Shown here: positions 1-64,000 of the stretch, one piece after another
Position numbering within the stretch: the stretch's first letter is position 1
Layout: each line of letters opens with the position of its first letter
Assembly (NCBI RefSeq): GCF_022179225.1
Contig: NZ_BPQL01000080.1
Coordinates: 1-64,000 of the forward strand
Source of the DNA: Methylobacterium goesingense
GTDB taxonomy: Bacteria; Pseudomonadota; Alphaproteobacteria; Rhizobiales; Beijerinckiaceae
DNA length: 64,000 nucleotides
Direction: 5' to 3'
Notes under the pieces: model-generated
Database searches by the model: none
Seen by the model: only the letters and a program-made list of their open reading frames with translations
Told to the model about the DNA's origin: nothing
Made by a program: the position numbers and the translations under genes

Positions 1-51
1 CGGGCAGCGGGCTCTCGGGCGCGGCGACCGCACCCGAGAGCCCGCTGCCCG
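1..51. repeat. Perfect 19-bp inverted repeat inside coding sequence
   Basis: Bases 1-19 are the exact reverse complement of bases 33-51, separated by a 13-base loop. The arms are very GC-rich and may continue past the left edge of the window. In the plus-strand frame the repeat encodes the Gly/Ser/Ala/Pro linker of the partial gene, so it is not an ordinary terminator position. It could form a strong hairpin in mRNA. Confidence 0.8.
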
Positions 52-191
52 CCGAGATCAAGACCAGCATCGCCGAACTCTCCACCTTCATCTTCAAGCG
101 GATGATCGACACGCTGATCGAGCCGAGCGCCGAGAAGCTCACGGCCCTCATCAGCATCAACCAGAACATCGCCGCCGGCCTGCGCCAGTAG
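1..191 (+). CDS. C-terminal end of an unrecognised protein
   Basis: The reading frame enters from the left edge and ends at TAG 189-191, leaving about 62 residues. The visible part is a Ser/Gly/Ala/Pro-rich linker followed by a helical segment (around TSIAELSTFIFKRM) and a C-terminal helix ending in AAGLRQ. There is no membrane segment or cysteine. I do not recognise the family. A phasin-like or flagellum-associated helical protein is conceivable, because flbT follows, but nothing in the fragment proves either. The first 51 bases form a large perfect inverted repeat inside the coding frame, listed separately. The gene converges on flbT. Confidence 0.55.
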   Translation, partial: GSGLSGAATAPESPLPAEIKTSIAELSTFIFKRMIDTLIEPSAEKLTALISINQNIAAGLRQ

Positions 192-241
192 GCCGGGCGC
201 GGCGCCGTTCCGGCTCGCCGAACGAGCCCCCCCGGGATAAG

Positions 242-265
242 CCCGCCGCTCTCGCGCGTGGCGGG
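242..265. terminator. Weak hairpin between converging genes
   Basis: A CCCGCC arm (242-247) pairs with GGCGGG (260-265) across a 12-base loop and is followed by a short TGTCT stretch. It sits in the gap between the plus-strand partial gene and the minus-strand flbT end. There is no clear U-tract, so a terminator role is a guess from position. Confidence 0.35.
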
Positions 266-280
266 TGTCTCCGTGATTGC

Positions 281-688
281 TCAGGGCATTGAAGCCGCGG
301 GCGCGCTCAGCCGCTCGGTCAGGCTCTGCTCGTACTGGATGAGGTCCCGGCAGCACTTGAGCGCCCGGTAGCGCTCCCCGTCCGCGAGCAGGTCGTGGAT
401 GTCGCGCAGGTAGGGTGCCATGCTGGGCGCGGCTTCCATCAGGGCGTTGGCCTGACGCACGAACAGGTCCTCCGCCTCCACGGTCGGCTCCGCGAGGTAG
501 AGCACCGTCAGGGTGAGGTAGAGCCGCTTGCAGGCCGTATCGGCTTCACTCTCAGAGATGATGTCGCTGCCGCGCAGGAAGTTCGTCATCGTCTCGATGA
601 CGAAGCTCGACCGGCGCGGCCCGTTGCGGATCGCGGCGCCTCCGATGAGCAGGCGTTCCCCCGGCTTGAGTTCGATCTTCAGGGGCAT
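281..688 (-). CDS. flbT: Flagellar biosynthesis repressor FlbT
   Basis: FlbT is an alphaproteobacterial post-transcriptional regulator that acts on the 5' untranslated region of flagellin mRNA and couples flagellin translation to assembly of the basal body and hook. The 135-residue product starts MPLKIELKPGERLLIGGA, the typical FlbT amino terminus. The middle (RSSFVIETMTNFLRG) and the YLTLTVLYLAEP helix fit the family, and the length is close to the usual 130-150. An upstream in-frame start would add 22 residues that do not look like FlbT, so ATG 688 was chosen. A FlaG-like gene lies just upstream on the same strand. Confidence 0.88.
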   Translation of the reverse strand: MPLKIELKPGERLLIGGAAIRNGPRRSSFVIETMTNFLRGSDIISESEADTACKRLYLTLTVLYLAEPTVEAEDLFVRQANALMEAAPSMAPYLRDIHDLLADGERYRALKCCRDLIQYEQSLTERLSAPAASMP

Positions 689-903
689 TGCGGATCTCGA
701 AACGCGGTACGGCACTCCGTCTTCGCCGAACAGAGTTAACGGATCGTGAAGCACCCCGGCCGCAGGCGGCTAAGGCCTTGATACCATTCACGGGGCAGCG
801 GGATCTCGCGGCGTCACGGCCCAGCCACGGCGGTCGCGTTGGCCGCAGCCCGCTCGCGGGGCAGGACCGGGACCTGTCCCCGGGGTCGGTGCCGTCCCGC
901 GCG

Positions 904-1302
904 TCAGGCGGTGCGGTCGACGGGATGGGCTGACGGCCGGGCGCGGGCCTCGGCAGCCTCCGCGTAGGCGCGGGTCTTGAGTACGACCGGATCGGGCAGC
1001 TGCATCACGACATCGCCCGACCCGGGATCTACCTCCTGGTAGACGACCGCTTCGGTGTCGCGATCGATCCGGATGCGGGGCTCGAGCGCGACGACGACGG
1101 GGCTGCGGGAATCATCGGCGCGTTCGGATGTCGGTGCGGTCCCAGTGCGGGGATCGTTCGCCCTCTCACGATCCCGGATATCGACCTGCACGGCCGGCGT
1201 CAGGGGTGCGGGTGCCGAGACGGGCCGTACCGGCGGGATGGGGGCGGGCGTCGCGCCGGTGGCGCGGACGGGCGGCGCAGGGCCTAGGCTGGGAATGTAC
1301 AT
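904..1302 (-). CDS. FlaG-like flagellar protein
   Basis: The 132-residue product has a Pro/Ala-rich, probably disordered first half and a C-terminal segment (VVYQEVDPGSGDVVMQLP) that resembles the conserved core of FlaG, where an Asp-Pro-x-Ser/Thr-Gly-(E/D)-V turn sits between two strands. FlaG family members affect filament length or flagellin export, though the exact role is unclear. Start ATG 1302 gives MYIPSLGP. The longer frame reaching back to 1422 adds a basic stretch without similarity. The gene lies 215 bases upstream of flbT on the same strand, which supports a flagellar role. Family assignment rests on a short motif. Confidence 0.6.
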   Translation of the reverse strand: MYIPSLGPAPPVRATGATPAPIPPVRPVSAPAPLTPAVQVDIRDRERANDPRTGTAPTSERADDSRSPVVVALEPRIRIDRDTEAVVYQEVDPGSGDVVMQLPDPVVLKTRAYAEAAEARARPSAHPVDRTA

Positions 1303-1494
1303 CGCACGCTCGCGTGGTCGACGGTTGAATTTGTGACCAGACAAGACATGGGACGTGAATCGGATCTTAAGGTTTGGGGCAGGCGCGGCCCATTCTGCGC
1401 AACGTTCGGAACGAACCATCAAAAGAAAGGATCGTTTTTTAACGATTGCGCTTCGTCGAAATCTCCACCCCCTGGGAAAGACCGGCGATGCACG
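1303..1494. other. Intergenic region, no feature seen
   Basis: About 190 bases between the FlaG-like start and the modC stop. It is less GC-rich than its surroundings, with A-rich stretches around 1420-1445, and presumably holds the promoter of the FlaG-like/flbT genes. No convincing operator or RNA was seen. Confidence 0.4.
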
Positions 1495-2607
1495 TCAGAT
1501 GTCGATGGCCGGCGCGCCGCGTCCGACCCCGTGAGGATCGAAGGCCACGCTCTTGATGACGGCAAAGACCGGCGTGCCGGGCACGAGGCCGAGTTCCTCG
1601 GCGGCGGCGCGGGTCAGGCGGGCGGCCAGCACCGCGCCGTTGCAGTCGACCTCCACCAGCATCGTACCTTCGGCGAGGGGAGCGAGGCCGCGCACCCGCC
1701 CGGCGAGGCGGTTGCGGGCGCTCAGGCCCACCGGCGCTTCGAGGGCGAGGAGCACGTCCCGCGCCGGCACGTGGACCCGCACGGCAGTGCCGGGGGCCAG
1801 CGCGATGCGGGGCACCAGGAGTTGCCCGGCTCGGCCGGAAAGCCGGGTCAGGTCCGCGGACGGGGCTTCGGCCTCCACCACCATGTCGAGGAGCGCGCCG
1901 GCCTCCGCTGCATGGAACGCTCCGAGATCGCCCCGGCGCAGGATCGCCTCGGCGGGTCCGGCGGCGGCGACCCGGCCCTCCTCCAGCACCACGATGGTGT
2001 CGGCGAGGCGCGCCACCTCGGAGACCGCGTGACTGACATACACGATGGGGATGCCGGCCGCGTCGCGCAGGCGCTCGATCAGAGGCAGGATCTCGGCCTT
2101 GCGCTCGGCATCGAGGGCGGCGAGGGGCTCGTCCATGAGAAGCAGGCGGGGTCGCGACAGCAGCGCCCGGCCGATCGCCACCCGCTGACCCTCGCCGCCC
2201 GAGAGGCCGGCGGGGCGCCGGTCGAGGAGATGGCCGATGCCCAGGAGCGCGATCACCGCCTCCGGCTCCAGCCCGGCGGCGTCCCCGCGTCCCCGGGCGA
2301 ACCAGCGCCCATAGGCGAGGTTCTGTCGCACCGAGAGGTGGGGCATCAGCCGCGCTTCCTGGAACACCGTGCCGATGCGGCGGCGATGGGCGGGCACGTG
2401 CAGGCCGCGCTCCGTGTCGAGCAGGGTCTCGTCGCCGAGGGCGATCCGCCCCCGGTCCGGCCGCGCGAGCCCCGCCATGCAGGCGATGACCGTGGACTTG
2501 CCGGAGCCCGAGCGCCCGAACAGGGCGGTGAGGCCGCCGGGGGCAGCGAAGCGCACGTCGAGATGGAACGCGCCGCGCACAAGGGCGAGGTCGACGGTGA
2601 TCGCCAT
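1495..2607 (-). CDS. modC: Molybdate ABC transporter ATP-binding protein ModC
   Basis: ModC hydrolyses ATP to drive molybdate uptake through ModB. The 370-residue protein has Walker A GRSGSGKS (31-38), signature LSGGEGQR (135-142), Walker B LLLMDEP (155-161) and a C-terminal TOBE/Mop-like domain from about residue 295 (LSARNRLAGRVRGLAP) that binds molybdate in ModC. This C-terminal domain separates it from generic ABC ATPases. ModC is the last gene of modA-modB-modC: its ATG 2607 lies three bases after the modB stop. The operon would feed molybdenum-cofactor enzymes such as formate dehydrogenase, which is an inference. Confidence 0.95.
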   Translation of the reverse strand: MAITVDLALVRGAFHLDVRFAAPGGLTALFGRSGSGKSTVIACMAGLARPDRGRIALGDETLLDTERGLHVPAHRRRIGTVFQEARLMPHLSVRQNLAYGRWFARGRGDAAGLEPEAVIALLGIGHLLDRRPAGLSGGEGQRVAIGRALLSRPRLLLMDEPLAALDAERKAEILPLIERLRDAAGIPIVYVSHAVSEVARLADTIVVLEEGRVAAAGPAEAILRRGDLGAFHAAEAGALLDMVVEAEAPSADLTRLSGRAGQLLVPRIALAPGTAVRVHVPARDVLLALEAPVGLSARNRLAGRVRGLAPLAEGTMLVEVDCNGAVLAARLTRAAAEELGLVPGTPVFAVIKSVAFDPHGVGRGAPAIDI

Positions 2608-2610
2608 GCC

Positions 2611-3309
2611 TCAGCCCGCGCCGAGCCGGCGCCCGAGGCGCCGGGCGAGGAGTTCCGAGACGAGCAACGCGGCCATCGAGAGCGCCACCGAGACCAGGGT
2701 GAGGCGCAGGGCGCCTGCCTCGCCGCCCGGCACCTGGGTCAGGGTGTAGATCGCGGAGGGGAGGGTCTGGGTCTCGCCGGGGATGTTCGACACGAAGGTG
2801 ATGGTCGCGCCGAACTCACCCATCGCCTTGGCGAAGGCCAGGACGGCGCCCGCGAGCACACCCGGCAACGCCAGCGGCAGGGTCACAGTGAGAAAGACCG
2901 CGAGCGGTCCGGCGCCCAGCGTGGCGGCGGCCTGCTCCAGGCGGGCATCCACCGCCTCCAGGGAGAGGCGCATCGCCCGCACCATCAGGGGGAAGCCCAT
3001 CACCGCACAGGCGAGTGCAGCGCCGGTCCAGCGGAAGGATAACACGATGCCGAGTTCGGCCAGTGCCGCACCGAAGGTTCCGCGCCGGCCGAAGGCGAGG
3101 AGCAGAAGGTAACCCGTCACCACCGGCGGAAGGATAAGCGGCAGATGCACGAGCCCGTCCAGGAGCGAGCGGCCGGGAAAGCGCTTTCGCGCCAGGAGCC
3201 AGGCGACTGCGAGACCCGGGACGAGGCTCGCCAGCGTCGCCACACCGGCCACGCGCAGGCTGAGGACGATGGCCGTCCACTCGTCCGGGGTCAGGCCGAG
3301 GGGGCTCAT
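2611..3309 (-). CDS. modB: Molybdate ABC transporter permease ModB
   Basis: ModB forms the membrane channel of the molybdate importer. The 232-residue protein starts MSPLGLTPDEWTAIVLSLRV and has about five hydrophobic helices. The cytoplasmic EAA loop is EQAAATLGAGPLAVF, with the conserved glycine that contacts ModC, and the MGEFGATITF stretch is typical of ModB. The frame is open far upstream of ATG 3309 as a shadow of modA. The chosen start lies 11 bases after the modA stop and gives the normal family length. Confidence 0.94.
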   Translation of the reverse strand: MSPLGLTPDEWTAIVLSLRVAGVATLASLVPGLAVAWLLARKRFPGRSLLDGLVHLPLILPPVVTGYLLLLAFGRRGTFGAALAELGIVLSFRWTGAALACAVMGFPLMVRAMRLSLEAVDARLEQAAATLGAGPLAVFLTVTLPLALPGVLAGAVLAFAKAMGEFGATITFVSNIPGETQTLPSAIYTLTQVPGGEAGALRLTLVSVALSMAALLVSELLARRLGRRLGAG

Positions 3310-3320
3310 GCCCGCGAAGG

Positions 3321-4124
3321 TCAGGTCCGGTTCTCGGCGCCGATCACCGTGAAACCCTGGCGCTCGAAGAACACCCGGGCGGTGGGGCTGCGCAGATAGG
3401 CCAGCAGCGCTGCCGCGTCGGGGTTGGTCGAGTCCCGGGTCAGCGCAACCGGGTAGATCACCGGCGGATGGCTGTCGGCCGGGAAGGTGGCGAGCACGCG
3501 GACGCTCGGGTCGGAGACCGCGTCGGTGGCGTAGACGATGCCGAGCGGCACCTCGCCCCGCGCCACCAGGAGGAGCGCGGCGCGCACGTTCTCGGCCTGC
3601 GCAACCCGGCCCTTCACGCCCTCCCAGGCGCCGAGATGCTCGAGGGCCGCCTTGCCGTACTTGCCGGCCGGCACCGCCTCGACGTTGCCCATGGCGATGC
3701 GCCCGTCGCCCAGGGCCTTGGAGAGGTCGAGGCTGGGCTTGAGATCGACGGCCAGGGACGAATCCTTGGGGGCGATCAGCACGAGGGCGTTGCGCAAGAG
3801 GTTCGAGCGGGTGCCGGGCTTCAAGCCGTCCTTGCCCGCCACGTAATCCATCCAGGCGAGGTCGGCGGAGACGAACAGGTCGGCCGGCGCACCGGCCTCG
3901 ATCTGCTTGGCCAGCGCGCTGGAAGCCGCGTAGGAGATCCGGGCGGTCTTGCCCGTCTCCTTCGTCCAAGCGGCGCTCGCCTCGTCGAGGGCGTTCTTCA
4001 GGCTGGCGGCCGCGAACACCACCACGGGCGATTCGGCCTGCGCCGGCGCGATGCCCCGGGCGAGCCCGAGGCCGGCCACCACGCCCAGAACCGCGCCGAG
4101 CAACATCCGTCTCGTCTGATTCAT
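3321..4124 (-). CDS. modA: Molybdate-binding periplasmic protein ModA
   Basis: ModA captures molybdate (and tungstate) in the periplasm and delivers it to ModBC. The 267-residue product has a leader (MNQTRRMLLGAVLGVVAGLG) with cleavage likely after AQA near residue 30. Then comes VVVFAAASLKNALDEA, where the AAASL segment supplies oxyanion-binding serine contacts in this family, and later PADLFVSAD and GEVPLGIVYATDA. Length and order match ModA. It is the first gene of the operon, and the AT-richer stretch just upstream (4125-4150) is the likely promoter side. Confidence 0.95.
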   Translation of the reverse strand: MNQTRRMLLGAVLGVVAGLGLARGIAPAQAESPVVVFAAASLKNALDEASAAWTKETGKTARISYAASSALAKQIEAGAPADLFVSADLAWMDYVAGKDGLKPGTRSNLLRNALVLIAPKDSSLAVDLKPSLDLSKALGDGRIAMGNVEAVPAGKYGKAALEHLGAWEGVKGRVAQAENVRAALLLVARGEVPLGIVYATDAVSDPSVRVLATFPADSHPPVIYPVALTRDSTNPDAAALLAYLRSPTARVFFERQGFTVIGAENRT

Positions 4125-4185
4125 CGCCCTGCTCTTACATTTTCTGCCGGAGCGCCCGCCATAGCACGGATCGGCGCCGATGCGA

Positions 4186-4389
4186 TCAGGCCCCGCGCTC
4201 TTCGTCGTCGAGGGGCGGACGCTCGGAGCGGTGCAGGCGGCTGAGAAGGACGAGCATCGGCCCCGGCATCGGTCCCGTCAGGGTGTCGGCATCCGAAAAG
4301 ATCCCGCGCTCGCGCGCGAGGCGCCGGCGGGCCTTGGACTTTCCTGCGAGGACGACCGGCGTTCGACCGCCGGTTCTTCTGATTTTCAT
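4186..4389 (-). CDS. Small basic hypothetical protein
   Basis: The 67-residue product starts MKIRRTGGRTPVVLAG, continues with a very basic stretch (KSKARRRLARERG), then DADTLTGPMPGPM, and ends in an acidic tail (DDEERGA). I do not recognise a family. The start is preceded by an A/T-rich stretch and a modest GGAG about 13 bases upstream. It lies alone between modA (same strand) and prmA (opposite strand). Codon composition is ordinary for the window, so it may be real, but a chance frame cannot be excluded. Confidence 0.42.
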   Translation of the reverse strand: MKIRRTGGRTPVVLAGKSKARRRLARERGIFSDADTLTGPMPGPMLVLLSRLHRSERPPLDDEERGA

Positions 4390-4547
4390 ACGCACAACGC
4401 ACGCTCCGACATCGAAATGAGGCGGGAGAAGCCACCACAAACGCGGCTCCCGCCATTCCGTTCCGGTCAAGCTAGAGCGCAGCGTGGCGGCGGGAGGTCG
4501 CGGATGCGTGGTGGCGGCAGGGTCGCGCGGATGATAGAGCCCCGACC

Positions 4548-5486
4548 ATGCTCGAAGGCCTGCCTCCCCACCGCCCGACCCATGTGCTGCGCCTCCTCAC
4601 AGACGAGGGCTCGGCACGCGCGATGACCGACCTCCTCGGCGAGATGTTCGACCCGACCCAGACGGCGGTGGCCGCCTTCGAGGCGGAGGACGGCCGGACC
4701 TGGCGGCTCGAAGCCTATTTCGCGGACGCGCCCGATGAGGACATGATCCGCGACCTGATCCGCCCCGTGGTCGGCGCGCAGGCGGACGTCGCCACCTTCG
4801 AGACCATCGACCAGCAGGATTGGGTGCGCGCCTCGCTGGAGGGATTGAAGCCGGTGCGGGCGGGCCGTTTCCTCGTCCACGGCAGCCACGACCGCGACAC
4901 GGTCCGGGCCAACGACCTCGCCATCGAGATCGAGGCCGCGCTCGCCTTCGGCACCGGCCATCACGGCACCACGCTCGGCTGCCTCCGGGCCTTCGCGAAC
5001 ATCCTCAAGCAGGGGCGTCCGGCCCACGTGCTCGACGTCGGCACCGGCACCGGCATCCTCGCCTTCGCGGCGGCCAAATACCTGCACACCTCGGTCGTCG
5101 CCGGCGACCTCGACCCGGAGGCGGTGACCACCGCCATCGGCAATGCCCGCCTCAACGGCCTCGGCCCGGTGCTCCGGCTCTACCAGGGGCCGGGCGTGCG
5201 CCACTCCCTGGCCGACCGGCCGCGCCGCTTCGACGTGGTCTTCGCCAACATTCTGGCGCGGCCCCTGAAGGGGCTGGCCCCGTCGCTGACGGCGGTCGTC
5301 GCCGATCACGGCGTGCTGATCCTCTCCGGCCTCATCGAGCGCGACGTTCCGGGCGTGCTCTCCACCTACCGGCATCGCGGCTTCCACCTCGCCCGGCACG
5401 GGCTGATCGAGGGCTGGGCCACGCTGGTGCTGAAGCGCGGCGGCGCGGCGGCGCGCCCGCGCCGGGCGCGGTTGCGGCCCTTCTGA
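4548..5486 (+). CDS. prmA: Ribosomal protein L11 methyltransferase PrmA
   Basis: PrmA uses S-adenosylmethionine to methylate ribosomal protein L11. The 312-residue protein has an N-terminal substrate-recruiting domain including DQQDWVRASLEGLKPVRAG (88-106), then FGTGHHGTT (about 134-142), and the Rossmann SAM-binding motif LDVGTGTGILAFAA (162-175). FANILARPLKGLAP is the conserved catalytic-domain segment. A basic Arg-rich tail (RPRRARLRPF) ends the protein. Length and all diagnostic segments fit PrmA. Aminopeptidase P follows 23 bases downstream, likely in one transcript. Confidence 0.93.
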   Translation: MLEGLPPHRPTHVLRLLTDEGSARAMTDLLGEMFDPTQTAVAAFEAEDGRTWRLEAYFADAPDEDMIRDLIRPVVGAQADVATFETIDQQDWVRASLEGLKPVRAGRFLVHGSHDRDTVRANDLAIEIEAALAFGTGHHGTTLGCLRAFANILKQGRPAHVLDVGTGTGILAFAAAKYLHTSVVAGDLDPEAVTTAIGNARLNGLGPVLRLYQGPGVRHSLADRPRRFDVVFANILARPLKGLAPSLTAVVADHGVLILSGLIERDVPGVLSTYRHRGFHLARHGLIEGWATLVLKRGGAAARPRRARLRPF

Positions 5487-5509
5487 GCCCGGCGTAACGC
5501 TTGAGCGCC

Positions 5510-7336
5510 ATGACCCGCGCCCGCTTCCAGACCTTCGACGATCCGAGCCACCGCCAGGGGGCCGCCCGCATCCGGGCCCTGCGCGACGCCCTGGCACAGG
5601 CCGGGCTCGACGGTTTCGTGGTGCCCCGCGCCGACGAGCACCAGTCCGAGTACGTGCCGCCCCAGGCCGAGCGCCTCGCCTGGCTCACGGGCTTCACCGG
5701 CTCGGCCGGCACCGCCGTGATCCTGGCCGAGAAGGCCGCCCTCGTGGTCGACGGGCGCTACACTCTTCAGGCTCCGGCCCAGGTCGACACTGCCGTCATC
5801 ACCCCGGTGCCGCTCGCCGAGACCAGCGTGGCGGCCTGGATCGGCGCCCACATCAAGCCCGGGCAGGTCCTGGCCTACGATCCCTGGCTGCACACCCCCG
5901 ACAGCGTGGCGCGCCTGGAGCGCGCGGTGGCCAAGGCCGGCGCGCGCCTGCAGGCGGTGGATCGCAACCCCGTCGACGCGGTCTGGACCGACCGGCCGGA
6001 GCCGCCGGCGGGGGCCGTCGTCGCCCATCCGCCGGACCTGGCCGGCGAGTCCACCGGGGACAAGCTCGGCCGCATCCGGGCGGCGTTGGCCGAGGCGGAC
6101 GATGCAGCCCTGGTGATCTCCGATCCGCACAACCTCGCCTGGGCGTTCAACCTGCGCGGCGGCGACGTGGCCCATACGCCCCTGGCGCTCGGCTACGCGC
6201 TGGTGCCGCGCACGGGCCGCACCGCCCTCTACCTGACCTCACCGAACCTGAGCCCGGAGTTGCGCGAAGCCCTGGCGCCCCTGGCCGATCTGCATCCGCG
6301 CGCCGCCTTCGCGGACGGCCTCGCGGCCCAGGCGGCGAACGCCGCGCGCCTGCGCCTCGACGCCGCCACGGCCGCCTTCGCCCTCAAGCAGCACGTCGAG
6401 GCGGCCGGCGGCGTCGCCGATCTCGGCCCCGATCCGATCACCGCCATGAAGGCGGTCAAGAACCCGGCCGAGATCGCCGGCACCCGTGCCGCCCATTTTC
6501 GCGATGGCGTCGCGGTCACTCGCTTCCTCGCCTGGCTCGATGCCCAGGGCGAGACGCTGACCGAGATCGCCGCCGTGGAGGCCCTGGAGGATTTTCGCGC
6601 CGAGGGCGGCCTGCTGCGCGACGTCTCCTTCCCGACGATCTCGGGCAGCGGCGCCAACGGCGCCATCGTCCACTACCGGGTCAGCCGGGAGACCGACCGG
6701 CAGATCCGGCCCGGCGAGCTGTTCCTCGTGGATTCCGGGGCGCAATACGCCGACGGTACCACCGACATCACCCGCACGGTGGCGATCGGCACGCCCTCCG
6801 AGGCGATGCGCGATCATTTCACCCGCGTGCTCCGGGGGCATATCGGCATCGCCCGAGCGGTGTTCCCCAAGGGGACCACGGGGGCTCAGATCGATGCTTT
6901 CGCCCGCCTGCCGCTCTGGGAGGCCGGGCTCGACTTCGACCACGGCACCGGCCACGGCGTCGGGTCCTTCCTGTCGGTGCACGAGGGGCCGCAGCGCATC
7001 GCCAAGACCGGGACGGTCGCCCTCGAGCCGGGCATGATCCTCTCGAACGAGCCGGGCTACTACAAGCCCGGCGCCTACGGCATCCGGCTGGAGAACCTCG
7101 TCGTCGTCGAGCCCCGCGAAGTGCCCGGCGGCGAGCGCCCGATGCTCGGGTTCGAGACCCTGACCCTCGCTCCCTTCGACCGCCGCCTGATCCGGCCCGA
7201 CCTCCTGAGCCCGGAGGAGATGGCCTGGATCGACGCCTACCATGCCCGCGTCCGGGAGGCCCTGGGGCCGGACCTCGACCCGGCGACGCGGGCCTGGCTC
7301 GAAGCGGCGACCCGGCCGATGGTGGCGACGGTCTGA
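5510..7336 (+). CDS. pepP: Xaa-Pro aminopeptidase (aminopeptidase P, M24B)
   Basis: This metallopeptidase removes N-terminal residues that precede proline. The 608-residue length and three-domain plan (two creatinase-like N-terminal domains plus the pita-bread catalytic domain) match the long, eukaryote-like aminopeptidase P group. Metal ligands are visible: the Asp pair in VDSGAQYADGTTDITRT, the His in GTGHGVGSFLSVHEGP, the Glu in LSNEPGYYKPG and the Glu in IRLENLVVV. ATG 5510 was preferred over the in-frame TTG at 5501. The product has no signal peptide and is probably cytoplasmic. Confidence 0.92.
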   Translation: MTRARFQTFDDPSHRQGAARIRALRDALAQAGLDGFVVPRADEHQSEYVPPQAERLAWLTGFTGSAGTAVILAEKAALVVDGRYTLQAPAQVDTAVITPVPLAETSVAAWIGAHIKPGQVLAYDPWLHTPDSVARLERAVAKAGARLQAVDRNPVDAVWTDRPEPPAGAVVAHPPDLAGESTGDKLGRIRAALAEADDAALVISDPHNLAWAFNLRGGDVAHTPLALGYALVPRTGRTALYLTSPNLSPELREALAPLADLHPRAAFADGLAAQAANAARLRLDAATAAFALKQHVEAAGGVADLGPDPITAMKAVKNPAEIAGTRAAHFRDGVAVTRFLAWLDAQGETLTEIAAVEALEDFRAEGGLLRDVSFPTISGSGANGAIVHYRVSRETDRQIRPGELFLVDSGAQYADGTTDITRTVAIGTPSEAMRDHFTRVLRGHIGIARAVFPKGTTGAQIDAFARLPLWEAGLDFDHGTGHGVGSFLSVHEGPQRIAKTGTVALEPGMILSNEPGYYKPGAYGIRLENLVVVEPREVPGGERPMLGFETLTLAPFDRRLIRPDLLSPEEMAWIDAYHARVREALGPDLDPATRAWLEAATRPMVATV

Positions 7337-7489
7337 CCCGGCCCGGCCGGAGCGCCGGGTGTTCCTCGCGACCATCCTGGGGCATCCGGAGAAGCGCAAA
7401 GGCGGGGAGGCGAGATCTCGCGGCTTCGGGGCTTTGCGCTCCCTCGGAACGGACGTAACCTGCGCGCTTCCAGCACCGAACGGGACTCG
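7337..7489. other. Structured gap with nested inverted repeats
   Basis: A perfect 9-bp inverted repeat (AGCGCAAAG at 7393-7401 and CTTTGCGCT at 7432-7440) encloses a 12-base palindrome GCGAGATCTCGC (7410-7421). A further CCCGG/CCGGG pairing lies just after the pepP stop. The position between two same-strand genes suits a terminator for pepP or a leader structure for the dsbD-like gene. No U-tract follows. Confidence 0.5.
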
Positions 7490-9646
7490 ATGATCCGGCT
7501 ACTCGCCCTGGCGCTCGCGCTCTTCGGCCTCTCTCTCCCCACAGCCTCCGCGCAGGGCTTCAAGGTGCCGGCCGACCTCGTCAAGGCGAGCCTCGTCGGG
7601 GAGCCCTCCGCGATCCGGCCCGGCGAGCCCTTCACGGTCGCCATCCGCATGGTGATGCGACCGCACTGGCACGTCTACTGGCGCAATCCCGGCGATTCCG
7701 GCCTCGCCCCGGAGGTCGCCTGGACGCTGCCGGCCGGGTTCTCGGCGGGGGCGATCCAGTGGCCGGTCCCGAGCCGCATCCCCGTCGCGCACCTGATGAA
7801 TTTCGGCTACGAGGGCGAAGCCGTTCTGCTCGCGGAGATGACCCCGCCGGCCACGCTGGCACCCGGTAAGGCGGTGACGCTCCAGGCCAAGCTGACCTAC
7901 CTCGTCTGCGAGCGCGAATGCGTGCCGGGCTCGGCCGACCTGCGCTTGACGCTGCCGGTGGCGCAGGGCGGCAGCAGCACGGGGGTCGTACCCGGATCGA
8001 TGATGCTGTTCGAGGCGGCCCGCGCGGCCCTGCCGGTGCCCGCCCCCTGGCCGGTGCGCTACGGCGCCGAGAACGGGCGCCTGCAGGTGCATCTCGCCGT
8101 GCCCCCGGGGCTCGCGGCGTCCTCCGTCGCCTACTTCCCCTATGCGGAGACCGCCATCGAGAACGCCGCGGCCCAGGAGGCGCGCAGCGACGCGGACGGC
8201 CTGCACATCGATCTCGCCCGCGGCGACAGCACCGAGGCGGCGCCCGCGACCCTGCCGGGGGTGCTCACCTTCGAGGAGGCGACGCCGGACGGCCCCGTGC
8301 GCCGCGCCTACGCCATCGGAGAGGCCCCGGGCGCGGCCGTCGCCGCCACCGCTTCCGCCGCCCCGTCGGCCCCGGTAGTGGTTCAGGCCCCGGACGAGAG
8401 CCTGACCCTGTGGAGCGCGGCCGGCCTCGCCTTCCTGGGCGGCCTTCTCCTCAACCTGATGCCCTGCGTTTTCCCGGTCCTGTCGATCAAGGTGCTCAGC
8501 CTCGTGTCGCATTCCGGCGAACCGGCGGGGCGCGTCCGGCTGCACGGGCTTGCCTATACGGCCGGCGTGCTCGCGTCCTTCCTGGCGCTCGCGAGCCTGC
8601 TCATCGCCCTGAAGGGCGCGGGCGCCGGAATTGGCTGGGGCTTCCAGCTGCAATCGCCCCTGGTGGTGGCGGGCCTCGCCTACCTCCTGTTCGCCATGGG
8701 CCTCAGCCTGTCGGGCGTCGTGCATCTCGGCGCCGGTATCGCGGGCCTCGGCGACGGCCTGACCCGGCGGGCGGGCCTGGAGGGCTCGTTCTTCACCGGG
8801 GTGCTCGCCACCGTGGTGGCCACCCCCTGCACCGCCCCCTTCATGGGTTCTGCGGTGGGCTTCGCCCTGACGCAGGAGGCCGGCGTGAGCCTCGCCGTCT
8901 TCGCGAGCCTCGGCCTCGGCCTCGCCCTGCCCTTCCTCGCGCTGACGATCTGGCCGGCGGCCCTGCGGCGGCTGCCCCGGCCCGGGGCCTGGATGGACAC
9001 CCTGAAGGGGGCCCTCGCCTTCCCGATCTACGCCACCGTGGCCTGGCTGGTCTGGGTGCTGTCGCAGCAGGTCGGCTCGGCCGGGCTGCTCGCCGCCCTG
9101 GTGGGCCTCGTGCTGGTCGGCCTCGCCGCCTGGGCCTGGGAGCGCGGGCACGGCGCCGGCCCGTCCGGCACCTGGATCGCGCGCGGCACCGCCGTGGCGG
9201 CGCTGGCCGCCCTCGCGGTCCTCACCCTCGGCCTCGACCGGGACCGGGCCGGGGCCGCGCAGGCCGATGCCGGCGCCTTCACCCAGGCGCGCCTCGACGG
9301 GCTCCTGGCGCAGGGCAAGCCGGTCTTCGTGAACATGACCGCGGCGTGGTGCATCACCTGTCAGGTCAACGAGCGCGCGGCCCTGCGCTCCGAGACGGTC
9401 CAGGACGGCCTGAAGGCCCGGGGCATCACCTATCTCAAGGGCGACTGGACCAACCAGAACCCCGAGATCACCCGCCTGCTGGAGCGCCATGGCCGCAGCG
9501 GCGTGCCGCTCTACCTCCTCTATGCCGGTTCCGGCGAGCCCGCGGTCCTGCCCCAGATCCTGACCCCCAGCCTGGTGATGGAGGCCCTGCAGGCGGTACC
9601 CCTGGCGGCCACGGACCGAAGCGCCGCCCTGACCCCGGAGCGATAG
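7490..9646 (+). CDS. DsbD/ScsB-like thiol:disulfide reductase
   Basis: Membrane electron carrier that passes reducing power from cytoplasmic thioredoxin to periplasmic proteins. The 718-residue protein has a signal peptide (cleavage after ASA near residue 21) and an N-terminal periplasmic domain of the DsbC/DsbD N-terminal type, with HVYWRNPGDSG and a Cys pair at 140 and 144 (LVCERECVPG). The multi-helix core has the two Cys-Pro segments LMPCVFPVLSIKVL and ATPCTAPFMGSAVG. A C-terminal thioredoxin-like domain carries CITC at about 621-624. The N-terminal domain is closer to ScsB than to classic DsbD. A periplasmic redoxin gene begins three bases after the stop, probably as its substrate. Confidence 0.88.
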   Translation: MIRLLALALALFGLSLPTASAQGFKVPADLVKASLVGEPSAIRPGEPFTVAIRMVMRPHWHVYWRNPGDSGLAPEVAWTLPAGFSAGAIQWPVPSRIPVAHLMNFGYEGEAVLLAEMTPPATLAPGKAVTLQAKLTYLVCERECVPGSADLRLTLPVAQGGSSTGVVPGSMMLFEAARAALPVPAPWPVRYGAENGRLQVHLAVPPGLAASSVAYFPYAETAIENAAAQEARSDADGLHIDLARGDSTEAAPATLPGVLTFEEATPDGPVRRAYAIGEAPGAAVAATASAAPSAPVVVQAPDESLTLWSAAGLAFLGGLLLNLMPCVFPVLSIKVLSLVSHSGEPAGRVRLHGLAYTAGVLASFLALASLLIALKGAGAGIGWGFQLQSPLVVAGLAYLLFAMGLSLSGVVHLGAGIAGLGDGLTRRAGLEGSFFTGVLATVVATPCTAPFMGSAVGFALTQEAGVSLAVFASLGLGLALPFLALTIWPAALRRLPRPGAWMDTLKGALAFPIYATVAWLVWVLSQQVGSAGLLAALVGLVLVGLAAWAWERGHGAGPSGTWIARGTAVAALAALAVLTLGLDRDRAGAAQADAGAFTQARLDGLLAQGKPVFVNMTAAWCITCQVNERAALRSETVQDGLKARGITYLKGDWTNQNPEITRLLERHGRSGVPLYLLYAGSGEPAVLPQILTPSLVMEALQAVPLAATDRSAALTPER

Positions 9647-9649
9647 CCG

Positions 9650-10267
9650 ATGCCCCAGACCCGCCGCCGCCTCCTCGCTGCGAGCCTCGCGGCGATCCTG
9701 GCCTTCCCCGCCCTGGCCGCCGGCCCGCAGGTGGGCAAGCCCGCGCCCGCCTTCAGCGCCCAGGATTCCGACGGCCGCACGGTCCGGCTCTCGGATTATG
9801 CCGGCAAGACGGTCGTCCTCGAATGGACCAACCACGACTGCCCCTTCGTGATGAAGCATTACGGCGCCCACGCCATGCAGGCGTTGCAGAAGAAATGGAC
9901 CGGCCAGGGCGTGGTCTGGCTCAGCGTGATCTCTTCGGCGCCGGGCGAGCAGGGCGCCGTCGACGGAGCGGAGGCCAACCGCCTGACGAAGACCCGGGAC
10001 GCCGCGCCCAGCGCCGTACTCCTCGATCCCACCGGGACCATCGGCCGGGCCTACGACGCGAAGACGACCCCGCACATGTTTGTCATCACCCCGGACGGCA
10101 CCCTCGCTTACCAGGGCGGCATCGACGACAAGCCCTCGGCCGATCCCGCCGACCTCAAGACGGCCCGAAACCACGTCGAGGCGGCCCTGACCGAGCTCGC
10201 CGCCGGGAAGCCCGTCACGGTGCGGACGGCCAAGCCCTATGGCTGCACGGTCAAGTACGCCTCGTAA
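9650..10267 (+). CDS. Periplasmic redoxin/thioredoxin-fold protein
   Basis: The 205-residue product has a basic leader (MPQTRRRLLAASLAAI) cleaved probably after LAA near residue 24, followed by a redoxin/AhpC-TSA fold: VGKPAPAFSAQDSDGRTVRL, then WTNHDCPFVMKHY with one cysteine at residue 64. PHMFVITPDG carries the cis-proline region. A second cysteine lies at residue 199 (PYGCTVKY). Many exported proteins of this type act as thiol peroxidases or are kept reduced by ScsB/DsbD-like carriers. The three-base gap to the preceding reductase gene strongly suggests a functional pair, but the substrate is unknown. Confidence 0.85.
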   Translation: MPQTRRRLLAASLAAILAFPALAAGPQVGKPAPAFSAQDSDGRTVRLSDYAGKTVVLEWTNHDCPFVMKHYGAHAMQALQKKWTGQGVVWLSVISSAPGEQGAVDGAEANRLTKTRDAAPSAVLLDPTGTIGRAYDAKTTPHMFVITPDGTLAYQGGIDDKPSADPADLKTARNHVEAALTELAAGKPVTVRTAKPYGCTVKYAS

Positions 10268-10311
10268 TCCTTGCGCTTGACGCGGAAATCGCGCTGCCGC
10301 AGCACGGCGGG

Positions 10312-11544
10312 ATGAGCACCGATGCCGCGCCGCGCTGGACCGTCTTCCGCAACGGGGACTTCCGCCTCTTCGGATCGGCCCGGTTCCTCACCGGCCTCGC
10401 CTTCCAGATGCAGGCGGTGGCGGTGGGGTGGTTCGTCTACGATATCACCCGCTCGGCCCTCGCCCTTGGCCTCGTGGGCCTGGCGAGCTTCCTGCCCGCC
10501 ATGCTCTCGGCCCTGGTGACGGGCCACGTCGCCGACACCTACGACCGGCGCCTCGTCGCAGCCCTGGCCTACGCGACCCTGGCACTGGCCGATCTCGGCC
10601 TGCTGGTGGCCGCCTACCTCGGCACCACGACCCTGTGGCCGATCTATCTGCTCGTGGTCGTGATCGGCACCGGCCGCGCCTTCGCCAACCCGGCCCTGCA
10701 GGCCCTGCTGCCGACCCTGGTGCCCCGGACCCTGTTCGGGCCGGCCATCGCCTGGAACGCCTCGCTCTGGCAAAGTGCCTCGATCCTCGGCCCGGCCACC
10801 GGTGGCTTCCTCTACGCCCTCGGGCCGGCGGTGGTCTTCGGCGCGGCCGCCGCGAGCTTCGCGCTCGCCAGCGCCCTCATCCTGGCGATCCGCTTTCGCC
10901 CCGCCCCCGTCACCGAGCGCCCGCCCGTGACCTGGGAGACCCTCTCGGCCGGGCTGACCTACATCCGCACGCATCCCGTGGTGCTGGGCGCGATCAGCCT
11001 CGATCTCGTGGCGGTGCTGCTGGGCGGCGCCACCGCGCTCCTGCCGATCTTCGCGGCCGAGGTGCTGCATGTCGGCCCCCTCGGCCTCGGCGTCCTGCGC
11101 AGCATGCCGGCGGCCGGGGCTGTGCTCACCGCGATCGCGCTGGCCTACTGGCCGCTGCAACGCCATGCCGGCCTGCGCATGCTCCAGGCCGTGGGCCTCT
11201 TCGGCCTCGCCACGGTGGGCTTCGGTCTCTCGACCTCCCTGCCCCTGTCCATGGCCTGCCTGTTCGTCACGGGTGCGGCCGACATGATCAGCGTGTTCGT
11301 GCGCCAGACCTTCGTCCAGGGCGAGACGCCGGATGCGATGCGCGGCCGGGTCTCGGCGGTGAACTCGGTCTTCATCGGCGCTTCGAACGAGCTCGGCGAG
11401 TTCGAATCCGGCACCCTCGCGGCCCTGATCGGCGCCGTCCCGGCGGTGGTGGCCGGCGGCCTCGCCACCCTGCTGGTCGCGGCCCTGTGGGGCCGGGTGT
11501 TTCCCGCGCTGCGGGCACGGGACCGGCTCGTGCCGGCGGAGTGA
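10312..11544 (+). CDS. MFS transporter, enterobactin-exporter-like (MFS_3)
   Basis: The 410-residue integral membrane protein has about twelve hydrophobic segments. The amino end (RNGDFRLFGSARFLTGLAFQ) and the loop GHVADTYDRRLV correspond to the MFS_3 subgroup that includes EntS-type exporters and many small drug or metabolite exporters. ATG 10312 is the first plausible start. The same frame is open over 2.4 kb upstream, but only as a shadow of the dsbD-like and redoxin genes. The cargo cannot be inferred. The gene follows the redoxin gene by 44 bases on the same strand. Confidence 0.85.
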   Translation: MSTDAAPRWTVFRNGDFRLFGSARFLTGLAFQMQAVAVGWFVYDITRSALALGLVGLASFLPAMLSALVTGHVADTYDRRLVAALAYATLALADLGLLVAAYLGTTTLWPIYLLVVVIGTGRAFANPALQALLPTLVPRTLFGPAIAWNASLWQSASILGPATGGFLYALGPAVVFGAAAASFALASALILAIRFRPAPVTERPPVTWETLSAGLTYIRTHPVVLGAISLDLVAVLLGGATALLPIFAAEVLHVGPLGLGVLRSMPAAGAVLTAIALAYWPLQRHAGLRMLQAVGLFGLATVGFGLSTSLPLSMACLFVTGAADMISVFVRQTFVQGETPDAMRGRVSAVNSVFIGASNELGEFESGTLAALIGAVPAVVAGGLATLLVAALWGRVFPALRARDRLVPAE

Positions 11545-11555
11545 GGCGCGGGATA

Positions 11556-11591
11556 ATCCCTCTCGCGGCAGGTGCGTGGTCCGCGAGGGAT
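11556..11591 (+). terminator. Bulged hairpin after the MFS gene
   Basis: ATCCCTCTCGCGG (11556-11568) pairs with CCGCGAGGGAT (11581-11591) except for a two-base bulge, and TAAAA follows. It sits 11 bases after the MFS stop, a reasonable transcription end. Confidence 0.5.
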
Positions 11592-11721
11592 AAAACGTTC
11601 CGCAGCAAGGACTTGGTCAGGTTCGCAACGTCCCGTCTCCGACGCATTGCTCCGACAAGGCCAAGCTTTTGTGCATGACAGCCGCCTGCACGCAGAGGTA
11701 GAAATACCGCGGGAGGATGCG

Positions 11722-12300
11722 ATGGCCGACATCAAGGTGGTTGCGGGGAACTGCGGCAAGGGCCGGGGCACGTATCAGGCCGGGGTTCTGACCAGCCCGG
11801 ACGGTGTCGAGCGCTCGGTCGAGAGCATTCTGACCGTGGAGGCCCACGGAGACGTTGCGGGCGCCCGGAACTGGGGCGGGCAGGTTCTCGAAGGCCTGAA
11901 GGGAAGCCTTGCCCTTGCCTCGAACATCGACCTGAGCGGAACGGCGCTGCTCGCCGCGACCGCCCTGACGTCGGTCTCGGCCGAGGAATCGCAACCTCAG
12001 ACGCTGCTGGAGATCACGTTCCAGGCGGGAGATCTGTTGATCGCCCTGGCCGACCCGCGGCTCCCGGCGCTGATCAGCAACGATCGGGAGGTGCTGCGAC
12101 GGGGGTTCGCGCGGGCCGCACAACGCGTGTCCCAGCCGGTCGACGGGACGGGACACGCGGATTCGTCCCTGACGACGACAGCGAGCGATGCGGCCCAGGC
12201 GGCCGTCGGCGCCGTTCAGGCCGTGACCGGTGCCGCCGGCGCATCGCTGAGTTCGGCTTTCAGCTTCGTTCGCCGAACCACTGGCTACGAGCGCGGCTGA
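11722..12300 (+). CDS. Hypothetical protein of 192 residues
   Basis: ATG 11722 follows a good ribosome binding site (GGGAGG, 11711-11716) and gives MADIKVVAGNCGKGRG. The first 130 residues look like a mixed alpha/beta cytoplasmic domain (TYQAGVLTSPDGVERSVESI, then TLLEITFQAGDLLIALAD). The last 60 are Ala/Val/Gly/Thr-rich (AAVGAVQAVTGAAGASLSSA) and probably flexible. There is no signal peptide, membrane helix or catalytic motif. I do not recognise the family. It stands alone in its orientation and converges on tolB, in the place where pal normally sits in tol-pal operons, but it has no Pal features. Confidence 0.72.
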   Translation: MADIKVVAGNCGKGRGTYQAGVLTSPDGVERSVESILTVEAHGDVAGARNWGGQVLEGLKGSLALASNIDLSGTALLAATALTSVSAEESQPQTLLEITFQAGDLLIALADPRLPALISNDREVLRRGFARAAQRVSQPVDGTGHADSSLTTTASDAAQAAVGAVQAVTGAAGASLSSAFSFVRRTTGYERG

Positions 12301-12305
12301 GGCTG

Positions 12306-12321
12306 CCGCCGCGCTCGGCGG
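12306..12321. terminator. Short hairpin between converging orphan gene and tolB
   Basis: CCGCC (12306-12310) pairs with GGCGG (12317-12321), loop of six, followed by GTTTCT in the plus direction. It could end transcription of the orphan gene. The stem is short, so support is modest. Confidence 0.35.
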
Positions 12322-12324
12322 TTT

Positions 12325-13689
12325 CTACTTCCCCGACAGCAGCGGCGACCAGGTCGGGTCCGAAGCGTAGGACGGGGTCGGCACCGGCTGCTCCACCTTG
12401 CCGGTGATGTCGACCATGTAGAGCTTGCCGCCGCCCTGGCCGCCCGGATCGCGGAAGAACAGCACGTACTGGCCGTTCGGCGCGAAGGTCGGCCCCTCGT
12501 TGTGGAAGCCTTCCGTGAGGACGCGCTCGCCCGAGCCGTCCGGCTTCATCACGCAGATGGCAAAGCCGCCCTTGCGCTGGCGGGTGAAGGCGATGAGGTC
12601 GCCGCGCGGCGACCAGGCCGGCTGCGAGGCCGAGCCCTCGCCGAAGGAGATGCGGGTCGGCGTCGAGCCCGACGCGCTCATGACGTAGATCTGCTGCGAG
12701 CCGCCGCGATCCGATTCGAACACGATCTGGCTGCCGTCCGGCGAGAAGGTCGGCGAGGTGTCGATGGCGTTGCCGTTGGTGATCGGCGTCTGCGCCTTCG
12801 AGGCCAGATCCATGATGACGATGTCGGCGTTGCCGCCCTGCTGCACGCTCATCACGAGGCGGCGGCCATCGGGCGAGAAGCGCGGGCTGGTGCTCATCGA
12901 GTCGGACTTGCCCAGCGCCTGGCGCCCGCCGGTCTCGAGGTTGATGACCTGGATGCGCGGCTGCTGGCCGGTGGTCTGGGTCATGAAGGCGATGTCCTGG
13001 GTCGCCGGCGAGTAGCGCGGCGCGACCACGGCGTTCTCGCCGTTCGTGAGCGCACGCACGTTGGCGCCGTCCTGGTCCATCACCATCAGGCGCTTGCGCC
13101 GGTTCTCCTTGGAGCCGGACTCGTCCACGAAGGCGATGCGGCTGTCGAACCAGGGGCCGAGGCCGGTGATCTTGGTGTAGACCGCGTCCGAGATGAGGTG
13201 GCCGGTGCGGCGCGCATTGGCCGGATCGGTGCCGTATTGCTGGCCCGTCATCTGCTGGCCCGAGGTCACGTCCCAGAGGCGGAACTCGACCTTGAGCTTG
13301 CCCGAGGCGTCGCGCGCGACGCGGCCGGTGATCAGGGCCTGCACGCCGGCCGCCTTCCACTTGTCGAAGCCCGGCACCGCATCGAAGCCCGGCGCCTCGG
13401 GGAACTTCGCCTTCTCCACGGGGGTGAAGTAGCCCGAGCGGCGCAGGTTGTTCGTGACCACGCTGGAGACGAGGAGCCCGAGGCTCGGATCGCCGGAGAA
13501 ATCCGTGACCGCGATCGGCATCGGCTGGAACGACCCGCCGCCGATGCGCAGGTTCAGCTGCGCCGTGGCCGGGGTGAGGCCGAGCAGGACGAGGGCCAGG
13601 AGCGCGAGGAGCGACGTCAGGCCCTTCGAGGTCCGGCCCTTGGAAGTCAGGCCCTTGGAAGTCCGGCCCTTGGAAAGACTGGGGTGCAT
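12325..13689 (-). CDS. tolB: Tol-Pal system beta-propeller protein TolB
   Basis: TolB is the periplasmic partner of Pal and TolA in the machine that constricts the outer membrane at division. The 454-residue product has a leader, an N-terminal domain (IAVTDFSGDPSLGLLVSSVV) and a beta-propeller of WD40-like repeats, recognisable by recurring SPDG and FSPDG turns. ATG 13689 was selected because it gives MHPSLSKGRT and a hydrophobic core. The n-region of the leader is unusually long and consists of a tandem repeat, listed separately. tolB is the last tol gene here: pal and cpoB do not follow. Confidence 0.93.
   Translation of the reverse strand: MHPSLSKGRTSKGLTSKGRTSKGLTSLLALLALVLLGLTPATAQLNLRIGGGSFQPMPIAVTDFSGDPSLGLLVSSVVTNNLRRSGYFTPVEKAKFPEAPGFDAVPGFDKWKAAGVQALITGRVARDASGKLKVEFRLWDVTSGQQMTGQQYGTDPANARRTGHLISDAVYTKITGLGPWFDSRIAFVDESGSKENRRKRLMVMDQDGANVRALTNGENAVVAPRYSPATQDIAFMTQTTGQQPRIQVINLETGGRQALGKSDSMSTSPRFSPDGRRLVMSVQQGGNADIVIMDLASKAQTPITNGNAIDTSPTFSPDGSQIVFESDRGGSQQIYVMSASGSTPTRISFGEGSASQPAWSPRGDLIAFTRQRKGGFAICVMKPDGSGERVLTEGFHNEGPTFAPNGQYVLFFRDPGGQGGGKLYMVDITGKVEQPVPTPSYASDPTWSPLLSGK
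13616..13675. repeat. Four tandem 15-bp repeats in the TolB leader
   Basis: Units at 13616-13630, 13631-13645, 13646-13660 and 13661-13675 are near-identical and alternate between two variants (GTCAGGCCCTTGGAA and GTCCGGCCCTTGGAA). Read as protein they give SKGLT and SKGRT alternately, adding about 20 polar residues before the hydrophobic core of the TolB signal peptide. The in-frame 15-base period means copy number could change without a frameshift. Confidence 0.85.
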
Positions 13690-13827
13690 GATCGATTCCG
13701 TGGTCGTGGGCATGCGGGTCGTGGGCATGCGAGGATCGAGGGTGGATTCGGAAGAAGGGGAGCCCCGCGCCGTGCGCGGTCGACGCCGCGTGGGGATACA
13801 CGCACCGTCCCGACGGGACCGCAGCCT

Positions 13828-15210
13828 TCAGACCCGCGAGAACTCGAACTCCGCGTTGATGGCTTTCCAGTCGTTGTAGTACGGCGCGTACTGGGCCGGG
13901 ATCTTGTAGGGCGCGCAGCGGCGCACCGCGCGCTGGGCCGCCTCGGCGATGGAACGGTCGACCGCGTTGGCGCCACCGCGCATGATGCGCGGCTCGGTGG
14001 TCAGCGTCCCGTCCGGGTTCAGGCGGATGTCGAGCATCGGCAGAACCACCCCTTGCGTCGCACCCGGGGGAGCGACGTAGCAGCGCTCGATCTGCTGCTG
14101 GAGCATGCCCACAAGGGCGTCGCGCAGGGACGGCGACAGGCGCTGGGCAGTGCCGGTGGCCGCACCCAGGGAGGCGGTGCGCTGGACCTCGCGCCCGGTG
14201 GCGCCGGTGGATTGTGACGGCGCCTTCGAGGCGAGCAGCGAGCGGATGTCGCCCGCGCTGAACTTGTCGGCAATCTCGGCCTGCTTCTTGGCCTTGGCCT
14301 CCGCGTCGGCCTTCGCCTTGGCATCGGCCATCGCCTTGGCCTTCGCCTTGGCGGCCGCGTCAGCCTTGGCCTTGGCGGCAGCCTCGGCCCGGGCCTTCGC
14401 CTCGGCATCCGCTTCGGCCTTGGCCTCGGCGACGGCTTTCGCCTTGGCTTCGGCCTCCTTCTCCGCCTTGGCCTCCGCGTCGGCCTTGGCCTTGGCTTCG
14501 GCCTTCGCCTTGCGAGCCGCCTCCGCCCGGGCCTCCGCCTTGGCCGCTTCAGCCTTGGCCGCTTCAGCTTTGGCGGCGGCCTCGGCCTTAGCCTCCGCCT
14601 CGGCTTCCTGCTTCTCGATGAGTTCGGCGAGTTGCTCGCGCTTGACCGCCTCGGCCTTCGCCTTGGCGGCAGCGGCCGCCTTGGCTTCAGCGGCGGCAGC
14701 CTTGGCTTCCGCGGCAGCAGCGGCCTTGGCCTCGGCCGCAGCGGCGGCCTTGGCTTCCGCGGCTGCGGCTGCCTTTTGGGCCTTCTCGGCCGCCTCGGCC
14801 TTGGCTTTCTCCGCCGCTTCCGCTTTGGCGGCCTCGGCCTTGGCTTCCTGGGGGTCGGGCTCGCTGGAGCGCAGGGGCATCTCTTCGGCGCTCGCCACCT
14901 TCATGTCGGCGGGGCGCTTCGGGGGCGCCGGAGCGTCGACCTTGGCGTTCTCGGGCTCGCGCTCCTCGAACTTCTCAGCGACGCGGTCGGCGCGCGGCTT
15001 GGCGTTGGGCTGCGGCGCGTCGGCGTTGCGCTCGCCCTTCGTCAACTCCGAATATTGCTGCTCGGTCATCACCTCGACGGGCACGCCCTCCTGCGCGTCG
15101 GGCAGGGCCGGCGCCGCCACCGACAGCAGCGCGACGGTCAGCAGGCCCACATGCGTCGCCGCCGAGACCCAGACACCCGGTTCACTGCGCTTGAAGGGAA
15201 TTCGCACCAC
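13828..15210 (-). CDS. tolA: Cell envelope integrity protein TolA
   Basis: TolA bridges the inner membrane TolQR complex to TolB/Pal. The 460-residue product has a short cytoplasmic start, one membrane helix (VSAATHVGLLTVALLSVAAP, about 16-35), and a long Ala/Lys/Glu-rich helical rod (about 125-320). A compact C-terminal domain (from about 365) includes LVGMLQQQIERCYVAPPG and the IRLNPDGTLTTEPRI strand typical of TolA/TonB C-terminal folds. The start is GTG 15210, nine bases after the tolR stop, with a second GTG at 15207. The repetitive rod keeps the opposite strand open for 400 codons, which is a composition artefact. Confidence 0.92.
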   Translation of the reverse strand: MVRIPFKRSEPGVWVSAATHVGLLTVALLSVAAPALPDAQEGVPVEVMTEQQYSELTKGERNADAPQPNAKPRADRVAEKFEEREPENAKVDAPAPPKRPADMKVASAEEMPLRSSEPDPQEAKAEAAKAEAAEKAKAEAAEKAQKAAAAAEAKAAAAAEAKAAAAAEAKAAAAEAKAAAAAKAKAEAVKREQLAELIEKQEAEAEAKAEAAAKAEAAKAEAAKAEARAEAARKAKAEAKAKADAEAKAEKEAEAKAKAVAEAKAEADAEAKARAEAAAKAKADAAAKAKAKAMADAKAKADAEAKAKKQAEIADKFSAGDIRSLLASKAPSQSTGATGREVQRTASLGAATGTAQRLSPSLRDALVGMLQQQIERCYVAPPGATQGVVLPMLDIRLNPDGTLTTEPRIMRGGANAVDRSIAEAAQRAVRRCAPYKIPAQYAPYYNDWKAINAEFEFSRV

Positions 15211-15219
15211 CGGCGCCCG

Positions 15220-15666
15220 CTACTTCTGGTCGGGCTCGGTGACCAGGGCGACCTTCTTGAAGCCGCCACCGGTCACGATCGCCATCACCTGCGCGACCCG
15301 GCCGTAATCGACCCGCTTGTCGCCGCGCACGAAGACGCGCTCCTCGAACCCGGATTTCGAGGCCTCGGTGAGCTTGGGCACGATGCCGTCGTCGGACAGT
15401 TCGCTCTCGCCGAGGAAGACCTGGCCCGACTGGCGGATCGACAGGGTCACGGGCTTGGTGTCGGAATTGAGCGGGCTCGCCTTGGATTGCGGCAGGTCGA
15501 GAGGCACGCCCACCGTCATCATCGGCGCCGCGACCATGAAGACGATCAGCAGCACGAGCACGACGTCGATGAACGGCGTCATGTTGATCTCGTTGATGGC
15601 CGCGTGCCGGCGTCCCCGCCGACGCCGTCCGCCACCACCCTGCGCTGCTCCGTGGGCCATGCCCAT
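15220..15666 (-). CDS. tolR: Tol-Pal system proton-channel subunit TolR (ExbD family)
   Basis: TolR pairs with TolQ to convert proton flow into TolA movement. The 148-residue protein starts with a glycine/arginine-rich cytoplasmic segment, then has INEINMTPFIDVVLVLLIVF, in which the Asp after PFI is the conserved proton-carrying residue of ExbD/TolR. A periplasmic domain follows (VPLDLPQSKA to the end). It lies 27 bases after the tolQ stop and 9 bases before tolA, so tolQRA are almost certainly one operon. Confidence 0.94.
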   Translation of the reverse strand: MGMAHGAAQGGGGRRRRGRRHAAINEINMTPFIDVVLVLLIVFMVAAPMMTVGVPLDLPQSKASPLNSDTKPVTLSIRQSGQVFLGESELSDDGIVPKLTEASKSGFEERVFVRGDKRVDYGRVAQVMAIVTGGGFKKVALVTEPDQK

Positions 15667-15693
15667 GATCGTTCCTCGGGTGTGGGAATGGGG

Positions 15694-16410
<717 letters not shown>

Positions 16411-16600
16411 CACAGCATCCTTGCAAAAACCCAGGGCGGGGCCGCTGCCGGACCAGGGGTCCGGCCGTCGCGTTTCAACCGGAACCTTGAGGTATTTCAA
16501 AGCTCAGTGGCTTGCGAATCTGTCGAAAGTAAGGGCCGGGCCGTCCCGAGGTTGCGGTGCGACATGCCTTTGCGTGAGACAGTTTAAGCACCCGTCAGGG
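16411..16600. other. ybgC-tolQ gap
   Basis: A 190-base gap in the tol cluster with lower GC content (for example around 16490-16590). It probably holds a promoter for tolQRAB, but no specific -35/-10 or operator can be named from sequence alone. Confidence 0.35.
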
Positions 16601-17044
16601 TTAAGGATTGGTTGAGGGAGCGGGCCCGGATGCACGACCGAAAGCGGCGCGAAGGCCGTCGGGCAGGCGGATCGCGCGGCCGTCGCGCACGCAGGCCACC
16701 ACCACCTCGGCCTTGACCAGGCGCTCGCCCCCGCGTCGGACCTCCTGCGCGAGGTGCATGGAGGCCCCCTTCATCTCGGCGGTCCAGGTGAGCACGTCGA
16801 GGAGGTCGTCCATCCGGGCCGGCTTGGCGTAGTCGATCACCATCCGGCGCACGACGAAATGCAGTCCGGCGGCGTCCCGGTGCAGATCCGACTGGTCGCC
16901 CGCCAGGGTCCGCAGCAATTCCGTGCGCCCGCGCTCCATGAAGCGCAGGTAGCTCGCGTGATAGACGAAGCCAGAAAAGTCGGTGTCCTCGTAATAGACC
17001 CGGACCGGCATGGTGTGGATGCCGGACGATGCGGTTTCGCTCAC
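16601..17044 (-). CDS. ybgC: Tol-Pal-associated acyl-CoA thioesterase YbgC
   Basis: Hot-dog-fold thioesterase encoded with tol genes in most proteobacteria. It hydrolyses acyl-CoA thioesters and is linked to phospholipid or envelope metabolism. The 147-residue product carries YYEDTDFSGFVYHASYLRF, the YbgC signature with its catalytic aspartate, and the second strand pair MVIDYAKPARMDDLLDV. The start is taken as GTG 17044 because AGGGAG lies about seven bases upstream in the right orientation. ATG 17011 (MPVRVYYEDTDF) is an alternative. Confidence 0.91.
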   Translation of the reverse strand: MSETASSGIHTMPVRVYYEDTDFSGFVYHASYLRFMERGRTELLRTLAGDQSDLHRDAAGLHFVVRRMVIDYAKPARMDDLLDVLTWTAEMKGASMHLAQEVRRGGERLVKAEVVVACVRDGRAIRLPDGLRAAFGRASGPAPSTNP

Positions 17045-17134
17045 GGCGAGTCTCCCTGTGGGGCGGATGGCGGCGGCGCGCGACGATCTTCCGACGCGGG
17101 GCCGAAGCGGGCCCGGCCCGATCCACGACGCCGC

Positions 17135-17380
17135 TTAGGTGGAGGCCGCCCCCGAAACCTCAACCAGCACGATTTCCGGCGTGACGCCGAGGCGGACCGG
17201 GGCGATGCTCACCCCGAGGCCGCCGAAGACGACTGCGATGCCGCGTTACCTTGAGCGAGATCGGGCCGTTGCCCACGGCTTAGGCGCCGGCTCCGAGCAG
17301 GAGGACGCTCCCGAGCCCCTGCGCCAGGCGTCGCCGCGTGATCCGGCCCGTTCGGCCGGCGGCGGGGTCGGGCGGCTCGC

Positions 17381-17384
<4 letters not shown>
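17135..17384 (-). pseudogene. Relic of a metallophosphoesterase gene
   Basis: Reading from ATG 17384, which overlaps the ruvB stop as ATGA, the frame gives a twin-Arg-like leader (RITRRRLAQGLGSVLLLGAG) and then a TAA at 17282-17280. Residual similarity continues with VGNGPISLKVTR. About 50 bases on, another frame encodes VFGGLGVSIAPVRLGVTPEI and VLVEV, the classic C-terminus of bacterial metallophosphoesterases of the YkuE/membrane type, ending at TAA 17137-17135. The catalytic middle, some 600-700 bases with the metal-binding His/Asp motifs, is missing. Both ends in order, a premature stop and a frame change all point to an internal deletion followed by decay. Normal members are near 300 residues. 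Confidence 0.8.
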
Positions 17385-18490
<1,106 letters not shown>

Positions 18491-18546
18491 ACGGATTCTC
18501 GGTGGGGGCCGGGGCCCGCGTCCATCATCTGTTCTCGCGGCCGATG

Positions 18547-19218
18547 TCGCATAACGGCGCCGTTCGCGCTACTTTCCGATCGCGGTACGGGGTCCATGCG
18601 GGCGGCCGGCCGCTGAAGCGCGGGGACCTCGCCGTGGGCGGTGCATCGCACGAATTCGACTGGATGGCTCTCGACGATTTCGAGGAGTTGCTGGCCGACA
18701 AGCCCCGCAACGAGCGCTGGGAACTGATCGGCGGACGCGTCGTCCGGATGATGGTCGGGGCGCGCTAGGAGCACGCGCGAATCGTGCAGAACATCGCCCG
18801 TCGCCTTGGCAATCAGTTCGATGCCGCCAACTCATCGTGCCAGGCGTTCAACGAAACGTTTTTCATGAAAAGCCGATCCCTCGACGCGGCGATGCTGCCC
18901 GACGTGATCGTGGTCTGCGGCGATATCGAGCCGGGAGCGACGTCGGTCGATACTCCGAGCGTCCTATTCGAGGTTCTCTCACCGGGAACGGAGGCTCGGG
19001 ATCGGATCAAGAAATGGCAGGTCTACCAGCGTCTTCCGTCCCTTCAGCACTACGTGCTGGTGGCGCGGGACAGGGCCCATCTGGAAGTCTACGATCGCGT
19101 GGCGGGTCAATGGGGCGGGTTTAGGGTGCTGGAAGGCCTCGATACCCTGCTCGAACTGCCAGCGATCAGAGTCGTCCTGCCCTTGCGCGAGATCTACCAA
19201 CGCGTCTTCGAGACCTGA
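18547..19218 (+). pseudogene. Uma2-family (DUF820) gene interrupted by an in-frame TAG
   Basis: Uma2 proteins have a PD-(D/E)XK nuclease-like fold and unknown function. The frame runs through WMALDDFEELLADKPRNERW and WELIGGRVVRMMVGAR, meets TAG at 18766-18768, and continues without shift as EHARIVQNIARRLGNQF, then AAMLPDVIVVCGD and SVLFEVLSPGTEARDRIKKW to TGA 19218. Both halves match the family, so a single base (for example TCG or AAG to TAG) breaks an otherwise full-length gene of about 200 residues. The true start is unclear: ATG 18547 and ATG 18664 are candidates. A GTG at 18784 could restart translation but would lose the first conserved segment. Sequencing error is possible. Confidence 0.8.
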
Positions 19219-19219
19219 A

Positions 19220-19243
19220 GCGCCGGGCCCGTAAGCCCGGCGC
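19220..19243. terminator. Strong hairpin between Uma2 relic and bfr
   Basis: GCGCCGGGC (19220-19228) and GCCCGGCGC (19235-19243) form a perfect 9-bp stem with a six-base loop between two converging genes, suitable for stopping transcription in both directions. Confidence 0.7.
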
Positions 19244-19250
19244 GGCGACT

Positions 19251-19748
19251 TTACTCGGCTTCCGGCGCGATCGGCTCCAGGCTGCCGATATGCTTCTGCG
19301 CGTAGAGCGGCAGGCCGATCTGCGAGATCAGCTCCAGCTGCGTCTCGAGGAAGTCGATATGGCCTTCCTCGTCCTCGGCCAGATCCTCGAACAGGCGCTT
19401 CGACACGCGGTCGTTGATCGAGTCGCAGTACTTGGCCGCTTCGAGGTAGAGCGCGCGCGCCTCGTTTTCGGCGGCGAGATCGCACTCGATGATCTCCTGG
19501 ACGTTCTGGCCAATCCGCAGGGGATCGAGTTCCTGCAGGTTCGGGAAGCCGTCGAGGAACAGGATCCGATCGACGAAGCGATCGGCATGCTGCATCTCTT
19601 CGATGGATTCCTTGCGCCAGAACTTGGCGAGATCGATGTATCCCCAATCGTTGAGCATGCGGAAATGGAGCCAGTACTGGCTGACCGCCGTGAGCTCGCT
19701 GCGCAGTCCCCGATTGAGGTACTCGACGACCTTCGCATCACCCTTCAT
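19251..19748 (-). CDS. bfr: Bacterioferritin
   Basis: Bfr forms a 24-subunit heme-containing shell that oxidises and stores iron. The 165-residue protein has all ferroxidase ligands at the standard numbering (Glu18, Glu51, His54, Glu94, Glu127, His130) and the heme-ligating Met52 in EEMQHADRF. It therefore should be a complete, heme-binding subunit, not a heme-less form. The bfd gene lies 62 bases upstream on the same strand, and an Irr-type box precedes bfd, suggesting joint iron-dependent expression. Confidence 0.97.
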
Positions 19749-19810
19749 CCGCCCAATCTCCCTTGAGGCACGTTTGGCTGGAGGGGAGCTTCAGCACCCG
19801 GAATGGGCAC

Positions 19811-20068
19811 TCAGGCGGCGATCCCCTCCTCCGCAGTCTGGACCTTGACCAAACTACAGGAGCTCGCGCAAGTCGCGGTGCACGCATGCGCGGCCTCGTC
19901 GAGGGCGTTTTGCAGGATGCCGCGGATGGTGCGGGCACAGCGCCCGCATTTCGGGCTGCACCCGAGGCAGGCCTGAACCTGGGCCGGCGTGCGAGGACAA
20001 TCCGGGCCGCGATGCAGGCAAGCGCGCACCGCGCGATCGGACAGGACGTTGCAGGAACAGACGATCAT
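19811..20068 (-). CDS. bfd: Bacterioferritin-associated ferredoxin
   Basis: Bfd carries a [2Fe-2S] cluster and reduces the heme of bacterioferritin to mobilise stored iron. The 85-residue product starts MIVCSCNVLSD, with Cys4 and Cys6, followed by PKCGRCARTIRG with Cys41 and Cys44, matching the CxC...CxxC pattern of Bfd. It is longer than E. coli Bfd by a C-terminal Cys-containing extension (HACTATCASSCSLVKV) with four further cysteines, which is unusual. ATG 20068 was chosen because it places the first cysteines at the family position. Confidence 0.92.
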   Translation of the reverse strand: MIVCSCNVLSDRAVRACLHRGPDCPRTPAQVQACLGCSPKCGRCARTIRGILQNALDEAAHACTATCASSCSLVKVQTAEEGIAA

Positions 20069-20371
20069 GCGGGACCGTGACGCGTGCGAGGCTCGTGCCG
20101 TGGGATGAGGCCGCCAGTTGGGGTTTCCACCCGGCCACTTCGTCGAATCTGAGGCGACGGTGATGGCGAGCCCGAAAGTCGAGCCCACTCATCGGCTTGG
20201 ACATCACCTTAGAACAATTGAAAACTGCTTTCCTTTCAACAAGTTAGCGTTCCTTGGGCGATCTGGCAACGGGCGCGGGGGTTTCCGGGGCACAATTCTC
20301 TCGCGCACGAATCATTCTTGGGCCCTATGACGCCCGTCATTGTTCGGCTCTGTGACGCCCGAGCACCCGGC
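20069..20371. other. bfd upstream region / ruvA downstream region
   Basis: About 300 bases without a supported gene. It contains the candidate Irr box and an AT-rich stretch (20210-20255) that probably includes the bfd promoter. A 70-codon plus-strand frame at 20118 has no ribosome binding site or similarity and was not accepted. Confidence 0.45.
20209..20224 (-). promoter_or_regulatory. Candidate Irr box (ICE) upstream of bfd-bfr
   Basis: TTAGAA-CAA-TTGAAA is an imperfect copy of the alphaproteobacterial iron control element (TTAGAA-N3-TTCTAA, as I recall it): first half exact, second half 4 of 6. It lies about 140 bases upstream of the bfd start in an AT-richer patch. A similar element with the same CAA spacer lies before fbpA at 47148. 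Irr is the heme-sensing Fur-family regulator that represses iron storage genes under iron limitation. Confidence 0.5.
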
Positions 20372-20989
20372 TCAGCGGGCCAGTTCGCGCAATCCGAGGC
20401 GGATCAGCGTCTTGGCCTCCGCTCCCTCGCCGGCGCCCTTGAGGACCGTGGCGATGGCGGCGGACGCCTGCACCGGCGCGTAGCCGAGATTGACCAGGGC
20501 CGAGATCGCGTCCGTCACAGGCTGCGGCGCCGTGCGATCCTCGACCGCGCCCGAGAGGGCGATCACCGCCGGGTCGATCGGCGCGTAGGCGGGCGCCTTG
20601 TCCTTGAGTTCGGCGACGAGGCGGGCGGCCAGGCGCGGCCCGACGCCCGGCGCGCGGGCGACCGCGGTCCGGTCCCCTATGGCGATGGCGCTGGCGAGCG
20701 CGGAGGGTTCGAGGACCGAGAGCAGGCCGAGCGCGACCTTGCTGCCGACACCCTGCACGGTCTGGAGCAGGCGGAACCACTCGCGCTCGGCATCGGAGCG
20801 GAAGCCGTACAGGCGGATCATGTCCTCGCGCACATGGGTCTCGATGGCGAGGTCCGCCGCCTCGCCGATGCCGGGCAGGCGCTGGAGGGTGCGGGCCGAG
20901 CAGTGGACCACGTAGCCGACGCCCTGCACGTCGAGGATCACGAAATCCTCGCCGTAGGAATCCACCACGCCCTTGAGCTTACCGATCAT
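20372..20989 (-). CDS. ruvA: Holliday junction DNA-binding protein RuvA
   Basis: RuvA tetramers bind Holliday junctions and load RuvB. The 205-residue protein begins [20 protein letters not shown] (OB-fold domain I). It has the helix-hairpin-helix pair [18 protein letters not shown] and [20 protein letters not shown] (domain II), and a C-terminal three-helix domain that contacts RuvB ([19 protein letters not shown]). Length and order are normal. A plus-strand yceI gene starts some 195 bases away, so ruvA needs its own promoter. Confidence 0.95.
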
Positions 20990-21184
20990 CGCGCCACCGT
21001 CGTTCCCTGCCCGCGGTGCCTGCCTACAAGTCCGTGCGGGCGAGCGCCATGCGCCAGAAGGGGTCGACGTGTCAGGCGTTGCCGGGCAGGCCCCGTCCCG
21101 GCGCCTTGAGGCGGCCGAACGTTCGTGGAATCAAGGGTCCGTCTCGTCCCGATCCCACGCCCGAACCCACGGAAGACCGATCCG

Positions 21185-21814
21185 ATGCGCCCCATCGCGC
21201 TGCCCCTCTGCCTGGCCCTGATGCTGACCGCCGGGCCCCTCGCCGCTCAAGGGTCCGCGCCGGCACCGGCCAGCCCATCGAGCGACCCGACCCAGGTCCG
21301 GCCCGGCGCCTACGTGCTGGATTCTGCGCACGGCAAGATCACCTGGTCGGTGAGCCATCTCGGCTTCTCGACCTATTACGGTCAGATCACCGACGTGAAC
21401 GCCGAGGCTGTCCTCGATCCGAAGGAGCCAGCAAAGTCGCGCCTCACGGTCACCATCGGCACCGACAGCGTCAACGGCCTCAACGAGCGGCTCAACCAGC
21501 ACCTGAAGACGCCCGACTTCTTCGACACCGCCAAGTTCCCCAAGGCCACCTTCACGGCCACCAGCATCGAACCGACGAGCCCGACCACCGCCCGGGTCAA
21601 CGGCGACCTGACCCTCAAGGGCGTGACGAAGCCGGTGGGCTTCGATGCGACCTTCAACCAGGCCGGGATCAACCCGGTGAACAAGGCCTACACGGTCGGC
21701 TTCGACGGACGGGCAGTGATCAAGCGCTCGGATTTCGGCATCAACGCCTTCCTGCCCATCCTCGGCGACGAGGTTTCGCTACGGCTCGAGGGCGAGTTCA
21801 AGGCGGTGGAATAG
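21185..21814 (+). CDS. YceI-family periplasmic lipid-binding protein
   Basis: YceI proteins form a lipocalin-like barrel that binds polyisoprenoids or fatty amides. The 209-residue protein has a signal peptide (MRPIALPLCLALMLTAGP, cleavage after LAA), then YVLDSAHGKITWSVSHLGFS, GDLTLKGVTKPVGFDATF and SDFGINAFLPILGDEV, the three diagnostic segments of the family. ATG 21185 was chosen because upstream in-frame codons lack a leader. It is inserted between ruvA and ruvC in the opposite orientation and ends four bases from the converging membrane-protein gene. Confidence 0.92.
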   Translation: MRPIALPLCLALMLTAGPLAAQGSAPAPASPSSDPTQVRPGAYVLDSAHGKITWSVSHLGFSTYYGQITDVNAEAVLDPKEPAKSRLTVTIGTDSVNGLNERLNQHLKTPDFFDTAKFPKATFTATSIEPTSPTTARVNGDLTLKGVTKPVGFDATFNQAGINPVNKAYTVGFDGRAVIKRSDFGINAFLPILGDEVSLRLEGEFKAVE

Positions 21815-21817
21815 GGC

Positions 21818-22564
21818 TCACGTCTGCGGGCGCAGGCGGCGGTAGGTCTCCGCCAGGAGCGCCGTGACGAGCACGAGCAGGGCCATCTCGATGAGGCTCG
21901 ACGCGAAGATCCGGAGGGCGAGCACGGGTGCCGGCATGTCGGCCCCGGCGCGCTCCGGCTCGGTGAGCATCCGTCCGAAGAGGCCCAGCGGCATGATGAG
22001 GGCGACCAGCATCACGCCGATGCGCGCGGCCGACCCGCGCGTCATCGCCACGACCCCGCGCAGCGTGGCCTCGGGCGCACCGACCGCGAGGGCCGGGGCG
22101 AGCATGCTGGTCCAGATCTGAAGGGCGAGGATGCAAGCCCAGGCCGCAAGCCCCAGCATCACCTGCCCCTGGCCGACGCCGCCCGGCGAGAACGAACGGT
22201 CGAGCAGGCCCCCGACGAGGAGCCAGAACAGTTCCAGCGCCAGGAAGGCCTGGAACGGCCCGGCCCGCCCGGTCACGATCTCGGGCAGGCTGCCGCCGCC
22301 GCCGAGCATCCGCCGGAACATCGCCATCCAGTAGGGCGCGAGCAGGATCGTGCAGGCGAGATCCACGAGGAAGACGTCCTCCTGGAAGCGCGCGGGCTCG
22401 GTCGGATCGACGAGCACCGCGCGCAGGGCCATCTTGGCCAGCACGACGAGGCCGGCGAGGGTCGTCGCCGAACCGAGGTCCCGGCAGGCCGGCAACGCCG
22501 CCGCCAGGGCGGCGCGCATCGTCTCCGGCATGGACAGTTTCGGACGTGCCCGCTCCCGTGCCAT
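21818..22564 (-). CDS. Hypothetical multi-pass membrane protein
   Basis: The 248-residue product has a basic start (MARERARPKLSMPETM) and about five or six hydrophobic segments: TTLAGLVVLAKMALRAVLV, LVDLACTILLAPYWMAMF, FLALELFWLLVGGLLD, QVMLGLAAWACILAL, IGVMLVALIMPLGLFG and SLIEMALLVLVTALLAE. Polar loops include a conserved-looking TRGSAAR. I do not recognise the family. The layout resembles the generic alphaproteobacterial membrane proteins found near ruvC. An upstream ATG at 22579 adds five residues. Confidence 0.75.
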   Translation of the reverse strand: MARERARPKLSMPETMRAALAAALPACRDLGSATTLAGLVVLAKMALRAVLVDPTEPARFQEDVFLVDLACTILLAPYWMAMFRRMLGGGGSLPEIVTGRAGPFQAFLALELFWLLVGGLLDRSFSPGGVGQGQVMLGLAAWACILALQIWTSMLAPALAVGAPEATLRGVVAMTRGSAARIGVMLVALIMPLGLFGRMLTEPERAGADMPAPVLALRIFASSLIEMALLVLVTALLAETYRRLRPQT

Positions 22565-22670
22565 TCCGCCCCGCTCCATCTCGCCGAAAGGTTCGGGCGG
22601 ACGAACAGCACGGCGGTACGCCCGGAGTCCAGTCGAAAGCCCACCCCGCCGGCGGTGGGTGACGCGGGCC

Positions 22671-23237
22671 TCAGCCGCGTGCCAGGGCCGCGGCGATCCG
22701 GGAGGCCGCGAGGGCGCTCGCGCCGGGCACGGGCGCGTGCTTGATCTTGAGGGCGTGGGTGCCCCGGTGGCTGTTATGGGCCAACGCGATGGCCAGAGCG
22801 TCGGCCGCGTCCGCTACCTTGAACGCGGCCTTCGGCAGCAGAAACTTCACCATGGCCTGGACCTGCACCTTCTCGGCGTGCCCCGAGCCCGTCACCGTTT
22901 TCTTGATGAGGTTGGCCGAGTACTCGAACACCGGCATCCCGGCGAGCGCCGGCACCAGGAGCGCCACGGCACGGGCGTGGCCGAGCTTCAGGGTCGCCTG
23001 CGCGTCCTTGTTGACGAAGGTCTCCTCCACCGAGACCTCGTCGGGCCGGAACGCCTCGACGATGCGGGTGACGCCCTCGTAGAGCTCGCGCAGGCGCAGC
23101 GCCAGCGGCAGGTCCCCATCCGAGGTGACGACACCGCAATCGACATAAGCCACCTTCGTGCCCGTGGCGGTGATCACGCCCCAGCCGGTCCGGCGAAGAC
23201 CAGGGTCGATGCCGAGGATGCGCACGGGAAGGGTCAT
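22671..23237 (-). CDS. ruvC: Holliday junction endonuclease RuvC
   Basis: RuvC resolves Holliday junctions by symmetric nicking. The 188-residue protein has the acidic catalytic residues in their family contexts: Asp in ILGIDPGLRRTGWG, Glu in VSVEETFVN, and the two Asp in DAADALAIALAH. KKTVTGSGHAEKVQVQAMV is the DNA-contacting segment. ATG 23237 gives the standard start MTLPVRILGIDPG. An upstream in-frame extension is not conserved. Confidence 0.95.
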   Translation of the reverse strand: MTLPVRILGIDPGLRRTGWGVITATGTKVAYVDCGVVTSDGDLPLALRLRELYEGVTRIVEAFRPDEVSVEETFVNKDAQATLKLGHARAVALLVPALAGMPVFEYSANLIKKTVTGSGHAEKVQVQAMVKFLLPKAAFKVADAADALAIALAHNSHRGTHALKIKHAPVPGASALAASRIAAALARG

Positions 23238-23637
23238 GAATCGGACGGCTCCGGGCGCGGACGCCGCGCCGATCTGAGCGTTAGGGACATACCGTGAACG
23301 GGACGTTATGCCAATCCGGGTTTCGGCGGTCGTCGGATCACGGGATCGAAGCACCGGCCGGGATGCCTTCCTAAAACATAGATGTCCTGTCCGCCGATAT
23401 CACGTAAGCTTTTTCTCTATTGTCGGCCCTCTTACACCATCCATTCAATTTGCCTATATTCCGAAAAAACACGTATGATTGGCCACCCCAAACCCACTAA
23501 TACTAAGATAAGACCGAATTTTGCGATGAATCGAGGATAGTCCTACCGATTCGACGACCATGCGGGGCGCTGTAAACCCATCTTAAAGTATCATCCCGTA
23601 TGGACACAGGACAGTTTCGGAACGGATCGCCGTCCTC
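23238..23637. other. AT-rich intergenic region
   Basis: Four hundred bases without a supported gene. The stretch 23370-23600 is much richer in A/T than the rest of the window (runs such as CTTTTTCTCTATTG and CCGAAAAAACACG) and has no long frame on either strand. It carries the outward promoters of ruvC and the small secreted protein/chemoreceptor pair. I see no recognisable riboswitch or small RNA fold. Confidence 0.5.
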
Positions 23638-23955
23638 GTGCTCGACGTCGCGTCATCTCCTCCTCTGATCCGCCTCCTCAGTGGTTTCGCGGTGCTCGCG
23701 ACCCTGGTTCTGCCGATTGCCGTGACGGCGCTTCCGGCGTCGCAAACCCTGGCGGTGATCGTTTCCCCCGGCCAGGACGCAGCGGAAATCGTGGCCCGGT
23801 CGGGCGGCACCATCCTGCGTCAGGGTGGGTGGAGCAACGTCCTCGTGGTTCGAGCCGAATCGTCCGATCTCGTCGCCCGCCTCTATGCCTCCGGCGCTTG
23901 GCTGGTCATCGACGCGCGGTTCGCGACGGCCTGTGCGCCTTCTTCCCAATCCTGA
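23638..23955 (+). CDS. Small secreted protein paired with a chemoreceptor
   Basis: The 105-residue product starts at GTG 23638 and has a hydrophobic leader ([20 protein letters not shown]) followed by a small alpha/beta domain: [39 protein letters not shown] and [20 protein letters not shown]. The pattern suggests an exported ferredoxin-like or ACT-like domain of about 75 residues. Its stop is 25 bases before the chemoreceptor start, so the two are almost surely co-transcribed. I recall comparable small proteins next to such receptors in other alphaproteobacteria but cannot name a characterised family. Confidence 0.65.
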
Positions 23956-23980
23956 GTTCCACGACGGACACGGCACAGTG

Positions 23981-25447
23981 ATGACGAACCTCGACACCCT
24001 TCGGCAGACTTTCGGCCGGTTTCTCATCGCCTTTCTCTGGCTGCACCTGCCGATCATCGCGCTCGGCGCCTGGTTCGCCGACAATGCGCTCGCGGTGCCC
24101 CTGGTGATCGCCGGCCTCATGGCCGGACTCAGCACGCTGATGTGGCGGCGCTCTCCGACCGGCCCGACAACGCGGCTGGTCAGCAGCCTGTCGCTCATCG
24201 GCATGGCCGCCATCCTCCCCTCCGTGCTGGCCGGGCATCCGTGGCAGATCGACGTGCACATGTACTTCTTCGCCTGCATGGCGGTAATCGTCGCATGGTG
24301 CGACTGGACCGTCCTGGTGGCCTGTGCCGCGGCCGTCGCGGGCCACCATCTCGCCCTCAACGCCACGGTGCCGGCCCTGATCTTCCCCGGCGGCGCCAAG
24401 ACCGCGGACCTCGCGCGCGTCGTGCTCCATGCCGTCATCCTGATCATCGAGACGGGCGTGCTGGCCTGGGTGGCGCGCACCATCCCGACGGCCTTGGCGG
24501 CGCAGGCCGCATCCGAAGGCGCGATCCGGGCGCAGATGGACCGCATGCGGGCGCTGGAATCCGAGGCCGCGCTGGCGCGGGCGGGGGCCGAGGCGCAGCG
24601 CCGGGAGGCCATGCAGCAGACCGCCCATTACTTCGAATCGACCGTGGGAGGCATCCTGAGCCGTGTCACGCAGGCCGCGGCGGCGATGCAGGATACGGCG
24701 CGAACCATGACGCGGACGGCGGAAGGCACGGCGGGTCAGGCCGAATCCGTGGTCGGCGCCGCCGTGATGGCTGCGCACAACGTGGACCAGGTGGCAGGAG
24801 CCGCCGAGGAGCTCGGCGCCTCGGTCCAGGAGATCGGCCGCCAGGTCGCGGAATCCGCGCGGATGGCGCAGGGCGCGGTGACGCACGCGGACGCCACCGG
24901 CCAACTGGTTCTTGCCCTGAGTACGGGCGCGGCCCGGATCGGCGATGTGGTCGGGATCATTTCCGGCATCGCCGGCCAGACCAACCTCCTGGCACTCAAC
25001 GCCACCATCGAGGCCGCGCGGGCCGGCGAGGCCGGTCGAGGCTTCGCCGTGGTGGCGGCGGAGGTGAAGGAACTGGCCAACCAGACGGCCCGGGCGACGG
25101 AAGAGATCACGCAACAGATCAACGCGATCCAGGGCACGACCGGCGAAGCCGTCACCGCCATCGAGGCGATCGCCGCACAGATCCGCACCATGAGCGTGAC
25201 CGCGGACGCGATCGCGGCGGCGGTGAACCAGCAGGGATCGGCGACCCAGGAGATCATCCGCAACGTGAGCGAGGCCGCCACCGGCACCGGAGCGATCACG
25301 GCCACCATCGGCGGCGTCGCCCAGTCGGCCGGGGAAACGGGCGGAGCCGCCGCCTGCGTGCTCGACTCCGCTTCCGAGCTGGCGCAGGAGGCCGATCACC
25401 TCGGAACCGAGGTGAACCGGTTCCTCGCGACCGTGAAGGCCGCCTGA
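23981..25447 (+). CDS. Methyl-accepting chemotaxis protein
   Basis: Chemoreceptor that controls CheA. The 488-residue protein has an N-terminal membrane block of about six helices with histidine- and aromatic-rich stretches ([36 protein letters not shown]), with no periplasmic loop domain. A helical linker follows, then a cytoplasmic signalling domain with the hairpin tip [20 protein letters not shown] and [18 protein letters not shown]. Sensing therefore probably occurs in the membrane or through the small exported partner encoded upstream. There is no HAMP or PAS domain. ATG 23981 follows GGCACAGTG. Confidence 0.93.
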
Positions 25448-25449
25448 TC

Positions 25450-25480
25450 CCGGGCTCCGCTCGACCGGAGCGGAGCCCGG
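25450..25480. terminator. Perfect 13-bp hairpin between MCP gene and yebC
   Basis: CCGGGCTCCGCTC (25450-25462) and GAGCGGAGCCCGG (25468-25480) pair exactly across a five-base loop, between two converging genes. GATC flanks extend the pairing around a one-base bulge. Very likely a bidirectional terminator. Confidence 0.8.
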
Positions 25481-25564
25481 ATCGGCAAGCCCTCGCGGCG
25501 CCCGAACGAAATCCGAATCCGTCGCCGCGAAAGATCCGACGGGTTTGGGAGGCGCGGTCTTCGA

Positions 25565-26311
25565 TCAGTCCTGGAGTTTCTCCATCAGGGCGTCCGAGAG
25601 GGCGAAATTCACGAAGACGTTCTGGACGTCGTCCTGGTCCTCGATCACCTCGACGAGGCGGATGAGCTTCTCGCCGGTCTCGTCGTCGACCTCGATGATG
25701 TTCTGGGCCTTCCAGACCAGGGCGGTACGGCGCGGCTCGCCGAAGCGGGCCTCCAGGGCCTTCGAGACCTCGCCGTAGGCCTCCTGCGCGCAGGTGACCT
25801 CGTGGCCGGACTCGTCCGAACGCACGTCGTCGGCGCCGGCCTCGATGGCGGCCTCCAGCATGGTGTCGGCATCCGCCACCTTCGCGTCGAACGCCACCAC
25901 GCCGACATGGTCGAACATGAAGGAGACGGCCCCGGTCTCGGCGAGGCTGCCGCCGGACTTGGTGAAGGCCGAGCGCACGTCGGAGGCCGTCCGATTGCGG
26001 TTGTCGGTCTGGGCCTCGACGATCAGGGCAGCGCCCCCGGGGCCGTAGCCCTCGTAGCGGATCTCGTCGTAGCTCTCCGCGTCGGCGCCCGAGGCCTTCT
26101 TGATCGCGCGCTCGATGTTGTCCTTGGGCACGTTCTCGGCGCGGGCCGCGATGATGGCGGCGCGCAGGCGGGCGTTCATCGCCGGGTCGGGCAGGCCGAG
26201 CTTGGCCGCGACCGTGATCTCTCGGGCGAGCTTGCCGAACAGCTTGGAGCGGACCGCGTCGACGCGGCCCTTGCGGTGCATGATGTTCTTGAACTGGGAA
26301 TGGCCGGCCAT
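25565..26311 (-). CDS. yebC: YebC/PmpR-family regulatory protein
   Basis: YebC proteins are widely conserved. They were described as transcriptional regulators and more recently linked to translation of difficult proline stretches. The 248-residue product begins [19 protein letters not shown], the invariant YebC start, and contains [20 protein letters not shown] and [20 protein letters not shown]. Gene order yebC-ruvC-ruvA-ruvB is ancestral in proteobacteria, but here the chemoreceptor pair lies between yebC and ruvC. Confidence 0.95.
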
Positions 26312-26516
26312 GACGTGACCTTGAAGGTAGGAACGAGGCCGGATCGCTGGACCGCACCGGGCGGGGCGGCCACGATTCCGGACGAAAGGGGTTGGCCGGC
26401 TTATAGGCCGCGCCTTGCGCCGATGACAACGCTGCGCCGCAGCGTGGACGGTGCCGCCGGGGCGGGTCTTCGGCCTTCCCGGTGGCTATCCGGCGCGGCG
26501 GCGCTATCGTGGGACG

Positions 26517-26732
26517 ATGATGCGCCCAACCCTCGACCGGGGACGCCCCGGGACCCGCCCCACGGATGTTCGCCCTCACGCGCCGGAGCGGCGGGACGCG
26601 CGCCCTGCCCCGCGCTGGCTCAGGCTCGGGATCGCGGGCGTGCTCGGGGCGGTCGCCGGCGCGGTGCTGTTTCCGACACGCGCCGAGGGCGCGCCGACGG
26701 AGCGGAGCGGGAGGCGGTCTTCGCGAGACTGA
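26517..26732 (+). CDS. Small membrane-anchored hypothetical protein
   Basis: The 71-residue product starts MMRPTLDRGRPG, has an Arg/Pro-rich cytoplasmic part and one hydrophobic segment (WLRLGIAGVLGAVAGAVLFP), then a short polar tail. GGGACG precedes the ATG but is a weak ribosome binding site. No family recognised. It converges on the cbbY-like gene and may be a chance frame. Confidence 0.35.
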   Translation: MMRPTLDRGRPGTRPTDVRPHAPERRDARPAPRWLRLGIAGVLGAVAGAVLFPTRAEGAPTERSGRRSSRD

Positions 26733-26783
26733 AGCGCGGGCCTGCCCGACCCGGGCTCCGGTCCCGATCGACCGGGATCCCTA

Positions 26784-27536
26784 TCAGGCGGTGATGCGCG
26801 CGTGCCAGTCGCGCAGGGCGTCCAGGGTCACGATGCCGTCCGGCCAGGCATGCCCGGAGAGGTGGCGATGCGGCGCGCCGGGTTCGCCGAGGTCGGAGAC
26901 GGCCGAGAACGCCCCGTCGAGGCGGTGGCTCTCGGTGTAGCGGCTGCGGGTGGCGATGACCGGCAGGCCCGCATCGAGGGCCGACCGGATGCCCGCGGCC
27001 GAGTCCTCGAAGGCGACGGCCTCGGAAGGCGCCACGCCGAGACGCTGAAGCGCGAGGTCGAACACGTCGGGGGCGGGCTTCTTGCGCGCCGCCTCGTCGC
27101 CGCAGGCGATCACATCGAAGGGGACGTCGCCGGCGGGAAAGTTGATCCGCAGCAGGGTGTCGACGTTGGGGCGGCTCGTCGTGCTGGCGACCGCGAGCTT
27201 GAGTCCGGCCGCCCGCGCCTCCGCGATCAGCCGGCCCACCCCGGGCCGCAGGGCGAGGCTGCCGCCCTCCACGAGATCGCCGTAACGGCGGGTCTTGCGG
27301 TCGTGGATCTCGCTCATAAGGGGCCCGAGAGCCTTGGCCTCCTCGGCATGCTCGGTCTCGACGTAGTGGCGCAGGCGTTCCTTGCCGCCCATCACGGTCA
27401 GGAGATCGGCGTAGCGGGCCGGGGACCAGGACCAGGGCAGGCCCAGATCCGCGAAGGCACCGTTGAAGGCTTGCCGGTGCAGGTCCTCGGTCTCGGCCAG
27501 CGTCCCGTCGACGTCGAAGATCAGCGCCCTCAGCAT
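26784..27536 (-). CDS. cbbY: CbbY-type HAD phosphatase
   Basis: CbbY dephosphorylates xylulose-1,5-bisphosphate, a misfire product of RuBisCO chemistry. The 250-residue protein has HAD motif [12 protein letters not shown] (nucleophile Asp8, acid Asp10), motif [12 protein letters not shown], the lysine in [12 protein letters not shown] and motif [11 protein letters not shown]. It is the last gene of cbbF-cbbP-rpe-cbbY, overlapping the rpe end by seven bases. No RuBisCO gene lies in the window, so its substrate here is uncertain; related sugar phosphates are possible. Confidence 0.86.
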
Positions 27537-28216
27537 GAGAGGGGGCCGCCTCCGACCTCCGCCGCGCCCGCCCGGATCGCCGCGATCCGCTCCGCGTAGC
27601 CAGCCGGCCCGCCCTTGAACACGGCGTTGCCGGCCACGAAGGCGTTCGCCCCGGCGCGGGCGGCCTCCGCCACGGTCTCGGGCCCGATGCCGCCATCGAC
27701 CTCGATGTCGATGTCCCGACCGGCACTCATCGCCCGGATCCGCCGGATGGTCTCCAGTGTCGAAGGGATAAAGCTCTGGCCGCCGAAGCCCGGATTGACC
27801 GTCATCACGAGGACGAGGTCGACGAGGTCGAGGAGCGGCTCGATGGCGCTCGCCGGCGTGCCGGGATTGAGTGCGATGCCGGCGCGCTTGCCGAGATCCC
27901 GGATCGCCTGGAGCGACCGGTGGATGTGCGGTCCGGCCTCCACGTGGACCGAGATCGCGTCGGCCCCCGCCTCGGCGAAAGCCGCGAGGTAGGGGTCGGC
28001 CGGCGCGATCATCAGATGCACGTCGAAGGGCTTGGCCGAGTGCGGCCGCAGGGCCTTGATCACGGCCGGGCCGAAAGTGAGGTTCGGCACGAAGTGGCCG
28101 TCCATCACGTCGAGGTGGATCCAGTCGGCCCCGGCCTCGGACACCGCGCGCACCTCCTCACCGAGCTTGGCGAAATCCGCCGAGAGGATCGAGGGCGAGA
28201 TGATCGGGCCGTTCAT
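27530..28216 (-). CDS. rpe: Ribulose-phosphate 3-epimerase
   Basis: Interconverts ribulose 5-phosphate and xylulose 5-phosphate. The 228-residue TIM-barrel protein begins [20 protein letters not shown]. It has [16 protein letters not shown] (catalytic Asp and metal-binding His), [10 protein letters not shown] and the phosphate-binding/catalytic IEVDGGIG. Placed between phosphoribulokinase and cbbY, it would supply or drain the kinase's substrate ribulose 5-phosphate. It lies 31 bases after the kinase stop, indicating one operon. Confidence 0.95.
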
Positions 28217-28247
28217 AGTGGAATTCTCCGGAGGCTCGTGGCCGCGC

Positions 28248-29108
28248 TCAAGCCATGCGGCGCTTGCGCTCGACGAGTTGCATGATGATCGGGGTCAGGA
28301 TGAGCTGCATGGCAAGGTCGAGCTTGCCGCCCGGGATGACGATGGAATTGGCACGGCTCATGAACGAGCCCTGGATCATGGAAATCAGGTAGGAGAAGTC
28401 GATCCCCTTCGGGTCCTTGAAGCGGATCACCACCATCGATTCGTCGGCGGTGGGAATCCAGCGGGCGATGAAGGGGTTGGAGGTGTCCACCATCGGCACC
28501 CGCTGGAAGTTGATGTCCGTCCAGGTGAATTGCGGGCAGATGGTCTGCACGTAGTCGGGCATCCGCCGCAGGATCACGTCGGTGACGGCTTCGGTGGAGT
28601 AGCCCCGGAACGAGCGGTCCCGGTGCAGCTTCTGGATCCATTCGAGGTTGATCACCGGCACCACGCCGATCTTGAGGTCGGCGTAGCGGGCCATGTCGAC
28701 GTTGTCGTCGACGACGCAGCCGTGCAGGCCCTCGTAGAACAGCAGATCGGAGCCGGGCGGGAAGTCCTCCCAGGCCGTGAAGGTGCCGGGTTCGATGCCG
28801 TAATGGGCGGCGTCCACCGCGTCGTGGGCGTAGTGGCGCGTGCGTCCCCGGCCGGAATCCGCGTAGATCCGGAATACCTCCTCCAGCTCGGGCAGGAGAT
28901 TGGCGCGGGGGGCGAAGTGGCTGAGGTTCGGCTCCTCGACCATCATCCGCCGCATGGTGTCCCGGTCATAGGCGTGGAACGCGTCGCCCTCGATGTAGAC
29001 CGCGCTCACGTCCTCCCGGCGGAAGATCTGCTCGAAGGTGTTGCGGACCGAGGTGGTCCCGGCCCCCGAGGAGCCGGTGACCGAGATGATGGGATGACGC
29101 GCCGACAT
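28248..29108 (-). CDS. cbbP: Phosphoribulokinase
   Basis: Phosphorylates ribulose 5-phosphate to ribulose 1,5-bisphosphate. The 286-residue protein is the bacterial octameric type. It starts [19 protein letters not shown] (P-loop), then [16 protein letters not shown], and has the [13 protein letters not shown] and [17 protein letters not shown] segments. In Methylobacterium extorquens a RuBisCO-less phosphoribulokinase has been reported as essential for methylotrophy because its product signals to a CbbR-type regulator. The adjacent cbbR gene suggests the same here, which is an inference. ATG 29108 was chosen since the frame upstream is a shadow of the FBPase gene. Confidence 0.95.
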
Positions 29109-29134
29109 TCTGGGTGGGTGCCGTTGTGAGCGAA

Positions 29135-30196
29135 CTAGCTGCGCATCAGGCCGCGCTGCCCGAACAGGGGCGAGCGGCCGGCGGCGGCATTGCGGCCACC
29201 GTAGTACTTTGCGACGCAGGCGACCTCGTCGATGGACCCGAAGATCAGCGGCACGCGCTCGTGGATGCCGGTGGCGCCGATGTCGAGGATGCGGCGCTCG
29301 CCGTCGATGGCGCCAGCGCCGGCCTGCTCCATCAGCATGGCGATGGGGGCGGCCTCGTAGAGGAGGCGCAGGCGCCCCTGTGCGTAGCCCTTCCGGTTGT
29401 CGCCGGGATAGAGGAACACGCCCCCGCGCAGGAGCACCCGCTGGGCATCCGCCACCAGCGAGCCGAGCCAGCGCATGTTGAAGTCCTTGTCCAGCGGGCC
29501 CTCCGAGCCGCGCAGGCAATCCTCGATATAAGCCTTGACCGGGCCGTCCCAGTTGCGGGCGTTCGAGGCGTTGATCGCGTATTCCTTGGCCGAGGCCACC
29601 ACCTCCAGGCGCGGATGCGTGAGGCGGAAGGTCCGCGTCTCCCGGTCCAGGGTGTAGATCTGCGTGCCGTGGCCGAGGGTGACCACGAGGGAGGTCGCCG
29701 GGCCGTAGGTGACGAAGCCGGCGGCGATCTGCTCGGTGCCCGGCGTGGTGAAGGAGGCGATCGAATCGGCCTCGCCGGCCACTACCGGGCGGATGCCGAA
29801 GATCGACCCCACCGCCATGTTGACGCCGATGTTGGAGGAGCCGTCGAGGGGATCGATCGCCACCGCCAGCGGCGCACCGGGGTTGAGCTGCATCATGCCC
29901 TCGGCCTCCTCGGAGGCGACGACCGCCACGGGCGCACCGCGCAGGGCCTCCGTGAAGCGCTCGTGGGCCAGCACGTCGAGGGCCTTCTGGACGTCGCCGT
30001 CGCTGTTGTTTCCGCCCGTGGCGGCGAGATCGGCGCCGCCGAGCATGCCCCGGCCGATCACCTCGCTGACATCGACGGCGGCCTCCGCGCAGGCCGCGAT
30101 CACGGCCGCGGCGTCGGCGAGCCGCGCATCGGCGGCGACCGTCCGCGCGAGGCAATCCGCGAAGGTGGACCCGAATTCCAGAGACACCGTCGACAT
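29135..30196 (-). CDS. cbbF: Fructose-1,6-bisphosphatase class I
   Basis: Hydrolyses fructose 1,6-bisphosphate (and often sedoheptulose 1,7-bisphosphate in Calvin-type operons). The 353-residue protein contains AIDPLDGSSNIGVNMAVGSI, the class I metal- and phosphate-binding signature, and EEAEGMMQL. YPGDNRKGYAQGRLRLLYEA supplies substrate contacts. It is the first gene of the cluster, 26 bases before the phosphoribulokinase start, and diverges from cbbR. ATG 30196 gives MSTVSLEFGSTFADCL; the open frame beyond it is antisense to cbbR. Confidence 0.95.
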   Translation of the reverse strand: MSTVSLEFGSTFADCLARTVAADARLADAAAVIAACAEAAVDVSEVIGRGMLGGADLAATGGNNSDGDVQKALDVLAHERFTEALRGAPVAVVASEEAEGMMQLNPGAPLAVAIDPLDGSSNIGVNMAVGSIFGIRPVVAGEADSIASFTTPGTEQIAAGFVTYGPATSLVVTLGHGTQIYTLDRETRTFRLTHPRLEVVASAKEYAINASNARNWDGPVKAYIEDCLRGSEGPLDKDFNMRWLGSLVADAQRVLLRGGVFLYPGDNRKGYAQGRLRLLYEAAPIAMLMEQAGAGAIDGERRILDIGATGIHERVPLIFGSIDEVACVAKYYGGRNAAAGRSPLFGQRGLMRS

Positions 30197-30424
30197 GAAC
30201 GTCCGTCCTTCTTCCATTCCAGGCCGGGCGATCCCGACCACGACCTGCCGACCAGCCGGGCCTCCCCACGGCAGGGGAAGCCGATCACATCGGAGCCCCT
30301 TGGCACGGGAGCGCCCTTCGACACCAGGGCCGCCGGCCTCTCCGAGGCCCGATCGCCCACACCGTATCACCGAAAGAATTCTGAAAAAACTTGCGAGCCA
30401 TTCCAAAAAAACTAGAACCGAATC
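30197..30424. promoter_or_regulatory. Divergent cbbF/cbbR promoter region with phased A-tracts
   Basis: A 228-base gap between the divergent cbbF and cbbR starts, the usual place for CbbR operators. Two A-tracts (30384-30389 and 30405-30411) are spaced about 21 bases centre to centre, two helical turns, which predicts intrinsic bending near the cbbR start. I could not identify a convincing T-N11-A palindrome, so exact operators are not called. Confidence 0.5.
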
Positions 30425-31381
30425 ATGCGCAACCTGTCTCTCAAACAGCTCCAAGCCGTCGCCGCGGTCGCCCGTCTCGGCACCATGACGCGGGCCGCGC
30501 AGGAGCTCAACGTGACGTCGGCCGCCCTCTACGCGCGCATCCGCCAGCTGGAGGAAGAGGCGGGCCTGATGCTGTTCGACCGCACACCCACGGGCCTGAA
30601 ACCCACGGATGCGGGCCGCGAAATGCTCTGGGCGATCAACAGCATCAACACGGTTCTGGAAACCTGCGCCGACCGCCTGGAAACCCTGAAGGGCGGCAGC
30701 GGGGGTCGCGTGGCGATGGGCGTGGTCTCGACGGCGAAGTACTTCGCGCCCGGCGTGATCGCCGGCTTCGTCGGGCTGCACCCGGCGGTGGAGATCAACC
30801 TCACGGTGGGAAACCGCGGCAACATGGTCGAGGCGCTGCGGAACTACGAGATCGACTTCGCCATCATGGGGCGCCCGCCCCGCGACTTCGCCATCGAGGC
30901 GGAAATCTTCGGCCCTCACCCGATCGTCATCATCGCGGCGCCGAGCCACCCGTACGCCGGCCGGATCGGACTGAGCCGTGCGGACCTCGCCCAGGAGTCC
31001 TTCCTGGTGCGCGAGGAGGGCTCCGGCACCCGGACGGTGTTCGAGGAGTTCATGGCCGGGATCATGATCAAGCGGGCGCGGCTCGGAATCGATTCCGGCT
31101 CGAACGAAACCATCAAGCAGGCGGTCATGGCCGGCCTCGGCATCGCGCTCATCTCGGCCCACACGGTGGCGGCCGAACTCGAGAGCGGTCGCCTCATCGT
31201 CCTCGATGTCCAGGGCCTGCCGATCCGGCGCGACTGGTACGCCGTTCGGCGCGCCGACAAGGTGCTGGGGCCGGCCGCGGCCGCGTTCTGGGACTACGTT
31301 TCCAAGGATGGCGGGCGCTGGCTGCCGCAGATGCGGCTCTCGCCGAATCCGTCCCCCGTGACGGCGGAGTTCGAGGCATGA
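30425..31381 (+). CDS. cbbR: LysR-type regulator CbbR (QscR-like)
   Basis: LysR regulator of the CbbR group. The 318-residue protein has the N-terminal helix-turn-helix LSLKQLQAVAAVARLGTMTR followed by AAQELNVTSAALYARIRQLE, and an effector domain with GNRGNMVEALRNYEIDFAIM, typical of CbbR. CbbR proteins sense metabolites such as RuBP or NADPH. In Methylobacterium the CbbR homologue QscR controls serine-cycle genes. Whether this one is QscR or a local CbbR cannot be decided here. Its TGA overlaps the next ATG. Confidence 0.92.
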   Translation: MRNLSLKQLQAVAAVARLGTMTRAAQELNVTSAALYARIRQLEEEAGLMLFDRTPTGLKPTDAGREMLWAINSINTVLETCADRLETLKGGSGGRVAMGVVSTAKYFAPGVIAGFVGLHPAVEINLTVGNRGNMVEALRNYEIDFAIMGRPPRDFAIEAEIFGPHPIVIIAAPSHPYAGRIGLSRADLAQESFLVREEGSGTRTVFEEFMAGIMIKRARLGIDSGSNETIKQAVMAGLGIALISAHTVAAELESGRLIVLDVQGLPIRRDWYAVRRADKVLGPAAAAFWDYVSKDGGRWLPQMRLSPNPSPVTAEFEA

Positions 31382-32619
31382 ACGACGCCGGCATCGTCAT
31401 CGTGGGGGCCGGCCAGGCCGGTTTCCAGGCCGCCGCGTCCCTGCGCGAGGCGGGCCATGCCGGATCTCTCATCCTGGTGGGCGACGAGGGCCTGCCCTAT
31501 CAGCGCCCGCCCCTGTCGAAGGCCTATCTCGCGGGCAAGACCGATGCGGCCGGCCTGTCCCTGCGCCCGGCCTCCTACTTCGCCGAACACCGCATCGTCC
31601 ACCGCGCGGAGGTGGTGGCGACCGGGATCGACCGGGCGGCGCGGCGCGTGGCGCTGAGCGACGGTGGCGACCTCGCCTACGACCACCTCGTGCTGGCCAC
31701 AGGTGCCCGCAACCGGGCCCTGCCGGTACCGGGGGCGGATCTTGCCGGCGTGCACCAACTGCGCTCGCTCGCCGATGCGGATGCCATCAAGGCCGGCCTC
31801 GCCGCGGCCCGGTCCGTCGCCATCGTGGGGGCCGGGTTCATCGGGCTCGAATTCGCCGGGATCTGCGCCGGGCGCGGCCCCGCCGTGACCGTGATCGAGG
31901 CCGCCGGCCACCCGATGGCCCGGGCCGTCTCGGCACGGACCGCCGATTTCTTCACCGCCGCGCACGAGCGGGCGGGCACGCGCTTTCTGTTCGGCGCGGG
32001 CGTGTCGGGTCTGGAGGGCGCGGACGGCCGGGTCGTCGCGGTCCGGCTCGCGGACGGGACGCGCGTCGCCGCAGACCTCGTCCTCGTCGGCATCGGCGTG
32101 GTGGCGAACCAGGAGCTGGCCGAGGCGGCCGGCCTCACGGTCGGCGACGGCATTCATACGGACGCCTTCCTCGCCACCTCCGACCCGGCCATCTCGGCCA
32201 TCGGCGACTGCGCGCGGGTGCCGAGCCGGTTCGCGCAAGGGGAGCCCGTCCGTATCGAGTCGGTGCAGAACGCCGTCGACCAGGGCCGCTGCCTCGCCGC
32301 GCGCCTGACCGGTCGCCCGGCTGCCTACGCGGCGGTCCCATGGTTCTGGAGCGACCAGGGCCCGCACAAGCTCCAGATCGCCGGCCTGACCCGCCCGGAC
32401 GATGCCAGCGTCGTGCGCCCGTCCGAGATCGGACTCACCGTATTCCGCTTTCGCGACGGAGCCTTGAGCGGCGTCGAAACGGTGGACCGCCCCGCCGATC
32501 ACATGGCGGCCCGGCGCATCCTCGATGCCGGCCTCGACCTGACGCCCGAGGCGGCCGCCGATCCGGCCCACGACCTGAAGGCACTCGCCAAGTCCGTCCC
32601 GAGCGGGATCCGTGCTTAG
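31378..32619 (+). CDS. FAD-dependent NAD(P)H-ferredoxin reductase-like protein
   Basis: The 413-residue flavoprotein has an N-terminal FAD-binding Rossmann motif (IVIVGAGQAGFQAAASLREA) and ERxxP-like YQRPPLSKAYL. The NAD(P)H motif is VAIVGAGFIGLEFAG, followed by FAD motif IGDCARV and a C-terminal reductase dimer/rhodocoxin-type domain with VPWFWSDQGPHKLQI. It belongs with rhodocoxin/putidaredoxin-type ferredoxin reductases. It overlaps cbbR by four bases (ATGA), implying translational coupling with a regulator, which is uncommon. No ferredoxin gene is adjacent; a P450 gene lies 9 kb away. Confidence 0.9.
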   Translation: MNDAGIVIVGAGQAGFQAAASLREAGHAGSLILVGDEGLPYQRPPLSKAYLAGKTDAAGLSLRPASYFAEHRIVHRAEVVATGIDRAARRVALSDGGDLAYDHLVLATGARNRALPVPGADLAGVHQLRSLADADAIKAGLAAARSVAIVGAGFIGLEFAGICAGRGPAVTVIEAAGHPMARAVSARTADFFTAAHERAGTRFLFGAGVSGLEGADGRVVAVRLADGTRVAADLVLVGIGVVANQELAEAAGLTVGDGIHTDAFLATSDPAISAIGDCARVPSRFAQGEPVRIESVQNAVDQGRCLAARLTGRPAAYAAVPWFWSDQGPHKLQIAGLTRPDDASVVRPSEIGLTVFRFRDGALSGVETVDRPADHMAARRILDAGLDLTPEAAADPAHDLKALAKSVPSGIRA

Positions 32620-32954
32620 CGGTCGTTCTCGGTGTTGAGGTCGCCGAGCCGTGTGCCCTCGCCCTGGCCCTGCCGGCTGAGGCGCACGCCGGATTCCCCG
32701 CCGGCCTCGCTGAAGACGACGCCGTTGGCCATCAGGGTGCTGCGGAGGACCTCGATCTGGCCCGAGGCCGGCACGCTGCCGCCGGTTTCGAAATCCCGCA
32801 CGAAAGCCTCGCCGAGGCCGAGCCGGCCGGCGAGATCCGCCTCGGACCAGTTCAGCAGGGCCCGCGCCACCCGCGACTGGGCCGGGCTGATGGTGTTCGG
32901 CCCCAGGCCATCCGGCTGCAGGCCGCTCGCGGCTGCCTCGTCCGATCCCGCCAC
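32616..32954 (-). CDS. XRE-type helix-turn-helix regulator
   Basis: The 112-residue protein has a lambda-repressor-like helix-turn-helix: SPAQSRVARALLNWSEADLA, then AGRLGLGEAFVRDFETGG, followed by VLRSTLMANGVVFSEAGGES. This arrangement is common in small single-domain alphaproteobacterial XRE proteins. GTG 32954 was chosen because GAGGGA lies nine bases upstream. Its stop overlaps the end of the converging flavoprotein gene by four bases. Targets are unknown. Confidence 0.83.
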   Translation of the reverse strand: MAGSDEAAASGLQPDGLGPNTISPAQSRVARALLNWSEADLAGRLGLGEAFVRDFETGGSVPASGQIEVLRSTLMANGVVFSEAGGESGVRLSRQGQGEGTRLGDLNTENDR

Positions 32955-33265
32955 CCTGAAACTCCCTCGACTGCTTCGACGATACGGGCGGACAACGGCA
33001 GCCCGACGGGTTCGTTCAACGAAATCCGCGCTGCGCACGCCGATTGCGGGGGATCAGCCTCTGCACGGCGTAAATCCGGCCTCACGGCGTCTTGACCATA
33101 TTTGTGCTGGAATCTTATCCGAAGGGGCGCAACGGACACCCCGAGGATGAGTTTCGCGCGCGTGAGCGCCGGCGGCCCTTCGGATCGGGGAGACCACGAT
33201 TGCGGCGCTCGACGCGGCGCGACGCATGGTTTGCACGGACCGGACCTGAGGAGGGGAGCCAGACG

Positions 33266-33763
33266 ATGAGAGCGATCCAGATCGCCGTGGTGGCCGGCGC
33301 CATCGCGGCCGCAGCGATGAGCACGGCAGCGAACGCGCAGATGGGCGGCAACGTCACGGGCTTCGGCCGCGACGCCCGCGAGAAGCCCGAGAAGAAGCAG
33401 TACGTTCCGGCCGCCAAGGCCCAGGAAAAGATCTTCCCCCTCGACGCGACCTGGACCGCCGTCAGCCTGAACGGCAAGCCGTTCGGCGGCAACGACCGTC
33501 CGAGCTTCATGGTCGACAAGCAGTACCGCGCTCGCGGTTACGGCGGCTGCAACACCTTCGCGGCCACCGCCTTCCCGTTGCGCGAGCAGCACCTCGCCGT
33601 GGGCCCTCTCGCCCTCACGAAGAAGCCTTGCGACAAGGGCCTCGGCGCCTCCGAGCAGGATTACTTCATCGCCCTGCGCACCGCCGCCCAGTGGGACCTC
33701 GTCGGCTCGCAGCTGGTGATCAAGAGCCAGAAGGGGGAGCTGCGCTTCGAGCGCGCGCTCTGA
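33266..33763 (+). CDS. META-domain (HslJ-like) exported protein
   Basis: META domains are small beta-rich folds found in the heat-inducible lipoprotein HslJ and secreted proteins. The 165-residue product follows a strong ribosome binding site (GAGGGGAG). It has a signal peptide (IAVVAGAIAAAAMSTAANAQ), then the META core: WTAVSLNGKPFGG, RPSFMVDKQYRARGYGGCNT, LAVGPLALTKKPC and a C-terminal LVIKSQKGELRFER strand. Two cysteines (GGCN and KPCDKG) probably form the family disulfide. Not a lipoprotein, because no lipobox cysteine follows the leader. Confidence 0.87.
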   Translation: MRAIQIAVVAGAIAAAAMSTAANAQMGGNVTGFGRDAREKPEKKQYVPAAKAQEKIFPLDATWTAVSLNGKPFGGNDRPSFMVDKQYRARGYGGCNTFAATAFPLREQHLAVGPLALTKKPCDKGLGASEQDYFIALRTAAQWDLVGSQLVIKSQKGELRFERAL

Positions 33764-34027
33764 TACGTCCTCCGCCTGATCAGAGCGGGTGACGCATCCG
33801 CAAGCCCGCGCGGCGCTTGAGCGAAGCCCAGATCTGCGCTCCCGAACGCGATCCCGCAGGGATCGCCGGAAGGGATCAATCGGATTTGGTATGATGCGTC
33901 GTGTGCGACGGCTTTAAGCCTTCGTTGACGACGATCCGGACCGGGACCGGCCGGTTTACGGCCTGTTCAAGTCCCTCGGCGCCCTGTGCCCCCATGACCT
34001 GCCGTCCCGGCGGGCGTGGGGAGCGCG

Positions 34028-34201
34028 ATGGGCACGAGGCTGGAATGGACCACCGGCAGCAACGGCCTGCGGCGCGGCGTCCGTGAGGCGACGCGCTACA
34101 CCTGCCCGCCGAGCCTGCACGCGGCCGCGATGATGATCGCCGCCGCCAGCCCCGTGGTCGCCACCATGATCGTGCTGTGCGCGGCCCTGCTCACCGCGTG
34201 A
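34028..34201 (+). CDS. Possible small membrane protein
   Basis: A 57-residue frame starting ATG 34028 after GGGGAGCG. The last 24 residues (AAAMMIAAASPVVATMIVLC) form one hydrophobic helix, preceded by a basic region, the usual layout of a small single-pass protein. There is no family match from memory. Start position and ribosome binding site are plausible, but length makes this uncertain. Confidence 0.38.
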   Translation: MGTRLEWTTGSNGLRRGVREATRYTCPPSLHAAAMMIAAASPVVATMIVLCAALLTA

Positions 34202-34379
34202 TGCACAGAGGAACCCAAGGAACAAACTTCTCTACTTATCTTGATCTGCGATAGGGACATTCTCCGCAGCAAAAAATCCCTCGCGGACAGAGAAGATTTG
34301 TCTTTGACGGCGGGACTTTGTCGATTGCCTCGACAGTACCGACGCGATATCTCCCGGCTCTGCATTCGCCATGCGAAAA

Positions 34380-34399
34380 CCGGCTCGAAAGCGAGCCGG
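34380..34399 (+). other. Perfect hairpin in the cysK leader
   Basis: CCGGCTCG (34380-34387) pairs with CGAGCCGG (34392-34399) around AAAG, 39 bases before the cysK start. A/T-rich sequence lies before it, not after it. It may be an attenuator or mRNA-stabilising hairpin. Confidence 0.5.
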
Positions 34400-34437
34400 C
34401 GCCCCCGCGAAACGCTCACGCCGACGAGGAGATCCCG

Positions 34438-35415
<978 letters not shown>

Positions 35416-35509
35416 AGTCGAAGACTTCTGATTTCGAAGACCTTCGGGCCACGCCCCGGAGGCCTTCGCGAAAACCCAGGCTTTCGAGCCCCGCCCGGAA
35501 GCCGCCATC

Positions 35510-36766
35510 GTGTCCACCGCCTTCTACAGCCTGCGCCGCTGGGGTCGCCGCCCGTTCATCCGGGTCGCGGCCTTCAGCGTCGGCGGGGTGGTCGCCGCCC
35601 TGGCCTCGGCAGTGTTCGCGCCGATGATCCCCCTGGAACTCGGCGCCTCGATCGGGTCCGACGCCGTCGACCAGATCCTGTCGGTGCTCGCAACCAGCAT
35701 GCTGCCGGTTGCGACCTTCTCGCTCTCCACCATCGTGCAGGCCTATGGCGGCGCCACCAGCACCGTGACGCCCCGCGCGGTGACCTTGCTGATGCAGGAC
35801 ACCCGCGCACAGACGGCGGTGGCGAGTTTCATCGGCGCCTTCGTCTACAGCGTCGTCGGGCTGATCGCCCTGAAGACGCATTTCTACGGAAGCCAGGGCC
35901 GGGTCATCCTGTTCGGCATCACGCTCCTCGTACTCATCAGCGTGGTGGCGACGCTGGTCCGCTGGATCGACACCCTGTCCCATCTCGGGCGAGTCGGTGA
36001 GACGATCGACGCCATCGAGGCCGCCGCCAGCGACGCCGTGCGACGCCGCGTCTAGGCGCCCTATCTCGGTGGCCTGCCCTGGCAGCCGGCTCCGCCCGGC
36101 GCGATCCGGCTCACCGCCCGGGCGACGGGCTATCTCCAGCACGTGGATGCCAAAGGCCTCGACGCCCTGGCCGAACGACACGGCGTGACCCTGCATCTGG
36201 CCGCGCTACCGGGCGCCTTCGTCCATCCCGGCCGGCTCCTGGTGGAGATTGACGGGGCGGCCGACGAGTCCCTGCGCAGCCGGATTGCCGAGGCCTTCGT
36301 CATTGGCAACCGGCGCGCCTTCGACGACGACCCGCGTTTCGGGATCATCGTCCTCACGGAGGTGGCGCAGCGGGCGCTCTCCACAAGCATCAACGATCCC
36401 GGCACGGCGATCGATGTCCTTGGCACCCTGGTCCGGGTGCTCGCCCTCTGGGACGAGCGTCGCGCGGCCGCCCCCGAGGCCCGGATCCATCCGCGCCTGC
36501 GGGTGCCCGGCATCAGCGCCGCCGAACTGTTCGAGGATGCGTTCGGCCCCATCGCCCGGGACGGCGCCCCGACCCTGCTGGTGGGCTTGCGCCTCCAGAA
36601 GGCGCTCGCCGCCTTGCACGATCTGGGCGGCGCGGAGTTCCAGGCCGCAGCCCGTGTCCAGGCCGATCTCGCGTTCCTGCGGGCCGAGGCGGCCCTGTCG
36701 CTGCCGGCGGATCGCGAAGCGCTTCGCGCCGCCCATGCGCGGGTCGGGCGGGCGGAGGGGGCCTGA
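35510..36766 (+). pseudogene. DUF2254 membrane protein gene interrupted by an in-frame TAG
   Basis: The first 181 codons from GTG 35510 encode the DUF2254 membrane part (FIRVAAFSVGGVVAALASAV; MLPVATFSLSTIVQAYGGAT; a helix near ILFGITLLVLISVVATLVRW) and end at TAG 36053-36055. The same frame continues for another 236 codons with APYLGGLPWQPAPPGAIRL, ARATGYLQHVDAKGLDALAE and VAQRALSTSINDPGTAIDVL, all conserved soluble-domain segments, to TGA 36766. Summed length (about 418) is normal for the family, so only the amber codon separates the halves. Function of DUF2254 is unknown. Nonsense mutation, readthrough or a base-call error are all possible. Confidence 0.85.
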
Positions 36767-36818
36767 AGGCAACCTCGGCACGCGCGGGCGGTTGAGCCTC
36801 CAAGATCAGGAGGACAGC

Positions 36819-36998
36819 ATGACGGATACGCCGCGCGAGACATCCCCGCCCACATCCACCGATGCCGGGACGACCGGACAGGACAAGGTCCGCGAGATCG
36901 GCCAGGCGGCCCGGAAGGCGGAAGCCGAAACCTCCGGCGACGCCCGCGAGGCGATCGACCGCGCCACCGCGCCCAACGGCCAGGCTGCGGGGGAATAG
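36819..36998 (+). CDS. Small hydrophilic disordered protein 1
   Basis: A 59-residue product after an excellent ribosome binding site (AGGAGG, 36808-36813). The sequence is Thr/Ala/Asp/Glu-rich without hydrophobic core: MTDTPRETSPPTSTDAGTTG, then KVREIGQAARKAEAETSGDA. The middle could form an amphipathic helix. First of three consecutive small genes of similar nature. No family recognised. Composition resembles stress-related hydrophilic proteins. Confidence 0.65.
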   Translation: MTDTPRETSPPTSTDAGTTGQDKVREIGQAARKAEAETSGDAREAIDRATAPNGQAAGE

Positions 36999-37000
36999 CG

Positions 37001-37252
37001 ATGCCGAACGACCACATCCCCATCGTCGGCACGCGCAAGCCCGATTCCGACGTCGGCAAGCCGGGGGAGCCCGCCGTCGCCGGCGGCCAGCAATCGGCCG
37101 AGCAGGCCGCCATCACCCAGCAGGGCTCCGGTGGACAGACCGATGCGGCGCGCAACGCCGCGTGGGACGGGTCGCCGAAGGGGCGCAATCCCACTCCCGC
37201 CGGCGGCTCGTCCGACGGCCAGTCCGACCGCCCCCGTTCGCCCAAGGAGTGA
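37001..37252 (+). CDS. Small hydrophilic disordered protein 2
   Basis: An 83-residue product starting two bases after the previous stop. MPNDHIPIVGTRKPDSDVGK leads into Gly/Gln/Ser/Pro-rich sequence (QQSAEQAAITQQGSGGQTDA) ending in RPRSPKE. No hydrophobic segment or cysteine. The tight spacing implies co-translation with its neighbours. Function unknown. Confidence 0.65.
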   Translation: MPNDHIPIVGTRKPDSDVGKPGEPAVAGGQQSAEQAAITQQGSGGQTDAARNAAWDGSPKGRNPTPAGGSSDGQSDRPRSPKE

Positions 37253-37256
37253 CTCT

Positions 37257-37412
37257 ATGCCGGCCCAAGACGACAAGCAACCGAAGGACAAGCCCGCCAA
37301 CACCGCGCCGGACGCGGTCAAGGACCCCAACGAGAAGACCGACGGCAAGCCGGGCGAGGGCCCGAAGGGTGGTGGGCAACCGGACGGGGAGACCGATCCG
37401 GGCGGCTCCTGA
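37257..37412 (+). CDS. Small hydrophilic disordered protein 3
   Basis: A 51-residue product preceded by AAGGAG, starting four bases after the preceding stop. It is Lys/Asp/Pro/Gly-rich (MPAQDDKQPKDKPANTAPDA; KTDGKPGEGPKGGGQPDGE) and surely unstructured. Last of the three-gene set; it converges on ada with a three-base gap. Confidence 0.6.
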   Translation: MPAQDDKQPKDKPANTAPDAVKDPNEKTDGKPGEGPKGGGQPDGETDPGGS

Positions 37413-37415
37413 GGG

Positions 37416-38522
37416 TCAGCCTTCCGTCAGTGCGCCCTTCTCTCGATCGAGGAGGGCGCGCTTGCGCGCAACGCCCCAGCGATAGCCGGAGAGCGCGCCG
37501 TCCGAGCGCACCACCCGATGGCAGGGGATCGCCACCGCCAGTCGGTTGGCCCCACAGGCGAGCGCCACGGCGCGTGCGGCCGCGGGCTCGCCGATGGCCC
37601 GGGCCACCTCGACGTAGGTCGCCGTCGTGCCGACCGGGATCGCCCGGAGCGCCGTCCATACCCGCTGCTGGAACGCCGTCCCGCCGATATCGAGGGGCAG
37701 GTCGAGCCCCCGGCCCGGCGCCTCGACGAAGCCGACGATTTCGGCCATCCAGCGCGCGAAGCCCGCGTCGCCGGCCGTGAACGTAGCGCGGGGAAAGCGG
37801 TCCTGCAGATCGCGCACCAGCGCATCCGGATCGTCGCCGAGGAAGATCGCACAGACGCCCGCGTCGGTGGCGGCGACCAGGATCGCCCCGAGGGCGGACG
37901 CTCCGACCGCGAAGCGGATGCGCGTGCCGGCGCCGCCCCGGCGATAGGCGTCGGGCGACATGCCAAGGCGCTGCGGCGCCGTGGCGTAGAACCGGCTCGA
38001 TGCATTGTATCCGGCCGCGTAGACAGCCTCCGTGACGCTGCCCGCTGCGCCAAGGCTGGTCGCGAGGCGTTCGGCCCGGCGCGCTTCGCCGTAGGCCTTG
38101 GGCGTGATCCCGGTGACCGCGCGGAACACCCGGTGGAAGTGGAACGGGCTCATCCCGGCGGTCCGCGCGAGGGTGTCGAGGGCCGGCATGGTCTCGGCCT
38201 CGTCGATCCGGCGGCAGGCCCGGGTGACGGCCTCGGCCTGCCGCTCGGCCCGCGACGGCGCGTCGGGGCGGCAGCGCCGGCACGGGCGGAAGCCCGCCGC
38301 CTCGGCTTCCGCGCAGCCGGCGTGAAAACTGACGTTCTCCGGCCTCGGCGACCGGGCCGCGCAGCTGGGGCGGCAATACACACCCGTGGTCCGGACCGCG
38401 TAGACGAAGCGACCATCCCAGGCCGGATCGCGCGCGGCCAGGGCCTCCCATCGCTCCGCATCCTCCCGGTCCGGACCGGGGGCGATGACGTTCGCGTTTT
38501 CTTCGATCGCGACAGGCGGCAT
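37416..38522 (-). CDS. ada: Ada: methylation-responsive regulator and O6-methylguanine-DNA methyltransferase
   Basis: Ada repairs methylphosphotriesters and O6-methylguanine by irreversible self-methylation and then activates alkylation repair genes. The 368-residue protein has the Ada zinc domain (GVYCRPSCAARSP and GFRPCRRCRPD, four Cys, the first the methyl acceptor) and an AraC-type helix-turn-helix (ALDTLARTAGMSPFHFHRVF; SVTEAVYAAGYNASSRFY). The C-terminal transferase domain carries the active site IPCHRVVRSDGALSGY. It follows alkA by 29 bases, giving an alkA-ada operon likely autoregulated by methylated Ada. Confidence 0.95.
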   Translation of the reverse strand: MPPVAIEENANVIAPGPDREDAERWEALAARDPAWDGRFVYAVRTTGVYCRPSCAARSPRPENVSFHAGCAEAEAAGFRPCRRCRPDAPSRAERQAEAVTRACRRIDEAETMPALDTLARTAGMSPFHFHRVFRAVTGITPKAYGEARRAERLATSLGAAGSVTEAVYAAGYNASSRFYATAPQRLGMSPDAYRRGGAGTRIRFAVGASALGAILVAATDAGVCAIFLGDDPDALVRDLQDRFPRATFTAGDAGFARWMAEIVGFVEAPGRGLDLPLDIGGTAFQQRVWTALRAIPVGTTATYVEVARAIGEPAAARAVALACGANRLAVAIPCHRVVRSDGALSGYRWGVARKRALLDREKGALTEG

Positions 38523-38551
38523 GGCGGATACTCCTGCTCGGGTGCCCCGGT

Positions 38552-39532
38552 TCATGGCTCCACCTTGGCGCCCGCCGCCGCCTCCGCGCATCCCGCTTCT
38601 TGCTCCGCAATCGACTGCGGTCGGGATTCCGACAGTGCTTCCCGTTCCGGGCCGCCCGCACCCCGCGCGGCGTCATGGGCCCAGAGATGGAGGACGGCGT
38701 AGGCCCGCCACGGACGCCAGGCCTGCGAGCGCGCCTCCAATTCCCGTGCGGTGGGACGCCCGACGGGCTCCGCGAGGGCGCGCAGCAGCCCGATATCACC
38801 GGTGGGCAGGGCATCCGGCTCGCGCAGGGCCCGCATGGCGATGTACTGGGCCGTCCAGTCGCCGATGCCCCGGATGGCCGTGAGGCGCGCACGCGCCGCT
38901 GCGATCCCCTGCCCCGGCGCCAGGAGATCCGGCTCGGCGAGGGTGGCGGCCGCGAGGGCCTGGATGGCGGTTCCACGGGCGCGGGGCATGTTGAGAACGC
39001 GGGCGATATCGGCCTCGACCAGGACCTCGGCGGCCGGAAAGACATGGGTGAGGCCGGGCTCGGTGCCGGGCCGGGCGAGCGGAGTGCCGAAGGCCGAGAC
39101 CAGCGTTCCGGCCAAGCGGGTCGCGGCGGCGACCGAGACCTGCTGGCCGAGGATCGCCCGTACCGCGAGTTCGAAGGCGTCCCAGGCGCCCGGCACCCGG
39201 AGGCCGGGGCGCTCCCGGATGCGGGCCGCCAGGAACGGATCGCGCCCGAGGGCGCGGCCGATCGCGAGGGGGTCGGCGTCGAGGTCGAAGAGACGGCCGA
39301 GGCGCGCGGCGAGATCCGGCATCGCCACGGGCAGGTCCAGCGTGGCCAGCAGGGCGTCGTCCGGCGCCAGCATCACCCGCAGGGTTCCGTGCACGCCCCC
39401 ATGCGCCACGCTCCGGGCATAGAGGCCCGGACGGGTCAGTTCCACGCCCGGGATGGCGCGGGCCGCCAGGTAGGCGTGCAGCCCGGCCCAGTCGTAGGGT
39501 GGCGTGAAGGGAAGGCGCAGATGCGTGGTCAC
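38552..39532 (-). CDS. alkA: AlkA-type DNA-3-methyladenine glycosylase
   Basis: Excises alkylated bases such as 3-methyladenine. The 326-residue protein has the N-terminal domain of AlkA (RLPFTPPYDWAGLHAYLAAR), FELAVRAILGQQVSVAAATR, the helix-hairpin-helix LTAIRGIGDWTAQYIAMRAL and the catalytic-aspartate segment DALPTGDIGLLRAL. GTG 39532 was chosen as start since the upstream frame has no homology. The C-terminus carries an Ala/Glu-rich tail. Located directly upstream of ada, as in an adaptive-response operon. Confidence 0.92.
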   Translation of the reverse strand: MTTHLRLPFTPPYDWAGLHAYLAARAIPGVELTRPGLYARSVAHGGVHGTLRVMLAPDDALLATLDLPVAMPDLAARLGRLFDLDADPLAIGRALGRDPFLAARIRERPGLRVPGAWDAFELAVRAILGQQVSVAAATRLAGTLVSAFGTPLARPGTEPGLTHVFPAAEVLVEADIARVLNMPRARGTAIQALAAATLAEPDLLAPGQGIAAARARLTAIRGIGDWTAQYIAMRALREPDALPTGDIGLLRALAEPVGRPTARELEARSQAWRPWRAYAVLHLWAHDAARGAGGPEREALSESRPQSIAEQEAGCAEAAAGAKVEP

Positions 39533-39599
39533 GGCCCGATGCCCGGCTCGGCCCCGATCATCGCACATTCGGCCGGGGCGCGGCACCCGCGGGCCCGCG

Positions 39600-41963
39600 T
39601 CAGGCGACCGAGGCCTTCCGGGTGTCGAGGCGACGCACGAGGTCGCGGATCTCGGCTGCCGGACGGGCCGGACTGTAGAGGAAGCCCTGGGCCGTGCCGC
39701 ACTGCTTGTGGCGCAGGACCGCCTCCTGCTGGCGCGTCTCGACGCCCTCCACCGTCACATCCATCGCGAGGGCGCGGGCCATGGTGACGATCGCCTCGAT
39801 CACCGCGATCTTCTCGGGGCGTACCTGCAGGTCGCGCACGAAGGAGCGGTCGACCTTGACCTTGTCGAAGGGAAAGTCGGTCAGGTAGCTCAGGCTCGAA
39901 TACCCGGTTCCGAAATCGTCGAGGGCGATCCGTACGCCGAGGGCGCGCAGCCGCTTCAGGTTGGTGAGAACCTCGCTCTCGCGGTCGAGCAGCACGGATT
40001 CCGTGATCTCGATCTCAAGGCCTTCGGGAGCCAGGCCGGTTTCCGCCAGGATCGCCGCGACCTCGTCGTGGAAGTCGAGACGGCGCACGTGGATCGACGA
40101 GATGTTCACCGCGACCCGCAGGCCCGGCCAGGACCGCGCATCGAGGCAGGCCCGGCGCAGGGCCCAGCGGCCGATCTCGATGATGAAACCGGTGGATTCC
40201 GCGATGGTGATAATCTCGGTCGGCGAGATCCAGCCTTCCCCGGGCTTGTTCCAGCGCAGCAGGGCTTCGAGACCGACGACGCGCTCGCTCCTCAGGTCCA
40301 CGAGGGGCTGGTAATGCAGGGCGATCTCGCCGGACCTCAGCGCCAGGCGCATGTCGGCATCGAGCTGGCGCTGGCGGAACCCGCGATCCTCCAAGGAGAC
40401 GTCGAAGCTGCACCAGCAGCCCTTTCCGGCGGCCTTGGCGCTGTAGAGCGCGAGATCGGCGCGGCCGAGCAGGGCCGCCGGATCCTGGGCGTCCCGGGGG
40501 GCGTGGGCGATGCCGATGCTGACGCCGACCTCGAGGAGGGACACGCCGATCTGGTAGGGCCGGCGAATCTCGGCGATCACCTGCCGGGCCAGATGCTCGG
40601 CCGCCTCCGGACCCGCGCCCGGATACAGGATCGCGAACTCGTCGCCGCCGAGGCGGAAGTTGCGCGCACGCCCCTCCGTCAGGCGCACGAGGCGCCCGGC
40701 GACGCGCGCCAGCAGGAGGTCCCCGGCGGCGTGGCCCCGGCTGTCGTTGACGGCTTTGAAGCCGTCGAGGTCGAGGCAGAGCAGGGCCGTCGGGGTCTCC
40801 GGGTGCTCGCCGCCGTGATAGACGGCCTGGATCGCATCCTGGAAGGCGTCCCGGTTCGGCAGGCCGGTGAGGGTGTCGTGCCCGGCCAGGAACGCGATGC
40901 GGGCCTGGGCCTCGCGGCTGACCGTGATATCGGAGCCGACTCCCCGGTAGCCGAGGAAGCCGCCGTAGCGGTCGAAGGCCGGCTTGCCGTTGAGGTTCCA
41001 CCAGCGCGTCCCGTGGGCGCCGGACACGCGTACGGCCTGCTCGTGGAACGGCTCGCGCATCGCCATGGCGGTGCGCAGCGCCGTTGCGTGATCCGGCTGA
41101 CCCGTGTCGGCCAGGATGGCGAGTAGGGATTCGCCCTGCAGGCTGGCCGGGTCCCGCGAGAGGGTGGCGGCCATGCGGGCCGGGACCTGGCGCAGGCGTC
41201 CGTCCGGGTCGGTCTCCCAGAGCCAGTCGCTGGCGCCTTCCTCGAAGTCGTTGAGCAGCAGGCCTATGGTTTCACCCTGGTGCTGCATCACCACGCGCTG
41301 CCAGATGCGCTGGTAGGAGAGCAGCGACATGCGCCGAACGCTGAACCAGATGAAGAGCGCGTAGATCACCAGCAGGACGGACACGTAGGCGCCGAAGGGC
41401 GCGTCGCAGCCGGCCAGGCCGATGAACCCGCCGACGACAATCGGAGCCGCGAGCAGGAAGGCCACCGAGAAGAACGGCCCCACCACATAGGCATCGGAGA
41501 TGAGGCCCGCCGTCACCGCCACCGCCACCATGCGGTGGCCGCCATCGGCGGGCGGGATCAGGATCGCCGGCATCGTGGCCCAGGTCAGGCCCAGGGCAAG
41601 GGCGAGCGCCTTGGAGATCCAGGAGCCGCGCTGGACGGCGGTCTCCGTCACCTCGCTGCGGAAGGTGTTCCGGTAGTACCAGGTCGTGCCGAGGGTCGCG
41701 GCGATGATGAGCGAGATCGTCGCCATCAGCCCCACGAGATAGAGGCGCGAAGCGCTATCCCAGAACATGTAGGCCAGGGCGAAGACGACGGCGAGGTGCG
41801 TCACGGCCGAGTAGTTGGCCATTTGCAGGGTCTCGTTGAGCAGTTCGGCCTGCGTCTCGAAGCGGTCGCGTTCCTCCGTCGAGAAGGCGGCCCTGTCGCG
41901 TTGGGGCACCGGGGCCGGCGCCTTCATGCGGCGCCAGGGCAGCGAGTATCGGGCGATACGCAT
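39600..41963 (-). CDS. Membrane-anchored PAS-GGDEF-EAL protein
   Basis: Makes and/or degrades cyclic-di-GMP. The 787-residue protein has a basic start (MRIARYSLPWRRMK), about five to six membrane helices (roughly 45-205), a PAS segment (LWETDPDGRLRQVP to GFLGYRGVGSDIT), a GGDEF domain with intact FRLGGDEFAILYP, and an EAL domain with intact VGLEALLRWNKPGEG, DDFGTGYSSLSYL and VEGVETRQQ. Both catalytic signatures are present, so activity direction cannot be predicted. Its ATG lies one base after the P450 stop, implying one transcript and possibly coupled expression. Confidence 0.93.
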   Translation of the reverse strand: MRIARYSLPWRRMKAPAPVPQRDRAAFSTEERDRFETQAELLNETLQMANYSAVTHLAVVFALAYMFWDSASRLYLVGLMATISLIIAATLGTTWYYRNTFRSEVTETAVQRGSWISKALALALGLTWATMPAILIPPADGGHRMVAVAVTAGLISDAYVVGPFFSVAFLLAAPIVVGGFIGLAGCDAPFGAYVSVLLVIYALFIWFSVRRMSLLSYQRIWQRVVMQHQGETIGLLLNDFEEGASDWLWETDPDGRLRQVPARMAATLSRDPASLQGESLLAILADTGQPDHATALRTAMAMREPFHEQAVRVSGAHGTRWWNLNGKPAFDRYGGFLGYRGVGSDITVSREAQARIAFLAGHDTLTGLPNRDAFQDAIQAVYHGGEHPETPTALLCLDLDGFKAVNDSRGHAAGDLLLARVAGRLVRLTEGRARNFRLGGDEFAILYPGAGPEAAEHLARQVIAEIRRPYQIGVSLLEVGVSIGIAHAPRDAQDPAALLGRADLALYSAKAAGKGCWCSFDVSLEDRGFRQRQLDADMRLALRSGEIALHYQPLVDLRSERVVGLEALLRWNKPGEGWISPTEIITIAESTGFIIEIGRWALRRACLDARSWPGLRVAVNISSIHVRRLDFHDEVAAILAETGLAPEGLEIEITESVLLDRESEVLTNLKRLRALGVRIALDDFGTGYSSLSYLTDFPFDKVKVDRSFVRDLQVRPEKIAVIEAIVTMARALAMDVTVEGVETRQQEAVLRHKQCGTAQGFLYSPARPAAEIRDLVRRLDTRKASVA

Positions 41964-41964
41964 C

Positions 41965-43383
41965 TCACCCCACCCGCCGGGTCGGCACCATCGGCATTCC
42001 GCCATGGGGCCTCAGGGTGACGCGGAAACGGGCCTCGGGCATCCCCGGCCGCGTCGGGGACAGCCGGAACGCGGGAAGCAGGGTCGCCAGGATGACGAGG
42101 CATTCCTGGAGCGCAAGGCCCATGCCGATGCAGACGCGCGGTCCTGCGCCGAAGGGCAGATAGGCGTAGCGGTCCCGTGCCGCGTGGACGGACGGGGCGA
42201 AACGGTCCGGATCGAACGCGTCCGGTCGGTCCCAGAGAAGGCGGTGCCGGTGCAGGGCGTAGATCGGCACGTGGACCGAGCGGCCCGCCGGAATCTCCGT
42301 GTCGCCGAGCCGGATGTCACGGGTCGTCCGGCGCACGATCAGCGGCGCAGGGGGATAGAGCCGCATGCCCTCCAGCACCACCTGGCGCGTGTAGACCAGT
42401 GCGTCGAGGCGGCCCGGATCGCCCGCGAAATCGGTGCCGACGCGGGCGATCTCGTCGAGGATGCGCCGCTCCACCGCCGGATGGTCGGCGAGCAGCCGGA
42501 ACAGCCAGGTCAGCGCGAGAGCCACCGTCTCGTGGCCGGCCGCCACGAAGGTGAGCAGGTTGTCGACGAGGAGGGCCTCGGCCATCGGCGCCTCGGTGAC
42601 GGGATCGCGGGCGTTCAGCAGGAGGCCGAGGAGGTCGCTGCCGCCGCCGCCCCGGGCCCGCCTTGCCGCGATCAGCGCAGCGGCCGCAGCACGCAGTTCG
42701 CGTGCCGCCAGCGCGCCCCGGCGGGCACCCGGATGGGGCAGCCAAGCGGGAGCGCCGAACATGACGTAGGCCATCTTCCAGTTGGTCTGGCCGAGGTAGT
42801 CCTCCATGGCGGCGCCGAAGCGCATCTCGTCGAGGCCCCCCTCCCCCGAGGTCATCGTGGCCAGGATGATGTCGAGGGCGGTGCGCATCATCTCGGTGGA
42901 CAGGTCGAACGCGCCCGCACCCGCCGGGCGTGCCAGCCAGCGCGACCGCGTCGCCTGCGCGGCTGCGGCCATGGCGGGGACGAAGTCGCGCACGCGCTCG
43001 GGGCGGAACATCGGCGCGGCGGTCCGGCGCTGCGCGCGCCACGATCCACCATCGGCTGTGAGGAGCCCGCAGCCGAGGGCCGGGGCCAGGGCCCGGGTGA
43101 CGAAGGCCTCGCGCTCCAGGCTGTTGGCCTCGTCGACCAGCAGGGTGCGGATCAGCGCCGGGTCGACCACGAAGGCGGTGCGCTGCCCGAGCAGCCGGGT
43201 CTCGACCAGGGTCCGGGTGTAGACCTCGTCGGGCCAGGCATCGACCATGCTGCGCAGCATGGTCCAGAGCACGCCCGGAGCACGCCCGGCCTCGCTCAGT
43301 AGCGTGCGCAGCGAGGCCGCGCCGTCGACGGTTACGGGAAGTTTGGAAACGGCCGTGGTCACGCGTGCCCTGCTGAATTCCAT
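41965..43383 (-). CDS. Cytochrome P450
   Basis: Heme monooxygenase. The 472-residue protein shows the I-helix AGHETVALALTWLF (oxygen activation), the K-helix ExxR in VVLEGMRLYPPAP, the PERF-like PDAFDPDRFAPS and the heme-binding loop FGAGPRVCIGMGLA with Cys at about 418. The length and lack of a signal or clear N-terminal anchor suggest a soluble bacterial P450 of the broad CYP4/CYP102-like clan. Substrate unknown. It is followed immediately by the c-di-GMP gene. ATG 43383 was chosen as the first start with a normal N-terminus. Confidence 0.93.
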   Translation of the reverse strand: MEFSRARVTTAVSKLPVTVDGAASLRTLLSEAGRAPGVLWTMLRSMVDAWPDEVYTRTLVETRLLGQRTAFVVDPALIRTLLVDEANSLEREAFVTRALAPALGCGLLTADGGSWRAQRRTAAPMFRPERVRDFVPAMAAAAQATRSRWLARPAGAGAFDLSTEMMRTALDIILATMTSGEGGLDEMRFGAAMEDYLGQTNWKMAYVMFGAPAWLPHPGARRGALAARELRAAAAALIAARRARGGGGSDLLGLLLNARDPVTEAPMAEALLVDNLLTFVAAGHETVALALTWLFRLLADHPAVERRILDEIARVGTDFAGDPGRLDALVYTRQVVLEGMRLYPPAPLIVRRTTRDIRLGDTEIPAGRSVHVPIYALHRHRLLWDRPDAFDPDRFAPSVHAARDRYAYLPFGAGPRVCIGMGLALQECLVILATLLPAFRLSPTRPGMPEARFRVTLRPHGGMPMVPTRRVG

Positions 43384-43658
43384 CGATCTCTTTACAAGGT
43401 ACGCGAATGCTTTCGAAAACCTTACCGTCCCTTTTCTTGTCACTGGATCAGCCAAGAACTTCTTGAATTCAAATCAGACGCATTGCATCAAATGCGGCAG
43501 ATTGTTTCAAAACACGCTTTACTAACGCTCGCTGCACACACCAGCCTCGCGGGCCCGGAATGGCCCCCCGTCGTGCGAGGAACTTACCTTCGCCGTTCGC
43601 ATTCCCAACCCCAGCTGGTCGGCTTCCTGCCGACCCAACCCGTGTTCGGGACGTGGAG
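43384..43658. other. Divergent P450 / Cys-rich protein promoter region
   Basis: About 275 bases, AT-richer between 43384 and 43530, serving as the divergent promoter zone. I see no supported gene or operator in it. Confidence 0.4.
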
Positions 43659-43922
43659 ATGGACATGATCGGCCGTATTGCTCTCGCGGCATGCTTTGCC
43701 CTGCCGGCCTTCACCGCCGGAGCCGCTGGCGCGAATGAGGACGAGCAGGCGGCCCTCTGCCGGGGCGACGTCATGCGGCTGTGCCTGACCGCGGTTCCCG
43801 ACCGGACCGCGATCGTCTCCTGCATGAAGGTCAACCGCGCGAGCCTCAGCGCCGGCTGCCGGAGTGTGTTCGACGGGGGAACGCGCGGCAAAGCCGCGAC
43901 GCGCTCGGCCGACCTGCGCTAA
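43659..43922 (+). CDS. Small secreted cysteine-rich protein
   Basis: The 87-residue product has a signal peptide (MIGRIALAACFALPAFTAGA, cleavage after AGA) and a mature part with four cysteines: ALCRGDVMRLCLTAVPDRT, IVSCMKVNRASLSAGCRSVF. The spacing resembles one unit of the Cys-rich repeat known from Golgi GLG1 and from many small exported alphaproteobacterial proteins, probably with two disulfides. Function unknown. It stands alone, divergent from the P450 operon. Confidence 0.72.
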   Translation: MDMIGRIALAACFALPAFTAGAAGANEDEQAALCRGDVMRLCLTAVPDRTAIVSCMKVNRASLSAGCRSVFDGGTRGKAATRSADLR

Positions 43923-43966
43923 TGCTGAAACGCGCCGTCGGCCGGGCCTGAACCCGCGACGGCTCA

Positions 43967-43997
43967 CTGGTGATCCGCGGCATCGGCGGATCACCAG
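43967..43997. terminator. Perfect 12-bp hairpin between Cys-rich protein and tRNA
   Basis: CTGGTGATCCGC (43967-43978) pairs with GCGGATCACCAG (43986-43997), loop of seven. It lies between the end of the plus-strand gene and the minus-strand tRNA, so it could serve both. Confidence 0.7.
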
Positions 43998-44147
43998 CCG
44001 CGCGCCGGACCAGTGAAGGCGGGGCGGCGATCGAGCAGCCCCAGGCCGCAACAAGGTCTCGGCTGCCTGACTGTAGCCGGCAGCCCGATCCACGGATGAT
44101 GATGTTTAGGAAGTAGCGTCGAAGCGGCGGGCTGGCTTCGAAAGGAA

Positions 44148-44222
44148 TGGTGGGCGCGACAGGGATCGAACCTGTGACCCTTCGCGTGTGAAGCGAATGC
44201 TCTCCCGCTGAGCTACGCACCC
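44148..44222 (-). tRNA. tRNA-Val(CAC)
   Basis: Read on the minus strand the sequence folds as a 75-base tRNA including an encoded CCA (44150-44148). The acceptor stem is GGGTGCG/CGCGCCC with one T-G wobble, and the D-arm is AGCTCAGCGGGAGAGC. The anticodon stem TTCGC/GCGAA has loop TTCACAC (anticodon CAC), and the T-arm loop is GGTTCGATCC. All invariant positions are present. It decodes GUG, a very frequent valine codon in this GC-rich genome. Confidence 0.95.
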
Positions 44223-44236
44223 GGACCGAGGGCCTT

Positions 44237-46000
44237 CTAGGGCGACAGACGCGGCGGCGTCAAGCGTTGATCCGCATGATTCCCGGCAGGTTCTTGTTTC
44301 CCGGAAAGGTCCTGATTCCCGGCAGGTTCCTGACGCGGGGTTCCGAGCCGGAGGAGGATCACCACCGGCACCAGCCCGACGGCGACGATGAGAAGGGCCG
44401 CCACGGTCCCGTCCTCGTAGGTGCCGCGCGCGGCCTCGCCGTAGAGGTGGGTCGCCAGGGTCTCGACGTTGAGGGGGCGCAGCAGCAGGGTCGCGGGCAA
44501 CTCCTTGACGCAGTCGACGAAGACCAGGAGCGCGCCGCTGAGCACCGCCGGCCAGGCCAGGGGAAGCTGGACTCGCCACAGGGTCGCGCCGGGGCCACGC
44601 CCGAGCATCCGCCCGGCATCGGGCAGGCTGCGGGGCACCCGGCCGAGGCCGGCTTCGCAGGTGCCGATGCTGACGGCCAGGAAGCGCACGAGGTAGGCGG
44701 TGACGAGGGCGCCCCCTGTACCGAGCCCGATCAGGGCCGGGGCAACCCCGAAGATCTGCGTCGTACCGGCCGAGAGGGCGCTGTCGGCGAGAGCCAGGGG
44801 CCCGAGGAGGCCGATGGCCAGGATCGCGCCCGGCAGGGCGTAGCCGAGGCTCGCCACCCGGATCAGCGCCTCACCCCAGCAGCGCGGGACGAGGCGCGGG
44901 CCCGCCGCCACCACGAAGCCGATGGCGGCGGCGATCACGGTCGCGACCCCGGCATAGAGCAGGGTATTGCCGATCTCGGGAAGGATCGTCTCGGGCAGGC
45001 CGCTGCGCCGGACCCGGCGGAGCGCGGAGAGCACGAGGTAGCTCGCGGGAATCGCGAAGCCGACGGCCACGGGCACGAGCCCGAGGGCCAGGGCGGCCCC
45101 GGCGCGCAGGCCCGTCAGGCGTTGCCGGGCGAGGCGGCGCGGGCGCTGGGCGCCCCCCGAGAACCCGCGCCCGGCCCGGGCCCAGCGCTCCAGGGCCACC
45201 AGGGCGACGACGGCCACCAGCATGACGAGGGCGATCTGGGCAGCACCCGCGAGGTCCGAGCGGTTGACCCAGGTGGCGTAGACCTGGACCGTGAGGGTGC
45301 GCACCCCGAGGAATTCCGCCGCGCCGATGTCGTTCAGGGCCTCCATCAGGGCCAGACTCGCCCCCAGGGCGATGGCCGGGCGCGCCATCGGCAGGGCGAC
45401 GCGCAGGAAGGTGGCGGAGGGCCGGCGCCCGAGCATCCGCGCCGCCTCGATGAGGTTGGCGGCCTGCATCAGGAACAGCGCCCGCGTCGGCAGGTAGACG
45501 TAGGGGTAGAGCACGAAGCCGAGGAGCAGGATGCAGCCGGGCAGCGAGCGGATCTCGGGCAGCACGAGATCGCGCGGCCGGGTCAGCCCCAGGAGGTCGC
45601 GCAGGGTCGTCTGCACCGGGCCGATCGGGTGCATCAGGTCGAGATACGCGAAGGCGACGATGTAGGTCGGCACCGCCATCGGCAGCAGCAGCCCGGCCTC
45701 CAACAGGCGCCGACCGGGAAATTCGTAGGCCGCCACGAGCCAGGCCGATCCTGCCCCGAGGACCACCACCAGCACGCCGACGCCCGCCAGCAGCAGGGCG
45801 GTGTCGCGCAGGGCCTGCGGCAGCACGTGGGCGACGAGGTGGGGCCACAGCGCCCCACCGGCCCCGATCCCGTCCCCCGCCGCGACCACGAGGGCGACGA
45901 CCGGGCTCAGCACCAGGGCGCAGAGCGCCAGGGCGGCGGCGCTCCAGGCGAGGCCGCGCGGGCGGCCGGTGAGCGGGAGGGCGGGGACGGCCCCGGTCAT
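44237..46000 (-). CDS. fbpB: Ferric iron ABC transporter permease (FbpB type)
   Basis: Fused double permease of the iron(III) importer family. The 587-residue protein carries two copies of the permease domain with about twelve helices. Each has an EAA-type loop: EAARMLGRRPSATFLRVALP in the first half and GRMLGRGPGATLWRVQLP in the second. The duplication, length and the neighbouring FbpA-like and FbpC-like genes indicate Fbp/Sfu-type ferric uptake. The last 25 residues are an unusual polar tail built from a short repeat (QEPAGNQDLSGK), encoded by the tandem 18-bp repeat. It begins 45 bases after fbpA ends. Confidence 0.92.
   Translation of the reverse strand: MTGAVPALPLTGRPRGLAWSAAALALCALVLSPVVALVVAAGDGIGAGGALWPHLVAHVLPQALRDTALLLAGVGVLVVVLGAGSAWLVAAYEFPGRRLLEAGLLLPMAVPTYIVAFAYLDLMHPIGPVQTTLRDLLGLTRPRDLVLPEIRSLPGCILLLGFVLYPYVYLPTRALFLMQAANLIEAARMLGRRPSATFLRVALPMARPAIALGASLALMEALNDIGAAEFLGVRTLTVQVYATWVNRSDLAGAAQIALVMLVAVVALVALERWARAGRGFSGGAQRPRRLARQRLTGLRAGAALALGLVPVAVGFAIPASYLVLSALRRVRRSGLPETILPEIGNTLLYAGVATVIAAAIGFVVAAGPRLVPRCWGEALIRVASLGYALPGAILAIGLLGPLALADSALSAGTTQIFGVAPALIGLGTGGALVTAYLVRFLAVSIGTCEAGLGRVPRSLPDAGRMLGRGPGATLWRVQLPLAWPAVLSGALLVFVDCVKELPATLLLRPLNVETLATHLYGEAARGTYEDGTVAALLIVAVGLVPVVILLRLGTPRQEPAGNQDLSGKQEPAGNHADQRLTPPRLSP
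44279..44332. repeat. Three tandem 18-bp repeats in the fbpB 3' end
   Basis: Units 44279-44296, 44297-44314 and 44315-44332 share the pattern ATTCCCGGCAGGTTCCTG with two to five differences. In the permease frame they encode six-residue units of the type QEPAGN/QDLSGK. The period is a multiple of three, so copy changes keep the frame. Confidence 0.85.
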
Positions 46001-46045
46001 GCTGGTCTCAAATGCGTTTTCCGATGACCGGGTCGTGGGCAGCCC

Positions 46046-47068
46046 TCAGTTGTCGAAGCCCACCGTGTCGAGGAGGAGGCTCGCCGCCTTGCGGTTGCGG
46101 GCGATTTCCACCAACGGCACGGCGTCGATCGTCAGCGGTCCCAGCTCCGTGAGCAGCGGGTCGATCGGCGCGCCGGCCTTCACCGGGTACTCGTAATCCG
46201 CCTTGGCGTAGAGCCCCTGGGCCTCGTCGGAGACGAGGTATTCGAGGAGCTTGACCGCCTCGTCGCGGTTGGGGGCGTTCTTGGCCACCACCGCGCCGGA
46301 GATGTTCACGTGGGTTCCGCCGCCCGCGAAAGTCGGCATCACCACCTTGATGCCCGCGCCCCATTTCTGCTGCTCGGGGCCGCCGCGGCCGGAGCGCATC
46401 AGGCCGACGTAATAGGAATTGCCGAGGCCGATCTCGCAAGTGTCGGCGAGGATGTCGCGGGCGACGTCACGGTCGCCGCCGGCGGGCTTGCGGGCGAGGT
46501 TGGCCTTCAGGGCCCGCAGCCAGGCCTCGGTCTTCTCCGGGCCGTGCTTGACGAGGTGGTGGGCGATGAGCGCCGTGTTGTAGGGGTGCTGGCCCGAGCG
46601 CAGGCAGAGGCCACCCTTCCACTTCGGGTCGGCCAATCCCTCGTAGGTGATGGCCTTGAGGTCGGCGAGGTCCTTGTCGGCGTAGAGCACGCGGGCCCGC
46701 ATGGAGAGGGCGAACCAGCGCCCCTCGGCATCGCGCAGGGTCGCGGGCACCGCCGCCTCCAGCACACCCGAGCGTACCGGCTGGGCGAGGTCGCGGTCGA
46801 CGAGCTCGATGAGGTTGCCGACGTCGACGGTCATCAGCACGTCGGCTTTCGCCCGGGCGCCCTCGGCCGCCACGCGCTCGGCGAGCCCCTTCTCGACGAA
46901 AACGGTGTTGACGGTGACGCCGCTCTTGGCGGTGAAGGCGTCGAGCAGGGGCCGGATCAGGCCGGGCTCACGGGTGGTGTAGAGGTTCACTTCGGCCGCC
47001 GACGCCGTCCCGATGAGGGCGGCCAGCGCGAGCCCCGCGAACCCGATTGCCTTGATCCCAACCGCCAT
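46046..47068 (-). CDS. fbpA: Ferric iron-binding periplasmic protein (FbpA type)
   Basis: Captures Fe3+ in the periplasm. The 340-residue protein has a signal peptide (cleavage after SAA near residue 25), then EVNLYTTREPGLIRPLL and DVLMTVDVGNLIEL. The paired tyrosines in IGLGNSYYVGL (Tyr219, Tyr220) ligate iron in this family. A candidate Irr box lies 80 bases upstream, supporting an iron function. It precedes fbpB on the same strand. Confidence 0.93.
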   Translation of the reverse strand: MAVGIKAIGFAGLALAALIGTASAAEVNLYTTREPGLIRPLLDAFTAKSGVTVNTVFVEKGLAERVAAEGARAKADVLMTVDVGNLIELVDRDLAQPVRSGVLEAAVPATLRDAEGRWFALSMRARVLYADKDLADLKAITYEGLADPKWKGGLCLRSGQHPYNTALIAHHLVKHGPEKTEAWLRALKANLARKPAGGDRDVARDILADTCEIGLGNSYYVGLMRSGRGGPEQQKWGAGIKVVMPTFAGGGTHVNISGAVVAKNAPNRDEAVKLLEYLVSDEAQGLYAKADYEYPVKAGAPIDPLLTELGPLTIDAVPLVEIARNRKAASLLLDTVGFDN

Positions 47069-47147
47069 GGCGCCGACACCCTTTCGTCAAAACGTGGCGG
47101 GTGTTCAGAAGCATCGGCGAGGAAAACACAAGCACGATGTTTTGGAC

Positions 47148-47163
47148 TTAAAACAATTCGAAA
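47148..47163 (-). promoter_or_regulatory. Candidate Irr box (ICE) upstream of fbpA
   Basis: TTAAAA-CAA-TTCGAA: each half differs by one base from the ICE halves TTAGAA and TTCTAA, with the three-base spacer CAA. The spacer and layout equal the element upstream of bfd at 20209. It sits in the AT-rich 138-base gap between the end of the ATPase gene and fbpA, so it could give fbpA-fbpB its own iron-responsive promoter. Confidence 0.5.
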
Positions 47164-47206
47164 CTATTGCTCCGGGTCGAACTGAAGCTCGCCCCGGGCC
47201 TGTGTT

Positions 47207-48298
47207 TTAATCCGCCTCGCTCGCAAAAATAAAACCGTGCGCCGGGTCGAGGCTCAGGCCGACCGTATCCCCAGGCTCACGCGGGTCGTCCGCCGGCACG
47301 GGCAGGCGCAGGGGCTCGGGCACGCCCTCCGCCGACACGGTGAGGAGAGCGGCGGCCCCGAGGAAGCGGCGCGCCCGCACCACGGCCCTGAGGGACGCCC
47401 CCGGCGCGCCGAGACGGATGGCTTCCGGGCGCAGGCACAGAGTGACGGCGGCGCCCTCGGCATGGCCCGGCGCGGGGACCGGGCCGAACGGCGTCGCCAG
47501 GATGCCGGCGCGGCAGGTCCCGCCGATCTCGACGAGGTCGCCGAAGAAGCGGGCGGCGAAGCGCGTCGCGGGATGACGATACAGCTCCGGCCCGGTGCCG
47601 ACCTGCACGATGCGCCCCCGCCGCATCAGGGCGATGCGGTCGGCGAAGCCCAGGGCCTCCTCGGGGTCGTGGGTGACGAGGAGCGTGGTGGCGCCGCTGG
47701 CGCGCAGGACCGCCAGGGTGTCGTCGCGGACCTGGTCGCGGGTGCGCCGGTCGAGATTCGAGAACGGCTCGTCGAGGAGGAGGACGCGCGGCCCCGGGGC
47801 CAGGGCGCGGGCCAGCGCCACGCGCTGGCTCTCGCCGCCCGAGAGCGTGCCGGGATAACTCCTGGCCCGGTCGGCGAGGCCGACCTGTTCCAGCCGCGCC
47901 TGCGCGATGGCGCGGGCCTCGGCGGCGGATCTGCCCTGGAGGCTTTTGCCATGGAGGCCGAAGCGCACGTTCTCCGCCACCGTGAGATGGGGGAACAGGG
48001 CGTAGTCCTGGAACATCAACCCAACGCCGCGCGCCTCGGGGGCGACGCCGCGGCCGTCCTCGCTCACCAGGGTGCCGTCGAGGCGGATCGTGCCGGTCTC
48101 CGGCTGCTCCAGCCCGGCGATGGCCCGCAGGAGCGTGCTCTTGCCACAGCCGGAATCACCCAGCAGCGCGAGGATCTCGCCGGGCCGGACCTGGAGCGAG
48201 ACATCCGCGAGCGCCCGCACTGCGCCGAAGCGCAGCCCGATCCCGCGCAGGTCGAGGCGCGGCGGTACGTCGGCTGAGGGCTCGGCGGGATGGGTCAT
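47207..48298 (-). CDS. fbpC: Ferric iron ABC transporter ATP-binding protein (FbpC type)
   Basis: Energises the importer. The 363-residue protein has Walker A LLGDSGCGKSTLLRAIAG, Q-loop LMFQDYALFPHLTV, signature LSGGESQRVALARAL, Walker B VLLLDEPFSNLD and the H-loop VTHDPEEALGFAD. A C-terminal TOBE-like domain is present (LCLRPEAIRLGAPGA). It is encoded upstream of fbpA-fbpB on the same strand, an order with ATPase first that differs from the usual fbpABC, and is separated from fbpA by the Irr-box region. Confidence 0.9.
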   Translation of the reverse strand: MTHPAEPSADVPPRLDLRGIGLRFGAVRALADVSLQVRPGEILALLGDSGCGKSTLLRAIAGLEQPETGTIRLDGTLVSEDGRGVAPEARGVGLMFQDYALFPHLTVAENVRFGLHGKSLQGRSAAEARAIAQARLEQVGLADRARSYPGTLSGGESQRVALARALAPGPRVLLLDEPFSNLDRRTRDQVRDDTLAVLRASGATTLLVTHDPEEALGFADRIALMRRGRIVQVGTGPELYRHPATRFAARFFGDLVEIGGTCRAGILATPFGPVPAPGHAEGAAVTLCLRPEAIRLGAPGASLRAVVRARRFLGAAALLTVSAEGVPEPLRLPVPADDPREPGDTVGLSLDPAHGFIFASEAD

Positions 48299-48426
48299 CG
48301 GATCCGGGGCGGTGCGGGGTTGCGCTGCTTAGAAGCCAATGCGCCCCAGAGGCAATCTGCGAGCACCATCGCGTTGACGTCCAGTTGCACCTATATTCCG
48401 GTTATGTTCCGTCAAAGCCCCGACCG

Positions 48427-50682
48427 ATGCCCTGCGTCGCCGAGATCCTGATCCCGCTGGCGCTGGATAGCGCCTACAGCTACGCCGTGCCGGCCGGGCT
48501 CGACCTTTCGGTCGGCGAGGTGGTGCAGATCCCCCTCGGGCCGCGCGAGACCGTGGGGGTGGTCTGGGGCGTGCGCCAGAGCCCCGGCGGCTCGAACCTG
48601 CGCCCGGTCACCGGCCGGATCGACGTGCCGGCCCTGCCCGATGCGCTCCGCGAACTCGTGGACTGGCTTGCCCGCTACACCCTGGCGCCGAAGGGCTCGG
48701 CTTTGGCCATGGCTCTGCGCCTGCCCGACGAGGCGGCCCTCACGGAGACGATCCGGGTCGGCGTCCGCGCCTCCGGCAAGGCCCCGGCCCGGCCGACGGC
48801 CGCGCGCACCAAGGTCTTGGCCGTGGCGGCCGACGGGGCGATGCGGGGCAAGAGTGCCCTGGCCAAGGAAGCGGGCGTTTCCTTGAGCGTCGTGGACGGC
48901 CTCATCGACGACGGCGCCCTCGAGGCGGTGGCCCTGGCGCCGGAGCCCGTCGCCCAGCCGCCGGACCCGGACCACGCCCGCGTGCCCCTGTCGGAGGCGC
49001 AGGAGGCGGCGGTGCGGGAACTCGTCGCGCTGATGAACCCCGCCCCCGACGCGCCGCCGCCCACGGACGCCATCGGCGACCCTCTGCCGGCAGCCGCCGC
49101 CGACGGCAAGGTGCCGCCGCCGGGGGCCGAGGCGAAGGCGCCCACGGTGCTGCTGGAGGGCGTCACCGGCTCGGGCAAGACGGAGGTGTATTTCGAGGCG
49201 GTGGCCGATTGCGTCCGCCGCGGCCACCAGGCGCTGATCCTGATGCCAGAGATCGCGCTGACCGCGCAGTTCCTCGACCGGTTCGCCGAGCGCTTCGGCG
49301 CGCGCCCGGCGGCTTGGCACTCGGGCGTGGGCGGCAAGCGCCGCGAGCGCATCCGCGCCGGGGTGACGGCGGGTGAGATCGCCGTGGTGGTGGGCGCGCG
49401 CTCGGCCCTATTCCTGCCCTTCGCGGATCTCGGCCTCATCGTCGTCGACGAGGAGCACGAGGCCGCCTACAAGCAGGAGGACGGGGTGCATTACCACGCC
49501 CGCGACATGGCGGTGGTACGCGGGCGGATCGAGAACTGCCCGGTGGTGCTGGCCTCCGCGACGCCCTCCATCGAGACCCGGGTCAATGCCGAGCGCGGGC
49601 GCTACCGGCGCATCGCCCTGCCGGAGCGCTTCGGGGGGCGGCGCCTGCCCGACATCGCCGCCATCGACATGCGCGCGGACAAGCCTGAGCGCGGGCGCTT
49701 CATCGCCCCGGCCCTGGTGGCGGCCGTGCGGGAGACCGTGACTTCGGGCGACCAGGCGCTCCTCTTCCTCAACCGGCGGGGCTATGCACCGCTCACCCTG
49801 TGCCGGGCCTGCGGCCACCGCTACCAGTGCCGCAACTGCTCGACCTGGCTGGTGGAGCACCGCTTCCGCCGGGCGCTCGTCTGCCACCAGTGCGGCTACG
49901 CGGAACGGCGCCCGGAATCCTGCTCGGAATGCGGCACCTTCGACAACCTCACACCCTGCGGCCCCGGAGTGGAGCGCATCGCCGAGGAGGTGGCCGAGCT
50001 CTTCCCGGACAAGCGCGTCATCGTGCTGTCGAGCGACTTCCCCGGCGGAGCCGAGCGCCTGCGGGCCGAACTCCAGACCGTAGCGGAGGGCGGCTGCGAC
50101 ATCGTCATCGGCACGCAGCTCGTCGCCAAGGGCCACAACTTCCCGCACCTCACCCTGGTGGGCGTTCTCGACGCCGATATCGGCTTGACCTCCGGGGATC
50201 CCCGCGCGGCCGAGCGCACCTTCCAGCTGCTGCAACAGGTGACCGGCCGGGCCGGGCGCGGCGAGAAGCCGGGGCGCGCCCTGCTCCAGACCTACCAGCC
50301 TGATCATCCGGTGATCGCCGCGCTGCTCTCGGGCGATTCGGAGCGCTTCTACGAGGAGGAGATCGGCGCCCGGGAGGCCGCGGGCCTGCCGCCCTTCGGG
50401 CGCTTGGCCGCCCTCATCGTCTCGGCGAACGAGCGCGAGGTCGCAGAGGCCCACGGGCAGGCGCTGGCCCGGGCCGCCGAGCCGCCCGACGGCGTGATGG
50501 TGCTCGGCCCGGCCGAGGCGCCCCTGGCGCTGATCCGCGGCCGCTACCGGTTCCGACTGCTGGTGAAGACCGAGCGGTCCATCGACCTGCAGACCTACCT
50601 GCGGGCGTGGCTGGCGCGCGGCCCGAAGATTCGCGGCAACGTGAAGGTCGCCATCGACGTGGACCCGCAGAGTTTCCTATAA
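48427..50682 (+). CDS. priA: Primosomal replication restart helicase PriA
   Basis: 3'-5' helicase that restarts stalled forks. The 751-residue protein has an N-terminal DNA-binding domain (MPCVAEILIPLALDSAYSYA), Walker A VTGSGKTEVYFEA, and DEEHEAAYKQEDGVHYHARD (motif II, DEEH). The zinc-binding region has eight cysteines (CRACGHRYQCRNCS; CHQCGYAERRPESCSECG), followed by GTQLVAKGHNFPHLTLVGVL and QVTGRAGRGEKPG (motifs V, VI). A 40-residue Pro/Ala-rich insert before Walker A is longer than in E. coli. ATG 48427 was chosen over an upstream ATG that adds residues without homology. Confidence 0.95.
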   Translation: MPCVAEILIPLALDSAYSYAVPAGLDLSVGEVVQIPLGPRETVGVVWGVRQSPGGSNLRPVTGRIDVPALPDALRELVDWLARYTLAPKGSALAMALRLPDEAALTETIRVGVRASGKAPARPTAARTKVLAVAADGAMRGKSALAKEAGVSLSVVDGLIDDGALEAVALAPEPVAQPPDPDHARVPLSEAQEAAVRELVALMNPAPDAPPPTDAIGDPLPAAAADGKVPPPGAEAKAPTVLLEGVTGSGKTEVYFEAVADCVRRGHQALILMPEIALTAQFLDRFAERFGARPAAWHSGVGGKRRERIRAGVTAGEIAVVVGARSALFLPFADLGLIVVDEEHEAAYKQEDGVHYHARDMAVVRGRIENCPVVLASATPSIETRVNAERGRYRRIALPERFGGRRLPDIAAIDMRADKPERGRFIAPALVAAVRETVTSGDQALLFLNRRGYAPLTLCRACGHRYQCRNCSTWLVEHRFRRALVCHQCGYAERRPESCSECGTFDNLTPCGPGVERIAEEVAELFPDKRVIVLSSDFPGGAERLRAELQTVAEGGCDIVIGTQLVAKGHNFPHLTLVGVLDADIGLTSGDPRAAERTFQLLQQVTGRAGRGEKPGRALLQTYQPDHPVIAALLSGDSERFYEEEIGAREAAGLPPFGRLAALIVSANEREVAEAHGQALARAAEPPDGVMVLGPAEAPLALIRGRYRFRLLVKTERSIDLQTYLRAWLARGPKIRGNVKVAIDVDPQSFL

Positions 50683-50735
50683 CGCTGGCACGACGTTCGC
50701 TCGGGTCGCGTTCGACCCCCTGAGGAGTGCCCCAC

Positions 50736-51095
50736 GTGCTGACCTACACCAAGAAGCCGGATTCGAGCGTCGCCGAGATTGTGGTCGACGGCCAGATCAC
50801 CGATGCCGAGATGAACACCGTCATCACCGCCATGCAGGCCGACCTCGACAAGGGCGGCAAGCTCAAGCTCCTGGAGGACGTGCGCGATTTCAAGGGCATG
50901 GAGCCGGCCGCCTTCTTCAAGGACCCACGCTTCGGCCTCGCCATGATGAAGGGCGTCAGCCACGTCGCCCTGGTGACGGACGCGTCCTGGCTGCGGATGA
51001 TCGCCGACACCTTCGGCAAGGTCTCGCCCGCCCAGATCAAGACCTTCGACCGCGCGCATATCGACGAAGCGCGCAAGTGGCTCGCAGCCGCCTGA
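50736..51095 (+). CDS. SpoIIAA-like (STAS-fold) protein
   Basis: The 119-residue protein belongs to the SpoIIAA-like family (PF11964), small cytoplasmic STAS-fold proteins of unknown role. Visible segments: VAEIVVDGQITDAEMNTVIT, LKLLEDVRDFKGMEP, VSHVALVTDASWLRMIADTF and FDRAHIDEARKWLAA. GTG 50736 was chosen because GAGGA (50722-50726) sits nine bases upstream; GTG 50727 would be too close to it. Confidence 0.85.
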   Translation: MLTYTKKPDSSVAEIVVDGQITDAEMNTVITAMQADLDKGGKLKLLEDVRDFKGMEPAAFFKDPRFGLAMMKGVSHVALVTDASWLRMIADTFGKVSPAQIKTFDRAHIDEARKWLAAA

Positions 51096-51113
51096 GCCAA
51101 AGCGGCCGCCTGA

Positions 51114-51149
51114 CCGAAGACGGAACCCCGTCGGGGTTCCGGACTTCGG
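51114..51149. terminator. Long bipartite hairpin between converging genes
   Basis: CCGAAG (51114-51119) pairs with CTTCGG (51144-51149), and inside it CGGAACCCC (51121-51129) pairs with GGGGTTCCG (51133-51141) around a three-base loop. This gives a nearly continuous 15-bp stem. It lies between a plus-strand and a minus-strand stop. Confidence 0.85.
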
Positions 51150-51151
51150 CG

Positions 51152-51547
51152 CTACTCCGCCTGGGCGGTCCGCGTCGTCTGGCGCCGGGCCGTCCAGCGC
51201 CCCGAGCACAGGGACGACACCTTCCAGGTGCCGCCGCCGGTCTGGGCCTGGAGACGACCCGAGACCGCGCCGGAGGCGGTACCGTTCGAGACGTTGAGAC
51301 CCACCGTGCCGTCCGGCCCGACGCGTCCGTTCAGGGTGGCGCCGGCCGACGCGGAGGTGAGGCGCACCTGCCCCTCCTGCACCGAGACCGCGTAGGTGTA
51401 GCGGCTGTCGCAGACCATCCCGCTCTCGGTGACGAGTTCCACCGACCAAGCCCCGTTGAAGTTTCCACCGTCACGGGCGGCGGCCGGGATCATCGCGGGC
51501 GAGGATAGGCCGGCTCCGAGCGCCAGAACCACCGCAACTTTGGACAT
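51152..51547 (-). CDS. Hypothetical exported beta-rich protein
   Basis: The 131-residue product has a leader (MSKVAVVLALGAGLSSPAMI, cleavage after AAA) and a beta-rich mature domain: GGNFNGAWSVELVTESGMVC, YAVSVQEGQVRLTSASAGAT, then GLNVSNGTASGAVSGRL and GGGTWKVSSLCSGRWTARRQ. Two cysteines (MVCD, SLCSG) may form a disulfide. The pattern of an initial W-S-V-E strand and final G-x-W strand recalls small secreted proteins common in Methylobacterium and Bradyrhizobium, of unknown function. Confidence 0.8.
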   Translation of the reverse strand: MSKVAVVLALGAGLSSPAMIPAAARDGGNFNGAWSVELVTESGMVCDSRYTYAVSVQEGQVRLTSASAGATLNGRVGPDGTVGLNVSNGTASGAVSGRLQAQTGGGTWKVSSLCSGRWTARRQTTRTAQAE

Positions 51548-51745
51548 GCATCATCCTTCGGCAAACAGCGTCCGTCGCAGCCGCGCCCGCAGGGCGGCGC
51601 AACGGCTTCTCAAGCAGACGATCGAGTGAGAGTGCGACGAGCATACCCGCCGAAGCGGCAGGATTGTGACAGGCACCCACAATCGAACGTCGAAACTTAT
51701 TGCCGAAGGCGTCTGAACGGGCCATGACCAGGCCGAAGCTTGGCG

Positions 51746-52741
51746 TTACCGATCGTAATACGCTTGCAATGCTTGGCGGTCGCGGGTGATGGGCAGTGCC
51801 AGCAGCGCCAGAACCCTCGCTTTGTCGGGCGTGAGATCGTCGGCGAAGACCGCGCCGGCAGCCCGCAGCGTGCCACCGCCGCCCTTGAAACCGTAGACCG
51901 GGAGCGCCCGGCCGTGCGGAACCTGGCTCGCCACCACGATCGTGACGCCGGCCGCAATCGCCTCCACCACCGCGTCGTAGAGGGCTTCGTTGACGTTGCC
52001 GAAGCCATAGGCGGCGATCACCACGCCCTCGGCGCCGTCCGCGACCGCGTGGCGGAGCTGGCGACCGTCGCTGCCGGCCGCCATCGCCACGAGGTCGACC
52101 CGGGCAAGCCGGTCGGGCAGCGGCAGGGTCTGGCGGCGCAGGGACTTCCGGGCGAAGACCACCCGGTCCTCGTCGATATGGCCGAGGAAGCCGGCCTCGC
52201 CGGAATTGAAGGTCTCGACGTTGTTGGTGTGAGACTTCCGCACCTCGCGGGCGGCGTTGATGTTGTGGTTGAGCGTTACCGTGACGCCCAACCCCCGCAG
52301 GTCTTCGCGCGCGCCCTGGGCCAGGATCTGCCGGACCGCGTTGAGCAGGTTGCGCGCGCCGTCCGCATCCGCCTCGGAGGCGTTGCGCTGGGCGCCCACT
52401 ACCACCACCGGCTTGTCGCTCGCGAGCGTCAAGTCCAGGAAATAGGCGGTCTGGTCCAGGGTGTCGGTGCCGTGCAGGACGATGGCGCCCGCGATCTCCG
52501 GCCGCGCGAGCAGGCCCGCCACCGCGCGGCTGAGATCAGGCCACAGGGCCGGGCCCAGATAGGCGCTCGGCACGTTGGCGAATTCCAGCACCTCGATCCG
52601 CGCAAGGTCGGACAGGCGCGGCACCGCGGCGACGAGGTCGGCCCCCGTCAGGGCGGGAACCGGCGCGCCCGTGATGGGATCGTGCTTCATCGCGATGGTG
52701 CCGCCGGTGGCGACGATGGCGATGGTCGGTCGATCGGACAT
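51746..52741 (-). CDS. L-asparaginase family protein
   Basis: Hydrolyses asparagine to aspartate and ammonia. The 331-residue protein has the first catalytic threonine motif IVATGGTIAMKHD, the second motif GAIVLHGTDTLDQTAYFLDL with Thr-Asp and a conserved Lys later, and the AYGFGNVNEALYDAVVEAIA C-terminal domain. It has no signal peptide, so it is likely a cytoplasmic type I enzyme. ATG 52741 gives MSDRPTIAIVATGG. It is probably the last gene of the CnoX-LON-Trm112-asparaginase series, 14 bases after the Trm112-like stop. Confidence 0.9.
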   Translation of the reverse strand: MSDRPTIAIVATGGTIAMKHDPITGAPVPALTGADLVAAVPRLSDLARIEVLEFANVPSAYLGPALWPDLSRAVAGLLARPEIAGAIVLHGTDTLDQTAYFLDLTLASDKPVVVVGAQRNASEADADGARNLLNAVRQILAQGAREDLRGLGVTVTLNHNINAAREVRKSHTNNVETFNSGEAGFLGHIDEDRVVFARKSLRRQTLPLPDRLARVDLVAMAAGSDGRQLRHAVADGAEGVVIAAYGFGNVNEALYDAVVEAIAAGVTIVVASQVPHGRALPVYGFKGGGGTLRAAGAVFADDLTPDKARVLALLALPITRDRQALQAYYDR

Positions 52742-52755
52742 GCCGCGGAGGCCGC

Positions 52756-52962
52756 TCAATCGGTCAGCGCGCGCGCCTCTTCCGGCAGCATGATCGGGAT
52801 GCCGTCCCGGATCGGATAGGCGAGGCGGGCGGAGCGGCTCACCAGTTCCTGCCGGGCGGCGTCGTACTCGAGGGTGTCCTTCGTCAGCGGACAGACGAGA
52901 AGCTCGAGGAGCTTGGGGTCGACGCGGGTGGCCTCGACGGGGCTCGGGGTGTCATCGGCCAT
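52756..52962 (-). CDS. Trm112/UPF0434-family protein
   Basis: The 68-residue product begins with a polar start ([15 protein letters not shown]) and has the family core [40 protein letters not shown] and LPEEAR. Eukaryotic Trm112 activates several methyltransferases; the bacterial role is uncertain. Only one cysteine (VCPLTK) remains, so zinc binding as in four-cysteine members is not possible. Encoded just after the LON-domain gene, an association common in alphaproteobacteria. Confidence 0.88.
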
Positions 52963-52974
52963 GGGGGTGTCCTT

Positions 52975-53012
52975 CCGTATCGAAAAACTACTGCCGTATC
53001 GAAAAACTACTG
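52975..53012. repeat. Perfect 19-bp tandem duplication at the end of the LON-domain gene
   Basis: CCGTATCGAAAAACTACTG occurs at 52975-52993 and again at 52994-53012. The second copy includes the TAG stop of the LON-domain gene (53007-53009). The first copy lies in the gap before the Trm112-like gene, so duplication lengthened the spacer by 19 bases. Confidence 0.9.
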
Positions 53013-53675
53013 CAGCGTCGGCTCGGAACCCGACCCGCGCACCAACTCCATTTCGGTCACCGCGATCAAGACCTCGGCCCGCGTCTTGAGATCGGGAGCC
53101 TCCAGCATGGCCTGCTTCTCGCGGGCACCGAACGGGCTCATCATGCACAGCGCATTCACCAGCGCCTCGTTGGGAGCCTCCTCGATGCCGGCCCAGTCGA
53201 CCTTGAGGTCGTTGACCTCGACGAAGTCGCGCAGAGCCTTCAGCACCCCTTCGCGGTCCACCGCCTCCTCGCCGGCCCGCGCCTCGAAATCCGTGGCGAA
53301 GTCGTCGTAGGAAACCTGGCAGCGGCGGTAGCGGGTGGTGGTGGCGAGCTCGCTCTCAACCCGGAACCGCGCGATGCCGGTCAGGGAAATGAGGTAGCGC
53401 CCGTCCCCGGTCTCGGCGAACTGGGTGATCCGGCCGGCGCAGCCGACGCGGAAGAGTTTCGGCGTCATCGGCGACGAGCCCGCCTCCACGTCCGGCTGGA
53501 TCATGCCGATGATCCGGTCACTCCGCAGGGCGTCGTCGATCATGGCGAGGTAGCGCGGCTCGAAGATGTTCAACGGCATCTGTCCGCGCGGCAGGAGCAG
53601 CGCACCGGGCAGCGGGAACACCGGAATCACTCCGGGGCAATCGGCCGGTCCCTTGTAGCCCGCATGCGTGCTCAT
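53007..53675 (-). CDS. LON N-terminal-domain protein
   Basis: The 222-residue protein has only the substrate-binding (PUA-like) domain of Lon protease, no ATPase or protease. Segments: [49 protein letters not shown] and [20 protein letters not shown], then [20 protein letters not shown]. Such stand-alone LON-domain proteins are widespread and may act as adaptors. It lies between CnoX and Trm112-like genes on one strand. ATG 53675 was chosen ([15 protein letters not shown]). Confidence 0.92.
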
Positions 53676-53703
53676 CGTGTTCCCCTGCGGTTCGTTCGCG
53701 GCC

Positions 53704-54597
53704 TCACGCAAAGACCAGGGTGGAGAGGCGTCGCCGCCCACGGATCGAGGCCTTGTCCATCAGGCCCCAGGCCTCGAAGAAGGTGAGGAGCTGCTTGCGC
53801 GCAGCGCCCTCGTTCCAGGTCCGATCCCGGCGCTCGATCTCGATCAGCTGGTCCACCGCCTCGTCGCGCATGTTGCGGCCGTTGAGGCCGAGCGCGAGGT
53901 CGAAGCGGGCCTGGAAGTCGTTCGGGTCGGCCTCGATCCGGGTCTGGAAGGCGCCGAGGTCGCCGAGCGCCGCCGCCTGCTCCGCGAGCTCGATCGCGGC
54001 GCGCACGCTGGCGAGCCCGGCATGGGAGGCCTTGTCGGCGGGGGCCATGGCCACGAGCTGCTTGGCGTTCTCGATGTCCCCGAGGTCGAGCTGGATCTTG
54101 GCGAGCGCCGCGATCGCGTCGACGTTCTCGGGCTCCTCGGAGAGCACGGCGGCGTAGAGTTGCGCGGCTTGCGCGACGTCGCCGGTCCCGAGAAGTGCCT
54201 CGGCCTCGGACATGGCCGCCTCGATCGGCGTCGGGCCAGCGGGACCGGCGAGGCGCGCGATGAATTCCTTGATCTGGGCCTCGGGCACCGCGCCCATGAA
54301 GCCGTCCACCGGCTGGCCCTTGTCGAAGGCGATCACGGCCGGGATCGACTGGATGCCGAGCTGACCGGCGATGGAGGGATGCTCGTCGATATTCATCTTG
54401 ACGAGCTTCACCTGGCCGGCGCTGCCCGCGACCACCTTCTCCAACACGGGGGCGAGCTGCTTGCACGGGCCGCACCAGGGCGCCCAGAAATCGACGAGCA
54501 CGGGCTGCTGCATCGACTCGGCGATGACGTCCTGGCGGAAGCTCGCCGTGGTCACGTCCTTGATGGTCTCGCCCGGCATCGGCGCATCGTTCAGCAT
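53704..54597 (-). CDS. cnoX: Thioredoxin-TPR chaperedoxin CnoX (YbbN)
   Basis: CnoX protects proteins from chlorine stress and passes them to GroEL. The 297-residue protein has an N-terminal thioredoxin domain with WCGPC (Cys42, Cys45) in VDFWAPWCGPCKQLAPVLEK, the cis-proline IQSIPAVIAFDKGQPV, and C-terminal TPR-like helices (SEAEALLGTGDVAQAAQLYA; NVDAIAALAKIQLDLGDIEN). With WCGPC it should be redox-active, unlike E. coli CnoX, which has lost one cysteine. The next gene downstream is the LON-domain protein, 28 bases away. Confidence 0.92.
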   Translation of the reverse strand: MLNDAPMPGETIKDVTTASFRQDVIAESMQQPVLVDFWAPWCGPCKQLAPVLEKVVAGSAGQVKLVKMNIDEHPSIAGQLGIQSIPAVIAFDKGQPVDGFMGAVPEAQIKEFIARLAGPAGPTPIEAAMSEAEALLGTGDVAQAAQLYAAVLSEEPENVDAIAALAKIQLDLGDIENAKQLVAMAPADKASHAGLASVRAAIELAEQAAALGDLGAFQTRIEADPNDFQARFDLALGLNGRNMRDEAVDQLIEIERRDRTWNEGAARKQLLTFFEAWGLMDKASIRGRRRLSTLVFA

Positions 54598-54775
54598 AAC
54601 GTCCTCAAGGCCTTCGTTTGGATCCGTCGGAGGGTCCGGTCTGTCCGTCCGTCCCGTCCTGCGTCAAGAGATGGGAACTCCGTGCGCTCGGACCAGAGCG
54701 GACGTCCACACGCAATCGCCTCGATCACCCGCGTTCTGCCCTTTGGGCGGCCGACGCCGTCGATGCGAGACGGCC

Positions 54776-55282
54776 CTAGCGGGCCGGTGCGGTCCCACCG
54801 GCCTCGGTGCCCGGTGTCTTGGAACCGGGCGTTTTGGCATCGGTCACGAAGGTGCCCTGGTAGGTTCCCTTGGCGGCGTTCGCCTCACAGGTGATCGCGG
54901 TCTTGCCCGGCTCCGGCGTGCTGAAGGCGCAGGCGCCGACGGCGACCAGGGGGCCCTGAACCACGCCGTCCTTCGTGGTCTCGCTCGGGATCACGAGGTT
55001 GATGGGCTGGAGCGGGTCGGTCTCCTCGGTGCGCTCCTGCTGGGCGCCGTTGCCGCTGAAGCTCAGGGCGCGCCCTTCGGCGGCGAAGTCGAAGCTCGTG
55101 CGGTTGCGCGAGACCGTGTTCATCAGCGTGTTCTTGCAGGAGGCGGTCACGTCCTTGCCGGCGATCACGAGCTTCTCGCAGCGGCCCTCCAGCTTCACGG
55201 CGGTCTGGGCCGATACGGATGTGGCCGCGAGCGCGGGCAGGGTCGCGAGGAGGAGAAGGCGGGCGGTCGGGAGCAGCGTCAT
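54776..55282 (-). CDS. Hypothetical exported protein
   Basis: The 168-residue product has a signal peptide (LLPTARLLLLATLPALAATS, cleavage after VSA) and a mature beta-rich domain: VKLEGRCEKLVIAGKDVTAS, NTVSRNRTSFDFAAEGRALS, INLVIPSETTKDGVVQG, and CAFSTPEPGKTAITCEANAA. Four cysteines probably pair. A Pro/Gly/Thr-rich tail follows. I recognise no family. ATG 55282 starts the leader directly. Confidence 0.8.
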   Translation of the reverse strand: MTLLPTARLLLLATLPALAATSVSAQTAVKLEGRCEKLVIAGKDVTASCKNTLMNTVSRNRTSFDFAAEGRALSFSGNGAQQERTEETDPLQPINLVIPSETTKDGVVQGPLVAVGACAFSTPEPGKTAITCEANAAKGTYQGTFVTDAKTPGSKTPGTEAGGTAPAR

Positions 55283-55332
55283 GGTTCCGATGTAAGGCTG
55301 GGCGCCGATCTGTCGAGGGGCCGGCTCCCGGC

Positions 55333-56325
55333 TCAAGCCGGAAAGCGGGCTGCGCGGTCGTTCGGCGCCGCGAAGTCGAGGGCGGGCCCAAGCGGCACGA
55401 TGCCGGTCGGGTTGATGGTCGGATGACTCTCGTAATAGTGCCGCTTGATGTGGGTGAGGTTCACCGTCCCGGCGACCCCCGGCAGGGCATAAAGGTCGCG
55501 CAGGTAGTTGGACAGGTTGGGATAATCGGCGATGCGCTGCCGGTTGCACTTGAAGTGCCCGACATAGACGGCGTCGAACCGCACCAGAGTGGTGAACAAG
55601 CGGATGTCCGCCTCCGTCAGCCGGTCGCCGCAGAGGTAGCGCGCCGCGTCGAGGCGGGCCTCCAGGGCGTCGAGTTCGGCGAACAACGCGGTGAAGGCCT
55701 CTGCGTAGGCGTCCTGCCCGGTGGCGAAGCCCGCCTTGTAGACCCCGTTGTTGACGGCGTCGTAGACCCGGGCGTTGACCGCGTCGATCTCGCCCGCGAG
55801 GTCGGCCGGGTAGAGGTCGGGCGCGTAGAGGTCGGATTCCCCGGTCCCGAAAGCGCCGTTCAGCATGCGGACGATCTCGGCCGACTCGTTCGACACGATG
55901 ACGCCGCGCCGCTTGTCCCATAGCACCGGCACGGTGACGCGGCCGGTAAAGCCGGGATCGTTCTTCAGGTAGACCTCGTACAGGCGGGTGGCGCCGTTGA
56001 CGGTGTCGGGCGTGGCGCCGGGCGAATCGCCGAACACCCAGCCCTCCGCCCCCATATGCGGATCGACCACCGAGACCGAGATCGCCTCCTCCAAGCCCTT
56101 GAGGGCCCGCACGATCAGGGTGCGGTGGGCCCACGGGCAGGCGAGCGAGACGTAGAGGTGGTAGCGCCCGGCCTCGGCCGGGAACCCGCCCTCCCCGCTC
56201 GGACCGGGGGAGCCGTCGGCGGTGATCCAGTTCCGGAACTTGGCGTCGGTGCGCCGGAAGCGGCCGCCACTCGCCTTGGTGTCGTACCAGCTGTCCTGCC
56301 AGGCTCCGTCGACGAGCAGTCCCAT
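55333..56325 (-). CDS. Glutathionyl-hydroquinone reductase (Xi-class GST)
   Basis: Removes glutathione from glutathionyl-hydroquinones using GSH. The 330-residue protein starts with the family's W-x-D-x-W motif (WQDSWYDTKASGGRFRRTD) and has the catalytic YVSLACPWAHRTLIVRALKG (Cys63). SVVDPHMGAEGWVFGD and the C-terminal LCGDRLTEADIRLFTTLVRF and VGHFKCNRQRIADYPNLSNY also fit. Length and motifs are those of YqjG-type enzymes, not of classic GSTs. Confidence 0.93.
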   Translation of the reverse strand: MGLLVDGAWQDSWYDTKASGGRFRRTDAKFRNWITADGSPGPSGEGGFPAEAGRYHLYVSLACPWAHRTLIVRALKGLEEAISVSVVDPHMGAEGWVFGDSPGATPDTVNGATRLYEVYLKNDPGFTGRVTVPVLWDKRRGVIVSNESAEIVRMLNGAFGTGESDLYAPDLYPADLAGEIDAVNARVYDAVNNGVYKAGFATGQDAYAEAFTALFAELDALEARLDAARYLCGDRLTEADIRLFTTLVRFDAVYVGHFKCNRQRIADYPNLSNYLRDLYALPGVAGTVNLTHIKRHYYESHPTINPTGIVPLGPALDFAAPNDRAARFPA

Positions 56326-56401
56326 GTCCGATGTTCCCCGTCCGATCCCGGCGCCGGGCCGCCCCGGTCGTCCCAGCCCCGTTCAGGGTCAAGATGGGCG
56401 C

Positions 56402-57373
56402 TCAACCCTGCGCGGCCACCCCCTCGGCCATGGCCGGCGCGGCGACCGGCGCCGGCGCGGCTTCGGCGAGGCGCTCGCCCTTCTGGTAGGACGCGATGTC
56501 GAAGGTGTCGTCGGGCAGCCGGACGAGAAAGCGCTCGGCGATCTCGAACAGCAGCAGGTCCGGCTTCACGGCGGCGACGTAGCCCCAGTCGATGCTGGAG
56601 GACCAGATGAAGTGCACCTCGCGGAAGGTCTCGGCGACCAGGCCGCTGAGCATGATCGGCGCGAAATGCGCGTAGGAATCCCCGAACAGCACGACGGTGC
56701 GGGGATCGGCCTGCGGGGATTCGTTCCGGAAGCGCACATGGGCGCCGATATGGAGGTCGGGGGCCCGGCCGGCGTCCTCGTAGGCCTCCACGAGGGGGCT
56801 CGCGTAGACGCGGCGGGCCAGGATATCGATCACGCCCTGGCTCGTGGTCTCGACCGGTGCCTCCGGAATCTTCGAGCCGAGGTCCCGCACGGAGGTGATC
56901 TCGTAGCGCTCGCGCGCGTCGAGGCCGGCGGGGGGAACGGCCCCGCAGGCCCGCATCAGGACCCGGTAGGCAAGCAGGCAGCCGTCGTAGCTCCAGTGCG
57001 TATCGGTGCGGTGGTAGAGCGGAACGGGGCCGTTGCGCGCCGCCCGCAGCGGGGCCAGCAGATCGACGAAGGCCGGATGGTTGATGAGCCGCCGGGCGAG
57101 CGCCCGGGCGGGCGAGCGCCGGGGATCGTAGGCGAGATCGCCGGCGCGGTCGTCGTAGACCGAGAGCTTCTCCGGCACGATGACGTGCAGGTAGCGGATG
57201 CCGAGGGCCTGGGCACGGGTGGCGCGCGTCCCGATCAGCCGGCGCCAGCCGCGCAGCAGCCACCAGCGGGTGAAGCTCACGCGGTACTGGTCGAGGACGC
57301 CGTTGGTACCCCCGATCAGGAAGAGCCAGCCGTCCCGGCCCACATGCACGAAGTCCAGGTGTTTGCGTCGCAT
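56402..57373 (-). CDS. AlgX/AlgJ-like SGNH hydrolase-fold protein
   Basis: The 323-residue protein has the AlgX/AlgJ acetyltransferase-like fold seen in exopolysaccharide O-acetylation. Segments: HVGRDGWLFLIGGTNGVLDQ at the start, RYLHVIVPEKLSVYDDRAG, the catalytic Asp-His motif YHRTDTHWSYDGCLLAYRVL, and the nucleophile GDSYAHF in VVLFGDSYAHFAPIMLSGLV. There is no signal peptide or membrane anchor, which is odd because AlgX/AlgJ act in the periplasm. No alginate or polysaccharide genes are nearby. A Pro/Ala-rich tail ends the protein. Confidence 0.8.
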   Translation of the reverse strand: MRRKHLDFVHVGRDGWLFLIGGTNGVLDQYRVSFTRWWLLRGWRRLIGTRATRAQALGIRYLHVIVPEKLSVYDDRAGDLAYDPRRSPARALARRLINHPAFVDLLAPLRAARNGPVPLYHRTDTHWSYDGCLLAYRVLMRACGAVPPAGLDARERYEITSVRDLGSKIPEAPVETTSQGVIDILARRVYASPLVEAYEDAGRAPDLHIGAHVRFRNESPQADPRTVVLFGDSYAHFAPIMLSGLVAETFREVHFIWSSSIDWGYVAAVKPDLLLFEIAERFLVRLPDDTFDIASYQKGERLAEAAPAPVAAPAMAEGVAAQG

Positions 57374-57471
57374 GGGCGCTCTCTAGCGGCCCGACGGGAC
57401 CCTGAACAGGCCGCGTGCCCGGACATACCGAAGCCTGGATCGGGCGGCGCCGCGCGCCATCTCCCCACGGC

Positions 57472-58002
57472 ATGACACAGCCGACCCCCACCCCCGATCC
57501 GCTGATCCTGACCCTCGCGATGGACCCGGAGACGTTCGCCCGCTTCGACGGGCTGCGTCGCCGGCACTTTCCGAAGGCCCTCAACCACATCCCGGCGCAC
57601 GCCACCCTGTTCCACCACCTGCCGGGCCCATGCGAGCCCGGCATCGTCGAGACCCTCGCGGCCCTGTCGCGGGCCCAGGCACCCCCCGAGGTGGCGGTGA
57701 CGGGCCTGCGCTTCACCGGGCGCGGGGTCGCCTACGTCCTGGCCTCGGAGGCGCTGACCACCTTCCGGGCGCGCCTCGTCGAACAGTTCGAGCCCTTGGA
57801 GGAGGGCCTGACCGCCCAGGACCGCCAGGGCTGGCGCCCGCACGTCACGGTCCAGAACAAGGTCGATCCCGCCACGGCCCGCGCGCTGCACGCCGAGCTC
57901 GAGGCGGATTTCGCGCCTTTCCGCTTCACCGCGCCGGGCCTGCTGCTCTGGCGCTACCTCGGGGGGCCTTGGGAGCGCCGGGCCACGTTCACGTTCGGAT
58001 GA
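57472..58002 (+). CDS. 2'-5' RNA ligase superfamily protein
   Basis: The 176-residue product has the two HxT/HxS-type motifs of the 2H phosphoesterase fold: HIPAHATLFHHLPG and WRPHVTVQNKVDPATARA. Family members hydrolyse or ligate 2',5' or cyclic phosphates in RNA. The start MTQPTPTPDPLILTLAMDPE at ATG 57472 gives the normal length; the upstream in-frame extension is not conserved. Divergent from the AlgX-like gene. Confidence 0.85.
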   Translation: MTQPTPTPDPLILTLAMDPETFARFDGLRRRHFPKALNHIPAHATLFHHLPGPCEPGIVETLAALSRAQAPPEVAVTGLRFTGRGVAYVLASEALTTFRARLVEQFEPLEEGLTAQDRQGWRPHVTVQNKVDPATARALHAELEADFAPFRFTAPGLLLWRYLGGPWERRATFTFG

Positions 58003-58076
58003 TGGATTTGCGAGGCCAGCGGGGTTGCGACGGTGCGCCCGCACGCTAAGGACGATCCGATGAAAGCCTTGTCCGC

Positions 58077-58865
58077 ATGAAAGCCCTGCCCTCCGCCTAC
58101 CGCAACAACCCGCTCGTGACCCGGGTGAACGCCCTGCGTCTGGCGCTGCGTCTCAACGAGGTCGGCCCCGTCATCGCGCTCCTGGCGGTGAGCCTGCTCG
58201 GCTACGGCTTCTTCGCCCTGGCCAACGAGGTCGGCGAGGGCTCCACCGCGGCGCTGGACCGCAAGGTCCTGCTGGCCTTGCGCAACCCGGCCGACATTTC
58301 CGATCCGATCGGGCCGCGCTGGCTTGAGGAGACCATGCGCGACATCACCGGGCTCGGCAGCGTCTTCACCATCGTATTCGTGACGGCGGCGGCCTGCGCC
58401 TACCTGGCGATGACCCGGCGGCGGCGCATCGCCGTGTTCGTGATCGCGGCGATCGGCGGCGGCGAGATCGCCTCCACGGTCCTGAAGCTCTTCTACCACC
58501 GGCCCCGCCCGGACCTCGTGCCCCACGGCATGGAGGTGTTCACCGCGAGCTTCCCCAGCGGCCACGCCATGATGTCGGCCATCGCCTACCTGACGCTGGC
58601 CAGCCTGATCGCCCGCGTCGACCGGCAGCGCGGGGTGAAGATCCTCGTCCTCACCATCGGCGTGTCGATGACCCTGCTCGTCGGCATCAGCCGGATCTAT
58701 CTCGGGGTGCACTGGCCGAGCGACGTGGTGGCGGGCTGGTGCGTGGGGGCCGCCTGGGCGGCCCTGTGCTGGTTCGTGGCCCTGGTCCTGCAGCAGCGGG
58801 GCGAGGTGGAGGCGCCGAGTTCCTCGGCCTCGCGGGACGCGCGGAACGAGAACGAGGCGGCCTGA
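58077..58865 (+). CDS. PAP2-family membrane phosphatase
   Basis: Integral-membrane lipid phosphatase. The 262-residue protein has about five to six helices and all three PAP2 motifs: KLFYHRPRPD, ASFPSGHAMMSA and SRIYLGVHWPSDVVAGW, with the His nucleophile in the third. It likely dephosphorylates phosphatidic acid or undecaprenyl pyrophosphate. The start is duplicated: ATGAAAGCCTTGTCC at 58060 precedes ATGAAAGCCCTGCCC at 58077, out of frame; ATG 58077 opens the conserved protein. Confidence 0.9.
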   Translation: MKALPSAYRNNPLVTRVNALRLALRLNEVGPVIALLAVSLLGYGFFALANEVGEGSTAALDRKVLLALRNPADISDPIGPRWLEETMRDITGLGSVFTIVFVTAAACAYLAMTRRRRIAVFVIAAIGGGEIASTVLKLFYHRPRPDLVPHGMEVFTASFPSGHAMMSAIAYLTLASLIARVDRQRGVKILVLTIGVSMTLLVGISRIYLGVHWPSDVVAGWCVGAAWAALCWFVALVLQQRGEVEAPSSSASRDARNENEAA

Positions 58866-58873
58866 CGCGCCCC

Positions 58874-58899
58874 GGAACCGCGTTTCTCGCCGTGACGTT
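58874..58899 (+). promoter_or_regulatory. Candidate EcfG (general stress response) promoter
   Basis: GGAAC (58874-58878) and CGTT (58896-58899) are separated by 17 bases, an exact match to the alphaproteobacterial EcfG consensus GGAAC-N16/17-CGTT. It lies 69 bases upstream of the GFOR-like gene, after the PAP2 stop. Other GGAAC occurrences checked near gene starts in the window lack a correctly spaced CGTT. Confidence 0.6.
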
Positions 58900-58968
58900 C
58901 CCGACAGGACAAGTCGGTGCGCGCAGCGCCCGGCCTTCCTGATCCCGCCGGAACCCACAGCGAGCTTC

Positions 58969-60279
<1,311 letters not shown>

Positions 60280-60369
60280 TCCGCTTCCGGGGGGTTGCCT
60301 GAGCGTCATGAGAACCCGCTAGACTGCGCCCGGCGCGGCACGGGACCCGCCGCCTGGACCGCGAGACGC

Positions 60370-61899
60370 TTGCCCCAGCTTCGACACGCCCTTTTCGCGC
60401 GACGGCCGCTCGCGGTCGCCGGTGGGGTCCTCCTCGCGATCGGGCTTCTGTCCGGCATCGTCCTGGCCGAGACGCCGGCCGAAACCGCCGCGCGCCTCGC
60501 CGCGGAAGGTCGCGCCATCGGCTCCCCCCGGGGCGCGGGCGGCGATCCCCAGACCTCGGTCGCCCAGTCCGTGACCTCGTCGCGGCCCTCCGCCAATCTC
60601 GACACCTCGATCGAGGACCAGCTCGGTCCCTACGGCGACCCCTTCGGCTTCCGGGCCTTCCTGAAGGCGCGCGGCGTCACCTACAGCCTGACCTATATCG
60701 GCGAGAGCCTCGGCAACGTCTCCGGGGGCTTTCGCCAGCGCGGCATCTACGAGGGCCTGCTCGACCTCGAGATCGACGTGGACCTCGGGCCGCTGCTCGG
60801 CTGGAACGGGGCCGCCCTTCACACCAACCTGTTCCAGATCCACGGCGCCGGCCTCTCGCCCGGCGCGGTGGGCAACCTCATCACGATCAGCGGCATCGAG
60901 GCGCTGCCGTCGTCGCGCGTCTACGAATTATGGTTCGAGCAGAAGTTCTTCGGCGACCGGTTCGGCCTGAAGTTCGGGCAGATCGCCGCCGACACCGAGT
61001 TCGCCGTGACCCAGACCGGAACGGTGTTCGTGAACTCCACCTTCGGCTGGCCCAACAACATGGCGGTGGTGATCCCGAGCGGCGGCCCGATCTACCCGCT
61101 CGCGGTGCCGGGGGTGCGGGCGAAGATCGTGCCCAACGCCAACCTGTCCTTCCAGGTCGGCCTGTTCGACGGCGACCCGGCCGGGCCGGTGCGCGGCGGC
61201 GCCGACCCCGACCCGCAGCGCCGCAACCGCACGGGGACCAACTTTCGCACGAGCGACCCGGTCCTGGTGATCGCGGAGGCCTCCTACGCCTACAACATCG
61301 AACCCGGCAGCACCGGCGAGGCCGGAACGGTGACGCTGGGCGGCTGGTATCATTTCGGACGCTTCGACAGCCTGCGCTTCGATGGCGCCGGCACGTCGCT
61401 GGCCGCGCCCTCGAGCACCGGCATCGCCCGCCGCTTCCGGGGACAGGCCGGCCTCTACGGCCTCATCGACCAGACCGTCTACCGCGAGCCCGACGACCCC
61501 AACGACGGCGCCAGCGTGTTCCTGCGCGTCTCCGGATCGCCCTCGGACCGCAGCCTCGTGGATGTCTACGCGGATGTCGGCATCGCCTATAAGGGCCTGC
61601 TGCCCGGCCGCTCCGACGACACCGTGGGCCTCGCCTTCGGCTATGCGCGGATCTCCCCCCAGGCGCGCGGCCTCGACACCGACACGATCCTGGCGACCGG
61701 CCTCACCATGCCGAGGCGCAGCAGCGAGGCGGTGCTGGAGGCGACCTACCAGGCCGTGCTCGGCCCCGGCGTCACGCTCCAGCCGGACTTCCAGTACGTC
61801 TTCCGCCCCGGGGGCGGCATCCCGAACCCGCGCGACGCCGGCGGCGCCCGCATCCGCAACGCGGCCGTGTTCGGGCTGCGGGGGACGATCCGGTACTGA
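60370..61899 (+). CDS. oprB: OprB-family carbohydrate porin
   Basis: Outer-membrane carbohydrate-selective channel. The 509-residue product from TTG 60370 (MPQLRHALFARRPLAVAGG) has a leader, then ANLDTSIEDQLGPYGDPFGF, GVTYSLTYIGESLGNVSGG, YEGLLDLEIDVDLGPLLGWN and a series of amphipathic beta strands ending in FGLRGTIRY with a C-terminal aromatic. All fit OprB. An in-frame TTG at 60295 is an alternative start but lengthens the leader unusually. It likely shares the GFOR-like gene's transcript (90-base gap). Confidence 0.88.
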   Translation: MPQLRHALFARRPLAVAGGVLLAIGLLSGIVLAETPAETAARLAAEGRAIGSPRGAGGDPQTSVAQSVTSSRPSANLDTSIEDQLGPYGDPFGFRAFLKARGVTYSLTYIGESLGNVSGGFRQRGIYEGLLDLEIDVDLGPLLGWNGAALHTNLFQIHGAGLSPGAVGNLITISGIEALPSSRVYELWFEQKFFGDRFGLKFGQIAADTEFAVTQTGTVFVNSTFGWPNNMAVVIPSGGPIYPLAVPGVRAKIVPNANLSFQVGLFDGDPAGPVRGGADPDPQRRNRTGTNFRTSDPVLVIAEASYAYNIEPGSTGEAGTVTLGGWYHFGRFDSLRFDGAGTSLAAPSSTGIARRFRGQAGLYGLIDQTVYREPDDPNDGASVFLRVSGSPSDRSLVDVYADVGIAYKGLLPGRSDDTVGLAFGYARISPQARGLDTDTILATGLTMPRRSSEAVLEATYQAVLGPGVTLQPDFQYVFRPGGGIPNPRDAGGARIRNAAVFGLRGTIRY

Positions 61900-61902
61900 G
61901 CG

Positions 61903-63333
61903 CTATTCCGCCGCCGGTGCGTGCAGGGACAGGAGACGGGCCGTGCGGGCATGGTCCACGGCGCGGCCGCCCTCCGCGCCCGCATCGCCGAGGGTGCGGC
62001 GTTCGTCGTTGATCGCGGCATGGACCGCGTCGATGGCCAGGATGAGGGCGCTCACCGTGCGGTTGTCGATGTTGCGCTCGCGGGCATGCTGGACGACGTC
62101 GGCCACTAGGTCGTCGGTCTCGCGCACGAGGCCGTCGAGGTCGGCCTTGCAGGTCGAGCCCCGGACCTCGCGCAGGATGTCGAGGAGCCGGTCGAGGACG
62201 ATGTCGATGCGCTCGCGGCGCTTGCGGGCGAGGCGCTGGGCCAGCCAGGCGACGCCCGAGCCCACGGTGCCGCCGAAGAAGGCCAGCAGATAGATGTAAT
62301 CCTCGTAGCGCTCGAACATCGTCTGCTGTTCGCGCTCGAAGTAATCCACCGCGCCGGGGTGGTTGGGCAGGCGGGCGCTGGTGGCGGCCACCGTCGAGTC
62401 GAAGTCAGGCGCCTTCATCAGGTTGGCGATGGGGGCGATGGGCGCCAGCTTGGAGCGCCACTCGAACAGGTGCTGCGTCACGGAGGCGACGGTGAAGCGG
62501 CTGACGCTGCCGCGCGCCATCAGCCGGTAGGAGGCGCCCACCGTCTTGACGTCCTCTTCCGGGCGCTTCGGGCGGCCACCGAAGGTGCCGGCGGGGATCG
62601 TTACGGATTGCAGTTCGGGCATCCGCTGGATGATGGCCTCGCCGTCGGCCACCGAGACGAAGTTGATCTTCTTGTCGGCGGAGGCCGCCTCGACGGCCCG
62701 AACCGTCGAGATCGCGGCCTTCGAGGCGGGCGCCGCGATCACCGCAACGGCGTCGACGCGGCCCTCCGCCAGCGCACTCGTCACCTCGCCGGGCTTCAGG
62801 GGTACCAGGGCGACCCGGGCCGGGCCCAGCGCCGTCTCAGGCCCGGTCTCGCCGACGGGGCGCGACACGAAGTCGTAGAAGCCGAGCAGGTTGGTCAGGA
62901 ATGGCATGTCGGCGGCGTGCCGCTCCACCACACCGAGGCGCTTGCGTCCCAGATCCGGGAAGCTCTCGATGCCGGCGGCCTCGGGGGCCGCGATCAGCAG
63001 GGCTTCGTCGTGCAGGATGGCGAGCGTCAGCCCGTTCTCCGGCAGCAGCACGTCGGGCCGCACCACCGCGAGGTCGGCCTTGTTGCGCTGCAGGGCCTCG
63101 GCGCTGTCGCGCACGTCATCGTAGAAATTCAGCTTGAGGCGCACGTCCTCGTGCCCCCGGGCCAGCGCCTGCGCGTAGGTCTGGAGCAGCGTCGCCTCGG
63201 CTCCATCGCGGGGCCCCACCGCCACCGTGAGCGTGGTCGGCCGCGACAGGTAGACCAGCATCCCCGCCACGAGGGCGAAGCCCAGCGCCAGGAGAACGAG
63301 CAACCACTCGCGTCTCACCAGGATTGCCGGCAT
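61903..63333 (-). CDS. TAXI-family TRAP solute-binding-like membrane protein
   Basis: The 476-residue protein begins MPAILVRREWLLVLLALGFA, an uncleaved N-terminal anchor. A TAXI-type ligand-binding domain follows: LTVAVGPRDGAEATLLQTYA, LNFYDDVRDSAEALQRNKAD and LVPLKPGEVTSALAEGRVDA. After residue 350 comes a second membrane helix (YIYLLAFFGGTVGSGVAWLA) and a helical cytoplasmic tail rich in Arg/Asp (RRERIDIVLDRLLDILREVR). No TRAP permease gene is adjacent, so it may sense rather than transport. ATG 63333 was chosen as the start of the helix. Confidence 0.85.
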   Translation of the reverse strand: MPAILVRREWLLVLLALGFALVAGMLVYLSRPTTLTVAVGPRDGAEATLLQTYAQALARGHEDVRLKLNFYDDVRDSAEALQRNKADLAVVRPDVLLPENGLTLAILHDEALLIAAPEAAGIESFPDLGRKRLGVVERHAADMPFLTNLLGFYDFVSRPVGETGPETALGPARVALVPLKPGEVTSALAEGRVDAVAVIAAPASKAAISTVRAVEAASADKKINFVSVADGEAIIQRMPELQSVTIPAGTFGGRPKRPEEDVKTVGASYRLMARGSVSRFTVASVTQHLFEWRSKLAPIAPIANLMKAPDFDSTVAATSARLPNHPGAVDYFEREQQTMFERYEDYIYLLAFFGGTVGSGVAWLAQRLARKRRERIDIVLDRLLDILREVRGSTCKADLDGLVRETDDLVADVVQHARERNIDNRTVSALILAIDAVHAAINDERRTLGDAGAEGGRAVDHARTARLLSLHAPAAE

Positions 63334-63412
63334 GACAGGCCCGAGCCCTTGTCCAGCGTGATCACCATCGCGACAGCCTGCCTCCGAAACCTGTCCGGAC
63401 CATGAAGAACCG

Positions 63413-64000
63413 ATGACACCGCGAAACGTTGCGCCGCGTCCCGGAAGCCCGGGGGCGGAAAGGGGCCGGATGCCCGCACAGGGCGAGGCCAAGCCCCCGC
63501 AGGCCGAGAGGAAGCCACCGCCTCCGGTGACGCCGGCCTATCTGGAGCGCGCCGCGCTGCTCTATCTCGAGCGCTACAGCGCCTCCGTGGCGATGCTGCG
63601 GCAGACCCTGAAGCGACGCGTCGACAAGCGCTGCCGCCTGCGCGGCGAGGAGGCGGCCGCCTACGCGGAGGCGATCGAGGCCACGGTGGCCCGTGCGGTC
63701 AGCGCCGGCCTCGTGGACGATGCCCGCTTCACCGCGGGGCGCCTCGCCGCCCTGCGCCGGCGCGGCGCCTCCGCCCGCGCCGTCTCGGCCAAGCTCGCCG
63801 CCAAGGGGGTGGCTCGCGAGGAGGTGGCGGCCGCCATGGAGAACGAACGCGCGGCCGCGGACGAAGGCGCCGATCTCGAAGAGGCGGCGGCCCGTGCCTA
63901 TGCCAAGCGGCGCCGCCTCGGCCCCTGGCGACGTCCGGGCACGCGGGAGGCCCACCGCGACCGGGATCTGGCCGCAATGGCGCGCGCCGGCTTCGGCTAC
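63413..64000 (+). CDS. recX: RecX-family regulatory protein (partial)
   Basis: RecX inhibits RecA filament growth. The frame runs off the right edge after about 196 codons. After a Pro/Lys-rich start, TPAYLERAALLYLERYSASV and MLRQTLKRRVDKRCRL are the first RecX repeat, and VSAGLVDDARFTAGRLAALR the second; KLAAKGVAREEVAAAM is the third. These match RecX of alphaproteobacteria. ATG 63413 gives the longest product; ATG 63470, with AAGGGG just before it, may be the true start. Confidence 0.85.
   Translation, partial: MTPRNVAPRPGSPGAERGRMPAQGEAKPPQAERKPPPPVTPAYLERAALLYLERYSASVAMLRQTLKRRVDKRCRLRGEEAAAYAEAIEATVARAVSAGLVDDARFTAGRLAALRRRGASARAVSAKLAAKGVAREEVAAAMENERAAADEGADLEEAAARAYAKRRRLGPWRRPGTREAHRDRDLAAMARAGFGY

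Follow-up and report, generated by a model that had tools for sequence, protein, structure and literature searches.

What does a chemoreceptor detect that has no periplasmic domain, and does the small gene directly in front of it form part of the sensor? Both questions are raised by a gene pair in a 64,000-nucleotide stretch of the Methylobacterium goesingense genome (contig NZ_BPQL01000080.1), referred to in the following as the window. In most bacterial chemoreceptors the ligand-binding domain is unannotated, according to the part of PMC10613068 available to us, and chemoreceptors without a periplasmic domain offer no clue to their mode of sensing; here, a partner gene and a near-invariant set of residues provide direct handles in the form of two unnamed protein families and a candidate cofactor site. 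ORF calling on the + strand gave a small gene at positions 23638–23955 (GTG start, 105 amino acids) and a receptor gene at 23981–25447 (ATG start, 488 amino acids), with 25 bases between them (23956–23980, + strand), confirming the coordinates and the gap given in the first-pass annotation. The only Pfam match of the receptor above the cut-off is the MCP signalling domain (PF00015; residues 296–450, positions 24866–25330 of the + strand, E 3.2e-29), which identifies it as an MCP chemoreceptor. Neither a HAMP nor a ligand-binding domain was found by Pfam above the cut-off, and the AlphaFold2 model has short loops, so that the earlier description of a receptor without a periplasmic ligand-binding loop holds. 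The genome contains 24 matches to the MCP signalling domain and a single copy of the pair of small gene and six-helix receptor, which in the window lies between what we take to be housekeeping genes, ruvC and a yebC-type gene. Topology class III chemoreceptors are described, in the part of PMC13401364 at hand, as having a variable number of membrane helices and no periplasmic domain. On the basis of the AlphaFold2 model the receptor fits this class, with which it shares several membrane helices, the missing periplasmic domain and the MCP signalling domain; what sets it apart is its particular six-helix block, for which no Pfam model was found, and the small gene beside it. Topology class I was rejected in view of the six helices with short loops and no Pfam ligand-binding domain.

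The pairing of the two genes turned out to be a feature of the Alphaproteobacteria. When 99 genomes, among them that of the window, were searched with single sequences, 30 had a match to the small protein and 41 one to the membrane block, and at the loci obtained in this way the small gene adjoined almost every membrane block; in class-wide profile searches, 50 of 289 genomes had the small protein and 49 of 385 had the block. Among 175 different six-helix blocks of Alphaproteobacteria (scoring 100 bits or more against the profile, identical domains removed, domain sequences of about 100 residues or longer, shorter or split blocks such as that of G473 left out), the small gene lies upstream on the same strand in 166, downstream in 4 and nowhere in view in 5. 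"Alphaproteobacterial" here means assigned to the same class by the genome search or found as a named locus, a few of the named loci being designated only as "Proteobacteria" and one as Frankia; L132 (G350) was counted as belonging to the class. The four downstream cases come from three genomes, since L090 and L325 are one genome viewed twice. As to the five blocks without the small gene, the gene is broken in L279 and the contig ends in L078, while L069, L338 and L080 are truly without it; L069 and L338 keep the histidine set described below, and the small gene is absent there although the flanks were read. The first-pass annotation had tied its proposal to a pairing kept in other genomes, and with 170 of 175 distinct blocks the pairing is indeed kept. 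The small gene and the six-helix receptor are a conserved two-gene input module in Alphaproteobacteria.

The named loci, taken as the best 80 of a longer list, give the same picture: in 79 the small gene stands immediately before the block in the same orientation, which is more than a chance arrangement. They include Methylobacterium, Bradyrhizobium, Roseococcus, Asticcacaulis, Kaistia, Novosphingobium and others, and the closest named relatives among the matches listed are from Methylobacterium. The exception among these 80 is L279, with a broken copy of the small gene; at this Bradyrhizobium locus (L279:2706-3590) the frame of the small gene is broken and the receptor is intact. Over 167 pairs, a median of 21 bases separates the stop of the small gene from the beginning of the block; on the Agrobacterium vitis plasmid pAt the small gene carries the annotation "hypothetical protein" and runs 17 bases into the receptor gene. 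The divergence of the small protein, measured as protein distances, goes along with that of the block (correlation 0.75) and nearly as closely with that of the signalling domain (0.73; partial correlations 0.40 versus 0.30), at an effective number of roughly 87–107 pairs of small protein and block; the correlated divergence of the small protein is thus not specific to the six-helix block.

Of the best 80 named loci, 66 encode chemoreceptors preceded by the small gene and 11 encode hybrid histidine kinases, the remaining three being L229 (contig end), L280 (broken frame) and L279. Kinase identity was assigned by Pfam in 3 of the 11 (HisKA, HATPase, receiver and Hpt domains) and by motif in 8; in L193 the block is followed in the same frame by HisKA and HATPase, and in L144 the same domains lie in another frame. 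In a tree of 144 rows the kinase output requires two changes, and the small gene was retained in both. The pairing tracks the input block and not the output domain. In the same tree, 27 non-alphaproteobacterial rows are split from the 117 others (SH-aLRT 100), and three further non-alphaproteobacterial rows (L131, L133, L134) nest within the 117-row group. Because the adjacency is class-wide, receptor and small protein probably act jointly as a two-part sensor of an undescribed kind. The first-pass annotation had suggested a two-piece sensor of undescribed type, and this part of its proposal is well supported by the genetics, namely by the pairing in 170 of 175 blocks and by the kinase outputs.

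Where in such a sensor a signal might be received is suggested by the six-helix membrane input block (residues 1–184, positions 23981–24532 of the + strand). The AlphaFold2 model of receptor residues 1–185 consists of six helices, one of only 12 residues, and a short additional one (mean pLDDT 95.5, pTM 0.90); helix 6 is predicted to span residues 144 to at least 184, heading toward the signalling domain. The block had been called rich in histidine and aromatic residues, and rightly so: residues 1–180 hold 6 of the 10 histidines of the receptor together with 7 Trp, 7 Phe and 1 Tyr. Across 175 alphaproteobacterial and 30 non-alphaproteobacterial blocks, D/E91, H93 and H123 are each kept in 204 of 205 and H122 in 202 of 205; H150 is kept in 204 of 205, the remaining block being cut off before that column. 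By predicted topology, with the N-terminus reasoned to be cytoplasmic, this D/E-x-H...HH...H set would lie near the periplasmic face: D91 and H93 (codons, with residue 92 between them, at 24251–24259, + strand) at the periplasmic end of helix 4, H122-H123 (24344–24349, + strand) in the periplasmic half of helix 5, and H150 (24428–24430, + strand) at the periplasmic end of helix 6. The underlying block alignment (A4) contains 120 of 133 thinned blocks and omits L080, L341, L342 and L345, which have no histidine set, as well as some truncated rows.

In Alphaproteobacteria, H93/H123 and the small gene occur together in 170 cases, the histidines without an intact small gene in view in 4, and neither in 5, L029 being truncated ahead of H123. 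The cases with neither are L080, in which H93, H122 and H123 are lost and the small gene is absent, and the weak relatives L341, L342, L344 and L345, which lack both the histidine set and the small gene; these four are among five alphaproteobacterial blocks scoring below 100 bits, the fifth being the cut-off L029, with the small gene. Five divergent blocks, of which some are closely related (L342, L344), thus carry the tie between lost histidines and lost small gene, and its cause may be distance and not function. L080, L341, L342, L344 and L345 are mostly chemoreceptors resembling the block and represent perhaps a derived variant.

Database comparisons left the block without a family name: none of the 27 members scanned matched an NCBIfam model, and Pfam scans up to E 0.1 of 27 members of alignment A2 and 27 of A7, the non-alphaproteobacterial block alignment, revealed no MASE or other sensor family, only scattered matches of one or two members to unrelated models. 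Profiles of the block (A4) and of the non-alphaproteobacterial block (A7) had no credible relative among the sequences of solved structures, and Foldseek gave no significant match for the six-helix block in the PDB. The best structural match, obtained with VIA, is ImcA, a six-helix diguanylate cyclase of P. aeruginosa (PDB 8wcn; Z 10.0, rmsd 4.2 over 175 of 185 residues, to be read against a caution level of about 13 for helical bundles). The activity of ImcA is set by a partner protein, IsmP, according to the accessible part of PMC10904736; no sequence match with the block was found, and output and partner differ.

The small protein consists of an N-terminal hydrophobic helix and a predicted periplasmic ferredoxin-like domain, as judged from its ORF, its homologues and its predicted fold (AlphaFold2, mean pLDDT 88.3, pTM 0.66). 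The helix (residues 9–30, positions 23662–23727, + strand) may be a signal anchor or a signal peptide, and the domain (residues 37–99, positions 23746–23934, + strand) has the predicted order b-a-b-b-a-b-a. Among 117 homologues, the net charge before the helix is higher than that after it in 78, equal in 27 and lower in 12. The earlier designation of the protein as exported is therefore right in its predicted sense, with the N-terminal helix either cleaved as a signal or retained as an anchor; given this helix, an anchored partner is just as likely as a free one. The most conserved residue is Cys99 (codon at 23932–23934, + strand), kept in 116 of the 117 rows of the alignment, the last row having a Cys nearby; all 167 paired small proteins have a Cys near the C-terminal end. 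In the 117 homologues (alignment A3, 117 of 120 thinned small proteins) no residue other than G86 and C99 is conserved at 90% or more, for which reason no conserved ligand pocket is visible in the small protein. No credible Pfam match was obtained for the window's protein or for 29 members scanned up to E 0.1, and there was no NCBIfam match; the A3 profile found no credible relative among solved-structure sequences, the top rows being designed TIM barrels. By predicted fold, the domain resembles subtilisin propeptides (Foldseek probability 0.98–1.00, E 0.03–0.13; VIA Z up to 7.9, rmsd 3.6 over 64), which we take to be the inhibitor I9 family; at the sequence level, this family gave no match with the 29 members up to E 0.1, and the small protein differs from the propeptides by its membrane helix, its conserved terminal Cys and the lack of a protease beside it in the window. 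Judged on these models, neither the structural match of the small domain nor that of the block is strong enough to show kinship.

The small domain was found in 201 distinct versions (at least 25 bits), of which 170 lie beside a six-helix block and 31 in other contexts: 9 immediately after an MFS transporter gene, 5 as fusions with DUF2243 and 17 elsewhere, a few of the latter probably spurious; Pfam confirmed four of the MFS and three of the DUF2243 proteins. Since it also occurs beside MFS transporters and fused to DUF2243, the small domain is probably a general partner domain for membrane proteins.

The two proteins are distributed differently. In 299 genomes across the phylum the block was found in 46, 27 of them outside the class; the phylum-wide genome search for the small protein found it in 27 genomes, 26 of them in the class and one marginal. 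Alphaproteobacterial and non-alphaproteobacterial blocks are homologous (hhalign probability 99.7%, E 4e-25, 168 columns), and the small gene is absent, within the stretches read, at all 30 non-alphaproteobacterial loci (27 genomes), from which it follows that the block can work without the small protein. H93, H123 and H150 are kept in all 30 of these relatives, none of which has the small protein. Beside the receptor, other genes appear. At 7 of the 30 loci a SCO1/SenC gene (Pfam) adjoins it (L131, L133, L134 (=L363), L163, L169, L178 and L180), five of them on the receptor's strand and those of L131 and L133 divergent on the opposite strand; the seven cases are spread over three separate parts of the tree. 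DUF6436 adjoins the receptor at L167, L168, L172, L173 and L177, and at L142 a similar CxC protein without a Pfam name was counted as a partner as well. SCO1/SenC- and DUF6436-type neighbours have a hydrophobic N-terminal stretch and CxxxC or CxC motifs, and a membrane-anchored neighbour with a Cys motif is thus found at no fewer than 13 of the 30 loci (SCO1/SenC 7, DUF6436 or similar 6), a lower bound because the flanks measure only about 1.5 kb at some loci; no partner gene was seen at the other 17, with short flanks for some. SCO is likewise annotated alongside a Marinobacter plasmid receptor, and a P. aeruginosa plasmid carries DUF6436 beside a short six-helix protein. The list of six-helix chemoreceptors outside the Alphaproteobacteria with such neighbours also has L355 (SCO1/SenC) and L359 (DUF6436). 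The family extends to haloarchaeal plasmid proteins, which match the six-helix receptors; on a plasmid of Halobaculum limi a member (L356:3890-5743) lies between the gene for subunit I of a cbb3-type oxidase and nirK.

We favor the reading, with a probability of roughly 0.53, that the two genes encode one sensory unit in which a periplasmic partner docks over a metal, heme or redox site formed by histidines. The D/E-x-H...HH...H set would bind a metal ion or heme, or would respond to redox state, oxygen or NO. The small protein would remain on the periplasmic face, where its ferredoxin-like domain with the C-terminal Cys may dock over or beside the histidine site and complete or gate it. Occupancy or redox state of the site would then shift helix 6, which continues towards the cytoplasmic signalling helix, and this shift could set the activity of CheA (or of the kinase) with no HAMP domain involved. 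In this picture, Alphaproteobacteria would have in the small protein their own version of a more general anchored periplasmic partner, whose position in other proteobacteria might be filled by SCO1/SenC-type or DUF6436-type proteins. As to the signal, metal, redox or respiratory gases are suggested by the neighbouring SCO1/SenC and DUF6436 genes, by the genes for oxidase and nirK and by the example of RegB with SenC; the neighbor genes (SCO1/SenC, oxidase, nirK) also offer a way to find it, pointing to copper, redox or respiratory gases. The wider proposal is more tentative, at somewhat less than even odds: that a family of histidine-cluster receptors in proteobacteria and haloarchaea, each with a lineage-specific anchored Cys partner, constitutes an unrecognised class of two-protein chemosensors for metal, redox or respiratory gases, with the small family as a general docking subunit. 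If true, chemotaxis would be joined to copper and redox proteins through a defined protein pair, and a role would be at hand for a small-protein family that also accompanies transporters.

The alternative that survives best, a rather doubtful one in our estimate, leaves the small protein out of signal detection and makes it instead an assembly factor, a stabiliser or a periplasmic inhibitor dedicated to the block. Subtilisin propeptides are folding chaperones and inhibitors of their partner, and the likeness of fold to them (Foldseek, VIA) would be in line with such a function, as would the small domains beside MFS transporters (9/201) and fused to DUF2243 (5/201), which fit a general partner of membrane proteins. 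However, homologous blocks outside the class manage without the small protein, the fold matches stay below the level of relationship, and a pure stabiliser would leave the conserved Cys unexplained. Unlikely, too, is a second model, according to which the small protein is the ligand-binding sensing subunit for a periplasmic solute and the six-helix block only transduces, in the manner of periplasmic binding proteins acting with Tar or Trg. Conserved pairing and a predicted extracytoplasmic domain would suit this model, but the small protein has only G86 and C99 at 90% and no credible Pfam match, and the conserved polar cluster lies in the receptor. The first-pass annotation had cast the small piece as the detachable sensing subunit, and this is the part of its proposal that is not supported, given that the conserved candidate binding residues belong to the receptor block, where the three main histidines are kept at 30 of 30 loci without the small protein. 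The periplasmic binding proteins working with Tar, Trg and Tap are large and soluble and are not known to form an obligate gene pair with one receptor; the idea of two-piece chemosensing is shared, the piece here being a 105-residue single-helix protein. A periplasmic solute-binding protein was discarded as an identity for the small protein on account of its 105 residues, its single helix with a domain of about 65 residues and the missing Pfam match.

Quite improbable in our view is a model in which the block senses by itself, binding heme or oxygen for aerotaxis after the manner of Halobacterium HtrVIII, and the small protein does no more than adjust it. In the available part of PMC13401364, HtrVIII is described as having an MCP domain and six membrane segments at its N-terminus, which are proposed to bind heme, and as mediating aerophilic responses; this model would also accommodate the three nearly invariant histidines of the block and the haloarchaeal family member whose gene lies between those for oxidase subunit I and nirK. 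The likeness to HtrVIII of Halobacterium salinarum, compared by its partial description only, lies in the six membrane segments and the MCP domain, and the difference in a small partner, of which that portion of PMC13401364 makes no mention. That the two genes are neighbours only through genomic hitch-hiking, or that the small one is a leader ORF with no function for the receptor, is very improbable, as the position between presumed housekeeping genes in the window is outweighed by the class-wide pairing, which already contradicts it, by the conservation of the small gene at the protein level throughout the class, by the reversed gene order in three genomes and by a pairing kept through two output changes.

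Returning to the preferred reading of a joint sensory unit, several known systems offer partial parallels. RegB/PrrB is a six-helix sensor co-encoded with the extracytoplasmic SenC/PrrC (PMC9147068, in the part accessible), and the combination of a six-helix sensor with an extracytoplasmic partner is the shared element, 7 of the 30 non-alphaproteobacterial relatives adjoining SCO1/SenC; the small partner here differs in not being SCO. Identity of the block with a RegB-type quinone sensor was rejected, as hhalign against 14 RegB-type membrane domains gave a probability of 0.1% (E 0.68) and the GGxxNPF motif, invariant in the RegB set (A6), is absent from the window's block. The small protein was also rejected as SCO1/SenC, having one Cys and, in the window's protein and the 29 members, no match to PF02630, and as identical to or descended from DUF6436 (PF20029, CxC), with no Pfam match and an hhalign probability of 0.2%. 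YfiR-YfiN and QseG-QseE, compared on partial descriptions, resemble the pair insofar as an extracytoplasmic accessory protein tunes a membrane sensor, and differ in partner proteins and outputs. Of the methanol-taxis receptors of Methylobacterium aquaticum 22A, MtpA is cytosolic, MtpB is of the dCache type and MtpC belongs to topology I, according to the parts of PMC10613068 and PMC12202990 available, and since these architectures differ from that of the receptor, it is none of the three. A search of the open-access literature, partly accessible as it was, found no description of this pair, which is no proof that none exists.

Finally, the small-protein relatives in other contexts deserve a remark. 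Those directly downstream of an MFS transporter are found at L112, L143, L151, L156, L188, L200, L103, L148 and L152. Copper importers of the CcoA type carry MxxxM and HxxxM motifs (PMC6362234, in the portion available); a CcoA-like identity of the MFS neighbours was rejected, both motifs being absent in 8 of 9 and L152 having a lone HxxxM. At the C-terminus of DUF2243 membrane proteins the small domain occurs in L111:955-1782, L201:2701-3549 and L202:1710-2570, and these fusion partners carry a His-rich motif of their own. Distant relatives that stand alone were seen at L030, L032, L023, L146, L157, L368 and L369, several of them, on inspection by eye, near oxidase-like ORFs and ORFs for small membrane proteins.
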